This document shows positions 1 through 64,000 of a stretch of DNA of 64,000 nucleotides, piece by piece. Made by a program: the position numbers and the translations under genes. The notes below the pieces were generated by a model. It had not been told where the DNA came from. It was given only the letters and a program-made list of their open reading frames with translations, and did no database searches. Positions within the stretch are counted from its first letter, which is position 1. Each line of letters starts with the position of its first letter. This stretch comes from Bolinopsis microptera (Eukaryota > Ctenophora > Tentaculata > Lobata > Bolinopsidae): NCBI RefSeq assembly GCF_026151205.1, contig NC_087072.1, positions 7,674,084 to 7,738,083 on the forward strand. Direction: 5' to 3'.

Positions 1-1809
1 GTTTGCATAACATTCTTCATTTTGCACTTGTTGGTGTAAAATCAGAAGTCATAACAATTGATGATATAACTGAATTCGATATGAATTCAATATTTTGAAA
101 GTCGTGAAAAGAGGTTTTTCCTATCTGTTCGATACTTCGTGGTCTATAACGTGAGTTATGAGTTACCTAATTTTATATGGTGACAAGAAAGAAAACACAC
201 AGATGAGGCTTCAAATCTTCCATTTTAATTTAAGTCTTGAGAGTCTTTTATATGTATGAAATGTTCACTTTGACAAGCAAGATTCGTTTATCTAAAATTG
301 ACAGCTGTTGTACATTATTGAAACAATTGAAAATGAAATCAGCGGGCAAAAGATTCCTTTCATGAGAACGATGAAAACATCGAATTGTTATTATCAGTAT
401 ATTATATAGGGTCTAAGTAAGAGGTGTCAACTGCCTAGGCATCAAACCTTGGCATAGCAGTCGGTAATTATCTTCTGGCCCTAGTGACAAGTAGAAACGG
501 AACGTATCTACAAAAGTAGAAGAATTTTATTATGTTCATACAAGAGAAATGGCTTGCAAAGCAAGAAAGGAAGTTTATTTTACAGTATTCAGCAAATAAC
601 TTAATAACTATAACAAAAATCTTATACTCCACAAACTCAGCTCAATCTAATCAAGTAATCATAATCGTTAATCAGAAACTCAACTTAATGGTTAATCAAT
701 CAGTATATTATTACTATGCTCTGGGAAACGAGAACAACACATAAGTAAAATATTTCATCAGGTACAAAAATTGTCAAAAAATTGTAAAAGGTATTCATAA
801 TTACTTAGCAATTAAAAACAACATCAAATTTGCTCTGAGGAAAAACTTCAGCAAGATTTTTGTTTTGATCTAACTGCGGCTCAAAATTTTAAAATCAACA
901 TCACCAATCTCAATCATTATTTATATATAGTTACAGTCATTTGACAGATCATATTTTCTCATTGACATACGACTTGAAGTCTGTGCAACGGATCTGCATC
1001 ACTAGGCGACATAGCATAATTCATAAAGCACCACACACTACTGCGTCATTAGTACAATTATTTCCGCGGAACCACCAGGATAGCTTTATGTCCCCTGATA
1101 AACCAGATATCGAATAACAAGATCCGTACCTTCTTCTCCGCTCGCCACTTTATTGCAAGCACTTGGTACTTTGGTCATGTTAAACCTGACCAAACCTTGA
1201 AATTGCATTACTTTAACGAGTTGCATTGATCATCAATTAACCAATCTTGATGTACACTGTTAACTTGACAAGATGGCGCTTTAAAATGTCTACTTGTCCG
1301 GCTGACCGTACTGGAGGTCTCGACCACCTGCCTATTATGCTGACTTGACCCGCAAGTTTGAGGCTGAAAGCCAAACGAAGTAAAGTAGTGAGCTCTGTGC
1401 ATGCAGCGGTCTTCTCGATTGTGACGGCACAAGATGTGTTAATCCTTTGTGATATAATCGTTGCTGTACGTTTTTTGCTGTAACAAGTTTGTGTTGTTGA
1501 TACAATTAGCTGTTTTTAAAAATGTGATACGACTTTCGGACATTTAGGTTGCATTGAGACAAATTTCAAAGATGAGGATCGGGAACGGTGTTGGGTTTTG
1601 GCACAGCAATTACAGCTAGTAGTTAGGCCGGTCTGCTGTGACAACAAGAAATAGACTTGTGTTATATTGCCCGTTTAACTACAAGTCACAGTTAGTTGGC
1701 GGACCTAATAGCAATTGACTATCGAGGAGACTACCTTGTTTTCAGGATGATTGTTGTAAGTGTAACATTACATTTGATACAGACACTGTATTTCAGCTAG
1801 CCTGATAGG
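1..1809. other. unassigned AT-rich sequence
   Basis: I see no convincing exon, RNA gene or transposon terminus here. The short open frames show no protein family signature and no splice-flanked conserved blocks. Confidence 0.4.
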
Positions 1810-1861
1810 ATGATGGTTACGAATGTTCAGATTCTTCCAGCCTCTCCCGTCATCCCTCCTG
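1810..1861 (+). CDS. candidate distal alternative first exon of the NHL gene
   Basis: An ATG at 1810 opens 17 codons plus one base and runs straight into a perfect GTAAGT donor at 1862. The exon therefore ends in phase 1, the phase used by the three better-supported first exons at 6826, 8135 and 8689. Its Ser/Pro-rich peptide (ILPASPVIPP) is loosely like the start of the 8689 exon. The distance of 7.2 kb to the common exon at 9048 and the short length make this tentative; it could be a chance ATG plus donor. Confidence 0.3.
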
Positions 1862-2922
1862 GTAAGTCTTAGGAACAAACGACTTTTTATTTCTACTCAC
1901 CTGCACCAAACATTAAAACAGATTAGGGTAACAAATATTTTCTTAAATCTAATATTAATGCAACATATGTAATATGATCATAGCGACTATGATGAGAAAA
2001 TTGTTGGTCGCGTAGTATAGATTTTGGGCAATGTTTAAAGTGCAGCTGTGCTGGACCGTGAGTTAATAACATCTGTCACAGTCTTTGTTGCTGACAACTT
2101 ATAGTGACCATCTAAATCACATCATCTCTGCATTAATTTGACCCTAGGATTTGTTCAAGATTATTGTGAATGATTTGACCCGTAGAGGTTTAAAATTTAA
2201 CTCTTTGAATGATCTTAATAAGCTTAAGATATTAGCCGATGATAGAGTTGCTTGGAGAAACAAATTTTTATTCTAGCTGTCTTGATCTGTACTGATCATC
2301 ATTTTAGGATGTCTTGATTTCTTTTAGGGGGTTTGAATATTTTAATGGTGTAAACAGTTTCTTAATAATGACCCTAGGATCGAGCAATTAGTATCATTAT
2401 GATAAACGTCGCCAGTAGGTAATATAGCGTTTGCTATAATGCTATGATAGGAGCAATATGTTGTTAGTCTTAGTTTTTTGCTGCCTTATTTGGGACCAAC
2501 GATTAATAATCTTAGTTTCAACTTCAAGCAGTCCTAACTCCTAAAGAACTTTTTGCCTGCCTTCATGCCTAAGTGTTCATCACTCTACATCTCAAGATAT
2601 TGTTATATAACTATAATATATATATATATATTGTTATATAACTATACAAGATAAAGAAGGGTTGTGTAAGATACAACTGCAAGCTTGTTTATTATCGACC
2701 TTGACTGTAATAATAGAGATGAAATCTCATCATGCGAAGCATCCCGGAAAGATGACGTAGGAAAGTGTAAACGCGATTAGATTGCATGCAAGGTGGTCAA
2801 TCAAATACTAATAATGTTGAAGTTCTCTAACAACAAAGAAAGCCCGCCAGTGCCATATTGCTTCCGTTGGCATGGCCTGAGAGAAATTTTCTGATTAAAG
2901 TCACAATTATTGGCGCCGTTTA
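1862..2922. other. unassigned sequence with a small AT palindrome
   Basis: No gene is recognised. A short inverted repeat built on TTGTTATATAACTATA flanks an AT dinucleotide run at about 2600-2645. Confidence 0.35.
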
Positions 2923-3735
2923 GCCTGGTCGGTACTTTTGTATTTTAATTCTGCAGAGTTTGGAAATGGTTTGTGCTCAAGAGGCATGATCTAGCAAAAT
3001 CATTTCTCAGACATCCGTGATCCGGAGCCGATAGTTTTAAAATGGCGTTGATTACAGCTGATTATAATGCCGATTTACAACTTTAACTTCGCAAGTTTTT
3101 TTACTTGTAGTTCATCACTTCGACGTGCAATAGAATTTAATTGATTCACGTTGTTCCGAGTATACTTTCGTGCTTATAAGCTTGTCACAATCGAGGGCGA
3201 TACCGTTCTATTAGTTTTTGCTTTAAAGTTATTAAGAAAAAAGCACAGTCAACATGGAGATAAAAATATAGTTACTTTTACTTTAACAGCTTTTTCCTGC
3301 TTGATATCGTCCATTTATTGCTTGATTGTTTGGCCTGGTCGGTACTTTTGTATTTGAATTCTGCAGAGTTTGGAAATGGTTTGTGCTCAAGAGGCATGAT
3401 CTAGCAAAACCATTTCTCAGACATCCGTGATCCGGAGCCGATAGTTTTAAAATGGCGTTGATTAAAGCTGATTATAATGCCGATTTACAACTTTAACTTC
3501 GCAACTTTTTTTACTTGTAGTTCATCACTTCGACGTGCAATAGAATTTAATTGATTCACGTTGTTCCGAGTATACTTTCGTGCTTATAAGCTTGTCACAA
3601 TCGAGGGCGATACCGTTCTATTAATTTTTGCTTAAAAGTTATTAAGAAAAAAGCACAGTCAACATGGAGATAAAAATATAGTTACTTTTACTTTAACAGC
3701 TTTTTCCTGCTTGATATCGTCCATTTATTGCTTGA
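2923..3735 (+). repeat. 410-bp tandem duplication (two copies)
   Basis: The unit starting GCCTGGTCGGTACTTTTG at 2923 recurs at 3333, and the copies stay aligned to about 3735 with only a few substitutions. The period is 410 bp. The unit carries no convincing coding sequence. The high identity suggests a recent tandem duplication or an assembly duplicate. Confidence 0.85.
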
Positions 3736-6700
3736 TATCACTTCTTGTTTTTCGTTGTAAGCTGGAAGTTTGAGTTTCAGATATATCCCTCGGGCCGTTT
3801 TCAATTTGTTTCTTAGAAAATATATTTCTCGATTTCTCCTATTGCATATATGGCTGCACTTCAATTGACTCTAGTATTGATATCGTTTCAATGGCTGTCC
3901 TTCCTGATGGTACCATTCGTCATTCGTGGTCAAAGATATGGTCGAAGGGAAATATGGACTGATTTTAATGTACATAAGTCATAAATCAATTTCCAGGGTC
4001 TAAATACCTTTTGAATGTTTTAGCGTGATTAAAAGCTAAATACTTGGGTATAGAATTGAAACGGGTACAATTTAAGATGGAACGGTTTTGACCAAACAGT
4101 ATTTTAGACATGTAGTGCAATAATATCGACTGTCGTTGTCAACTTACCTTATCGGATATAAATAAAAAATATGAACGTAGGGCCTCCAGCGTCTTCGTAA
4201 TTTCTGTCAAATAAAGTCCGATAAGGTACTTGCACAAAAACAGCTGTTTAAGATTATGATTGCCATACTCTTCTGGTATAATTATAGACCAGACAAGTAT
4301 GGTGGTATTGTAACTATATCTGATTTAACTTAATTAATTTAATTTATAGGATAAAATATTTGGAATCTTCCCTATGGTAGCCCTCCAGGCTCCACGGTTT
4401 TTGATTTTGGGTATAACATTGTAACAACGACATCTCAATAGCTGGCTATGAAGTAGCTATTAACCATTCAATTAATCATTTGATTAATCAGCCTTCAACT
4501 TGTTATTCAACAGAATAACTTATTATTCAAAAGGCTAACTAGTATATCATCAATATCAAAAACAAAAATGGTCAATAGGTACCTAGTTGCCATTATGGAC
4601 AACGTCCATCTTATCGAACATAGTGGTAATTTGAACTATGGCCGACTAATATAGGCGGTATGGTAATTTAATGTTTGATGCCGAAGAGTACGTTGAGATG
4701 AATAATATACGCATTGATTTTATTCCACTATTTTTTCGCATTGCAATCACATGAATAAATTGTAACTGTCATTACTTTTTTTAATAACAATTCCGATACT
4801 CATAATAGTCGCAATCGCATGAAAAATTGTTACTATCATCAATTTTTTATAATAATTCCGATACTCATAATAGTTGTAAACAGACAATTTATTAATGTTA
4901 TCTCCGATATCGTTACTTGTTGCTAATGCTAAATTTGTAAATATTCCATTTTAACTTGTCACGTGGCGACGATATTTATATTTTCTTCACCACCTCTTTT
5001 CATCACGAATACACGATCACTTTCAATGACACAGGAATATTTACAGTCACAATCGCCACCGGTACTTCTCAGATCTCACAAAGTCTCATGGATAAATGTT
5101 ATCAGTATCCATGAATAAGGGTGCCCTAATTCCGGGGAAATGTGTTTTTGCGACATTACGGTACAATCAGCTCAAGTTCATTGTTCAGCACAAAGAGTTT
5201 GAATCCATAATTAAAAGTCTTCCTTCTATGCTTGTCAGCGAACGCGTGCAACAATTTTTAATTAGCAACATTTACAAAAACACTATCGACCTCAGGAAAA
5301 ATTCATTGCTTTTTTATGTCCGCTCTCGAAAACTAGTTTTTTCCGATATCGTATTAATTTAAACTTGCAAAGGATCGTTTCATCTGCCGCTTTCCGGACT
5401 TTCAAAGCGTAAAACTTTTCCTGAATCAAACCGTGAACTGACAGTACAAGTGAACAGTGGCTGACCGACTGCACTCTGGCGACTTACTGCAAACAGACCG
5501 CGACTTAAGTGACCACACTAAACACTTGTATTAGACATGGAGCGGTCTGAAATGTTGATTCAATTGAATAATGAATAGGTGCTATTATCAAGTCATTTAT
5601 ATTGTTACATAGTTTTTATTGTTAGTTCATTTTATCGGCGATCTTATCTGGCCAAGATAATATATAGTGAGTATTTAATACTTTTAGTGATCCTAGCCGA
5701 CCTCAAATTTTAATAAACTGATGGAAATTGTCCCCATGATGTTGTTAACATCCGAGAGACTTCTCTCGAATGATAACTCATACTGAACTCTTTTGATTAA
5801 GCAGTCTTACCTGTCAGAACTACAATATTGCGACTATAGCTACTGTCTCAGGCCTCAAGCAAAATTTACGAAGATCTTTCATCTTAACCATTCAGGTCTA
5901 AAATGATAAAATCAAGAAAATAGGTGGCCGAATGTCCTTAAAATGTTAACAAGAAGACAAACAATAGAATCAAACGTTCTAGTAATAAAACGTGGGAAGT
6001 CGATACTAAAAGTTTAGGTGCTCGGTGTTTTGTTCAAGATATCTAATAGTAGTATTCTACCATATTTCTTTATCTATACATAACAGCTTAAAAACAAAGC
6101 AATCGTAGTCGGATATTTCAATTCCGTCTGCAGTTACGTCATGAGTGAGCCACAATAGAAGTGGTCTGTAACTACTTGTTGTTAACTCACATGTACACAC
6201 GTGAGTTCTGATCTCTCCGCATGAGTTAAATCATGAAGTTTGGCTCCAATTCATGTAAACAAGACGTGAATTAAATTTTACAATTTCTCTTGCAGTTGAA
6301 GACAATAGTGCTCGGTGCACCAATTGAATCACTTCCTCCGCAAGTTTAATGCTTATTGCTTACTGATAGTAGAGCTTTTGCAAACATAATACCGATTCGT
6401 GGAGCACTTTAAAGTTTGTTTTAAGAACAGTCGTCCATCTAACAAAAGGTGGGTTGTGACGCGGCTACATCCTGATGCTCCATCTGCGAATTTCCTGGAG
6501 AAACATTAACTTGAGAAACCTGGGAAGCAGATCTGATGAGGTCAAAGCATCGCCTGTTAAAACAGCCCCATCATCTCAGACCTCGTCTAATCACCACGTC
6601 CTGCATCCAAAAACTGCTGTTTAAACGGACCACGTGACAGACACGTGACAGAAATACCTGCTTGCTGTGTAACAACGGATCATCAATATTATTGAGCTAG

Positions 6701-6825
6701 TGATCGCTGCTGGTGTACTCATCTCATATCGCACTACTACGGCGACTCTGCACACAAATTGTTTGAATACGTCAAGTTTTGTGGTGTGAAACTTTCTTAT
6801 TGTTGGATCAGCTGTTTAGTTAAAT
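3736..6825. other. unassigned sequence upstream of the NHL gene
   Basis: No supportable gene is visible. At about 4736-4875 a unit of roughly 70 bp containing AATTCCGATACTCATAATAG is present twice in tandem. The rest is AT-rich with short chance ORFs. The last few hundred bases before 6826 presumably include promoter sequence of the first well-supported NHL first exon, but I could not pick out a core promoter motif. Confidence 0.4.
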
Positions 6826-6943
6826 ATGTCTACAGCCGCAAGTCACGTGGTCTTACCTCGACTCAAGAATTTCAACCAGGTTTCCTTTGTGGCCAATGCT
6901 GTCACATCGTCCGCAGACAAGATGAAAGGGGGTAGGGGTAAAG
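6826..6943 (+). CDS. alternative first exon A of the NHL gene
   Basis: The ATG at 6826 opens 39 codons and one base, ending at AAAG before GTGAGT. It joins in frame to the common exon at 9048, where the split codon completes as GTG (Val). The peptide ends in a basic Gly-rich stretch (KMKGGRGK), comparable to the GRMK end of exon B. It implies its own promoter upstream of 6826. Confidence 0.65.
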
Positions 6944-9900
6944 GTGAGTGGTTAGATCCATGTTTGTGTATGATGGCTTGTACTAGCTGCAGAACTTGCG
7001 AAATTAAGGTACAAGGGTCCTCTTACCTGGGGATCCTAGGCTAATAATATTCATAAAATAGGGTCTAGCCCTTGGAACATTCTAGCAGATATAAGATACA
7101 ATTCATGGGATAGAAGCTAGGTTTATAAATAAATATTTTATAGCTGAACTGTTGTTTGTTAAACTTATCGTGTGTCGTGCGTTTTAAGTAGCTTACCCGG
7201 AAATTTGGCAAGCTTGTAAAATTGTAACAAAACAAGAATTGCGCCCGTTGTTTCGTTTTGGCGGACGCTAGACTTCCATTTCACTAACTATAACTATTAA
7301 TATAACATTATAAGCTCTAATCAGCTCACCTTATAATAATAATATTGAAACATCAGTACACTACGCGTGCCACGTTCAAGTTGGGCGTATTACAAAATAC
7401 TATACATTACTAGTATACATCAAAATACGCTCGTGCCGCGCATTCATCGACCACAGACTAGCTATACACCACATCTCCGCAAGCAATCCTCGCGCGCGTG
7501 CGCGCGGCAAGTTGACATGGTAACGAACGGAAGTAAGTAAGTAAGTAAGCAAGGAACACGACATATATTTGACCCACCTACTGCAATCCCCGAAATCCAC
7601 GTTTTTCTGCAAAAACCTCCATTCGTAACCTTTCACTATTGCCTTTTTTCAAAAGGGTGAAAAGGAAAAAATGAATAAAAATGCATCGCCTTCACTTGAT
7701 TGGACATAAGTTCGTATTGTTTACCTGTCAGTGGAATGTAAATCATCCGTATTAATAAAATGGTGATAACGTCTTGACTCTTGAGAGAAGATGTTCAGTG
7801 TCACCATTGAAAAGTGTAATTTTGATCTCTTAGGAAGTTCAAGACTGAAAATAGGTGTTTAAATTCCTCCTGGACGGTAAAAATCCAGAAATAACTGACT
7901 CATGACTCGGTAGGGGGTATTATTAACAATAATTTCAGCAAGTAACCTACGTTACAAGTTCACGATATAAATCTGACTAGTTGGCATAAACTTGAGAGTG
8001 CCGACCTCACTCTTTGTTTGATTAGATTTAGTTTTGTCACACTGACTGAAGTGTGAAGTAGTTGAGCCACTGTTCACTCTAGACTGACTTGACTTACAAT
8101 ACACGGTGTTGTAAAGCACACCTACAGTAGAATCATGACAACAACAATATCTTCAACACTGCCTCCTCTGGATCGGCTTGATACCGTGGCCACGGCTAAC
8201 ACCTCCGTGAAGCTGAACCTTAAAGCAGCAGCCAAGGCGGCTAGAATCGCTTACAGGTGGAAGAGTTACTCAAAGGATGGCAGAATGAAAGGTGAGGAAT
8301 GAGAAGCTCCATTTTTGAGTGCGGACTGCGGAGAAGGTAAAATTTTATTGGCTTGTTTCACCGCGGTTTCAGACGGCGCCTTATGGAAATTGGAATGGCT
8401 GCTCGTTAGAATGTTATCTAATTTTGGCTTGTTGGCCTTGGATTTATTAAAATTCTTCAAAATGAATGATGAACATGTGGCTGATATGATACCTGTACCG
8501 GTGAAAATAGATTCAGCACTATCACACACTTATCACTTATCCAATCAACTGCCAATTCTTTCCATGATTAGCAAGACGTGATCTTAATAGCGAAATACTT
8601 CATACATTTCCGATCATGCACTATACACTACACAGTTCACATCTATCTACATTTTAAAACTTGATATCTAAAAACGTCTGACTAGATAATGTCAAACACT
8701 TTGCCAGTCATTGCCAGCCCCTGCTCCCTGGTAGGCGGCAACCTTACAACCGTCCCTAAAAGTGTAGGCGGTCTTGCCAACGGGTTTACCAGACCACCAC
8801 CCAGTACCCCGTCTGTTCGTGTGAGCCTGAGGAGTATCGGTAATGCGGCTAAGTATGCTTATCGGTGGAAACGGGCCGGTCTCGCAACGGACGAATTTGG
8901 CAATAAGATAGGTCGTAGTAAGTTTTGGAGACTACTAAGGCTATTTGCGATTTTTGTTGTAAACGTATCTTTTAAATTTAGTTTTACCATCAATTTTGGT
9001 CTAGTAATAATTTTGTGGCATTTGAATTGATTTTCCTTTTATTTCAGTGAACAAGGGACCGACGATTGAGGAGTTACGGCAACAAGCCTTAGATAGAGCT
9101 AAACAATCTATGTACAAAGAAAGTGGAATAATAATGGGAAAACTGAAACGTTTAACTTGCTTGGTAAGTTCTTAATTTCGACAGAGAACTTGCACTAATA
9201 GTAATAGTAATAATAATGTGTATTTAAACAAATTCAAGTTCCTTTCACTTGCTTATTGATCAAAGTTGATCATAATAAGTGAATTAGATTTTCCTAAGAA
9301 GGACAACACATTCTATAAACAGTTTTTTATATAAAATTCTCATTTTTGGATTAACCACGATGATATTATACTAAAATTCGAACCCAGGTCGCAAATATGA
9401 GAAGGGAAACCGATATTGATGCAGAGTACGTCAGACTGGAGATAAAGAAACTCACCAAACGAGCAATTCAGGTGATCATCACGTTTTCTAGATTACCATT
9501 CGTGTCGTTTGTACTTGTAGTCACTAGTCATCTATTGTGGTATGACATTTTAGAGGCGATTGCTCATTGCATGCATACATTTTTTTGAGTTCATCATAAC
9601 GTTCTAGAAACTCTCAAAAACTTAGTCTTAAAGTTGAGTTTTGAAAGAAAATTGCAAACGTTTCTCTTGACGTACGCTGTAACCCCTTTTGATCGCGCGC
9701 CGAGAGGTATACAACGTGTAGAAACGTTTCTCAGTATACTTACTCTGGATTCAATTTGCCAGGAGATTTACGCTAGGGAGGAGGAGCTGTTAGAGCAGGT
9801 AGATAAACTAGTGAAAGAAGCTAACACCACTCTTGATGGCCAGTACAAGCAACTCTCTAACCTCAAAACCCAATTCAATTCCAAGGTCAGTCGATTTACC

Positions 9901-12038
9901 AACTTATACTTTTATACGATAGGAAACTTGAAATTGAAAAAAAGCTAAATTAACATTTACATAGCGATAAATAAGTCAATTTAGGTTAACTGCTGACATT
10001 TTCAGGAGATGGTGTGCAGTGAAAGACTTGAACAGGAGATTGATCACGAAGTTCTGAAAACCCCTGCCCCTCTAATAACTTACCAAGAGAACGTTCAACA
10101 AGCCCTGAACTTCCTGAAAACCAATGAGGCTAACTACAAGAGAAGATGGGTGGGGTTCAGGACTGCCAACGAGCCGAACTTTAAGAACACTGTCAAAGTG
10201 CTGGGATTTGTTGGAATATCAGACCCCAGAGCAGTCAGACCTTGGAGGTTAGTACGGTCAAAAAGCTACTGGATTTTCACAAATAAGATTTAGATGAGTA
10301 GAGGCAACCTTTTTGATTGATCTAGAATGGGCGTTAAAATAAGTAATTACCCGACAGAAGTATTGGAAAAGAAGGAATAGAGTACGGACAGTTTAGAGGA
10401 CCCGTTGGGATCGATGTTAGCATGAGAGGGGAAATTGCCATCTCAGACTTCGAAAATCATCGAGTACAGGTGATCAAACTATAGCACATATTTATTATTT
10501 ATCGCAGACATCAATAATAGTTCTAACTTATTTAGTTCACAGATTTGACTCGCCATTATAAAAAAACAATATTTTTATAACAGATTCTTTTCTCCAATAT
10601 AATACGACTAAATTTCTTTCGCAGCTGCTTGATAAAAACGAGGAGTTCAAAGGAGTGTTTGGAAGCAAGGGATCAGATTCTGGTAGCATGAAGGGGCCGA
10701 ACGATGTTAAATGTGATAAGGATGGTCGATATGTGGTGGCGGACACTTTCAATCATAGGATCTCATGGTATGATAATGTAAGTAGACTTCCACTAATCAC
10801 CCAGTCCTGAATTGTTCCTTCGTAGGGAATGTTCCATTTATAATGATTCACGAAAGTGGTCCTCTTCCATTTGCTCATTTGCTAACGCCGGTATTATATC
10901 AGAAATTGGAGCACCTACAAAGCATAGGAAGAAAAGGAAACAAAGCAGGAGAGTTTGACAGACCTAGAAGTTTGGCTATAACCAGCGAGGGTAACATTGT
11001 GGTGGCGGACACTGGAAATCAACGTGTCCAGGTAAGCCAGCAGGAGTGCAAGGGAAAACAGTGATTGTTCCGTTATTGACATTCTTGTGGATACAATTCA
11101 TAATAATATGACCATTTTGACATGTTATTTATTCTACTGATCACAGGTATTCACGGGAGATGGGGAGTATTTGTTTGCGTTTGGAGATCTTGGCAAGGGT
11201 CCAGGCCAGTTCAAAGGACCACATGGACTGGCTGTTGATCACAAGAACAATATCTACGTGGCTGATCTCTACAATCATCGCATCCAGGTACTGTACACTG
11301 ATAGCATTGTTTTTCAGTCAATAAGATACTTTAAAATCAGTCCAGCATTGTTATTACAAGTGCACTGCTTGCCACTAACTTTTTAAAGCGTGAGACAGTC
11401 CGAGCACGTATAAGTCGTGATAGTTTGTCGTGAGTGTAAGATATTCACTGATAATAGAAACATGCTAAATTAAAATAGTGAGTGGAATATGCGGTATATC
11501 TAACAAGATGATTATAATGGTGCATGACACTGCACGACACCCGATAATATCGTTAAACACATCTCTTAGGTGTTCGACGAATCAGGAAAGTTTGTCAGAT
11601 CGTTCGGGAAGGAAGGACGGCTGGAAGGCGAGTTATCAGAACCACGAGCGATAGCCTTCACTCCGTCCACCTCGCCGGGGGAGGCAGGTAACCTTCTGGT
11701 GGCAGAGATGGAGAACCAGAGAGTTACTATGTTTAGCGACGATGGACAGTACCTCTGTATTTACGGGGACTCTTGTGAGGTATTATATTTACTAGCCACC
11801 AGGTTTTATGTTCATTTTGTTCTTGATCAAGGGCTCTAAGGAGTTACAGTGCCCCAATTTGGAGTGCAAAGTGTTGACAAATAATAAGTCAAGAACTAAA
11901 AGTTGTATCTAAAACTAACATGATATTTGTGTTTTGCAGGAGAACAGTTCGTTTGGTTGTCCAAGCGGAGTAGCAGTTGATTCAGAAGGGAGAATATTTA
12001 TCAGCGACTCAAAGCTCAATGTTATCCACATTCTCTGA
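6826..12038 (+). CDS. coiled-coil NHL-repeat protein (TRIM2/3/71-like tail, no RING or B-box)
   Basis: The common body is joined from exons 9048-9163, 9388-9471, 9763-9885, 10006-10247, 10358-10469, 10625-10777, 10903-11031, 11147-11287, 11570-11779 and 11940-12038 (stop TGA). All junctions are GT-AG and in phase. Alternative first exons lie at 6826-6943, 8135-8291 and 8689-8917; the last gives 545 residues. The exons to about 10247 encode a charged, helical, coiled-coil-like region. From about 10358 there are six NHL repeats, each with the G-x-F-x-x-P...DxxNHRVQ pattern (for example GQFRGPVGIDV and ADTGNQRVQVF), expected to fold as a six-bladed propeller that binds protein or RNA. The architecture resembles the C-terminal half of TRIM-NHL proteins, but no RING, B-box or filamin domain was found, so ubiquitin-ligase activity is not supported. 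The repeat assignment is firm; cellular role is unknown. Confidence 0.88.
6944..8134. other. intron / upstream region between alternative first exons A and B
   Basis: It contains the partial hAT-type MITE at 7023, a CG-alternating run at about 7491-7508 (CGCGCGCGTGCGCGCGG) and a short GTAA microsatellite at about 7532-7550. No other coding exon is seen. Confidence 0.4.
7023..7062 (+). mobile_element. partial copy of the TTACCTGGGG hAT-type MITE
   Basis: It begins TTACCTGGGGATCCTAGGCT and continues AATAATATTCATAA like the left half of the other copies. The right half with GGCGGAATGACAGGCTG and GGCCCAGTAA is missing. It is either a truncated copy or a diverged half element. Confidence 0.55.
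8135..8291 (+). CDS. alternative first exon B of the NHL gene
   Basis: The ATG at 8135 opens 52 codons plus one base to a GTGAGG donor at 8292, ending in phase 1. It encodes AARIAYRWK, closely matching AAKYAYRWK in exon C, so exons B and C are paralogous first exons, probably from local duplication. That shared AYRWK motif, lost in exon A, may be a functional element of the N-terminus. Confidence 0.75.
8292..8688. other. intron / probable promoter region of first exon C
   Basis: No further exon is recognised between alternative first exons B and C. The short frames here are not supported as coding. Confidence 0.4.
8689..8917 (+). CDS. alternative first exon C of the NHL gene
   Basis: The ATG at 8689 opens 76 codons plus one base, ending at GGTCGTA before GTAAGT (phase 1). 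The split codon with the exon at 9048 becomes ATG. The peptide is Ser/Pro-rich, then carries AAKYAYRWK, shared with exon B. Being closest to the body it may be the default start. Confidence 0.78.
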
Positions 12039-12781
12039 GAACCAGAATGAGATAAGTTTTCGATATCTCTCTACTGTTCAGAGAGGTGAATTTGTTTGAT
12101 TGATAAGATGAAAGAGTGTAAAACACAAACCTAATTCATTGGTGATCGTTGTTCAGAAAAGCTCATTAAAATAGAGGGTGTAAGATGACGGAGAGTGATC
12201 TTAAGATCTTAGTTAATCGACACAGATGAACTTTACAAAGGACTTGCAAGCTGAATTTGTCAGAAATTGACCGAGGTCAACCAAATGCATTCAGATTCGT
12301 GAAGTGCAGAACTATTGTTTTAGAACTAGACTGTTGTTTTAGAACTAAACTGTTTTAGATGTGTGGAATAGTAGGCTACATGAAAGGAATACAGGAATAT
12401 CAGTATCCTTGAATTTTGCGAGGAAACCGACCGTGTAAAGAATGTATAGTGCTGTAAATATATTCATTTTTTTTCAACAGTTGATAACATTTTTTCATCG
12501 TTCTTGTTTTAGGTATTGTAAAACTATCTAAAATAAATAAATTCTAACATTAACATTTAATAAGGGAAACTCAATAGATTGAGGAAAATAATTAAATATT
12601 TTGAGTACAAAAATTAAACAGCTAAGCTGTATACAAATCACATTATATTCATTATTCAACTTGTAGGAACCCGCCTATAAAACGTACAAATTATTACGTA
12701 CAAAACATAATATAAAACAAATAGCATTAATTATATCGCAAATATGTTAATCATAAATAAAATCATCCCATATCTAAAGGT
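12039..12781. other. 3' UTR and spacer between two convergent genes
   Basis: This stretch after the NHL stop contains AT-rich 3' UTR-like sequence and the polyadenylation candidate at 12532. No coding sequence is seen. Confidence 0.45.
12532..12541 (+). terminator. candidate polyadenylation signal of the NHL gene
   Basis: Overlapping AATAAA hexamers (AAATAAATAA) lie about 495 bp after the NHL stop codon, before convergent transcription from the cathepsin gene. No experimental 3' end is available. Confidence 0.45.
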
Positions 12782-12910
12782 CTGGATACTGGTGGGGAAA
12801 TTAACATATGTTTTGACACGTGACAGTCATCCCGGGTTTTGATTGGAAGCTGATTGCTTTATCACTGTCACGTGTCAGAAAAAATGGTTGACCTACCCAC
12901 CAATATCCAG
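12782..12910. mobile_element. small hairpin MITE with CACGTG-containing inverted repeats
   Basis: The ends CTGGATACTGGTGGG and CCCACCAATATCCAG are inverted repeats, and inside them TGACACGTGACAGT pairs with ACTGTCACGTGTCA. This gives a roughly 129-bp fold-back element. A related element is at 20163-20277. No target duplication is clear. Confidence 0.65.
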
Positions 12911-13147
12911 ATCGTTAATTTTACCGATTGAAACTCGGATGCTCAACAATTTAATTCACACAATTCAATGATCATGAATCCAAGGGCCAGAAAGATCAGA
13001 GGGTCACATCAGAAAATTACATAAATTGAACACCTTAGGCCCGAAGATATTCACATAGTTTTCATTCCGTCAAACAAAATCAATTTAACGGATTTTATAT
13101 CGACTATTGTTCAAGACTCGATAATATCAGCATCAAATGGGGTATGT

Positions 13148-16100
13148 TTACCATGTTTTCTTGGCAACAGCCCAGTCACACGAATCCTCCACACCGATCA
13201 TATCAACACCCCTGACAATACGGAACCAGCCCTCTTCACCCCAGTAGGTACCCCAGGAGTTCCTTCCAATCCAGAACTTTGTACCATCGGCATCAACTCC
13301 GTAACCAACTATCGAGATCTCGTGATTTGCACACTTGTCTCCGTCCGGATCGTTGAAGATTCCCCCGGTGTACGCCTCAAACTTGTCGTTAACGCATAGC
13401 GAGCAAGCAATCGGACCACGGGCGGATATCTCAGCCATCATGTTTCCTTCTCCGGCCACTTGCCCGTGCTCGGTGATGTGCCACTGAAAGAATATGATCT
13501 ATAGCTGTAGTTACTTTTAAATTGGCGTGTAGAAGAATTTAAACATAAGTCGGCTCGAAAAAGCGATCGCTTAAAAGATATATGCTTGATATCTGATAAA
13601 AACAAGGAATGACGTTAAGAATAAATCATTGCTATTTGTCACCACAGTGATAAGTATTCCGTGAAGATAGATAAAACTAACCGTGTAATACTCCGTCACA
13701 GCCCAGCACTTGTAATCAATGTGATCAGGATAGAACTGGGTGGGCATGCAGTTCTTGCAGATGTTGATTGGCTCGCACTGGTCATCTGTAGCGGTGTAAA
13801 TACTGCACGTGTCGTCCGTGATCCCATGCTCCATGATCCAAGAGTAAGCTGCGGTAGGGTCCCCTCCGTGACAACCTGAAATATGGTGGAACTTTAAAAT
13901 AATCAAGCTGGCGTGCTAAGTCATAAAGAAATAATTAAATCGCGGCAGATACCACTTTCATTATTCTCCTGATGTGCTATAAAATTAGAAGCGCTATTTT
14001 AAAGGAATAAAATAAGCCTAATACCTGCAGTATCATTAGCTCGGACGCAGTCCACTAGGGGTTGAGGAGACAGGTTAATATCTGGCCACGCTCCCCGCCT
14101 CGCCATCTTGATTCTGTCAGCCAGAGCGGAGGTAGTGCCGTGAGCCCAGCAACTTCCGCAATCTGTTGGTTTATTTAGTGACACATTGACAGGTTTGAGG
14201 TGAGGTTTTAAACAAGTAAACTGTGCAAGTTAGCTATTTGGGTTTGCTTTTAAGCGTGAACTCATTTTCTGAAAATCACTAGTTAAGCATTATTAGTCAA
14301 GAACTTACAAACTGGGATGTGTTGGTTCCTGTTAACAGTGGTGTAGTCTTTACCGCCCATATTTCGCGGATCATATGCCTTAGGTAGGTCCTCAACTTTA
14401 AGGTAGGTATGAGGTTGCGGTGTCTTAACATGAGTCTTCGCTGTCTGATTGAATGTATAAAGTAAGACAGGTTAACCAATTAAAGAGAAGAGGATTTTCT
14501 TACTGCTCAAAACCTAATACACAATCAATAATGTATAATATGTTGAATCCTCATCTTTTATATATATGCTATATATAGCATATATTATGTTCTTAATGAA
14601 GTAAAATTCACCAGACAAAATCACTTACCGGGTCTTTCACGACACAGGTTTTAGAGTGGTATTTGGGCTTCTTCTTTTCGACGGTTGGTGCGGTTTGAGA
14701 AACTTGTTCCCAGCTAGGGACGCCCCACGTGCAATCAGTTTCAAGTGCCAAGTTGTGTTTGTGCATCATCACTCTGGGGAGATTTGGATATTGTAATGAA
14801 ATTAGAATCGATCGACCCTCGAGGAATATAGTTATCTGGGGACCGCAGCCTATCATATTTATGTTCACAATCATAGAGATTAGGCGGAATGACAGGCTGA
14901 GCGCGGCCCAGTAAAGCGCCGCCCAGTAAGGAATATTATAGATAAACGCGAATGTCATGTCTGAGATCTGATATCGCAATCGTTTTGATAAGTAGACTAT
15001 CTAGCTATTGATCGAACAGTCTGCACTAGATGGCCGGTAATACGTGAGCGATCGGGTAAATAATAAATATAATCGAATCATGCATGCATGATCAAATTCA
15101 CGATGCGATGATTGCGATCGACGTGATTGATCTGACTCGATATATATATCGAGTATATAATATTAATTATGTACGTCGCGTTATATTTTCCCACGCTGCG
15201 CGTGACTGACTGTCAAAGTATTCTAGCGCGTTCCAGTAAAAATAAAAAGTAGACCTCCCGTTCTATCTGGTCACTTGTAGAATGTTACAGTTATCATCGG
15301 TATCATCAAAATAGGGTTTATCCGAATGCCTTCGACTGTCGACACACATATATAGGTTTCTAAAACACTTTGTGCACACGAAAACATGTACAGGGTAATT
15401 AAGAAGCCTAGTTATGTTACAAAAATTTTATAAAAATAGAAACCTGGAAATTTAGGTACATACCAAGTGTGATAGAATGACTAACTACATATTATATTAG
15501 TTTTACCACATTTCGGCACCCTCTTTTCAGTGGCCTAATTTCACCGGAATTGGAGGAATACCTTTTATAAATGCAATTTCCCAATGTTTTCCAAACAATT
15601 CTTCAGCTTATGACTAATAAAACTTACTTAGCAAAACCGTTGATTCCCCAGTATGATCCCCAGGAATTCCTGAGCCACCAGAACTCAACACCGTCCTCTA
15701 CACCCCATCCGACTAACTGACAAATACTTGATTATGACAGGGAACACAAAGTTAAACTAATATGTACATTTGCTAACAAAGCTGTAATTATAAAGGCAAA
15801 TCACACATGGCCACACAAAATACTAATAGAAAAGTAAAAAAGAAGTGGCAACTAACAGAAATCTCGTGGTTGATCATGGGGAAGAGTTTGAACTCGCTGT
15901 AGATCCCGCCTGTGTAATTCTCAAACTTGTCTGTCACCATGATTCCGCACCCGATGGGACCTGACAGTATTAAGTAGTGATAAGTGTTTACAATTTAGTA
16001 ATATGACGGATTATTAAATTCTGGGAACAGCTTTTTTGTCCAAGTTGTATTACAAGACAGGTGTGAAATTTGGTTTTTGGCCGATTTTCGATGTAAGTAA

Positions 16101-19100
16101 TACTCATTACTCATCCTGTAATCTATTCTGTGGAATTATTTATGTAGTTCTGCAGATAGTACAATTCATTCTGTTGCAGATATTCGAATAATGATATATC
16201 AATGATAATGAAATGCAGTGACCAAGAAATATTGCACTGTACTCCAATATTTACAAAGGTTAATACATTTATGGGATTTATAGTGCAAGCGAAGTACTAA
16301 GCCTCTAATTAATTGAGCGAGCGATGTGACACATAGAAGATCCGAGTCCACTGAATGTTCATAAATGCTAAATCTGAGCCTCTAAATTATTATTGTAGCC
16401 AAACAATCAATTTGACCGAATCTGAAACAGTGCCTCTGACTTGAATATGCTGCGGTTTCTTACAGTAAATTTATACCATAATAGTTTCTCCGAAACGTGT
16501 CGTGTACATACAATACGAAATTACCAATACTGACAAAGCACGATCTTTTGATACCACTTCTTTACTCACTAAAATATACCCTTCACTGTGAAGCCTCTGG
16601 AATGAAGCTGCTCTTATCACATATTTTATGGTATTCAATGATACTTCTTAGTATCTTCTGCTAATTTTGTTATATGTCCGACAAAAACCAGCTATTGCTT
16701 TCGACTGGAGAGCGTTCAGATAAAAAGCGTGTGGAGTAGGCATGGCAGATTCAAAGAGACTACAATCTTCGCTGTTCATGTATATATTTATATCTAACTG
16801 GCTTAATCGACCAAGTAAAGGTTTGAAAGTATTACTAATGATTTTGAGACTTCAGGAGCCAGCATCTCACATTGTGAGATTCTCACAACTAGGGAGAGCA
16901 CGTAAACTAAAAGCACAATGCAAAGGAGCTATTTATGTAAATTTATAGGCTGAGCAACTTGTGATTTACAAGATCACACTAGTTTAATCCAGACTTGGAG
17001 AGATTAGGATCTTGAAAGAGACTCAGTTCGTACCAGTACGTACTAAACAAAAATCTGAGTATGAAGATGAAACTATAGTAGGCCCTTTTGAATTATGCAA
17101 AGACTAATCTGCTCACCTTTGCACCCGGTGAGTAATGCATGCTCTGTTAGCACAGAGAGGAATGATTTTAATGTCCTCGGTGCAATACGGGCCCAACAAC
17201 CTTTCCGTTGTTAGTGCTGAACGCACTTAAGTAAAATATTTTGTCTCTTTAGTAAAGTTAATTGGGATTTGGGTGACCATTTGAGTTTTGACTGCGTGAT
17301 ATAATGACGACCTGATTGGGCTCCCTGTACGATTAGTGTGCCAATCCAATCACATGATCCCGCGTGAAAATAAACTCGTTGTGTTTGATACCTCGGTCAT
17401 CTGAAAAGCTTCCATATTTTTAGGAAAAGTGCAAGTGAGCACTCATTAACTGAACAATAAGCCCAAAAGTTTGCACTCTGACCTATCGGCCGACCTAAAG
17501 ATTTAACATGACATCATTTTTTTCTAAGTTGGTAAATTAATAACCCGTCACTTTAAAGATGATCGCGTTTGCCATAAGGACTACGGAAACTGTACAAATT
17601 GTTCAACGATATAATTTCATGAAATACTGCTGATTCTAAATACATTTTTATATTAAATATTTATACACCATGTTATAAATGTGTATTCAGGCTGACTTAG
17701 CATGGCCCGTAACCTCGTGTTTCTCGTATTTCTGGGTCTAGAGATTTACAGTGGGTCCAATGCTGCTATTCCAGGTAGGACGATTAATCATAGTTTTATT
17801 ACAATGCTCCAATAAATTACCTTGTCATTTACATTGAATACACACTACAATAGAACAGTAAACCCAGTAACCCCGGTGACCCCGGTAACCCATAGTTATC
17901 ATAATTAATAATTTCTTGTGTGGTTAACAGCTATCATTCCAAATCCAATTAACTACTCGTAATTGTACAAAGCTGATCATGATATAATACTAATATTTCC
18001 CCTCAGCTTGCGCACAGGAGCATAGAGACTTTGCAGGAAGTGATATATCTGGTTTTTCAACCATGGACAGCCTTATCAGCTGTATCAAATATTGCCAGTC
18101 AATAGAGGGCTGCCTATCTTTCACATACGACATCAAACCCAAAAATTGCTGGCCTAAGAACAAAGAATTCAGTGAAAATGAGGCCATAACCACTCAAAGT
18201 GATCAGGATCTATTTAGTGGCAACATAAAGGAATGTGCAGGTACGGTAATGTTATTATATTACTTACGACATTCTACCACTTATCTTTGAAGTATGCACA
18301 AGAAATCACTGAAATCACTAATAAACCGGAATCAGACAAAAAATGTAAATGAATGTATTTGATAAGTTATCTTAAGGGGGCATACCCCAAATCTGTCCAG
18401 ACCTAATGACCTCATAGGCAGTTCAGTGACCTTCTAGCGCACCGTTTCCACACCAAAAAAAATTATTTTGAGAATTCCCATTTTTGTAATCGAGCATTTC
18501 CTGGTTAAGAGTGCAATTTTCGGAAAATATTATTTTGTGGTTGAGACGCTATAAAATAATTATTTCTTGCGGTATCGGGTTGAAATTTTGCTCGCCGTTT
18601 ATTCACATATATGTCAAGGTGTGTGTAAAATCTTGATATCGTATCTAAAAAGGCTGGTGTGTTATGAATTTTTAAAGTCAAAAAGATAAAATTGTCCTTT
18701 TCAGGCTTATTTTAACAAAAAGTCAGTCAGGGAAGATCGGATTATTTGATGCTTGACATCAAATTGTTCTCTGAATTCTGGCGCAGTTTTAGATGCCCTC
18801 AAAAATGTTTTTACTCATTCACCTTCTGATCTATTGGACAAACAACAAATTTAGGCACATTTTTCGTTTTTAATATTTACTGATTTTTCTAAAATTTTGA
18901 TAGGAATGTGCTAGTGACTTTTTGAAGGGTGCAAAATAACCGCAACTAGCACATTTATATATGAGTTATGAACAACAAAACACCCTAAAATGCTTCCCTT
19001 TGAAGTTATGGGAGAAAATGTGATTTTTTGGCTTTGCAGATTAAAAATCACATTTTCTCCCATAACTTCAAAGGGAAGCATTTTAGGGTGTTTTGTTGTT

Positions 19101-22100
19101 CATAACTCATATATAAATGTGCTAGTTGCGGTTATTTTGCACCCTTCAAAAAGTCACTAGCACATTCCTATCAAAATTTTAGAAAAATCAGTAAATATTA
19201 AAAACGAAAAATGTGCCTAAATTTGTTGTTTGGCTTTGAGGTCCAATAGATCAGAAGGTGAATGAGTAAAAACATTTTTGAGGGCATCTAAAACTGCGCC
19301 AGAATTCAGAGAACAATTTGATGTCAAGCATCAAATAATCCGATCTTCCCTGACTGACTTTTTGTTAAAATAAGCCTGAAAAGGACAATTTTAGCTTTTT
19401 GACTTTAAAAATTCATAACACACCAGCCTTTTTAGATACGATATCAAGATTTTACACACACCTTGACATAGATGTGAATAAACGGCGAGCAAAATTTCAG
19501 CCCGATACGGCAAGAAATAATTAACTTATAGCGTCTCAACCACAAAATAATTTTTTCCGAAAATTGCACTCTTAACCAGGAAATGCTCGATTACAAAAAT
19601 GGGAATTCTCAAAATAATTTTTTTTGGTGTGGAAACGGTGCGCTAGAAGGTCACTGAACTGCCTATGAGGTCATTTGGTCTGGACGGCACAAACCACTGT
19701 TTTGGGGTATGCCCCCTTAATTACAGTTGACGGAGGTTGGAGTGACTAGTAGTAGTAGTGAGATTTTGTAGTTTAGCAAACGCTAAAATCCTATTCTTGT
19801 ATTTCTAGGGTAAATAATAGAGTATTTCCTTTCAGAATATTGTGAGGGTTTAAATGAATCTTGGGAGCACGCAGTAACAAGTGGTAGCTTTCCTCTAAAA
19901 GCAGAGAAGACAATCACAGTGTCCTGTGAGAGGAAGTACATTAACGTAGGAACAATAACCCTCACGTGCACTGTCGGAACACTGACCGGGGGAGAACCCA
20001 CCTGTCTTAAACCAAGTGAGATAAAATTGCTTTATTTACGTCAAATAATATGACATGCTGATTTGAAAATGCAACCAGTAGTTAGGGCTGCTGTGTTGCA
20101 TTTTCAGGCAGTTAGTTGATAAAACGATAGATAAATAATTTTAGTATTGTTTGTTGAAGAGAGTGGCCCAGTGGGAGTCATATTTTTGTGTGACACGTGA
20201 CCGTGAATAACCAATCAGCATCCAGCATCGACCAATAAAAACCCAGAACCACTGGACCACGTGTCACCAGTATCCACTTATATTAAATAGTATTTTAGTT
20301 ACAAACCTCTAGCGTATATCTCAGCCTTCATCCTGTCAGCACCTCTAACACTGCCGTACTGACTAACTTTGTAGTTATCATACTTCTCAACTGGGTGGCA
20401 CTGAAGGAGGGTGCAGTCAGTTATTGTAGCTTTTTGGAGATCATGTTATAAACATTAAGTACGACATGTTGGAACTATGAAATAAATTCATTCGTTTGTT
20501 AACCACACGGCACACAGTTTAATATAATTATAATGAGCGATATTTTAGGTATCCTCGTTGATTTTAACTTACTCCAGTTTCAGGATCACATGTCTCACAT
20601 ACACCCAGTGGCTCACATTCGCCGTCTTTTGCCTGATGAGTGATAGGGACTTTTAGCCGAGACTTGATCATAAAATCAGACTAAGGATAGCACTGTTCGG
20701 CACATGATTCCTTTCATTTTCATTTCGTCTCGTGTCGAGTGACATAAAAACATAGACACGACAGGCTAGCATGAAAGTCTGCTTAAACCATATTAGAATA
20801 GAAACAAGATTATAATGTTCAGATTAGAATAGCAACAAGATTATAATGTTCAGATTACACGTTGTTAATTCTTACCACGTAGTTCTGACAGGTCTCGTCA
20901 GGAATACCCTTACTCTCAATGTACTCCAGTGCAGCGCCCGGGTTACCTCCTGTAGGATAAATGTAGGAGGTAGGATCAATGTAGGAGGTAGGATCAGAGT
21001 GAAAACTAAACTACATAATATCTCTTTACAACCAACATTTTGCAAGTTTTAAAACAAAAATATTCTTTTAAATTATAAGGCCTGCATAATTAAATTGCAA
21101 GCTGGTAATCTATCTGAAGAAACGTACCCTCGCAGCTACCACCACCCCTGCAGTTGACCAGAACCTGAGGAGACAGCTGGATCCTAGGCCACGTGTTGTT
21201 GCGCATTATGGAGATCCTGTCACTCAGAGCTGATGTCGTGCCCTGAGCCCAACAACTACCGCAATCTGGGGAGATGTGAGATGTTAGAAAGCTCTTAGTA
21301 CGCGGTGCACTATTTTCATGTGATAATAGTTGAGTTAAAATAGGAGCGTGACTGTATAGACGTGATTTCTTTAAAACATCAGGAATCGAGCTAAGGAGTT
21401 GTGATTTAATTAGTATCATGGGTGTAAAGTGCTCTACACGGGCATCTTTGTATACGATTTCTGCTCAGATACATTGTATGCCACGAGCTTATCACCGAAA
21501 TAAAAATATAGCGTCAGTAAACCAATTTCTCCAGTTTCTCATGTCTCTTCAATCATTTCAACAATAACATGTATCATGTTGGTGTGAGTGTCACGTGGCC
21601 ACATGTTGACAATGAAACTGGATACGAATTAATGTAAAACTTTGTTCCGTGCGGTGCCCATACATTTACCCCAGGTAAGAATTACAAATAACCTTATCAA
21701 GTCGCTGACACAAAACTTCCAATAAAGCATCTGGCACAGTTTTTCATCTTGCACTTTGTTCAAGTACACAACTATGTAAAAAAGTTACACAACAATGTAA
21801 ACAGGAAAGTTACACGTGTACATGTGAGTCACACACGGGTATGTAGAGAATGTTACACTCTTGTAGTGTACACTTTGACTTACATATGGGGATGTGTTGG
21901 TTCCTGGTGGCGGTTAGATAGTTTTCTCCGTTAACATTGCCCCAATCCCAGCTGGTAGGAAGCTCGTGTTTTGTTAACAGTTGGTGGGGTAAGGGTGAGG
22001 TTATCTTCTCTCCTCTCGAGAACGACGCTGGAACAAAGGATATAAATAGTAACGGAGTTTTATATTAACAGGAAACGATGTTACAGAGTCGATATATTTT

Positions 22101-22765
22101 AATGTTGCCATGGGGTGGCAAGTCCCCATACATCGTGGTCCGGTAGTTTCATTGCGTCCTAATATATAGTCCGATAATTTCACTGCGTCATAATGTATAT
22201 AAACTTTTATATATTAACCTCTTAATATTTTGACTTTTGCTTTTTATCGAATCTGTGGTAAGTTATCATCGCGTGATAATCGAGCAACGAACTTGGCAAA
22301 TTCTAATTTTCGTATTTAAGCGATAGCATGTGATGATGACGTTAGCAGTAATTCTGAATTCTACAAAACATTCGCTGCGTGTGTAGGAAGCTGATTCCAA
22401 AAACAGGGGAGTAGGATATCGAATAACACTTATGAGGCATGCTACTCAAGTCATGCTTTGCAATACAAGGAAACAATACATATTGGTGAGGTAGGAATCA
22501 GGAATGTATCTTTGTTCCGATATAAATTGTACAATTGAGAACCAAAATAATATTAAATCTAAATTAGAGAGAGCTTTAAAGAGGAAGTAGATCATCAACT
22601 TTCAAAGGAAATAAATTAATTGAGGAGAAATGAACAGAAACGTTCATTACATTGTAAACATCTGATGATTTTAATAGTGTTTTATTTACCTTTAGCATCT
22701 CGACAACCTTTCATAGCTGCAACTGATGCCAGAGCTACTGCAGCGAGTAGCACCAGCAGTCTCAT
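13148..22765 (-). CDS. tandem two-domain cathepsin Z (cathepsin X) cysteine protease
   Basis: Thirteen in-phase exons (gene order): 22690-22765, 21884-22027, 21128-21265, 20876-20949, 20573-20632, 20307-20400, 15857-15960, 15628-15716, 14629-14773, 14309-14444, 14025-14162, 13682-13875, 13148-13483; 1728 nt, 575 residues. Exon 1 is a signal peptide plus a propeptide Cys. Domain 1 has RNQHIPIYCGSCW, NHEIS (catalytic His) and LRNSWG (Asn). Exon 9 encodes the domain 1 C-terminus (NLALETDCTWGVP) and continues without a stop into a short Lys-rich linker/propeptide with a Cys. Domain 2 then has RNQHIPVYCGSCW, NHEIS and GRNSWG. Both keep the HIP mini-loop diagnostic of cathepsin X, whose His supports carboxypeptidase action, and both triads look complete. 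The expected site is lysosome or secretion. Ordinary cathepsin Z has one such domain of about 300 residues. Domain 1 has more introns than domain 2. The main doubt is whether transcripts really cross exons 8-9-10. Confidence 0.88.
14832..14929 (+). mobile_element. hAT-type MITE (TTACCTGGGG family)
   Basis: It begins TTATCTGGGGACC and contains GGCGGAATGACAGGCTGAGC and GGCCCAGTAA, followed by a short repeated end (GCCGCCCAGTAA). With the end at 14929 the flanks GGAATATAG and GGAATATTA are nearly the same, an imperfect target duplication. It sits in the intron between cathepsin exons 8 and 9. Confidence 0.75.
14930..15627. other. cathepsin intron 8 sequence
   Basis: No exon on either strand. 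It includes a small palindromic AT run at about 15139-15157 (CGATATATATATCG). Confidence 0.5.
15961..17701. other. part of cathepsin intron 6, upstream of the nested gene
   Basis: This belongs to the 4.35-kb intron between cathepsin exons 6 and 7. No exon is recognised. The end near 17650-17701 presumably carries the promoter or 5' UTR of the nested plus-strand gene. Confidence 0.45.
17702..20015 (+). CDS. secreted PAN/apple plus sushi domain protein, nested in a cathepsin intron
   Basis: Three exons, 17702-17774, 18007-18240 and 19836-20015, join with GT-AG sites, and every junction is phase 1. Exon 1 is a hydrophobic signal peptide. Exon 2 is a PAN/apple-like module with cysteines in the contexts LISCIKYCQ, GCLSFTYD and KNCWPKN. 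Exon 3 is a sushi/CCP-like module with cysteines in EYCEGL, TVSCERKY, LTCTVG and PTCLKP. Phase 1-1 exons are typical of shuffled extracellular modules. The whole model lies on the opposite strand within cathepsin intron 6. The 3' end is not settled: a GTGAG donor follows 20015, and an acceptor at 20107 would give a terminal codon or two and a stop at 20115; otherwise more exons are missing. Ligand unknown. Confidence 0.7.
18376..19716. mobile_element. 1.34-kb TTAA-flanked foldback (giant palindrome)
   Basis: Left arm (about 18376-19028) and right arm (about 19043-19716) are near-perfect reverse complements around a spacer of about 14 nt. The outer ends read GGGGGCATACCCC inward from both sides and are flanked by TTAA at 18372-18375 and 19717-19720. 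The arms differ mainly by roughly 10-nt indels and a few substitutions. TTAA flanks are typical of piggyBac-type insertion, but no transposase is present and the terminus is not a standard piggyBac end. It lies in the intron between the PAN and sushi exons. Confidence 0.85.
20163..20277. mobile_element. second copy of the CACGTG-rich hairpin MITE
   Basis: The left part, GTGGCCCAGTGGG followed by TGTGACACGTGACC, and the right part, ending CACGTGTCACCAGTATCCAC, are imperfect inverted repeats. They match the termini of the element at 12782-12910 (GGATACTGG and GACACGTGAC). It lies in the cathepsin intron just upstream of exon 6. Confidence 0.5.
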
Positions 22766-23599
22766 TCTACGGGAAGGTCTAAATAAATTATACTATGGCC
22801 AACGTTCTAGTCATAGACTACTAAAATTACATAATGTAAGGGTAAGCTAAAGTCTAAACATTTGATTATTTCACCGAGTTCATCAATTTAGAGGGTTAAC
22901 TTTTCTAGTCAAGACAGTGTAAAACACAGGCTGCTTAAACAAAATGACAACTTAAAAGAAATCAAATAGAATAAATGTTAGATAATTTACTTTACTTCAA
23001 CAAATTTATATTAAGATAATCTGATGCCACGTGAAGGGTGAGTTATAATACTACGCTGTAGTCTTATCAGTTACAACTCACAAGATACCACGGGGCAACG
23101 CCTGATCAAATTATGGAAGCTAAGTAACTGTGCATGACTTCATAATTTAGGAATCAAATCTTATCGTAACTCAAGGTGTCGTCTGATTTAAAAAACACTG
23201 ACAGGGCCTGTACCGTTACACGAAGAGTAAAATAGTCAAGTCTATTATGATCAACTTTTTTCCATGAAAGTTCGTGTTTTCAGATAAATACATATATGCA
23301 TATGTTTATTTCATTAGACGAATAAAAACGAAGACGTCATAATTTAAGGAAGCAAAATCTTGTCTTATTCAAATAGCATGGCTAGGTTACGCTATGAATC
23401 AGAACATTATAATATATTATGGAATAAAAATAGTGAGTTGTTATATAAAATTAATATCAAATGCTTCAAATTAAATAATTTAAAATACTCAAATAAAATT
23501 TACGACGACAAAATGTGTAAATGTGATTAACATAGCTTCGTGTTATTATCCTAGTTTCAAGGATTAATAGTGTTGAGCTAACAGCCACACATTATCAGC
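22766..23599. other. spacer between the cathepsin and CTF8 genes
   Basis: It should include the cathepsin promoter on the minus strand and the CTF8 3' UTR. No coding exon or clear repeat is seen. Confidence 0.45.
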
Positions 23600-23926
23600 T
23601 CAACCTTTGGTCTTCGGCGGATTTTTCTGAATTATAGGCTTGGGTCTCGTCTTGAAAATGTACTTCTCCTCAATGACAGATTTGATTACCCAGTTCTTAT
23701 CAGCAGTTTTAGTCATGACCCCAAAAGGTTTCTCAAGTTTCACAACTTTTCCAGTCAGTATGTGATGTCCTATAACCAGCTGTGGGGTCCCCGTTTTGTC
23801 GATGTGGAGGTCCCCAATGTGGGCACCTTGGAATGCGACGGATGAAGGACAGTCCACCTTGCCTTGTAGCTCCACCATCCCCCATTTGTCCAGGGTGTCT
23901 TGTATCTTCAGCACAACTTGAGGCAT
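23600..23926 (-). CDS. CHTF8: chromosome transmission fidelity protein 8 homolog (CTF8)
   Basis: Single coding exon of 108 residues. Its start Met (MPQVVLKIQ) aligns with the start of animal CTF8. Conserved blocks are VELQGKVD, GDLHIDKTGTPQLVIGHHIL, LEKPFGVM and IFKTRPKPII. The last two-thirds follow the family closely, and length is near the usual 120 or so residues. CTF8 works with DCC1 and CTF18 in an alternative RFC complex that loads PCNA and supports sister chromatid cohesion in the nucleus. The open frame extends upstream to 23977, but an acceptor (CACATTAG) at about 23958 and homology favour the start at 23926, with a non-coding 5' exon upstream. Confidence 0.92.
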   Translation of the reverse strand: MPQVVLKIQDTLDKWGMVELQGKVDCPSSVAFQGAHIGDLHIDKTGTPQLVIGHHILTGKVVKLEKPFGVMTKTADKNWVIKSVIEEKYIFKTRPKPIIQKNPPKTKG

Positions 23927-23957
23927 ATCTTCTACCGCTGATACCTTTTGTTGGGCC

Positions 23958-24797
23958 CTAATGTGATAAAGTGACACGTAATACTATTTATTTTCAAGTA
24001 AAAATGGAGTGTATAGCTGTGTGAAATTAGATTATGTTAGGAATTTCCCAAAATAACACCTCACGTACACGAAAATCAGACATTTAATTTGTTTATTGAT
24101 GATGGTGATCAGTGAGAATGTTAAAGGATGATCGTTTGAAAAGAACTGTTGAAGGTTGATTCAATTTACATTTAAATAAAGATGGGATCCTAGAATAAGA
24201 TTACGATCTTGAGGTAGGTGTACTAGAGCAGTCATATTTTGGAATGTTTGAGCTATGCGCACTGATGAGAAAGAATTTAAGAAAACACAGATCGATATAG
24301 TTAAAAGATTAAGTTCTAAAATAAAATAAAATAAATTCATACAAAGTCATCACTCATCATCCATCATTCATGTTCAATAGTAACCCCGTTATTATTATAT
24401 AACCCCATTATATCATATTATAAGAATAAGTAAATATTCATCGGAAAATAGATTATAATTTGATTCATAACTAATAAATTTAATAATAATATACATCACG
24501 TCATGCAAATAATATTCTATGTAATAAACATTAACATGCATTAAAGAATTATAATAATATGTACAATTAAATTGTTGAACAAAAATTACAAGTTTACAAA
24601 TTGTACAGCTTTAAATTGACAAAATGTCTCCAAATTATTCGGGCGGTTTACATAAATTTCACACACACATGAAAGTATATAAATTATGCAAAAAATCAGT
24701 TGAGAAATAATAAAAATCTTACATCAACTCAATTAGAAAAGTGTGCATACTAAGGCTCACCAAAGATCCCCGAAATGTGCTATGTCCGTGAAACAAC
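23958..24797. other. spacer: CTF8 5' region and 3' flank of MAPEG copy 1
   Basis: AT-rich. Part of the stretch around 24430-24790 is duplicated as the 3' flank of MAPEG copy 2 (about 25715-26050), showing that the tandem duplication included non-coding flank. Confidence 0.6.
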
Positions 24798-25450
24798 CTA
24801 GTAAAGGTGAAGCAGAACCTTCACTGCCATGTAAACATTGCAAAGTAGTCCAGTAAAGAATGCTAGAGCTCGAGCAGGTTGACGAACTTGTCCAAGATAA
24901 ACTACAGTGTGGATGAATCTGGCAGCAGTGAAAATCTGGGAGACAAGAGTAACACAGCCAGCATCACCAGCACCAGAAATAGCGTAGACAAAGATCAGTC
25001 CAATGAAAGGGATTATGTTTTCCATGTCGTTCAGATGAGCTCTGAAAATGGGAGATATTTAATTTAATCGAGAACATCGTTGATCGAATAAGAAAACATG
25101 TTAGTGCTGCACTGTTTTGTAATAAGTTAGCAGTAAATCGGGGTTTTTATTTACAATAAAACCTCCAAAAGCATAATATTGGGGTTTGGCCAGGTATAGT
25201 ATCACCAAGTGGTAAAAATAGTTGTATTTTTCAGATCATGACCAAGTATGACTCACCGTCTGATTCTTTCAACAACAGGGTCACTAGTGCTCACTGTAGC
25301 ACCATCACCCATGAACTTGGCATCCTCCTCAGATGCAACAACCTTCTTCTTCGAGCGAGTAAATCCAACAATCGGACCAAAGGTTGCCAATTTGAGAAGT
25401 AGAATTGTCGACCACCAAACGGCGGCTTGAAGGGCTGCATTCAGTTCCAT
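24798..25450 (-). CDS. MAPEG family, MGST1-like microsomal glutathione S-transferase, copy 1
   Basis: Two exons, 25257-25450 and 24798-25041, give 145 residues; the junction splits an Arg codon in VERIRRAHLNDMENIIPF, the signature motif of MGST1 and mPGES1. Four hydrophobic segments are visible, as expected for a trimeric ER or mitochondrial outer membrane enzyme that conjugates glutathione or reduces lipid hydroperoxides. AARFIHTVVYLGQVRQPARA retains the conserved Arg, Tyr and QPxRA positions. Length is close to the usual 150-155. It is the first of four same-strand paralogues and differs from copy 2 by few residues. Which substrate it uses cannot be told. Confidence 0.92.
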
Positions 25451-26059
25451 TGCTACCTGTTCAAGGATGATTTAATTTAAATTTTAAAAACAAAAATGCG
25501 ATCATAGAATAAAATCATGATATTGAGGGAGGAGAGCTGGAGGTCTTCTGTCAGTCATACATTGGAATGTTTGTGTTCTGCGCACTGATGAGAAAGAATT
25601 TAAGAAAACACAGATCGATATAGATAAAAGATTAAGTTCGGAGATCAAATTACGTAAATTTAAGTCAACATTCATCATACAATAGTAACCCTATCATATT
25701 ATAAAAATAAGTAAATATTCATCGAAAAATAGATTATAATTTGATTCATAACTAATTTATTTGATAATTTAATATACATCACGTCATGCAAATAATGTTT
25801 TATGTAATACAAATGTAACATGCATTAAAGAATTATAATAAAATGTTTAGTTAAATCGTTCGAACAAAAACTAAAAGTTTACAAATTGTACAGCTTTAAA
25901 ATCACAGAAAGTCATCGAATTATTCGGGGCGGATTACATAAATTCCACTTGAAAGTGTATAAATTATTTTAAAAAATCAGTTCAGAATTAATTGAAATCT
26001 AACATCAACTCACTCATCATGAATTTGCAAGTCGAAATGTGCTATGTCCGTGAAACAAC

Positions 26060-26698
26060 CTAGTAAAGGTGAAGCAGAACCTTCACTGCCATGTAAACAT
26101 TGCAAAGTAGTCCAGTAAAGAATGCTAGAGCTCGAGCAGGTTGACGAACTTGTCCAAGATAAACTATAGTGTGGATGAATCTGGCAGCAGTGAAAATCTG
26201 GGAGACAAGAGTAACACAGCCAGCATCACCAGCACCAGAAATAGCGTAGACAAAGATCAGTCCAATGAAAGGGATTATGTTTTCCATGTCGTTCAGATGA
26301 GCTCTGAAAATGGGAGATATTCAATTTAGTCGAGAACATTGATAGAATAAGAAAACGTGTTAGTGCTGTTTTGTAATAAGTAAATAGGGGTTTTGATTTA
26401 CAATAAACACATCCGAATTTCAAGTGGTCACTTTCGTGAGATATGACTTACATCAGGTACATCGGCGTTTGGCTGTAGTTTAAAAATCATGACTAAATAT
26501 GACTCACCGTCTGCTTCTTTCAACAACAGGGTCACTAGTGCTCACTGTAGCACCACCCTTAAACTTGGCATCCTCCTCATTCGCAACCACCTTCCTCTTT
26601 GTGCGAGTAAATCCAACAATCGGACCAAAAGTTGCCAATTTTAGAAGTAGTATTGCCGACCACCAAACGGCGGCTTGAAGGGCTGCATTCAGTTCCAT
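26060..26698 (-). CDS. MAPEG family, MGST1-like glutathione S-transferase, copy 2
   Basis: Exons 26508-26698 and 26060-26303 give 144 residues with the same intron position and phase as copy 1. Exon 2 is almost identical to that of copy 1 (one visible change, FIHTI for FIHTV). Exon 1 has several changes, including loss of a residue near KFKGGATV. The intron and 3' flank are also similar at an offset of 1262 bp, so this is a recent tandem duplicate. VERSRR replaces VERIRR, with the following AHLND motif intact. Confidence 0.92.
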
Positions 26699-26803
26699 TG
26701 CTACCTGTTATCCGAGGTACTGATTTAATTCTAGTCAAAGAAACGTGGTAATCTAGATATTTAAAATAGATAATTTTATGACTTGGAACCGCCTGCCATA
26801 GTG

Positions 26804-29536
26804 ATGGAGGTCACAAAGAAACTTAAACTACCAACAGCAGCAGAGAAGGGAGTATGGAAGGGAATTGATGAAGACCTGATTGTTTTGGTGAACAATGTAG
26901 CAGCAGAGGACGTGGAGTCTCGACTGGAGAAGGTAGAAAAGCTGGTATACAGCTATCTGGAAAGCAGATTCGGTGAAGAGGAAGCGAAGAAACCTCGTGT
27001 TCCCCAGAAAGAAAAGGAGAACAAGGAGACAAAAGTTATTCGCTTGGCCAAGAGAGAGGCTAAGAGAAACAAGAAAGATGCTAGGAGAAGCAATGATCAG
27101 AATATGTTGGCTCAAGCTAAGACTGAGTACCTGAGACTCGTGCGCTTACACAACAAAAGCCGTCGTAATGAGCTCAGGAAGAAGAAGAATAAGGAGAGCA
27201 AAAAGGAACAGTCACAGTTTAAACAAAACCCATTTCAATTTGGAAGGAAACTGCTGGACGGGGATAAGAAGAACAAACCCCCTAATTTCTCCAAGGAAGT
27301 GGCTGACAGATTCTTTAAGAATGAGTACTGTGATAAGGAGAGAAGTGCTCTATATGTAAAGCTTAAAGGACTGCCCGATGCCCCAGTACCAAAGACTGCA
27401 TTTGAGATGGAGAGATTAGACTGGGATGAGTTTCAAACGAAGCTGAAAAGCCGTAGAAATAAATCATCACCTGGTCCGAATGGAGTCCCATATCTGGTAT
27501 ATAAGAGATGTCCCAGAATGGCGAAAGCAGTATTCAAATTGCTGGATTCTCTATGGGAAAGCCAGAGAGTCCCGCTGCAATGGCGAGTAGGTGAAGCCAT
27601 TCTGATAGCAAAAACTGAGGATTTAGATGACCCTAGTAAGTTCAGAAACATCACTAAAACAAACACTAGTGGGAAGTTGCAGATGGGATTACTAGCGGAC
27701 AGAATGCTAGAGTATATGGTCAGCAATAGCTACATAGACACGTCTATCCAGAAAGGATTCCTGCGTAAGACACCAGGTTGCCTCGAGCATACTCAGGCTC
27801 TGATGGAAGAGTTGAAGGATGCCAAATCTAATAGACGACAGATCTTTGCAGTTTGGGTGGACCTAATGAACGCCTACGGCCGGGTTCCCCACAACTTGAT
27901 AATATATGCTCTAAGACATTATAAGTTCCCAAACTGGCTCATAGAATATATGTTTAGGTACTATGATGAGCTGATTGTGAGAGTGGTGACAAAGGACTGG
28001 AAAACAAACTGGTTCTTTTATATGTTAGGTCTTTTTCAGGGCGACCCTCTATCGGTTGTACTGTTCTTAATAGTTTTCAACCTACTATTGGATCTCCTGA
28101 AAAATCAAAGCGACTTGGGTTACAAGCCGTCTTTTAGTTCTAGCAGCACGTCAAGTCGTGCTTTTGCTGACGACCTAACTCTGATGTCTCCCAGGCTGGA
28201 AAAGATGAAGAAGCTAATAGATGTGATGGAAAGATTTCTTACTTGGTCAAGGAAAATGAAAGCCAAGCCGAGTAAATGCGTATCCCTGGGGATGAAGGTT
28301 ATAGATGGAAGGTATGTGTCCTATGACCCTGAAATTTTCATAGATGGAGCTCAAATCCAGTTTATTGGAAATACACCGATGAAGTTTCTTGGCCATTGGA
28401 TATATGTGGATCTGGGCCTCAAAGATACCAAGAAGCTGATAGAAGACAAACTGATTACACTGTTTCAGGCAGTGGACGGATCAGGCCTTAATGGAGTGAT
28501 GAAATGCTGGATTTACAACAACCTCCTAACCAGCAAGCTCTCCTGGGACCTGATGATCTACAATCTCCCGGTTAGTTTTGTCAAAGATCTTGAAGCAATA
28601 TGTACGAAGTATCTGAAGAAATGGCTAGGTGTAACAAAGACAATTACTGTCAGTGTGCTTTACAGAAATAAGGATTGCTTTGGATTGAATCTTAAAAGAC
28701 TATCGGACTTATACAAGTTCCTTCAGGTGTCCAAAGGTTACTCTCTAAAGAACAGCAAGGATCCTAAAGTTAAGGAGGTCTACGAGCACAGGGCCAAGAA
28801 ACAAGAAGGGAGCAGTCGGTGGGGTTACACTAATGAGCTGAGTGCTAGAGAAAGAGATCTCTACTTCAGAGAGTTAGTAGGGGTAACAGTGCAAGGCAGG
28901 ATGGGCTTGGGATCCAAGAGGAGTGTAGCCAGTGAAAAGGAAAAACTGAAAGAACTGGTATCCCACATCTCAGAGCAGGATATCCTGTTGACACTGGTAG
29001 ACAAGGGAGTTCAAGGACAATTCTTAACATGGGAAAACACCATGCAGCTAGACCTAGGTTGGAACAACCTTATTTACAACTACAAGATGAGCCCTGCTCT
29101 TCTTAAGTTCCACCTCAATGCAACCCATGACGTTGCAAATACTCCAGCAAACATGAGCCTGTGGAACTATGCTGACACAGGACACTGTCCACTTTGCGGA
29201 TGGAGACACTGCAACATTAAGCACATTTTGGTAGCCTGCAACTTCTCGCTGAACAACAAACGATACAATTGGAGGCATGACAACGTGCTGCGGGTCATTG
29301 CGAAATCCCTACTGGATCAAATCGAGAAGTTCAACAACAAAGATTTTAAACTTGAAGTTCAGGACTGGACAGGCTTCAAGTCATCTAGCAGCTGTTACCA
29401 AAAACCGAAGACGAAGATGAAAAGAGAGAGCCCTTTTGAGAAAGACCAAGATTGGCAGATTATCTGGGACGAAGATGACCTCCCAGCACAGTTCCCCAGC
29501 ACATCTACGGAACTGCAGAACGTCCCGATATTGTAG
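26804..29536 (+). CDS. RLE-type non-LTR retrotransposon reverse transcriptase ORF (frameshifted end)
   Basis: A 910-residue frame counted from the ATG at 26804 (open from 26783). The N-terminal about 170 residues are Lys/Arg-rich. Reverse transcriptase follows: SSPGPNGVPYLVYK, then WVDLMNAYGRVPH, LFQGDPLS and the catalytic FADDLTLMS. A C-terminal zinc-binding CPLCGWRHCNIKHILVAC precedes the stop. The endonuclease is not in this frame but begins in the -1 frame near 29505 and continues to 29907, so this copy is broken by a frameshift. The organisation (RT, zinc motif, then restriction-like endonuclease) fits the R2/NeSL/Hero type of element; clade not assigned. It sits between MAPEG copies 2 and 3 on the opposite strand. 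Confidence 0.88.
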   Translation: MEVTKKLKLPTAAEKGVWKGIDEDLIVLVNNVAAEDVESRLEKVEKLVYSYLESRFGEEEAKKPRVPQKEKENKETKVIRLAKREAKRNKKDARRSNDQNMLAQAKTEYLRLVRLHNKSRRNELRKKKNKESKKEQSQFKQNPFQFGRKLLDGDKKNKPPNFSKEVADRFFKNEYCDKERSALYVKLKGLPDAPVPKTAFEMERLDWDEFQTKLKSRRNKSSPGPNGVPYLVYKRCPRMAKAVFKLLDSLWESQRVPLQWRVGEAILIAKTEDLDDPSKFRNITKTNTSGKLQMGLLADRMLEYMVSNSYIDTSIQKGFLRKTPGCLEHTQALMEELKDAKSNRRQIFAVWVDLMNAYGRVPHNLIIYALRHYKFPNWLIEYMFRYYDELIVRVVTKDWKTNWFFYMLGLFQGDPLSVVLFLIVFNLLLDLLKNQSDLGYKPSFSSSSTSSRAFADDLTLMSPRLEKMKKLIDVMERFLTWSRKMKAKPSKCVSLGMKVIDGRYVSYDPEIFIDGAQIQFIGNTPMKFLGHWIYVDLGLKDTKKLIEDKLITLFQAVDGSGLNGVMKCWIYNNLLTSKLSWDLMIYNLPVSFVKDLEAICTKYLKKWLGVTKTITVSVLYRNKDCFGLNLKRLSDLYKFLQVSKGYSLKNSKDPKVKEVYEHRAKKQEGSSRWGYTNELSARERDLYFRELVGVTVQGRMGLGSKRSVASEKEKLKELVSHISEQDILLTLVDKGVQGQFLTWENTMQLDLGWNNLIYNYKMSPALLKFHLNATHDVANTPANMSLWNYADTGHCPLCGWRHCNIKHILVACNFSLNNKRYNWRHDNVLRVIAKSLLDQIEKFNNKDFKLEVQDWTGFKSSSSCYQKPKTKMKRESPFEKDQDWQIIWDEDDLPAQFPSTSTELQNVPIL

Positions 29537-29907
29537 TCTGGTCTGATAAAGGAAAGGTGGTCATATTAGTAGAGTTGACAGTTGGTGACGAGAGTAACTT
29601 TAGTGACCAAGTAGAACGTAAACAAGCACGTTACAACAGAGAGCTTATTCCTGGGCTGCATGGCAGTGGGTGGAAAGCTCAGCTTTTTACGGTAGAGGTT
29701 GGGTGTAGAGGCTTCTGGCATCATACCTTACCAGCCCTACTAAACTACTTTGGTGTTACAAAGAGAGTAAAGAAAGCAGTGTTCCAAGAGGCGGCTTTGG
29801 TTGCTCTCAGATGTTCCTATGCAATCTGGTTAGCAAGAGAAAACAAGAAGTGGAGTCCCTGCTACAACATCGCACAAAGACCCACTGTTCTACCATCAAC
29901 TGAGTGA
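29505..29907 (+). pseudogene. restriction-like endonuclease domain of the same retrotransposon, out of frame
   Basis: The frame contains RPDIVVW, then VILVELTVG and ERKQARYNREL, the PD...(E/D)xT...K pattern of the restriction-like endonuclease found C-terminal in R2-group elements. It runs to a stop at 29907 and overlaps the end of the RT frame. A single-base indel between about 29478 and 29530 would account for the break. Without the frames being joined, the copy would make no full protein. Confidence 0.8.
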
Positions 29908-30110
29908 GCTGAGTGTTGGGCCCTTAAAACATTGTTTAAAGCCACACCTGGAATCTCAAGTACCAGGATCAGTGATGGAAGCTAAGCAGATACATAGATG
30001 GAGTTGCTATCGAAAGATATAGAACTCAGGTATCCAACATCGTACCTTGATTATATTGTAGTATTTTCCCTGACATCATGTTATTCAATTTTATATCCTA
30101 ATAAAGCTTT

Positions 30111-30507
30111 AAAATTAACTAATCATTTAAAATTGGCTTGGTATTTTGATTTGCATAAAAGCTAAAACAAAACATTCAATATCTTGCTAATGTCCATATA
30201 ATAATAGTAATACAATTCGTACCAGTAAATCAAAAGCTAATTAAAATTACTCAATAATCCTATTCTAATTTTAAAAGATAATATAAGAGATTAAAATATC
30301 AAAAGAGATGGGTTTATTAAAGTTTAAATCTAAAAAACTAACAAAAATCATGCATAAAATTGAAATCTATTATTTCTAAAAAATCCGTCACCAATGCCCA
30401 AAATTATATCATTCCGTTAGATTGATATAATATTATAACATTTCAATAAAAATCCATTTCATTCCACGCTGATAAAATGTCCAATTTCCATTGAAACAAC
30501 CTAGACC
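30111..30507. other. AT-rich 3' flank of MAPEG copy 3
   Basis: No exon or transposon terminus is recognised. Confidence 0.4.
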
Positions 30508-31101
30508 CTAGTAAAGGTGAAGTAGGACCTTCACTGCCATGTAAACATTGCAGACCATCCCAACCATGAATGAAAGAGCTCGAGCAGGTTGACGAACTTG
30601 TCCAATGTAGACAACAGTGTGGATACATCTGGCAGCAGTGAAAATCTGGGAGACAAGAGTGACACAGCCAGCATCACCAGCACCAGAAATAGCGTAGACA
30701 AAGATCAGTCCAATGAAAGGGATTATGTTTTCCATGTCGTTCAGATGAGCTCTGAAATATTTGAAATCTAAATTCACAAGTTTAGTAAATTAAATATTTC
30801 AAGAACATATTATATTATTTCTATGTACATATTTTGGCATATTAATATATGATATGACCAAATATGTTGAACTGTTTATTCAAATATAATTGAATAATAC
30901 TGTTACCGACCTTCTGTATCTTTCAACAACAACATCCGTGTGTTTCAGTTGAGCACCTTCGTTACCAACAACATCTTCTTCATTTGCAAAGACATTCCTT
31001 CTGAAGCGAGAAGATGCAGTCAACAGACCAGCTGTTGCTAACTTGAGAAGTAGTATTGTCGAATACCAAACGGCAGCTTCAAGTTCGGCAGTTAACTCCA
31101 T
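30508..31101 (-). CDS. MAPEG family, MGST1-like glutathione S-transferase, copy 3
   Basis: Exons 30911-31101 and 30508-30751 give 144 residues. Exon 2 is close to copies 1 and 2 (AARCIHTVVYIGQVRQPARA), while exon 1 is clearly diverged (AVWYSTILLLKLATAGLL). The donor that keeps phase is GTCGGT after AGAAG, a weak site compared with GTGAGT in copies 1-2 and GTAAGT in copy 4. The mismatch in divergence between the two exons suggests exon 2 has been homogenised by gene conversion. Confidence 0.87.
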
Positions 31102-32239
31102 GCTAGGATAAAAAGTGGATTATGAGATAATTGCATCGTATGATGAGTTAGCTCGTGTTCATTGGATTTAGGAATGAGCAAATAAATGTCATACTTTATG
31201 GACCTAGAGAATGGTGGTGAAATTCGGATAAAAAGTGAATAAATATGAGATTTATCAACAATAAATTGACTGGCAAGAATTTTAAAGATCAGTTTCTGGA
31301 TAGTAGTTCATATTATTATAACTTTAAAACTATGGCATAGTTTGCATTGCATTCTTTAAAATTTAAAGTACATACACTTAATATTTTGCATCTGCTTGCA
31401 ATAAAGGAAACACAAATATCTAACAAATTAATGACATATGATTTAATAGTGAAACAAAAAATACTTTATATCAATAAATATCTCTGATAAATATAGGATG
31501 GGATCGTTCACATATTATGTGAACCAGATTTCAGCCATTTTATCCCCCCCCCCCCCCCCCTGTAAGCCACTTTACACATCTGTGTAGAAATTACAGAAGC
31601 ATAACTTTGTTTCAATCCCCTTGCCCCCTCCCTCCCCCTTCTCCCCTTGGCTAAGATAATGATATGTAAATGATCCACGAGAAAAATGAAATGAAATGAG
31701 GTATTTATATCCCGCTCATATGATTAACCAACTACACAAGGAAGGTGGTTAACCATGTCAGAGCGGCTGACTGTGAGTGATGTGAGCAAATGTGTAAAAG
31801 TGAACAAAAGTATAACTCAACATAGCATAAGGCAAAGACAAAATTAAAACATCTTTCATTGTAAACCACACTAAACTAAATAGAAGCAGTAACCATACAA
31901 TAAATGTAGGTATAAAAAAATTAAGTACAGTGACATAATCAATCAAGAAAGAAACAGATCCTAGAAAGGTAGAGATCAAAACATAAAATGGAGTGCGGTA
32001 AAAAATAAAAGCCAAGGTGTCTTACAAAGTGAAGACAATGGAAACAAAAAACATTAAAACTGATTATATAAATGGTTCTTTAAACAGTTGGTATCAGTAA
32101 TACATCAACATCAGCAAAAGAGAGTTCCAGGTTTTTACAAAAGGTTTTTTACAAAAGTACAAACAATATCATTACAAAGAGTTCGTTTGTTCTTTATAAT
32201 AGTTAATAGTTTTATAAGATGTGTTATTGTGTCAAATCA
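31102..32239. other. spacer between MAPEG copies 3 and 4
   Basis: Contains a homopolymer of about 20 C residues at 31543-31560 followed by pyrimidine-rich sequence to about 31650. A GGTATTTATATCCCGCTCATAT segment at about 31699 precedes a short GGTTAACC-type inverted repeat. No supported gene. Confidence 0.4.
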
Positions 32240-32825
32240 TTAGTATAAGTGGAGTATTACCTTGCCTCCTAGATAAATGTTGCATACTACCCCAACAAAC
32301 CAAGCTAGACCACGAGCAGGCTGTTTAACCTCTCCTAGATAAACTACAGTGTGGATAACTCGAGCAGCAGTAAAAATCTGGGACACAAGAGTAACACAGC
32401 CAGCATCGCCAGCACCGGAAATAGCGTAGATAAGGATCAGTCCAATGAAGGGGATTATGTTTTCCATATCATTGAGATGAGCTCTGAAATGCGAATAGAA
32501 ATATAGTGCAAAAATTTGAGGCCTTTCAATTTTTAACAAGCACTGGTTAAAACTTTATTATATCTGATTGTGATTGGGTAAAATTGAGATCACATTTATA
32601 ATTTCGAACTAACATCTGAAATCATGATTGCACTTACCGCCTTCGTCTCTCAATCACATCATTATCTAATTTCACCTCACCACCAAAAAATGCTGCATCT
32701 TCCCCAGCCACAAAGATTTTCTTGGTAACACGAGTAAGAGCAATGATAAGTGGAAAAGTAGCTAGCTTTAAAAGCAATATAGTTGACCACCAAACTGCTG
32801 CAGCAAGCTCAGCACCCATCAGCAT
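32240..32825 (-). CDS. MAPEG family, MGST1-like glutathione S-transferase, copy 4
   Basis: Exons 32638-32825 and 32240-32483 give about 143 residues. The start is ATG at 32825, or two codons later at 32819, where MGAELAAAVWWS aligns with MELNAALQAAVWWS of the paralogues. The VIERRRR end of exon 1 completes the VERxRRAHLNDMENIIPF motif. It is the most diverged copy (AARVIHTVVYLGEVKQPARG), so it probably marks the older duplication in the array. Intron position and phase are conserved. Confidence 0.9.
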
Positions 32826-33075
32826 TATTATCCTATAAGTCAGAGATGTGTCAATATGTGAGTGGAACAACTAAGTTCATAAGGTCAATGAGATGCATGG
32901 GGTCAGGAAATTTGGGGTTAGACCAAAAAATCCCACTGCTTTTTATCATCAGCCTCCTGGTAGATTCAATTATTGATTTGATTTGATTTGAAACTTTTAA
33001 AAATAGTACATATATGATACAGCAAAGAGAATTAAAAATAAACATCATGAGGCATCATGATGTGTAAAAGTCGTA

Positions 33076-33750
33076 CAGCAGGGTGTCATAATTATTGGCG
33101 CGTAGACAATTCTGCGTGAAATTTTAGCTTACCCAAGCTTTTAGAAACGATCATTACTTGACTTCTGAGGGTCAGTTTCCTATGGAGTTTTGATCATTCG
33201 AGAGATAATCCTTTATACTACAGTTCAGTCTAAAAACGAAGTCCGAAAGAAGTTAAATTTTGTTGATAATCACGACGAAAGAGAAGAATTTGGATTATCG
33301 GACTTGAAGCCTCCGGCTGCTTCCCCTGAATTCCGGGATGAGTCTGCCCGACTATATTTTATTGGGTCAGTTAGAGGAGAAAGAGAGCTTTTATAAAATC
33401 TATAGTTTTCGATATGTTTCGCTATCGCCTGAAGAGCTGTGCACTTTAGTCTAAAGAATAATTTTAGAAAAAATTCACCAAAAAAAAATACACATAAATT
33501 CCTTACTCCTTCGTAAATCTAACCAAGTATGGAATCGACCCTTTAAATAACGGCCTCAATATGGGTTTTGAGGTATATCAACACAAAATTTTGAAATTCT
33601 GAAAAATTTCAGACGATTGTCTACAGACCAGTTTTTGAATTTTGTAATTTCGATATTCAGAAGTAAAGTTATGACCCGTCGAAAAATATTGATTTCATCA
33701 TAAAATACACATAAAATTTCAAACACGCCAATAATTCTGACACCCTGCTG
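33076..33750. mobile_element. 675-bp Tc1/mariner-like MITE flanked by TA
   Basis: The ends CAGCAGGGTGTCATAATTAT and the reverse complement of ATAATTCTGACACCCTGCTG are inverted repeats of about 26-30 bp, flanked on both sides by TA (33074-33075 and 33751-33752). There is no transposase frame. The TA flanks and CAG start fit Tc1/mariner/pogo-type non-autonomous elements. Confidence 0.8.
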
Positions 33751-33752
33751 TA

Positions 33753-34865
33753 GACCATATTGTATAAATACTAAAAGCATGAGTATGTGGTACAGGTTCT
33801 GGGGTATTACAGGTAATATTACTACCCCAGACTGACTACTAACACCACCTCCATCTAAACACACAAATTTAATCTAAAACACACAAATTTAGAATTATCA
33901 GAATAAATAATATAACGATAGATAATGTCACCACGATGCGACTCAAGATGTGGCCACAACAGTCCACGGCATTTGTTACACAGCGCTGATAGATACGCAT
34001 GACCACATGCATTCGGATATAATTTTGCGTAATCCAATTCACAATTACGTAAATTTACTGAAGACCACGCTGCACGCTAGGGCCATATCCTGGCGACAGA
34101 AAGTAAATGTGATTTAATAGATATAGTTCTGTTATATTTGTTACATTCGGCTGATCTTACTAATTCTCTCGCCCAAAAATTATCACGTGACTTTGGTTTT
34201 TATTTAGTTTTGCAGCCGAAAAAAATCAGTTTTATATCATATATAAACCCTAATCCCAACCCGGCCTAAACCCAAATTAACCAAGACCATAACCCCAAAG
34301 CTTGAAGCTATCATATCCATAACCTTAATCACAACCTTAACCCTAACCCGAGCCCTAAACAATCGAATTCGTGTTTACTAGCCTGTCGCGTGACCATGAA
34401 AACAATTTTTTGCCCATAACTTTCCAGGGAAGCATTTTTAAATAATGTCATGAGGGGTGATTCGGAATCAGCGTCAGAAAATACACCAAATAAAGTAAAT
34501 TCTGCATCTGTACCTTTTCACAAAAAATTTCTTATGGGCGAGCGATTTAGTCACTAGTGGAAACAATTATATTTGGTATCGTGACCGATCTATCAGTGGC
34601 ATGGCGGGGGCCACTCGCCACCTATAAATATTATGTCAATATTTTGTTGCAGACCTGCCGCGCACGATCCGAGTACGTGGCTGTCCTGTATATCGTAATC
34701 ACGATACCGGATACAGCTGCTCACGATATATAATACAAGTGTTCATTTAGTAAACCGACTTCGCATAGCCATCAGCCATATGTGTCTAGTGTCAACGCGT
34801 ACCATGCGTGCAACGCGCGCTATATATAATACGCTAAGCTGCAAGCGAAAGGACTCTGGTTAGAG
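33753..34865. other. unassigned sequence with a degenerate telomere-like tract
   Basis: Between about 34243 and 34360 the plus strand is rich in CCCTAA/CCTAA-like words (for example TTAACCCTAACCC near 34336), resembling a decayed interstitial telomeric-type tract. Otherwise no gene is seen. Confidence 0.35.
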
Positions 34866-35930
34866 TTGATTCACGATGTCAATCCTTCGCATCTCGCCGA
34901 TCTTTGACGGATGTTACTCGTCTAAATTTCTTCGAAGTAGCGCGCGCCGCTTTCTTTTCGAAATGGCCCGATGGCAAGTGCTACGAAGTAGCGCGCCGGG
35001 CCAAACCATTAACAATGGTCAAGCCGACCCAGGAAACCCTACCGGCTGGGATATATCTCCAAAAGTAAAATAGATAGAACCTTCCGGTTTTCAACAAAAT
35101 TTCCGTCTCGTAAATTTAAAGTTAGCTCCTGAGGAGCCAAATTTGGGACAACTTAGATTCTGAATTAAACCGAAAAGTTTGATTTTGGGCTATAAAAAAG
35201 GTCACAGCTTTGCGAAGTTATGTCGTTGTCATGACTACTAGGCTCAATGCAGCGTGCGAGAGGTAAACTTGACGTGACGCGCGACGCCCAACGTGCTGTT
35301 GAAAATCTATCACCTCTAGCAAGCCCAGCAGGCGGTAAGGTTTTCTGGGTAGGCAAGAGAGCTGCATGAGAGTTCATAGTTCAGCTGCGAAAGAAAGCAG
35401 AAGGAAGGGGGGAATGGAAGGGGGGATTTGCAGGGAGGTAGGAGATGTTTTGCGATATAAGACTTATAATTTCGGCGGAATATGTATGAAGTTTTAAAAG
35501 TCAATTTTGAGGGCGAAGATCGCGTTTTTACCTACCCATCCAGGACCCTTTCTTGTTGGCGAAATTCTCTACTTTCTTTTGATATTTTAAAATTGAAATT
35601 TGACTTGATTGGTGGAGAGTTATGGCTTGTCAAAGTGAACGTTTTAAAATGAAAGCGCAAATTATTTTAAACGCGCTTAGGTTCGGCCGAACCTAAGCGC
35701 AGATCGATCTGCATACGTGTGGTTGCGAGAAGATGCGCGGCGCGGCCCGATAGTGCATCGTTGTAGCGCGCTGCACTACTGGGTCGCGCGCGCATCAAAT
35801 AATGCTTCTCGCAACCACATCTAACCGCCACATCTAACCGCCACATCAACCGCCGATCTAACCTTCAGTAGATCGGCGAGATGCACCACTGTGCCTCACC
35901 GAGCTGCGAAGGATTGACATCGTGAATCAA
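34866..35930. mobile_element. putative TIR element with GATTCACGATGTCAATCC ends
   Basis: The left end GATTCACGATGTCAATCC, then TTCGCA and TCTCGCCGATC, is mirrored at the right by GATCGGCGAGA, a 20-base insertion and TGCGAAGGATTGACATCGTG. The inside holds a perfect 28-bp palindrome at about 35675-35702 and a longer hairpin in which GTGGTTGCGAGAAG pairs with CTTCTCGCAACCAC. An ACATCTAACCGCC unit is repeated near 35817-35850. No transposase was found. Confidence 0.55.
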
Positions 35931-36162
35931 GTGCATCGCGCTACAATGGTTAGAGCAATGGAGAATTTTTATATTAAAATACTTTTATGGTGATTAATGG
36001 ACTGTTTAGGCCGTACGTGGGTTTTAGGCTGCAGGGCTTTTTATTCTGAGAACGCGCCATGCAAAGTTTTGTGAGCGACTTAATTACTATTTTGGGTGAG
36101 CGGCAAGATGTCGAACCTTGATTTATTTTACTTGTAAATGCTTGCTTTTGGCCAGTAAAACG
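35931..36162. other. unassigned
   Basis: No feature recognised. Confidence 0.3.
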
Positions 36163-36274
36163 TTACCTGGGGACCCCATGCCAGGCTATTATGTTCATAA
36201 ACATTCATAAAAATTCATAAACATTCCGCCGAATAAAGATTCGGCGGAATGACAGGCTGCGCACCGCCCAGTAA
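36163..36274 (+). mobile_element. hAT-type MITE (TTACCTGGGG family), 112 bp
   Basis: Begins TTACCTGGGGACC and ends GCACCGCCCAGTAA. The flanking octamers GTAAAACG and GTGAAACG match at 7 of 8 positions, an 8-bp target duplication. It has an expanded middle with repeated CATTCATAAA units compared with the 74-87 bp copies. Confidence 0.85.
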
Positions 36275-39229
36275 GTGAAACGTAGGCCTTCGACTGCTTT
36301 CAATTAATAGAATGTTTTTTTAAATTTTTATATCACGCTGGTGAGTGAAAACTGGACCGCGGGTATAACTTTGGTTACAGTTAGAGCCGGGAATAATTTA
36401 GAGACGCCTTTTCTACGTCTGAGCAGTGGAATTTAGTCGAGAATTGACACCGGATTTGAACGAAAGTCGACACCGCGCCAAACTCCTCCCTTGAAGAACC
36501 AGAGTCATGTTGGTGAAGCTTTTACCTTGAATTAACTTTAAGAGTTTAAGGCCGAGTTATTAACTTAATGGAGGTTTTACTATCAGTGGTATAAATTGCG
36601 TGTTTTGTACCTGGTTTGAGAATGGTTAGTCAGTTTTGATTTTTGATTTGTCCTAAAACCTGCTAAATGTTTCCAGTGTAGAGAATCCACGTGAAGTGTC
36701 GGCCTGTCTAGTCTCTACGGATACCCGCTTCCCCGAAATTGGCTGATTTCATTACTTTTACTTGGAGACTACTGCAGATTAAAGGACCGACTCGATAGAA
36801 GAGAGATGGGAATATTTGTGTTGATAGTGATAGTCGTTTATTTTATTTATAATTATTATATAGCTTATTAATATGTGGACACTGAATGGAACGATCTAAA
36901 ATTTATTTTTCCTTGGTATGATGAATGTGTTACTGTTGAATCGAGGCCCTTCTTAAAATTTAAAAGACTGATTTAATTTTCCGTCAGGAGATTGTTGTTA
37001 TTTTTATTTGGGTTATGATTTAGACCGGTTAAAACAAGTGTTACCAAAAGGTTAATTAAGTATAACTATAAGTAAAAAGTGTTGGTGTTCTAAAATATGC
37101 GATAATTAATGTTACGTTCAACGGAATAAGGCGACTAAATATCTTGAATAGCCTAAATATTAGGGCTGTAATACAAATCGTTAGTATTTCCTCGTTTATA
37201 AAACATTTAAACTAACAAAGTGACCGAGCAATTCATAACGTTTGAGAAACTAGTGGCCTAGGAAGTTCCATTGGACCGTTTGAGGTTAATCCCCAGTTCT
37301 GTAAACTACGGATCCAGGCAGAAGACTGTAATCGAACGAAAGAGAGGGAAGGCTAACGGCAATTGTTAAGTGTGTCGAAGAAGAAGACAAATGAAACTCG
37401 AAGATGGATGGTAAAAGATAGAAGTGTCGACAATAACAAGGCTTTAGAACAAAACTTCCTCTACTCAGGATAACAAGGCCGACGACCTGACTTAGCACGT
37501 GAGGTGGACTCCTAGACTAGTTTCTCAAACGTTAGGAATTTCTCAGTCACTTTGATAGTTTAAATGTTTCATAAACGAGGAAATACTAACGTTACAGTAA
37601 CGAAATGTTTGAAATGATTGATAAAGTGGTTATCTGCAAATGGTTGTATAGTCATGTCTGTGTTGCCGTTAGAATTAGATAAAGGTTTTGGTGCAAGCTT
37701 ATGCTCGCTTGATGAAACATAATTGGCTTTGATGTTTGAGTCTCTGTGTGCTTTGTGTTTTCAGTTTTCAATTAATCTGAGATTGAGTCCTCATAATCAT
37801 ATCAAGACCTGATCGTTCTTCAGCGGAAAGAAAAACCTCTTCACTCATAGTTTTGGGAGAAGCAACTTGCTTCAAGCAAGTGATAGATATCATATATAAA
37901 TTAGCTAACGTACGTCAGGAAAGTTGCAAAAGGATTAGTGATAATCATAATGTATTTTTGGGTCAATTCAAAATTGATAATGTGCAGCTTTGACTTATAA
38001 GCTCTAAGTAGAAATTAAGAATAAGTACATGGTGAATTCAGACGTGATGAGCACATTAAACACAAATAGATCAATCTAAATCTGAATTCTTTTTTCCTTT
38101 ACGCACGCGAGCCTTTTTGTCCAAATACGATATAGATAACATCAACAGTCCGGTGTAGAGTGATTTATCATCATCCGTGTAAAAGAATTTTTACTTGATC
38201 TGTGGGTCTGGTACCGATCGCATATTTTGATAACGGCATACTCAGTTTTGATATCTGAACTGGTTATAACAATACTGTAACCGATGTGCAATGAAAACGA
38301 GCGCTAAATATAGCTGATTGCACCTTTATTAATTAACCTAAAAATGTTGAATACGGCCGTACCGATGCATCGTGAACACCCTGTATTTCAATAACAGCAT
38401 ACATTCAAGAGCAAGCAGCAGTGTCAAGCATGAGCCACTGCTTGGATAATCATTTGAATTAAAATGCATATGATTTGCTAACTTACTATAAACATCATTT
38501 GTCAAAACGACGCTTATTCATTATTGATAATACTATCGATTTGTTATTACAAACATGAGGTTTAACGTGTAATTTTAAGATCAAGCTTATCTAAATAGTT
38601 TAATGTAACACAAGAATTTACAAGAATTGTCGAAGGAATTTTTCTTTGCTTAGGTTGCCCCAATCCTAACCACTTTATCAGAAAACTGTTGGAATTTTGC
38701 TCCCGATAGTCGTAGTTAGGCAATTATCGTCCACGAATAGCTTTATAATGCGTTTAGTTACTGTTACTGTTACTGTTAGGGTAGGTATTACTCAAGGATT
38801 AGGGCATGTATTCATTCAGCCTTTATGGATTTAGCTTTTATCTTCCTATGTATAGTCAATGCTTCTATGTACCCGTAGGTTTATACACATAACAAAAAGA
38901 ATCATCGAACTCAAACATCCCATTTCCTATTTCGAACTGTTGCAGTGTTGCCGCTCCGATTTCACGTCTCAGACGAGAACGTCCCAAATAGCACTGAGAA
39001 GTATTTTAAGATGATGGTAACTATCTTATGAGGTACGTTGTAAAACCAGAGAAGGATCTGACGTGTTTTTTAAGATAACGTTATTTCAAGTAGAACACTT
39101 AAAGGTGTTGTCTTGATCATCTTTCTGAAGAACTCGTTATTGGACTAAAAGTTGGTTTAATGCATATATCAACATTTTCAGGCGTGTTGCTTTGCTTTTA
39201 AAAAAGTTTCATTATTTTTAGGTAGTGCG
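36275..39229. other. unassigned AT-rich sequence with one foldback
   Basis: Apart from the inverted repeat at 37179-37591, I see no exon, RNA gene or element terminus. The short ORFs lack recognisable domains. Confidence 0.35.
37179..37591. repeat. inverted repeat with arms of about 83 bp
   Basis: The left arm 37179-37263 (CGTTAGTATTTCCTCGTTTA ... CCTAGGA) is mirrored by the right arm 37510-37591 (TCCTAGACTAGTTTCTCAAA ... ATACTAACG), about 90% matched, around a loop of about 246 bp. It could be a foldback MITE; no target duplication is evident. Confidence 0.75.
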
Positions 39230-39337
39230 CCATCGACAGTGAGCCGCGCGTGCCGACTGTATGATGGTTTTTTAGCGCTAATTTCGGCCAGCACAATTTT
39301 CTTCAAACAAATAGATATTAAGTATCCTTCCCGACCT

Positions 39338-39810
39338 CCGATTGCAACAAAAATTGGTAAGCTTACTCATAGACTTACAAGGAAAGTGTCCGAAAAGTTT
39401 AAAGCATATCCAACCATCAGACATTATGTTACAGCTAAAAGCAGCGTATTTCGCCCCATTTTTATCACTAAATCAACTTTGATATCCACCAAATTTTTCG
39501 GACAGTTGTGAAAGCCCTATTGGAAGGTCGTCGCCAATTTTCAGAATGATCTCATGCAAGGAACTGAAGATATATCCAAATAATACGACAAAAATCAACG
39601 AATTTGGTCAAATTTGGTCAAATTACGCGACTTTTACAGCTAATTTAGCTCCAAAAGCCGCGCACCATCAAATATGGCACCTAGGCAAAACTCACTGATC
39701 TTTTCAAAAAGGTATGACAAATTTGGTATTGTGAAATTTCTCACAGTCTCTAGAAAACAATGGTACAAAAATTTTAAAAATCCGAGCAAGTTTATTTTTA
39801 TGGTGCACCT
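39338..39810 (+). repeat. dispersed repeat, partial copy related to 55768-56248
   Basis: The sequence from GCAACAAAAATTGGTAAGCT to ATTTTTATGGTGCACC is the reverse complement of the interior of the TIR element at 55659-56845, with scattered substitutions and short indels. The terminal repeats are absent here, so this is a partial copy. Confidence 0.8.
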
Positions 39811-42142
39811 CCTATTATTTTATTAGTGATGAAACTTTTTAAGAATTTGAGTTGATGATTCCGACTGAAATTATAAACATATTTTTCATTTGCTCTGTTC
39901 AACACACGCGTGTTCAACTCTACTAATAAATTGCACTGCACGTGGAGCGGCAGCAGCATGAGAGCCACAGACTGACAGACTGCAGCTGTACACTCACTAC
40001 TAGTAGTATCAAACTGCGCGGTAATTATCGCAAATAAATATTCCTGGAATACAAGGGTCATGCTCACTCTGGACAGATTTAGCTTTTAAGCGACCTGTCT
40101 GTATCTTTATAGTTAGAGATCAGTCACATATTACGTAATATGTGACGTCACATATTACGTAAGCCAGCCTCAGCTTATGCTAATATAATGTCTACGTAAT
40201 AACTACATGGCTTACGGAAGCGAAGAGAGTAGAAATCAGAGGCAACATGTAAGTGCGGAAATATTTTGTAAATAATGCGATTTCACACCTGCCAAGATTT
40301 TTGTATGTACGGCAAATTCGTAGACAAAAGAACCGCAATTAAGCTGAACATTTCGCCAAATTCGCAGCCTTTAGGCACTCTCAGGTAGGGTTATACAACT
40401 GCTTTTGCTCTAACCAGAGCCCTCTCGCTTCACGCTTGCAGTAGCGCGCGACTTACTTGTGAAACAAGCGCGTCACACAGTACGCGACTACGCGTATATA
40501 TACATATAATACACATGGCTATGTGAACAACTGCTTAGTAATAGTAATAGTATATTAATATATATAACGTTGCCTTATACACGATTGCTTAATTCAACAC
40601 AACAAATAATGTATACCCTTAATGTAAGTTTATAATTAGATTGGCTGGATAATTGGAGCAGTGGGGCTAGTTGAGCTGGTGATCAGCATAATTGATGCAG
40701 AGTATTCAATATTGTAACTTTACAACATTAGATTCCAATAAATTTTGTGTATAAGCTAAAATGTCTGCAGACTATGATGTTATTTAACTATAACTATAAT
40801 ATACATGTAATCGTGAATAATAAGTGACTCAATATGTTACAGTTAAGGAATTACGATCCATTTTGACTAGATATTCATTTGCCAGGATTCACCTTCTTTT
40901 GTTTTTATCACTTTATCAATAAATGTTGATTGTCGACAATATTAAAAGTCGCTGCATATCATCACCAACTTTCCATTTGATAATAGGAATAATAAACTTG
41001 TTGAACACATAGGTGTGTTTTTACCGATTTTAAAAATAATTCTTCTCTCAGATGTTACGTCATGAAAAACATTTGATCCTAATCATAGTTGTGACTCTAT
41101 CTTATCTCAGGGTACATAGCGGTACTTTACACAAATCTAATAGAACGAATAGCGGCTGATGGTGCGAAAAGGTGCGGTATTACGTCAAATTCAATAGTGC
41201 GATTCTGCACCCACCACACTTTTTGACTATTTCCGGTCAAAATAGCCAAAATCTGGCTAAGGTAATATGTCAACAACCCGGAACCCCCCCAATGGTTGCA
41301 GTTTTCTGTTTTAGTATTTCAGAGCTATCATTGACTTTGAATCGTCGACAAAGGAAACATTATATTGACTAGAAGCCTGGTGTAATAAACGGTCATTTTC
41401 ACCATAATTTGAACAAAGGAACAGTCATTTATTGAATTTTGTTTTGAATACTGCTTAGAGTTAATCTAGAAGAGCAAAAGAATTACAATTTGAACATATC
41501 GATAGCCGACCTTCGTGGTGAACATTCAATGTTCAAATTTACTGTACAATCCACGCCGGAAATCATTAATTGCCGCTTTTGTTTTCTGTGGGTTGCAGTT
41601 CTGTACGACTATGTACGAATTACGATACTTAAAATATTGGTATTTTCTATGAAAACATCAGCTTATCTTTAGCCCAATTTTGCGATGATTTCATCTATAA
41701 TCACTGAAAGTGATACGATACTTCACATTTAGTAGTTGTGCTAGCCTCCTCGACTTTTGTCATAACACTGATCGTCACCTTCTATTTGTTGAGAACACCT
41801 GCTGCCACCTCCTCTTTTCTCTTTTTCTCCAATGACCAAGGACCAAGTCTTCGTAGCGACCAATAGACAATTAATATCGTTCTTCATTCATCAAAGTCAG
41901 AAGACTTCAGTAAATACGACACCAATTCATTTCTTTCTTAAACCATATTGTTAATGGAAAGGAGTTTATGCATAAGCTATAATTATGACAATGTATGTTA
42001 AAATGACCGCTGCACCAATATGCGGCCTGTGCCAGTGTGCCCTATAACTACTTTATGTATATGAATGGTGCATTTTGTTTGCCTTATTAACTTGTAGTAG
42101 CTGCATATTCAACCTTTAGAATTGCATAAATGAGTTATTATT
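39811..42142. other. unassigned sequence with a TACGTA palindrome
   Basis: A perfect 22-bp palindrome, TCACATATTACGTAATATGTGA split as TCACATATTAC / GTAATATGTGA at about 40123-40144, is followed by another half copy. At 40405-40475 a segment with CTCTAACCAGAGCC and GTGAAACAAGCGCG resembles motifs inside the elements at 34866 and 55659. No gene is supported. Confidence 0.35.
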
Positions 42143-42208
42143 ATGATATTGAATTTATATTATCTATTTGTACTAATAGTACAAATAGATAATATGAATT
42201 CAATATCA
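42143..42208. repeat. AT-rich hairpin with arms of about 30 bp
   Basis: TGATATTGAATT ... ATCTATTTGTACT pairs with AGTACAAATAGAT ... AATTCAATATCA around a 3-nt centre. A near-perfect cruciform-forming palindrome. Confidence 0.8.
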
Positions 42209-42340
42209 TTACTTCTACATTATCATCACTACTATTGTGGTTATATCACATCAAATGTTTTTAATTATCTTATCGTCAGATAATCATCAACTTATCGTTA
42301 ATAATTCTGTTTGACAATTGATTGTTTGCGTCACCGGTTT

Positions 42341-42740
42341 GCAGCCCAGTGCAGCTCAGTGCAGCTCAGTGCAGCTCAGTGCAGCTCAGTGCAGCCCAGT
42401 GCAGCCCAGTGCAGCTCAGTGCAGCCCAGTGCAGTTCAGTGCAGCTCAGTGCAGCTCAGTGCAGCTCAGTGCAGCTCAGTGCAGCTCAGTGCAGCCCAGT
42501 GCAGCTCAGTGCAGCCCAGTGCAGCTCAGTGCAGCTCAGTGCAGCTCAGTGCAGCACAGTGCAGCTCAGTTCAGCTCAGTGCAGCTCAGTGCAGCTCAGT
42601 GCAGCTCAGTGCAGCCCAGTGCAGCTCAGTGCAGCCCAGTGCAGCCCAGTGCAGCTCAGTGCAGCCCAGTGCAGTTCAGTGCAGCTCAGTGCAGCTCAGT
42701 GCAGCCCAGTGCAGCTCAGTGCAGCTCAGTGCAGCCCAAT
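42341..42740 (+). repeat. 400-bp decanucleotide satellite (GCAGCYCAGT)n
   Basis: About 40 uninterrupted copies of GCAGCTCAGT or GCAGCCCAGT, with rare GCAGTTCAGT, GCAGCACAGT and TCAGCTCAGT variants and no indels. Because 10 is not a multiple of 3, all three forward frames stay open and each yields the same Ser/Ala/Gln/Cys/Val-rich repeat peptide; these long open frames are an artefact of the repeat, not evidence for a gene. Confidence 0.95.
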
Positions 42741-45286
42741 TTAGCCCAGATAACAGTAGTAACAGTGCAGTGTGCTTAATCCTTTCATTCTCACCTGACT
42801 CCTTCTCCATTCGATCAAGTGCTGAAAGTTGGCACCTGTTTTTAACTACACAGCTAACTCTGTGTAATCGCATGAATACTTGAGAGTTTAACTGAAACAT
42901 ATTTCAAGCAGGGTTTCCTTTCGTTGCTTATCATTGAGTCGACGAAGAACATTATCATATTATCAAATCATTTGTCTTTATAATGAAGTCTCGCCGACAC
43001 TCAAACTCAAATACTTTGCGTTTGTTTCGTATTCCTATTTACTCATTACAACATATCCGCATTATGACGTTAGGAAATGGTGGCCGCGGAATGCGGATGC
43101 CACTGATTATAAGACAATAGAAAGAGCCAAGGAGTGAGAGGTTTGTTTAATGTTAGAATTTTAGTCTGGTCGTGGCTATTTGTCTCTTATAGCTCTTTTA
43201 GTTTTATATCTTTAAACTATACGGGGGAAAAAAACAGTGAGTCCCATAAGTCGTACCATTTTCTTGATTAAATGGTTTGTAAATTACACACGCACCTACC
43301 CACAGAGTATTCACTATTATTAAGTAGATTTCCGTGCTGATCAATGCCTTAGTGCAGTGCTATCAAACATTAAACGTAAACGTACAAAGGATTTATATAG
43401 GCTGCCATTGGGTAATCCTCTCGCTCTTTTTTACTTACTCTCTCAGGAAGACATATTATACCTCGATATCATCTAACGACCAAGTAAGCTGCTGTCTCAA
43501 ATATACAAATTCAGATGATGATGAATAAGCATCATTGAGAATGTGGCATCGCAGTTTGGCCCACGAACTATAAAATTCGCACGTGTTTGCACTCATGTCA
43601 TGTCAAATCATGTTTGCATATCATGCCGTCAGCCGTGGTCCACACTTCCCACCAACTCATGATAATATAAAGCAGGTACTGTGATCGTCACATATAAAAA
43701 ATTAATATCATAATGAAGGAAATGCAGGTTAATTTGCGCTCGTGTGCTGCAGAGTCTCATGATCCAAGTCACGGATTGCAGCATGCAATAAATTGATCAT
43801 CGCTCAACTGTCACTTTATTACTGTCAACTGTCACTTTATTAGTCCGGTTTAGACAAGTCTCTACGCTCCGGAGTCAACTCATTTCTGTCTGGCCGGCGG
43901 ATCTCTGATTCGCTGATGAGAACGCACAGATTTATACTTGTCCAGTATCAGAGATCGTAGCAGTTGGAAGCAGATCATCTGGCATCGCTTCATTGCTGTT
44001 TTACTCGCTAATACGGATGTAAGACCTCCCGGGGACACTTTACCTCCCGCGAACATGTTACCTTTTGGTGTCCTGGTCAGTCGATACTCAAACAGTAACA
44101 TAAACTAAAACACCAATCTTTCCCATCAATGTTTAGAGGTTGTTGTAAGCGAACACTTCAGCAAGGACGTATTACTATTTGAGTATTTGTAGTAGTCCTT
44201 CACAACGCAGAAATGGGTACAAAGACTTTTGAAACACCCTAAATGTGATTTGTGAGGTCATGAACCATCTTACCGGCCGCTAAAAGGCTACCATAACTTT
44301 ATATTACACCTGGCCCGAACTGCAATCCATACACTTACAGAGAGCCAAACCCCTACAACAAACAATGAAACATAATTGTAACCCTTTGGTGCACAAACGC
44401 CCTCAAGTAAAAGTAACATATTGCATTTATTATAACAGAGGAAACTTTGTACCTTTGATTAATTACACCCTAGAAACTTATAAAGCTTCTTCACAAATGA
44501 AAAGCTTTATTTTGAAATTAGCTGTCATGTGCAAGGCTTAGATTGCTCTTATGAGAACCTGCTCTAGTTAGTTAGATCGAGTTTCCTAAAACAATAGAAC
44601 TTGTGTAGTTGTCTGACAGCCCAGGCACTGGGTAGTACTACTACTAGTGAATGCTGGCTGAGACAGTCTTTAATTAACTCTTTCAGTTTTATTTTTAGTC
44701 GAGTCATTAAGATATCTTGTTAGTTCGATTAAACAGCTCACCAATTAAAGCAACTAATGCTCACCGTTCAATGAGGCATTGATACAATGCTTTTGTAGTC
44801 ATGTTGTTTTGATGCTAGTGTTCATTGAGCTCCGTCTTGCTTGTGCAGTTGAAGGTTTTCGTTAGAATGCCAAGCCAACGCCCTAAGTTGATTAAGATTT
44901 CATGCTTGAGATTTATTCCTTCCATTTATGCAGGCAGTTGTAGCAAGATTCAACCTGACTAAGTTCAAGCATTTGAGAAATATTCCGTCTTTGAAGTTAA
45001 GTGATTGGTTTCAACTGATTCAAACTTTATTACATTATGCTTGGAAGCTATCATTAGAAAACAAAATGTAAAATGACTCGTTAGCTTCAATTCGCCCTCG
45101 ACTAAATGCTTCAAAAATTGTATTAATCGAAACTCAATTAGTTGAACTATAGACATGTGAAATATCATATGCCTATCTTAAAACTTCTTCCTGTGACAAT
45201 CTTCTTGGGAAAAACGTGGTCCATCTCGTGCGAACTTTCCTAATGACCTATGCACCTATGTAATCGTAGTAATCATGATCATAAGC
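42741..45286. other. unassigned sequence
   Basis: No recognisable exon, RNA gene or element end. A CAACTGTCACTTTATTA word is tandemly repeated near 43807-43840. Confidence 0.3.
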
Positions 45287-45336
45287 AAACCTTTGATGTC
45301 ATCATAAGCATATGATTATGATGACATCAAAGGTTT
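45287..45336. repeat. perfect 21-bp-arm hairpin
   Basis: AAACCTTTGATGTCATCATAA at 45287-45307 is mirrored at 45316-45336 around an 8-nt loop. Confidence 0.85.
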
Positions 45337-48300
45337 GGATATTACTTTCTGCCATCATAATTAAAATTCATAGGCACAGGCAATAATCATCGAAGATTTA
45401 GATTCGCTATAAGTATATAACTATTATAAGCTGCACCTAAAATTCCCCCTGCTTGTGCAGTCCTATTTGCTAATTTGCTCTCTAGCGGTGCAGCTGACCC
45501 GTTCACTATCTCATATCTACACGATCGGTAGGTCAGTGGATATTGTACATGTAGATTCTGATTAGTACCCTGCATACCCATCAATTGTTTGAAGGATTCA
45601 GCAATCATATGTTAGTATCTTGCTACATGTCTGCATACAATACTGTGCACCCATGCAGTAGACTGAAGAGGACACTAGGTCGGGAGGATACTATATAACA
45701 AAAGATACTTGTTTGAGAAAGCAATGCCAATACGCCGACTGCCAAAGTTCAAGGATATTATTAATTAGTTTTGCCTTCGATAATATTATTGACATAATCA
45801 ACATAATTGACATAGCAAGGGACTTGACTTCGTACTGCTAAGCTTTATTGCCGTTTTAGAGTGCTTTTTAATCATACACACGTACATTTTACGTAGCAAG
45901 CCCCCCGAGTGCCAGTTTTTTAGATCCGGCTTATGCTAAAAAAGGTGTAAAGGTCCGCAGGCCGCTGACGGTACGTATTAATTTTGCACACTTTTTCAAT
46001 CAATGTGGTTTATTTCACAATATACCGTATATGGAGGAGGCGTTATTACTATAGGTGCATAAACTTTGCATGAAAATCACTCTAAACCGGAACTGCGAGA
46101 TTTTTCTAAAAGGGCCTCTCGTACCGACAGTTGCGAAACCATCTGGGATCGATGTATTTTTGAATGCTGATCCTGGATCACCCCACATGACATAGGGTCT
46201 AAATCCCCCCCCCCCCCCCCCTGGCGAGTTATCGGCTAAAACTGTTTCGATCACGTGACATGACCACCTAAGAAAGTTGGTATGATATCTCGTTTTGGTT
46301 AGAGTTTAGCATATGCTTCAGTTAAGGATTGGGTAAGGGTTGAGGTGAGAGTAAAGGGTTACTGAATTGTCCTCGAGGGCCATCTAGAGAACCTGTTTAA
46401 GTACGCCACGTGATATTCGAGTGTAGAGTACTTAATCATCATCCTGAACCTTCTTTAGAAATTTGTCTTAAATTTAATGTCATCGAACCAATCCATATTC
46501 TTGAGCTATTGCAAACTTATTCGTTTACTCTTCTGGCATATGTTAAGATCCTTGCCGCCTGCATGAATTAAACTGTAATCGATAAAGGGATCGTTAGAGT
46601 ATAATTAAGATGGTCAGATTGCGATTATAGCACGTAGTACATAAAGGCACCTCTCGACATGGCTCCTTGATTGGTATCGTGATGAAAGTATCTTCATCAG
46701 TAATTTTATGTGTCCGTCCCCGGGTGCCGTGCTTTATATAATACCGATTGCCATGTATTAGTACATATATATATATATATATATGGCCATAAGCCAAAGA
46801 ACGTCATATTTTCTTTATCTTGATTTATCCCTGATTTCTGATCGGAAAATGCCTCTATTTATACATAATAATGAATGATTTTTAAATAACCATAATTATT
46901 TAAAATTTGAAATGGCTCTGGATTTACGATCACATCTGTTAACTACATACGAATCAGATCGTTTGGTCATTACACCAAACCCCATGCAAATATAACTATA
47001 TAACTTTAAAGCTTTAAGAGCACTCTTTACCGATCAAACGAAGGTTTTAAAGTTCAAATGTCCACGCTTATACTTTATAATAGTTTCATGGTTTGCGTAA
47101 CGAAAGCTTACTCCCTACATTTAACATTAGTGTTCGCTGGAGGTTACATTTCATCTTAAAGCTATCCTATCTAGTTCAACGCAACCCTCGTTTTTCATTA
47201 AAGGTATTAGACTTAAGCCGTTTCTTCATTAATCACGCACGGAACGCTGGGTGGGACTTTACAAACATTGTGGCAGCAAAACATCTTCCATCTTATGAAA
47301 TGAGCTGTTACACGTAAAATTCATTGCGGCCTCGTGTAATCTGTCTCGTACCAGGTTGCTTGATTGGATCTAGAATGAATTAGTAAATTGTCCTGAGATC
47401 CGTATTTTTGAGCACGCACGGAGACATGTCGACTATAAACTGCCGTCTTTTTATTGCTTTGTGACACGATCTTTTAATACCCACCACAGCCACCTCTCTC
47501 CAACTATGATTTTACTGAAGGATTATCTTGACAGTATAATTATGATTGTATATACGTGGCCCCTGGGTGCTCATTTCAGAGTTGGAGAACAAGTACATTG
47601 CATCTGTCAAGCGTCTCGTAAACGCGAGCTAATGAATTGTTCTGATTGAGGAATATCACGGGAACTGTACTATATGTCACATGGGTTACTAATGTTAATA
47701 CGTTCGCTAACTGGCCAGCACCATGTTTGTTTTCTTCATGATAATTTATAGCCCTGTTGTTCGTGCTACAGCCGCATCTTACAGGCCTATTAATTTCAAC
47801 CTGTCAAAAATCTCTACGAGGATTCGAATAGTGTCATTTCAATTTTGCTGTTGCATCAAACCCGTTTTCAGATTTAAATTTTGGTGCTGCTAATCGAAGT
47901 TCAGAATTTACTCATACTTTTTGCTTCAACGATTTACCTTGAGAACGGAAGGGCAGAGCACCAAGTCCGCTAACGTAATTTCCGTCCATTTAATTTCCAC
48001 CAGAATTAAAATCTGTCAGCATCTTCATTCTTCTGGTGTATTAAAGTATATTAGTTGATTAACCTGGCTGATCGACCTCTCACAATCTTGCTTTTTATTA
48101 TTCACAGTAAAACGACTACACAGCTGCTGTTTTCCAAACAACTGGCAAAAATTAAAGCAAAAATTTTCAAAAGAACAAAGAGTTTGTCGATTTGCCTAAA
48201 TAAGGTGCGGCTAGGTAATTCACTTCTGAACGCTGATAACGTTGTTGTCAAATGTCTCCACAGTCAAAAAATTTCGCCATTTATATCTTGATAACATTTG

Positions 48301-49300
48301 ATTCTTGTTGAAATTATCAGAAGGCATAATTTAAATGTACTTTTAGGAACCAATGGCGTCTGATGACACTAATTTAATCGGGAATTGTCACTAATGATGT
48401 TAAATGGTGCCATTCCAGTGACAATGTTAACGCCAATAGATGATGATTCCATCCTTACCAATGATGTGAATTCAGTAATATTATTAATGATATATATTAT
48501 ACTAGAAACCCGCTAGTCGAAAGCTTTGTTCGAGGAAATTTTAAAAATCAGTTATGTTTTAATTTCTCTTCATCATATAGCTCTGTTATACTGTAGACAT
48601 AATGGAATTTATCTAACAATGGCGACAGCGTTGTTAGTATTCGGATTCCCAAAACGATACTTTTTACCGCATCAAAAAATACCAATCACAACCAAAGTTA
48701 TGAATATAAGTCATAGCGTGAGCGTAAATGTGAGCTAGTTTTGAAATCATGACGTAGCATACAGCATAACAACGCGCGTAGTTAAGATGTTTTTGCTCGC
48801 GCACGTGCATTTTAACGTTGCTACGCAACAGCGCAGTAAACCTTTGCTAAAATAACGACATTATTCTAACGGTTATTTTACCTCACTTCCGACGTTAATT
48901 ATAAAAAATCTAAAGCCTAAATCAAAATTCTAAGAATGCTATAGCCTATTCCTATCCTTTTTCTACAACCCTGCTAAAAATGGCGAGGTTTCAACTCCAT
49001 TTGCGAGCTGGGTTTGATTTCACCAGAGGGTCATTTTGAGGTCGATTTTCGGTGTTTTTTCTTCTATGTCCCCGTTGCCGGGGAAATTTCGTCAAGTTTA
49101 AATTATAGTATAGATATATAATAAACCTAGCATGCCTTGGTTGCAGCATCTCTTCACTTATACTTATAGGTGCATATAGGGCCCGATGTAATTGCTATGA
49201 CCAGTTTACTGGTCAACTGGTGTTTCGGTGTCCCTAATTTTGTTTACACTCGGTCACTTGTTAAGGCATTTAAGGTCATTCGGCGAACTTTCTTTGAAAT
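45337..49300. other. unassigned sequence with simple repeats
   Basis: A run of about 18 C residues lies at 46205-46222, and an AT dinucleotide tract at about 46764-46784. No gene is supported. Confidence 0.35.
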
Positions 49301-49309
49301 AAAATGATG

Positions 49310-50740
49310 GATTAAACAGGATTAAACATGAGATTACCAGAGAGAACACTAACGGACTCGTCTTGGCTATACAAGAATGAATAAATGAATAAATAAAATT
49401 ATCAAAACTGAATCATTTAAAAATAATAAAATTTAACCGTTTACAATTTCACGAAAATAAAAGAAGATCGTCTATAATAATTTAAGGTAATACAGTAAAT
49501 AAAGTTCGAGTACTACATCTGTTTGCGAGGGTTAAGGGACGTTTTAGGAGGATTACGTAGATTTGAGGAGTCTGTAAGGTACTTCCCGAACTCTTTTATA
49601 TGTGGTGAGTTCATTATTGCTCCATATTCTTTTAGCATCAACAGACTTTTGAGGTTGTCAGAGAGGTTGGACCTGAGTTGATGGTAGTAGGGGCACTCAG
49701 CTAGGACGTGGTCTTCGGTTTCTAGAATGGGAGTTTCAAAGAAGGGGAGCTCCTCTAAAAAATGTATGACATCCGTTTCTGAGGAGCAGCAGAAGCGACA
49801 CGTTTTAAGAGCTGTGTTGAGTTGATCTTTGGTGTAGCGACCTTTTTCTATCCTAAGATCGTGACTGCTAGATCGGAGTTTAGCAATATTGACCCTTTTA
49901 AGCCGGCAGGGGAGCTGTAAATAGGGTTCTTCGCCAAACTCGAATTTAACCGCTGTGTAGAAAGACATTTTGGGCTGGTTGAGGAGATCTCTCTTCCAAT
50001 GGTCAACAAATGTCTCATGTATGTACTCACAAGCGTCTAGGGTTAGGTGATAACTGCGGCTTGGAGACTGTACTCATCTTGGCAATAGTTGACCACGCAT
50101 CATACCAGGTTAGATTCAGTAGCTTTTGCTCTTGAAAGGTGTGGTGCAAAAGAGTGTTCACGTTACCTTCTACCGCCAGTGATGCCCGATGGAAGTAAGC
50201 TAAACATTGGGGAATGACGGTAACTGTCCAGGGGGTTCTACCAGTGTCACCATAGCAGAAGTTGTTATTAGCTTTCTTGTGAACGCCTAGTATCCATTTG
50301 AGAATCTTCAGATGAGTTGGTTCGAGAGGATCTTTAGCTGCAGATTTAGGCAGGCTCACTTCTTCTTTTTTCGACAGGATAGCCTTTACGATGTTTGTTG
50401 ATGAGAGCCAGACGGGACATGCATAGGTCGCTACAGGCTTTACTAGACTATCGATAAGTTTAAGCATCGTGCTGGTAGTGAGCGCTTTTGTGTTGATAAT
50501 TCGCCTCATTGAGAAGAATGAGCGTAGAGCTTTCTTCCTAAGTTCGTCGATAGCTTGCTTAAACGATCCATTCAGAGAGAATTGGATTCCGAGATAGCAG
50601 TATCTTTTTACTGGTATAATGTCCAGGCTTCCTAGTTTAAAGCCATAAGAACATTTAAGTGTTCGTGAGCTTGTATTGAAGACCATCACACTGGTTTTGT
50701 CGATGTTCACTGATGTATTTGTGTAACAATTTGAAATTTT
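49310..50740 (-). pseudogene. 5'-truncated, frameshifted LINE (3' part of the RT ORF)
   Basis: Frame 50027-50710 starts inside the RT domain (NIDKTSVMVFN, then RYCYLGIQFSLNGSF, the RT-thumb region typical of Jockey/CR1-like LINEs) and includes SLVKPVATYACPVW. The reading then shifts by one near 50040 into the frame ending at 49513, which carries NIAKLRSSSHDLRIEKGRY and a C-terminal CRFCCSSETD ... ETEDHVLAECPYY zinc-type motif. The RT catalytic motifs upstream are missing, as usual for 5' truncation. Downstream, AATGAATAAATGAATAAATA at about 49376 forms the A/T-rich tail. Non-functional copy. Confidence 0.82.
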
Positions 50741-51270
50741 ATTGATTAAAAAAAATTATTGCAGATCGCTCCCACTGAATCGCTCGCCTCAATTAAAAAA
50801 AAATTCTTGTGAAAAGGCTCTGAGGGTATGCAAAAGTAATCTGAGTAGGACGCTGATTCCGAATCTCCAATACTCCATGTCATGCATTTTTTGTTTTTAA
50901 AATAATTCAAAACATCATGCAATTTTATCAAAACATTGTGCAATTTCATCAAATTCTCCATTTTCCACCTTCATGTTGATCCACACTATAAATATCTCCG
51001 GGATTTCGACGCGGGATCATATTATCACTCAGCCCGGCCCGCTGTTAGATAAACATCTCAAGGTGATATCATCCCGCCCCGGAAATTTGTATAAACCCGG
51101 CCCGCTTTTTAGTCGTAACTGATGTTTATCATTCAATTCTTCGACTTACAATAATCAATGATACTGCTGATTAGAACTCGATAATAGTAGAACAGTTAGA
51201 CGCGCGATCACGTGGGCGCGTCACGTGCGTACCACGTGCCACCAATAGCATACGCCGAGTCTATACCACG
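50741..51270. other. unassigned, GC-richer palindromic words
   Basis: Near 51010-51120 GCGGGATCAT, CATCCCGCCCCGG and AAACCCGGCCCGC resemble words at 51855-51925, suggesting the edges of an unidentified element that contains the MITE at 51271. Confidence 0.3.
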
Positions 51271-51357
51271 TTACTGGGCCGCGCTCAGCCTGTCATTCCG
51301 CCAAATCTTTATTCTTTAATGTTTATGAACATAATATAGCCTGGGGTCCCCAGGTAA
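51271..51357 (-). mobile_element. hAT-type MITE (TTACCTGGGG family), 87 bp
   Basis: Reads TTACTGGGCCGCGCTCAGCC to GGGTCCCCAGGTAA on the plus strand, the reverse orientation of the other copies. Both flanks are ATACCACG, a perfect 8-bp target duplication. Confidence 0.92.
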
Positions 51358-51597
51358 ATACCACGTGACACGAAAGCGCACCACGTGATATGAAACATCG
51401 TAACCGTCCACTTCTTTTACACGCAAATTCCTGGGAACGTTGCCAAAGCAGCTAATTCTTGGAATTTCTCCAACGCGTGGCGTGAGAAGTTGGCGACTAG
51501 CCAGCTACCCTTGTCCGTGCCCTAAAAATAGTATTGTAATTTTGCTTGCTCTCCTTCCAGCTCTTGTTCCTGCTAACGTTCAAGCTATTGCTCGACT

Positions 51598-51753
51598 ATG
51601 ACATGGACAGATCGGTTTGACATTCAGATTGATGAACTGCTTTCCAATCGTGTTCCGGACAGTACAGTTAGAGTCAACAACTGGGCTCTAAACAAATTTA
51701 ATTCTCTTCTAAAGTATAAATCCCTTGTCGAAATCGCCGGAGATAAAATATAA
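51598..51753 (+). CDS. short 51-residue frame, weakly like ZMYM/QRICH/Crypton-type N-termini
   Basis: ATG at 51598 to TAA at 51753. The peptide contains DELLSNRVPDSTVRVNNWAL, which has the xSTxRxxxWAxxxF flavour of tyrosine-recombinase-derived (Crypton-like, ZMYM/KCTD1-type) proteins. There is no recombinase core. It is followed directly by hairpin-rich DNA (AGATCATCCCGC / GCGGGATGATCT at about 51867-51894). It may be a remnant or a non-autonomous element's frame; family assignment is a guess. Confidence 0.25.
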   Translation: MTWTDRFDIQIDELLSNRVPDSTVRVNNWALNKFNSLLKYKSLVEIAGDKI

Positions 51754-52262
51754 TCCATAAACACTTCACGCTCAGGGCTAAATAAATGTAATCCCTCAGC
51801 TGGCGCTTCGGGATTACATATTAACACAAAACTCGTGCGCTGCGCGCACTCGTATGTGTTTATCAGATCATCCCGCTAGCGCGGGATGATCTGTTATATA
51901 AACCCTTTGCGTGGCGGGTTTATGTTATTATAACTTAAAACGTTTTTATAGCCCACTATTTTACAATTAGTGATCATTTCTAATTTATGACCCCTGTCCT
52001 TTTCCAGACGAACAAGTTATAAACATATAGGTACATCACTCAATTCATTTCGATGTTTCAACATTAATAATCAGCACAGGATCATTGCTCAATCTCAGTC
52101 AAGATTATAATATCTCTTAGGATATTTGAGACCCGTTTAAGCCCACAATAATTAATTAAGGTTGTCCAATCAAAGGCCTCCAAATTATAAAATAATTAAA
52201 TAGCCTCTCTCTGACTTGAAAGATAAAGTCTAACTATTTATTTCTCCAGTTGTAATAAGGAT
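51754..52262. other. hairpin-bearing spacer
   Basis: AGATCATCCCGC and its mirror flank TAGC at about 51867-51894, and TAAACCC...GGGTTTA follows at 51901-51923. The rest up to 52262 is unassigned; it should contain the promoter of the next gene. Confidence 0.4.
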
Positions 52263-53458
52263 ATGGATTTGTGTACCAACTTGCCAGAGAACCTGTGCTC
52301 TAAACCCATCGACCTGACCAATGTTGGCAGTCTTAACATTATATGCTGGGACCAGTTCCTCAGGTTTGTAGGTTTGCTGTCTTTTGGTTAGGTTTCTTAG
52401 GTTTATCCAGTTCCTCAGGTTTGTAGGTTTGCTGTTTTTTGGTAAGGTTTCTTAGGTTTATCCAATTCCTCAGGTTTGTAGGTTTGCTGTTTTTTGGCAA
52501 GGTTTCTAAGGTTTATCGATTGTTTCAAATACTTTTTAAGGTAAACATGATTATTTTCGAATTTTGAACCTGTTTTCGAAGAACAAATTTCAGACTGACG
52601 AGGCTTGATGACGACACTGACTGGCACGATCAGTTTTTAGCTCGCACCTACAGCGAAGAGGAGTTTATGAGAAAGAGAAAAGAGAATGTAAAGAAACGTT
52701 CCAAGAGCGACACAAGCACGAGACATCTCCCTCAACAAGCGAACTTTTTCCCTAACAAATCTGCATCTGCATCTCCTGCAGTAAGCGTCCAATAAAATGT
52801 GTTTGTTTAACTTTACATGGATTTAGGCTTTCTGTTTAATTATAATGTTCATCTTTGAAACCGACTATTGTAAGCCCTGGCTACAACCAAGTCAAAATAG
52901 TTTTTTGTAACAATAACTTATAACTGAGCTTTTCAATTTCTATCATATCTTGGAAAACAGTCAGAGAAGTCGGAGAAGAAGTTCGTGAGGCAAAACTCGG
53001 CGAGTTACAGACATTCCTTACCGGGCATCGTTGAAAATGGGGTTTATACCGAACAGCGAGCTGCAGATAGAAAGTGAGTAGCGGTTAATTCGTGATTTGG
53101 TGGTCTTCGTGCTAGTTTCCGCTCAGAATTCGATAATAAATAACAATGGAAATCATCACGCTCTTAAAATACCAATCACATCGCAAACGCCTCACATCGT
53201 CACAACCCAGTTAACGGTAGTAAATTTTAATGTTCATATACATTAATGTGTTTAGACAATTCAATATTTAAATGAAAATTAACAGGCACATCTTTCAGGG
53301 GTTTTACAGAGAATTTTATGGAAATAGACCAGACGACTAATCTAGATAAGAAGTCAGTTTCGATGTCAGATCTGCGTAACGTGAGCCAGAATACTGGAAG
53401 TAGTAATTTCTTTTCCAAATTCACAGCTACAACAAAGAGCCAAGAGAACCTCTCTATG
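52263..53458 (+). CDS. unrecognised protein, first four exons (3' end not found)
   Basis: Exons 52263-52363, 52594-52780, 52961-53073 and 53299-53458 join in phase with GT-AG sites, giving about 187 residues with no stop at the end; a GTAAGT donor follows 53458. The protein is hydrophilic and Ser/Lys-rich: IICWDQFLR, then DDDTDWHDQFLARTYSEEE, a basic RKRKENVKKRSKSD stretch (possible nuclear localisation), and KKSVSMSDLRN. I do not recognise a family. For exon 4 the nearer acceptor (ending at 53289) would read into a stop, so the acceptor TCTTTCAG at 53298 was chosen. Downstream exons may lie beyond the MITE/SINE insertions at 53550-54358 or be lost. Confidence 0.6.
52354..52517 (+). repeat. 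55-bp tandem triplication that copies a 5' splice site
   Basis: The unit GTTCCTCAGGTTTGTAGG ... TTAGGTTTATCCA occurs three times, starting at about 52354, 52409 and 52464, with few substitutions. It begins in the last bases of exon 1 of the unrecognised gene, so CCTCAG|GTTTGT is present three times. Confidence 0.85.
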
Positions 53459-53754
53459 GTAAGTACATTTGTCTTCATTGGAAGTTCAGCAAATATTCTG
53501 GAATGAGGTTTCCCCCTTGTTTTCTATATGCTACAGGAGCAAATTAGTACACGTACTCAAGTTCGACACGCTCTCTAGTTCTACACGTATTGTAGTTCGA
53601 CAAACCTTAAGGTTTGACTCTGTCGAACTAAAATGCGCTACTGTCGAACTAGAGTTTTGAAATCTAGGTTATCAATCTATTTTCCTGTTAGCTAGATCAG
53701 AACCGAGTGGCAAACAGGAGAATTAAAACTATACTGAAAGGTTTTGGAATTTTT

Positions 53755-53800
53755 AACCGCTGGTTGCTAGAGGTTAGAAAATTGTTTTATCTGCCATTGA
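53755..53800 (+). repeat. left copy of a 46-bp direct repeat flanking the SINE
   Basis: Starts AACCGCTGGTTGCTAG and ends GCCATTGA; identical to 54117-54162 except for two substitutions. Confidence 0.9.
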
Positions 53801-54116
53801 CATTGAGTGGCTCAGTGGCTTAGTTGGTTAATCTGCTTGTCTACTGGCCCTGACGTTGCGAGTTCGAATCCCAGTTGGGCCAAGATTTCAAAATAGATGG
53901 GCAGCCGTCACTCACCAAACCATGGTGTGAATGGTAGTGGCTCTCATTAGAGCTGCGAAAATAATACGAGTGCATATGCCTGGGGTTGCGTCCCGACTAT
54001 GCTGCAGGGAAATCTGTACCGAAAGGACCGTCGCCGCACCGCAAAAGAAAAGGAGATCGGCCCCTCGATCCTAGCTTGCTAGGTTCGCCATTGTTGTTGT
54101 TGTTGTTGTTGTTGTA
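53801..54116 (+). mobile_element. tRNA-derived SINE with a (TTG)n tail
   Basis: The 5' part is tRNA-like: a 7-bp acceptor-type pairing GGCTCAG / TTGGGCC, an A box TGGCTTAGTTGG at 53816-53827 (fits TRGCNNAGYNGG) and a B box AGTTCGAATCC at 53861-53871. A body of about 200 bp follows and ends in TTGTTGTTGTTG. The element is flanked by 46-bp direct repeats. RNA polymerase III transcription is expected from the boxes. Confidence 0.88.
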
Positions 54117-54162
54117 ACCGCTGGTTGCTAGATGTTAGAAAATTGTTTTATCGGCCATTGAA
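54117..54162 (+). repeat. right copy of the 46-bp direct repeat flanking the SINE
   Basis: Matches 53755-53800 with two substitutions (AGATG for AGAGG, ATCGG for ATCTG). Confidence 0.9.
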
Positions 54163-54358
54163 CCCTGCGATCCTATTCCTATGATGAGTACCCGGCAATT
54201 ATAGCCGTTGGATCACAAGCAGAATATATTTGTCGAACTAGAGTACGCTACCTGGACTTTAGTTCGACACGTACCGATAAGTTCGATGTTCGACAGGGGT
54301 GATATCTAGCAAACTCAAGTTGTCGAACTATAGTGCACGTGTCGAACTAAAGTACGTG

Positions 54359-55658
54359 AATGGAGAAAATTGGGAGGAGGGAAGGGTTAGATAGGGACAG
54401 AAGCTTCGCTCAGAATCAGATATAAGCCGGGCCTTCTCAGCCTTTTACAGAACATGCTGATATTATTTTATAGTTTAAACTTAAAAAACTAAACAATTTA
54501 ACTCTAGTTGCTAACGAAGATGGAATTGTTCAGCAGGGGAAGGACGGGACGAGATACCGACCTGATGCGCCGTTAAAGGACGGCATCTCACAACGAGTGT
54601 CAAACGTCAAACGCATGCTCCGGCTTAATGGCTTGATGCACTCGGAATGAACAAAACCTTCATGAAGACCTACCCACTACCGCCATGCTCTACATCACGG
54701 AAATATGCAAATGTTCATTCCAAAACCATAATTAACCAACTAAATATGTTAGCAGATTTTTAATGTCAAGCAGATTGGAATACAGTGGTGTTATCAGTTT
54801 CATACCATACATGTTGGTATGTAACTATTGGTACTGGGGGTGTGAGGCTATAATGGAAGAATATGTCGGACAACTTCATCAGCTATAAGCAGAAAGCTTG
54901 TTGCTAAATCACAAGCTGCATTTCCGAGCGATGTGAAGCATAACTGTTGATGGACTGTGAATAAACCTGTTAAATTGAGCAATTTAGTTTAGATTCATAA
55001 ACTGAAAGATCTGTTGGGTATTTTAAATGGTTTATTGATTGTTGCTAGACGCTAGTTCTATGTCCAAGATTAATGATGATAATCGAGCTGAAAATTTATC
55101 GGTACATTCGTAATTATTTGGTGTCTTTTTTAGTTTTAAGTTATGCGTCAAGGTCATATACTTATTATGCAAGGCATATTGGGATTTGTTTTATTTGAAC
55201 AGATCGGTTTCATGTGCCTCTCATTCAAATGGTGAGTGACATAGCAAGTGACAACCCAGAGAACGTTTTATTTATCACCGGACGGAACAAAAGTGAAAAG
55301 TTATCGGACCACCATAAAATCAAAAAGTTCCGAAACTTTGATGTGGTGGAATTAACTTCATATGTCCTAGTATAGAGTGTCTTCCAAATCTAAGCCAAGC
55401 TAATTAATCTTAAATTGGACGTAACTACTACTAGCAGTAGCACTGCAATACGATGTGAGTTGTGAGTGGAACATGTGAATCTGCCCATTCTTTCAAATAT
55501 GAAAATTTCTGAATACAATTTTGACAGATTGGATGGACTACATGCATTGTGCCCCTACTTGCCGTGTCTCTACTACAGTCACAGATGGCATCAAGATACA
55601 AATTGTTAGCCAATTCTCGGTTTTAGAGATTCTTATTCTTAGATTCTTAGACTAATTG
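54359..55658. other. unassigned sequence
   Basis: No exon or element end was recognised; it might contain undetected downstream exons of the gene starting at 52263. Confidence 0.3.
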
Positions 55659-56845
55659 ACCCAGTCAAAAAAGTTTCAGTTGTATATCATATATCTTTTA
55701 CAGTTTTTGCGGAAAGTCGCGTTAAAGTTGATGCTAGCATCAACTTTAACGCGACTTTCTGCAAAAATAGGGGGTGCACCATAAAAATAAACATGCACGG
55801 ATTTTAAAAATTTTTGTACCATTGTTTTCTAGAGACTGTGAGAATTTTCACGATACCAAATTTGTCATACCTTTTTGGAAAAATCAGTGAGTTTCGCCTC
55901 GGTGCCATATTTGATGGTGCGCGGCTTTTGGAGCAAAATTAGCTGTAAAAGTCGCGTAATTTGACCAAATTTGACCAAATTCGTTGATTTTTGTCGTATT
56001 ATTTGGATATATTTACAGTTCTAGTTCCTTGAATGAGATCATTCTGAAAATTGGCGACGACCTTCCAATAGGGCTTTCACAACTGTCCGAAAAATTTGGT
56101 GGATATCGGAGTTGATATAGTGATCAAAATGGGGCAAAATACGCGGCTTTTAGCTGTAACATAATTTCTGATGGTTGGATATGCTTTAAACTTTTCGGAC
56201 ACTTTCCTTCACCTTGTAAGTCTATGAGTAAGCTTACCAATTTTTGTTGCACGGATAATATATCCGTGGCCGTACCATTTTACTTCACCTAACCATGTGC
56301 TTTCGCGCCACTGCGGGCGCGCTTGTTTCACAAGTCAAGAAAAGCACCTATCCACGAACCCCGATGGGAAGGTTCGTGCGCGCGCGCGCAGTGCTGACAA
56401 CAGCGTCTATGTAGCGCATGTAGTCTTGGCACTGCACTTCTCCCTCCAGTAACCACTTTTCAGGTCTTTCAGTTTGAGTTAAGACAGCTAATGCATAAGG
56501 GCTGACACACGTTAAATTTATTACAATGTCAATAAATTTGGTAAATTTCTAGCTTTAGCTGCCAGAAATAAATGTTCGGTTTCTATAGTGTATAGGGGTT
56601 AATTAGGTATAAACTACAGTATAGCTGTACTTACACCTACATTCACAAGCACAAAGCATGCAAGCAAGCTAAGCTCACCTGGTCCAATGAGCGGGAAACG
56701 GAGGAGGCGGGAGGCGGGCGCGCGCTACTGCAAGCGCAAGGGCTCTGGATAGAGCAACCATTTTACTGACACCACGGCATCAACTTCAACACGATTTTCC
56801 GCAAAAACCGTAAAAGATATAAAACTTAAACCTTTTTTACTGGGT
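55659..56845. mobile_element. 1.19-kb TIR element with a third internal copy of the terminal repeat
   Basis: Left end ACCCAGTCAAAAAAGTTT ... CAGTTTTTGCGG to 55734 and the mirror sequence 56777-56845 (CAACTTCAACACG ... TTTTTTACTGGGT) form inverted repeats of about 70-75 bp. The inner half of the repeat is present once more, inverted, at 55735-55767, giving a 32-bp-arm palindrome at the left end. The interior matches 39338-39810. GC-rich CGCGCGCGC words lie near 56380. No transposase frame. Confidence 0.75.
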
Positions 56846-57278
56846 AAAATGTCTTAATGGCCTTCAAATAAAATTTGGAGGACTTCGCCGCTTCGACGCG
56901 CCGCGCGAACTAGCAATAGCATTCTTGCTTCGTCGTCGATCTAGCATTCGTCGATCTAGCATTCTTGCTTCGTCGTCGATCGTTGCTCTGCTTCGCAGAG
57001 CAACGATCTCGACGGATTGACATCGTCAATCAAAATAAAATCAGCATGAAAAAATTAAAAATTGGCCAAGAAATAAAAATTTGAGTGCCCAAAATTTGGA
57101 CCCCCAAGTGGTGTCAAAAACGCGAATTAAATAGCGTCCCAGATATTGTTATTTATCGTTTTTTGTACATGCCACCTGACCATCCAATAACCTTACGGAG
57201 GACGCACCTTATATTTATAATGGGAATGCCGCATGAATGAATTTTGGAAAGAAGAATAAGTCCTCGGGAGCGAGGTGT
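56846..57278. other. spacer with short tandem repeats and a 13-bp-arm hairpin
   Basis: A CTAGCATTC(TTGCTTCGTCGTCGAT) unit is repeated at about 56910-56980, followed by GATCGTTGCTCTG-CTTCG-CAGAGCAACGATC. GGATTGACATCGTCAATC at 57013 resembles the termini of the element at 34866. Confidence 0.5.
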
Positions 57279-57957
57279 TGTAGGGTCCCAACCCTACAAT
57301 TATAGTCCCATCATATCAACTACTGTTATTGTTTGCACCTGCCTGGCAACCGCAGATTAGACAGTAGTTGTGGCCAGCATGACAGTGGAATGCAATTATC
57401 TGAAGCGTTCACCGCATGCTACGGACAGCAAAACCACACAAATTGCGTTCGGTGGTTTCCGGCAGGGACATGTGGTTTGAACTCAAAACCTATAATCACT
57501 GCCGGAAAAACGTCATGATAAGGTTTTATAAACATGAACTAAAGATTCATCCAGCTAGAATCAATTAGTGAGTCCTGAAGGGCTAGAATGACTACACCGT
57601 CTAGCTAAAACCACCACCGGAAATGCGTCACGTTTGTTTACACGAGAAAGCTCATCGGCTGGCACTCCTAGGGAGTGCCGACAATTAGTAGGACTATAAA
57701 ACCGCCCCCACCTTCAGAAAACTCTTCGTTCTTTGTCTCAGCCCTTTCAGTCCTTTCACTCTTTTTGTTCGAATCGAAATAGTTAAAGTTTAATAGTAAT
57801 TCAACACTTGTAGTTTTCGTTTAACATTGTTTCCTAAAGTTCCCGAGTTTCATTACCGAGTTCACAACAAACTAAAATAACACAACGCAAATTCGAAGTC
57901 CTAACCTGAAAGCACTGACTACCATAGACGGTCAATCTCATTAATCTGGTAGTTACA
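57279..57957 (+). repeat. 5' long terminal repeat
   Basis: Starts TGTAGGGTCCCAACCCTACA (a small hairpin) and ends GTTACA, i.e. TG...CA, 679 bp. It is the same as 62116-62793 except for one indel and about two substitutions near the 3' end. A TATAAA box lies at 57695-57700, downstream of a palindrome GGCACTCCTAGGGAGTGCC. A primer-binding-site candidate (TGGTGCTGCGACC) follows at 57961; the tRNA is not assigned. Confidence 0.93.
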
Positions 57958-58066
57958 AAGTGGTGCTGCGACCGAAGAACCTTTACTGCAACAACCAACA
58001 TACAGGTACCAAAGCACCTTTCTCCAGTTGAGCACTAATTTTGTTACAATACCAAATAGTATAGCC

Positions 58067-59464
58067 ATGTCACATCATTCGTCACACCACTCGCTTGATG
58101 TGGATTCTCCCATTCAAAATCCATTAGAGACGGAACAGGACCATAATACCAACACAGCTGAGGCAACCAATCGACCAGCTCTTCGACCGAAAATGTTCGC
58201 AAATACAGAACAGGTCGACCAACTGAGTGAGGGGGATAGGCGTCCCGGCATGAATCAGCAACCATTAGGCGAAAAGGGATACCTATCTTGGACAGCCGAG
58301 TACAACCGTCGGCACCAACAACCTCAATCACTGAATGCTCTTCCAGCAAGGACCCCTAACAGTATGTTCAGGGGTAGGAAGCCTAATGAATATAGTTACG
58401 GTGATGACATTCACGATTACTTAAAGAGTTTCGATAACTATAAGATGGTTACCGGATTACAGACTGAACAGGCGTTTCAGGTTTTCTGTACGTTTTTAGA
58501 CAACAGAAGTCTGAACAGGGTCCTGTCTCTGAAGCTAACAGGTAAACAGCTTGCAAATTGGGAGTCTGTCAAGGAGAAGGTCATCCAGAAACTGGATCCA
58601 ACATACGACACGGAAAGCTCTATAGATGAGCTGTTTGCCGTGAAGCAAACTGGGTCGGAGACGACTCAGGACTTTGCAGACCGGCTGGAGAAAACAGCAC
58701 AAATGATATCGGCTTGCAAGTTCATGGCTGGTGAAGCTACTGATAAGTTGATGAAGGACGCTTTTATAAACGGTCTTAAGTCCCAACAAATGATGTTTTG
58801 CCTGTTGCAGAAAAGCAAGCTCACGTATGACACAGCTTTGCTGGAGAGCTCTAAACTAGAAAAAATCCTAGGAAAGATCAAAGCGAAAGTAACCAACTTA
58901 GATTCATTAAATGATGCAGCGGGACTCTTAACAATCGAGGAGAAGGAAACCCCTCATTTTCAGCCATTTCAAAATAAGTGCTGGGCTTGTCGTGAAGTAG
59001 GCCTGGTTAAGAAAGACTGGCCGGAACCGGACCATCGGAAGTGTCACAATTGTGGTATGCCTGGTCATCTGATGAAGGACTGCAGATTCCCAATAGAAGG
59101 TTGCACTTATTGTCAGGGCAACAACCACACGATAAAAAACTGTTTTAAGAAAGAGAGAGACGACAAGGAACAGGATCGTTATTACAACCAACCAAGCTCC
59201 AACGAATTTGACGAAGAATCAGTTATTTGTAATCGGAGTCCATCAGAAGATACTGGACACACGTCTTGTGCTGTGTCAAGAAGTCAGGCCATCGATAGAG
59301 GAAAGCGTGTAAGATTTAACCAACCTCCGGAACCTGTTAGTACAGTTCTAGACGAAGTGGAAGAGCATGCCATGAATTACTCACCATACTTTGATGAAAG
59401 GCAGGTTTTTCTGACTGACGATGAAGAGTTTATTGAAGAAGAGGCCAGGTTGGAAAACTACTAA
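58067..59464 (+). CDS. gag: Gag-like capsid/nucleocapsid protein of the LTR element
   Basis: The frame is open from 58028; the first ATG is at 58067 (MSHHSSHHS), giving 465 residues. The middle part (around DDIHDYLKSFDNYK to VKEKVIQKLD and DFADRLEKTAQM) has the helical pattern of retrotransposon Gag capsid domains. The C-terminal part has two canonical CCHC zinc knuckles (CHNCGMPGHLMKDC and CTYCQGNNHTIKNC), preceded by a degenerate one in which the last Cys is Trp (CWACREVGLVKKDW). An acidic C-terminus follows. It would package element RNA into particles in the cytoplasm. The frame is intact in spite of the missing pol. Confidence 0.88.
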   Translation: MSHHSSHHSLDVDSPIQNPLETEQDHNTNTAEATNRPALRPKMFANTEQVDQLSEGDRRPGMNQQPLGEKGYLSWTAEYNRRHQQPQSLNALPARTPNSMFRGRKPNEYSYGDDIHDYLKSFDNYKMVTGLQTEQAFQVFCTFLDNRSLNRVLSLKLTGKQLANWESVKEKVIQKLDPTYDTESSIDELFAVKQTGSETTQDFADRLEKTAQMISACKFMAGEATDKLMKDAFINGLKSQQMMFCLLQKSKLTYDTALLESSKLEKILGKIKAKVTNLDSLNDAAGLLTIEEKETPHFQPFQNKCWACREVGLVKKDWPEPDHRKCHNCGMPGHLMKDCRFPIEGCTYCQGNNHTIKNCFKKERDDKEQDRYYNQPSSNEFDEESVICNRSPSEDTGHTSCAVSRSQAIDRGKRVRFNQPPEPVSTVLDEVEEHAMNYSPYFDERQVFLTDDEEFIEEEARLENY

Positions 59465-62115
59465 GCACCATCAAGGAAAATCATGATGTGAAAACAGGTT
59501 CACACCGGTCAACCACAGCACGCGAAAGTATACGTGCAGGTTGTGTTGCCATTGAACCACAACGTGTACTCGCGAAAAGCGAAAGTACACATATTTTACT
59601 AGACACTTGCCATATTATGGTATCTTGAAGCTATACACGTAAGTTGCCACGTCACCAAGATGCCAATGTGCTCCAATGTAATTCTTGATATTACCATGTT
59701 ACAAAACTTATGGCACAACTCCACAAACAACAGAACTTCCACACAGTCTGGAACAACTAATTGCCCGTCACTGCCAGAGCTCGATGTGTGCCTGTGGTTA
59801 ATAGTTGGTTAACATCATTGCAACTTTGCTCTCGGTCTCCATATTCGATCTCATTAGTCGAGGAGAAAGAGCATATAATCTTATAATGGTAAATTGCCCG
59901 GATCCCGCAATACCCTAGATATTTTGCATGAGTTTAACTAAAACAGACAACAGGTTCACAAGAACATCCAGAGCATTGGCTCTTCCTGAAACATTATTCA
60001 TGGAATCATGACAGCAGATAATGCGTTAGTTCCAACTCTGTGAGAGCTGAGATAATTGTGCCAGTAAGCGTTCATTTTATTACGGACGTTACAATGTTTT
60101 AAAGGGCCATGGAGCACACCTGATATTCTAAAGCGGATCAGCAAATCAGTCAAAAGCGAAAGTCGGGCTAAGTCGGAGCCAGCTAGGAGATCTGATGTGA
60201 GAAATCAAACTCCCCGAAAGTAATTGCAATTGGAGAAACAGACTGATATAAATCAGAGAATTTTAGAACTAAGGGTACGTGTGCTAGGCTATCATTATGT
60301 GCTTAATGATTCTAGGGTAAAATCACACCTGATCAGGTCTAAAGAAGGAAAAATGGGTACTGCAGTATGCCGAGCTAAATATTTCAGCTATACATTGCTG
60401 GGCCGACCAGTAGATGCATCTACTAGATAATGTTTCGGACATGCGCAAAGCAGAGTTGGGTACAGCAACTACCCAGGGTCCGAAGTTGCCACATTATCAC
60501 ATCGCAATAACAAATGCGGGTCGGCGGTCGACCAATTTAATTTAAGACCCCACACATGAGCCTGATGAAGAGGCTGTTACGTTGATTGTTTCAACGAAGA
60601 TAGACCACATTGTCCTATAGACCGTTTCAAGCATGATTGTTATCATGGCAATGGATTGTTACACTGCCATGATTGATGAAACGAACAATCATTGAAAGAT
60701 TTAAAATTGTTGAAGTAACCTGATCATAATGATAGCTGTGAAATCGCGCACCGTAATTTGTGCCTGGATTGTACCAACAGTGGAATTAGAGTTCAATTGT
60801 CCAATCAAGTGGATGTCATTACAACCTTGTCATGTAGGTTCCTGTGAGAATTCATACCATAACCAAGTCGAAAGTACATGTCATTGAAAGGAGAAAAGAT
60901 ACTGAAGTATGCAGTTCATATTACATATTATTAGAAGCATTTTTCGGCTCCATGGCCATATGGATTATGGAGGTCCATCACGATGCTATTGGAATATTAG
61001 AAGACAACCAGTTTCCCCATTGAATGAACAGAAGAAGTTTATGTCAGTCAGAGCTCAGGTTCCATATGCAAAAGAGTTTAGACTGTACTCATTTGCTCAG
61101 TTATACATCATTCACGATCACACTGTAGTCATGGCATAACAATTTGGTACCTGTAGCAAATAAAGACCTTAGAGTCCGTGTACTTTGTACACATGCGAGC
61201 GACGTCGCGGTAAAACGTGACTATGTACTCTCCAAAAGATGACGACACAGACGGAATATCAACTTCTCAAAAAGCTGGATTGTCACCTCACTCTCCTGTT
61301 GTCAGTTTTGCGGATTCACGACCCAAAGAACAACAGTCACCCCTCACGGTGTGACAATGACCAGGAAGATGAGGACTTTTACAAACAATAGCTCGTCCGA
61401 CCATATGATGTAAGATATCATTACAGTTATACAAACTAATTTGTTCATATTATTCTAAGTTTAAAGTAAATTAGTTAAAGTGATTTTAATAAGTATAATA
61501 ATTTTAGTGCAATTTAGTTTATGTAGAATTAGCAGATTATTACATAAACGTAGGATATTATAGTATTATGTAAATAATTAAGTAAATATAGTGCAAAATA
61601 AATTCTTTTTTTAATGTGTGTATATTTAAACTTTAGGGAAATTAAAATTTGTGTGAAAACAGATTATTATGTAAACGTAGGTTATTATTTTCGTAAATAC
61701 CAAATAAAAATATATGTCTAAAGAAAACATCATTTAATAAGTTATAAAAAAAATATAGATTATGTGTAAGTGTGAAATGTATATGAAACATTATATTATA
61801 TTATAAAAGTAATATACAATCATATAACAGAGTGTATTTAAATATTGTGATAAAAGGATTAAAGTTTTTTTAAATAAATGTGTATGTTATTTAAATGTTA
61901 TGTGTATTTTTGACACTATTTATCATAGATTGTAGAGTAAATTACTCCCACAATCAAATCAACAGCATCATTTTTAAATTTTAGTACGAGATTTTATGTT
62001 CAAAAGACCGAGAAGAATTGCATTATTTTATGTATTAGTTGTAATTCAAACTCGAAGATCAGTATGTTAAAAACGTATATTTAATCATAACAGTTTTCTA
62101 AAGGAGGGTGGAGTT
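59465..62115. other. internal region of the LTR element without coding capacity
   Basis: Only short open frames exist and none shows RT, RNase H, integrase or protease motifs. From about 61390 to 62100 the sequence is strongly A+T-rich. It ends with the purine-rich tract before the 3' LTR. Confidence 0.6.
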
Positions 62116-62793
62116 TGTAGGGTCCCAACCCTACAATTATAGTCCCATCATATCAACTACTGTTATTGTTTGCACCTGCCTGGCAACCGCAGATTAGACA
62201 GTAGTTGTGGCCAGCATGACAGTGGAATGCAATTATCTGAAGCGTTCACCGCATGCTACGGACAGCAAAACCACACAAATTGCGTTCGGTGGTTTCCGGC
62301 AGGGACATGTGGTTTGAACTCAAAACCTATAATCACTGCCGGAAAAACGTCATGATAAGGTTTTATAAACATGAACTAAAGATTCATCCAGCTAGAATCA
62401 ATTAGTGAGTCCTGAAGGGCTAGAATGACTACACCGTCTAGCTAAAACCACCACCGGAAATGCGTCACGTTTGTTTACACGAGAAAGCTCATCGGCTGGC
62501 ACTCCTAGGGAGTGCCGACAATTAGTAGGACTATAAAACCGCCCCCACCTTCAGAAAACTCTTCGTTCTTTGTCTCAGCCCTTTCAGTCCTTTCACTCTT
62601 TTTGTTCGAATCGAAATAGTTAAAGTTTAATAGTAATTCAACACTTGTAGTTTTCGTTTAACATTGTTTCCTAAAGTTCCCGAGTTTCATTACCGAGTTC
62701 ACAACAAACTAAAATAACACAACGCAAATTGAAGTCCTAACTTGAAAGCACTAACTACCATAGACGGTCAATCTCATTAATCTGGTAGTTACA
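62116..62793 (+). repeat. 3' long terminal repeat
   Basis: Copy of the 5' LTR with a 1-bp deletion (GCAAATTGAAG) and two substitutions; it starts TGTAGGG and ends GTTACA. Followed by non-LTR sequence AAGTCTTAAC. Confidence 0.93.
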
Positions 62794-63050
62794 AAGTCTT
62801 AACTAGAACGTATTTTTACGTTCGTATTTTCTGAACAATTTGCCAATCATGCGCCCATTGTTTCAAGTTTTCTATTCTGCGTGAATTTGGGTCGCCGTTT
62901 ATTAATAGTAAATAGTTGGTATTAACGTAAAGATTTTACTTGTACGCTCACTCGCAATACCTGAAAGCGACATCTGGAAATTCTTATCTGTCGGTTTAAA
63001 TCTTCTATCAAAGGAACCTTAACCAACACCTCGTACAGACTCATGGTTTC
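62794..63050. other. unassigned flank
   Basis: No feature recognised. Confidence 0.3.
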
Positions 63051-63177
63051 TGTACACTGTACACTGTACACTGAACACTGTACACTGTACACTGAACACT
63101 GTACACTGTACACTATACACTGTACACTGTACACTGTACACTATACACTGTACACTGTACACTGCACTGTACACTGT
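63051..63177 (+). repeat. heptanucleotide satellite (TGTACAC)n
   Basis: About 18 copies of TGTACAC with TGAACAC and TATACAC variants, breaking down at the 3' end (CTGCACTG). The ORFs crossing it are repeat artefacts. Confidence 0.9.
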
Positions 63178-63387
63178 CTCTGGATCGGAGCGTAGTGTTT
63201 TTAATATTAATTAATTGGGTCCCTAAATTGGAAGTAAAGCTCTTGTTTTCCTGCAACTCTACTCCATACCTTAATTCCAGATTTTCAAAGAGGAATTGAG
63301 TAATTACAGCCAGTAACCGTAAGATGAGCAGAACAAACCATTGCAAGCCAAGCTGCAGATCCGAAGTCTGAACCATCGCACCACCTC
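63178..63387. other. unassigned
   Basis: Sequence between the heptanucleotide satellite and the MITE; no feature recognised. Confidence 0.3.
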
Positions 63388-63461
63388 TTACCTGGGGACC
63401 TCAGGCTATTATGTTCATAATAGAGATTCGGCGGAATGACAGGCTGAGCGCGGCCCAGTAA
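63388..63461 (+). mobile_element. hAT-type MITE (TTACCTGGGG family), 74 bp
   Basis: TTACCTGGGGACCTCAGGCT to GCGCGGCCCAGTAA, flanked on both sides by ACCACCTC, a perfect 8-bp target duplication. Confidence 0.93.
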
Positions 63462-64000
63462 ACCACCTCAAACCTAAGTTATTTCTATTGCTTGATCACA
63501 CAGACTCAGGTAAACAGGAATTAAATACTTTATCATTTATCACAAGTAAAAACAAATAACATAATTTCAATCTAACACATCAAGGTAGGTAATCAGAAAA
63601 TTCCAATCTACCAGTACCACGTAAAACAGTGACAAAATTCACTCTATTTTGCAAAATTAAATTTTAAGTCAATCATATGATGGCAATCTATGTCTCATAC
63701 TCTCTAAAATATTTTTGTCGAATTGTTTGTCCTCGTAGGAAAAATCTGTGCAGTAAGCATATCTTTGGATATAATAACTGTGCAGAAGTTTGATCTCTTT
63801 ACTCATAATTTAAGATTCCTTAAAGAATGCCAGTAGAACTAATTTTCCTTGCTCATTCCGTATTATTACAATTATGGGGTAAAATCTTTCTCGATGTCCA
63901 TAATAGAACGAAAACATTTCATACAAAAACTTCGTATAATTCTATGGAACGTTAGGGAATAAGAACTTGACCTGAAGCTGAAGGAAAACTGACCTCTATG
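63462..64000. other. unassigned AT-rich sequence
   Basis: No feature recognised to the end of the window. Confidence 0.3.

Follow-up and report, generated by a model that had tools for sequence, protein, structure and literature searches.

Several proteases, among them angiotensin-converting enzyme, carboxypeptidase D and the polyserases, carry several catalytic units of the same family on one polypeptide. Enzymes of the papain family are, to our knowledge, normally single-domain. In cathepsin X, also named cathepsin Z, the propeptide contains a functional cysteine, while the oxyanion glutamine and the HIP mini-loop contribute to carboxypeptidase specificity. The accessible text of one source reports cathepsin X as a carboxymonopeptidase and describes its propeptide, of 38 residues, as the shortest (PMC10650516). 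Within the papain-like enzymes, the accessible part of a grapevine survey mentions a predicted protein bearing two Peptidase_C1 domains (PMC8556938). Its likeness to the protein described here is limited to the two Pfam C1 domains found in one predicted chain. It is a plant protein, however, and the proteins in that survey have at most 501 residues, so its two stretches may be a single split domain. No two-unit cathepsin Z was found among the literature listed on tandem or two-domain cathepsins or on cathepsin Z of early animals, nor was there a literature match for cathepsin Z in Mnemiopsis. The literature covered consists mostly of papers available outside subscription, and the absence constitutes weak evidence of novelty.

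Here we describe a minus-strand gene of the ctenophore Bolinopsis microptera, located in the 64,000-nucleotide stretch of DNA that was analysed (hereafter the window), in which two cathepsin Z units follow one another in a single joined frame (Table 1). The initial annotation had proposed thirteen exons joined in frame with matching phases, extending from 22765 to 13148 and including a fusion exon, exon 9, at 14629-14773. Locating the exact sequences by script returned the same gene ends and the same exon 9, and the exon structure was borne out: all 12 introns have GT...AG borders and the phases match. The joined coding sequence of 1728 nt is free of internal stops and encodes 575 residues followed by a stop codon. 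Splice sites of this model were picked by hand with homology as a guide, and only 6 of the 12 donors have the GTRAG form. As an observation at the sequence level, the presence of two cathepsin Z units in one gene is confirmed.

Table 1. Features of the tandem cathepsin Z gene, in positions of the window.
Feature	Position	Strand	Remark
Exon 1: start codon, hydrophobic stretch resembling a signal peptide, first part of propeptide 1 including Cys21	22690..22765	-	hydrophobicity 3.28 over 10 residues
Exon 2: remainder of propeptide 1, beginning of mature domain 1 with the NQHIP mini-loop	21884..22027	-	
Exon 3: catalytic Cys78, domain 1	21128..21265	-	
Exon 4: domain 1	20876..20949	-	
Exon 5: domain 1	20573..20632	-	
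Exon 6: domain 1	20307..20400	-	
Exon 7: catalytic His227, domain 1; the 4.3 kb intron before it contains a separate + strand gene	15857..15960	-	
Exon 8: catalytic Asn247, domain 1	15628..15716	-	
Exon 9 (fusion exon): last part of domain 1 (to Trp281), linker, first part of propeptide 2 including Cys303	14629..14773	-	
Exon 10: remainder of propeptide 2, beginning of mature domain 2 with the NQHIP mini-loop	14309..14444	-	
Exon 11: catalytic Cys358, domain 2	14025..14162	-	
Exon 12: domain 2	13682..13875	-	
Exon 13: domain 2 with catalytic His518 and Asn539, then the stop codon	13148..13483	-	
ATTAAA, candidate polyadenylation signal, about 190 nt past the stop	12950..12955	-	consensus match only

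Pfam places two Peptidase_C1 stretches in the 575-residue protein. The best match among solved structures is human procathepsin X (1deu), at 1.5e-85 for the whole protein, where the alignment falls on domain 1, and at 3e-69 for a query with domain 2 only. Dipeptidyl peptidase I, the next family, follows at 4.3e-34 and 2.2e-30, respectively. Domain 1 shares 49% identity with human cathepsin X over 255 columns and domain 2 shares 45% over 238 columns. The residue positions agree with the earlier proposal that both domains keep the HIP mini-loop and the catalytic Cys, His and Asn: domain 1 has Gln 69, HIP 70-72, Tyr 74, Cys 78, His 227 and Asn 247, and domain 2 has Gln 349, HIP 350-352, Tyr 354, Cys 358, His 518 and Asn 539, the NQHIP motifs at 68-72 and 348-352 both aligning to the human NQHIP. 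A propeptide cysteine lies 27 residues ahead of the mature start in domain 1 and 25 residues ahead in domain 2. The two cysteines (Cys21 and Cys303) align with each other; since the start of the human propeptide falls outside all alignments, they were compared only between the two halves, and they may correspond to the cathepsin X propeptide cysteine, which lies at about this place. The HIP mini-loop and catalytic residues of each half resemble those of human CTSZ (1deu, 1ef7). Unlike human CTSZ, which has one catalytic unit per chain, the tandem protein joins two units in one frame behind a single signal peptide and has a linker running into a second propeptide; in addition, an 8-residue stretch near the C-terminal region of human CTSZ is missing from both halves. 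By sequence, each unit is a cathepsin Z domain and the whole protein a tandem variant. NCBIfam, to which only domain 1 was submitted, gave no match for this half. A Pfam match to Herpes_ORF28, scoring 19.5 against a cut-off of 40, was taken as chance.

Aligned over 257 columns, the two halves share 46% identity, and domain 2 carries insertions of 8 residues and 3 residues relative to domain 1. Nine exons encode domain 1 and five encode domain 2, with exon 9 contributing to both. The intron following HIP occupies the same column and phase in both halves, the next keeps its phase but is displaced by three columns, and the remaining ones differ. A count of two shared introns was rejected, only the one after HIP being at the same aligned column and phase. 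Based on the 46% identity and the differing intron positions, the duplication is probably old. To look for further copies, the assembly (264,652,675 bases, 232 contigs) was searched with each half, using a loose first filter for candidates; all 134 candidates of one search and all 122 of the other were scored, yielding 106 and 96 matches, respectively. Outside the gene's own exons, short matches to the halves do not exceed 46% identity and longer ones range from 24 to 37%. The pattern (R/S)NQHIP occurs nine times genome-wide, two of these in the tandem gene, and tblastn with either half, allowing E up to 1, found nothing in about 3 kb around each of the other seven sites. Neither the searches with each half nor the NQHIP pattern found a second cathepsin Z gene in this assembly of 264.7 Mb, and as far as these searches reach, the tandem gene would be the only one there.

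The transition between the units is contained in exon 9, where one frame runs from the end of domain 1 (to Trp281), which is homologous to cathepsin X, through an 18-codon linker containing KKK and into propeptide 2 as far as Cys303. The codon score of this exon is 17.3 in frame, compared with -26.3 and -27.4 in the other forward frames and 1.9, -11.3 and -23.3 on the reverse strand. That the linker is open carries little weight by itself, because 6,292 of 20,000 intron windows of its length are also free of stops; its codon score was reached by only 14 of the 20,000. The background windows were drawn from introns of the same gene, nested gene included, and the score was trained on 12,172 codons taken from the longest ATG frames of 30 loci of the same genome with Peptidase_C1 matches, these frames not being checked singly. 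The codon score of the linker may partly reflect base composition.

We propose, with a probability of about 0.58, that the gene encodes a single precursor in which one signal peptide precedes two zymogen units in series and that the linker is cut by another endopeptidase. The one-gene, two-unit structure on which this reading builds is very probable; the earlier claim to that effect is well supported at the level of sequence. Given that structure, separation into two enzymes appears probable. The single signal peptide would direct the entire precursor to the secretory or lysosomal pathway, while each unit would be kept inactive by its own short propeptide. The stretch Trp281-Leu328, comprising the KKK-containing linker and propeptide 2, would then be cut by a separate endopeptidase, for instance a cathepsin L-like one, releasing two carboxypeptidases in equal amounts, and cathepsin activity may subsequently trim the tail remaining on domain 1. 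The accessible text on the human enzyme states that procathepsin X is incapable of autocatalytic processing and that cathepsin L processes it in vitro under reducing conditions (PMC10650516). Consequently, if propeptide 2 is removed in the usual way, a further endopeptidase would be required and the chain would be severed between the units. The self-cleaving pair suggested in the initial annotation is unlikely, given that cathepsin X acts as an exopeptidase. The animal probably has suitable endopeptidases because its genome contains at least 154 Peptidase_C1 matches (150 of 281 candidates scored), with contigs C1-C13, C20 and C122 represented among the matches listed. Many of these matches cover almost the full domain within a single unbroken frame of about 270-945 residues, which suggests that the genome may harbour a large family of intronless cathepsin-like genes. 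One Peptidase_C1 match lies about 4.9 kb past the end of the window (C1:7742994-7743623).

The main rival to this reading is that the units are made as one chain and kept tethered, forming a double-headed carboxypeptidase, for which angiotensin-converting enzyme and carboxypeptidase D are the models. Both catalytic sets are intact, an identity of only 46% between the domains leaves room for different specificities, and the two insertions in domain 2 point the same way. Yet a propeptide-like stretch lies between the units, with its cysteine 25 residues ahead of the mature sequence, compared with 27 in domain 1, and the usual removal of this propeptide to activate unit 2 would cut the chain. Angiotensin-converting enzyme, carboxypeptidase D and the polyserases, moreover, belong to families and folds that differ from those of the tandem cathepsin Z, and unlike these tandem-domain proteases, the latter gives no sign that its units stay joined. 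We hold a lasting tether to be rather unlikely and consider it most likely that two separate carboxypeptidases result.

A further possibility is that two tandem genes only seem fused and are resolved by trans-splicing, by an internal promoter or by retention of intron 9. Ctenophores are listed among animals with spliced-leader trans-splicing in the accessible part of one source, although operons have not been reported for ctenophores (PMC7986045). Retention of intron 9 would yield a single-domain product, as a stop is encountered six codons past the donor (VSDFVW, stop). No methionine occurs between residues 263 and 337, the latter being inside mature domain 2, and a transcript starting at exon 10 would therefore have its first Met inside the mature enzyme, which argues against such a start. 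The separate signal exon upstream of domain 2 that would speak for two genes was sought in a scan for alternative first exons with GTRAG donors, which returned nothing besides exon 9. Because only half of the gene's own donors are of this type, the scan was repeated with any GT donor. Between 14445 and 15627 it gave 27 phase-0 candidates with a top hydrophobicity of 1.94, and between 14445 and 22765 it gave 4 candidates at hydrophobicity of at least 2.0, none with a GTAAG or GTGAG donor. The candidate of most relevance, a weak one, lies within intron 8 (14774-14958, minus strand), where an ATG at 14958 opens a 61-codon frame that continues unbroken into exon 9, without any splice between its start in intron 8 and that exon, and then into exon 10. 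A transcript of domain 2 beginning there is conceivable, and this ATG is the best case against the one-gene structure as initially annotated. Its moderate hydrophobicity (1.94) is well below the strongly signal-like stretch of exon 1 (3.28 over 10 residues), however, and the 61 intron codons look non-coding, with a score of -15.4 against the 17.3 of exon 9, making a start of domain 2 at this position unlikely. The proposal that only domain 1 has a signal peptide accordingly holds for the strong stretch in exon 1 and is qualified by this weaker candidate for domain 2. The intron-8 start slightly lowers the odds of one gene and of the proposed reading as a whole, and slightly raises those of two genes. 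Also against two genes are the coding-like score of the linker and the minus strand between 16988 and 14175, that is between the domains, which contains neither AATAAA nor ATTAAA; an AATAAA at 14175, within intron 10, counts the other way. On balance, two separate genes seem improbable. An artefact of the gene model or the assembly, which the hand-chosen, homology-guided splice sites might invite, is highly improbable considering that positions 11001-23000 contain no N, that all introns are GT-AG with matching phases and that the halves differ in intron layout (nine versus five exons) and are thus not a duplicated assembly block.

Other features were observed in and around the tandem gene. Exons 6 and 7 are separated by a 4.3 kb intron that hosts a nested three-exon gene on the plus strand (17702-17774, 18007-18240 and 19836 to about 20053) with a signal-like start and a PAN domain (Pfam PAN_1, 1.2e-06). 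An intron of this nested gene contains in turn a 1.35 kb near-perfect foldback palindrome (18372-19720) with TTAA at both ends, the arms of which pair over 445 nt at 98%, 190 nt at 100% and 25 nt at 92%. With 40 of 482 candidates scored, one arm has at least 76 matches across the genome, the majority at 92-98% identity, and the palindrome looks like a recently spread mobile element. Downstream of the tandem gene, frames at 10786-12038 (+) resemble NHL or TRIM-type repeats when the list of open reading frames is inspected by eye. A 127-residue open frame at 23600-23983 (-) resembles, also by eye, the chromosome cohesion factor CTF8.

Relatives were also sought in other sequence sets. In viral_contigs, one of the single-domain searches gave no pattern match and the other gave 10 pattern matches, none of which was a relative. 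A two-row alignment of the halves retrieved relatives in 2 of 103 pattern matches in viral_contigs and in 4 of 29 in genome_contigs. All of these are distant, and the DNA retrieved for each locus contains one matching region; they have no bearing on the fusion. A cathepsin Z-like gene with NQHIP, apparently interrupted by introns, was observed at L072:3001-4122 on a contig labelled as a Verrucomicrobiaceae MAG, which looks like eukaryotic DNA in a bacterial bin.

The layout of the gene is unusual for the cathepsin family, while its component parts are familiar. What it could mean for the animal is more tentative. As a doubtful but conceivable extension of the two-enzyme precursor, the gene may represent a lineage-wide double cathepsin X, possibly ancient in ctenophores, that would be the animal's only cathepsin Z and would supply, in a 1:1 ratio, two diverged carboxypeptidases with different specificities, either co-released by a single cut or kept together as a double-headed enzyme.
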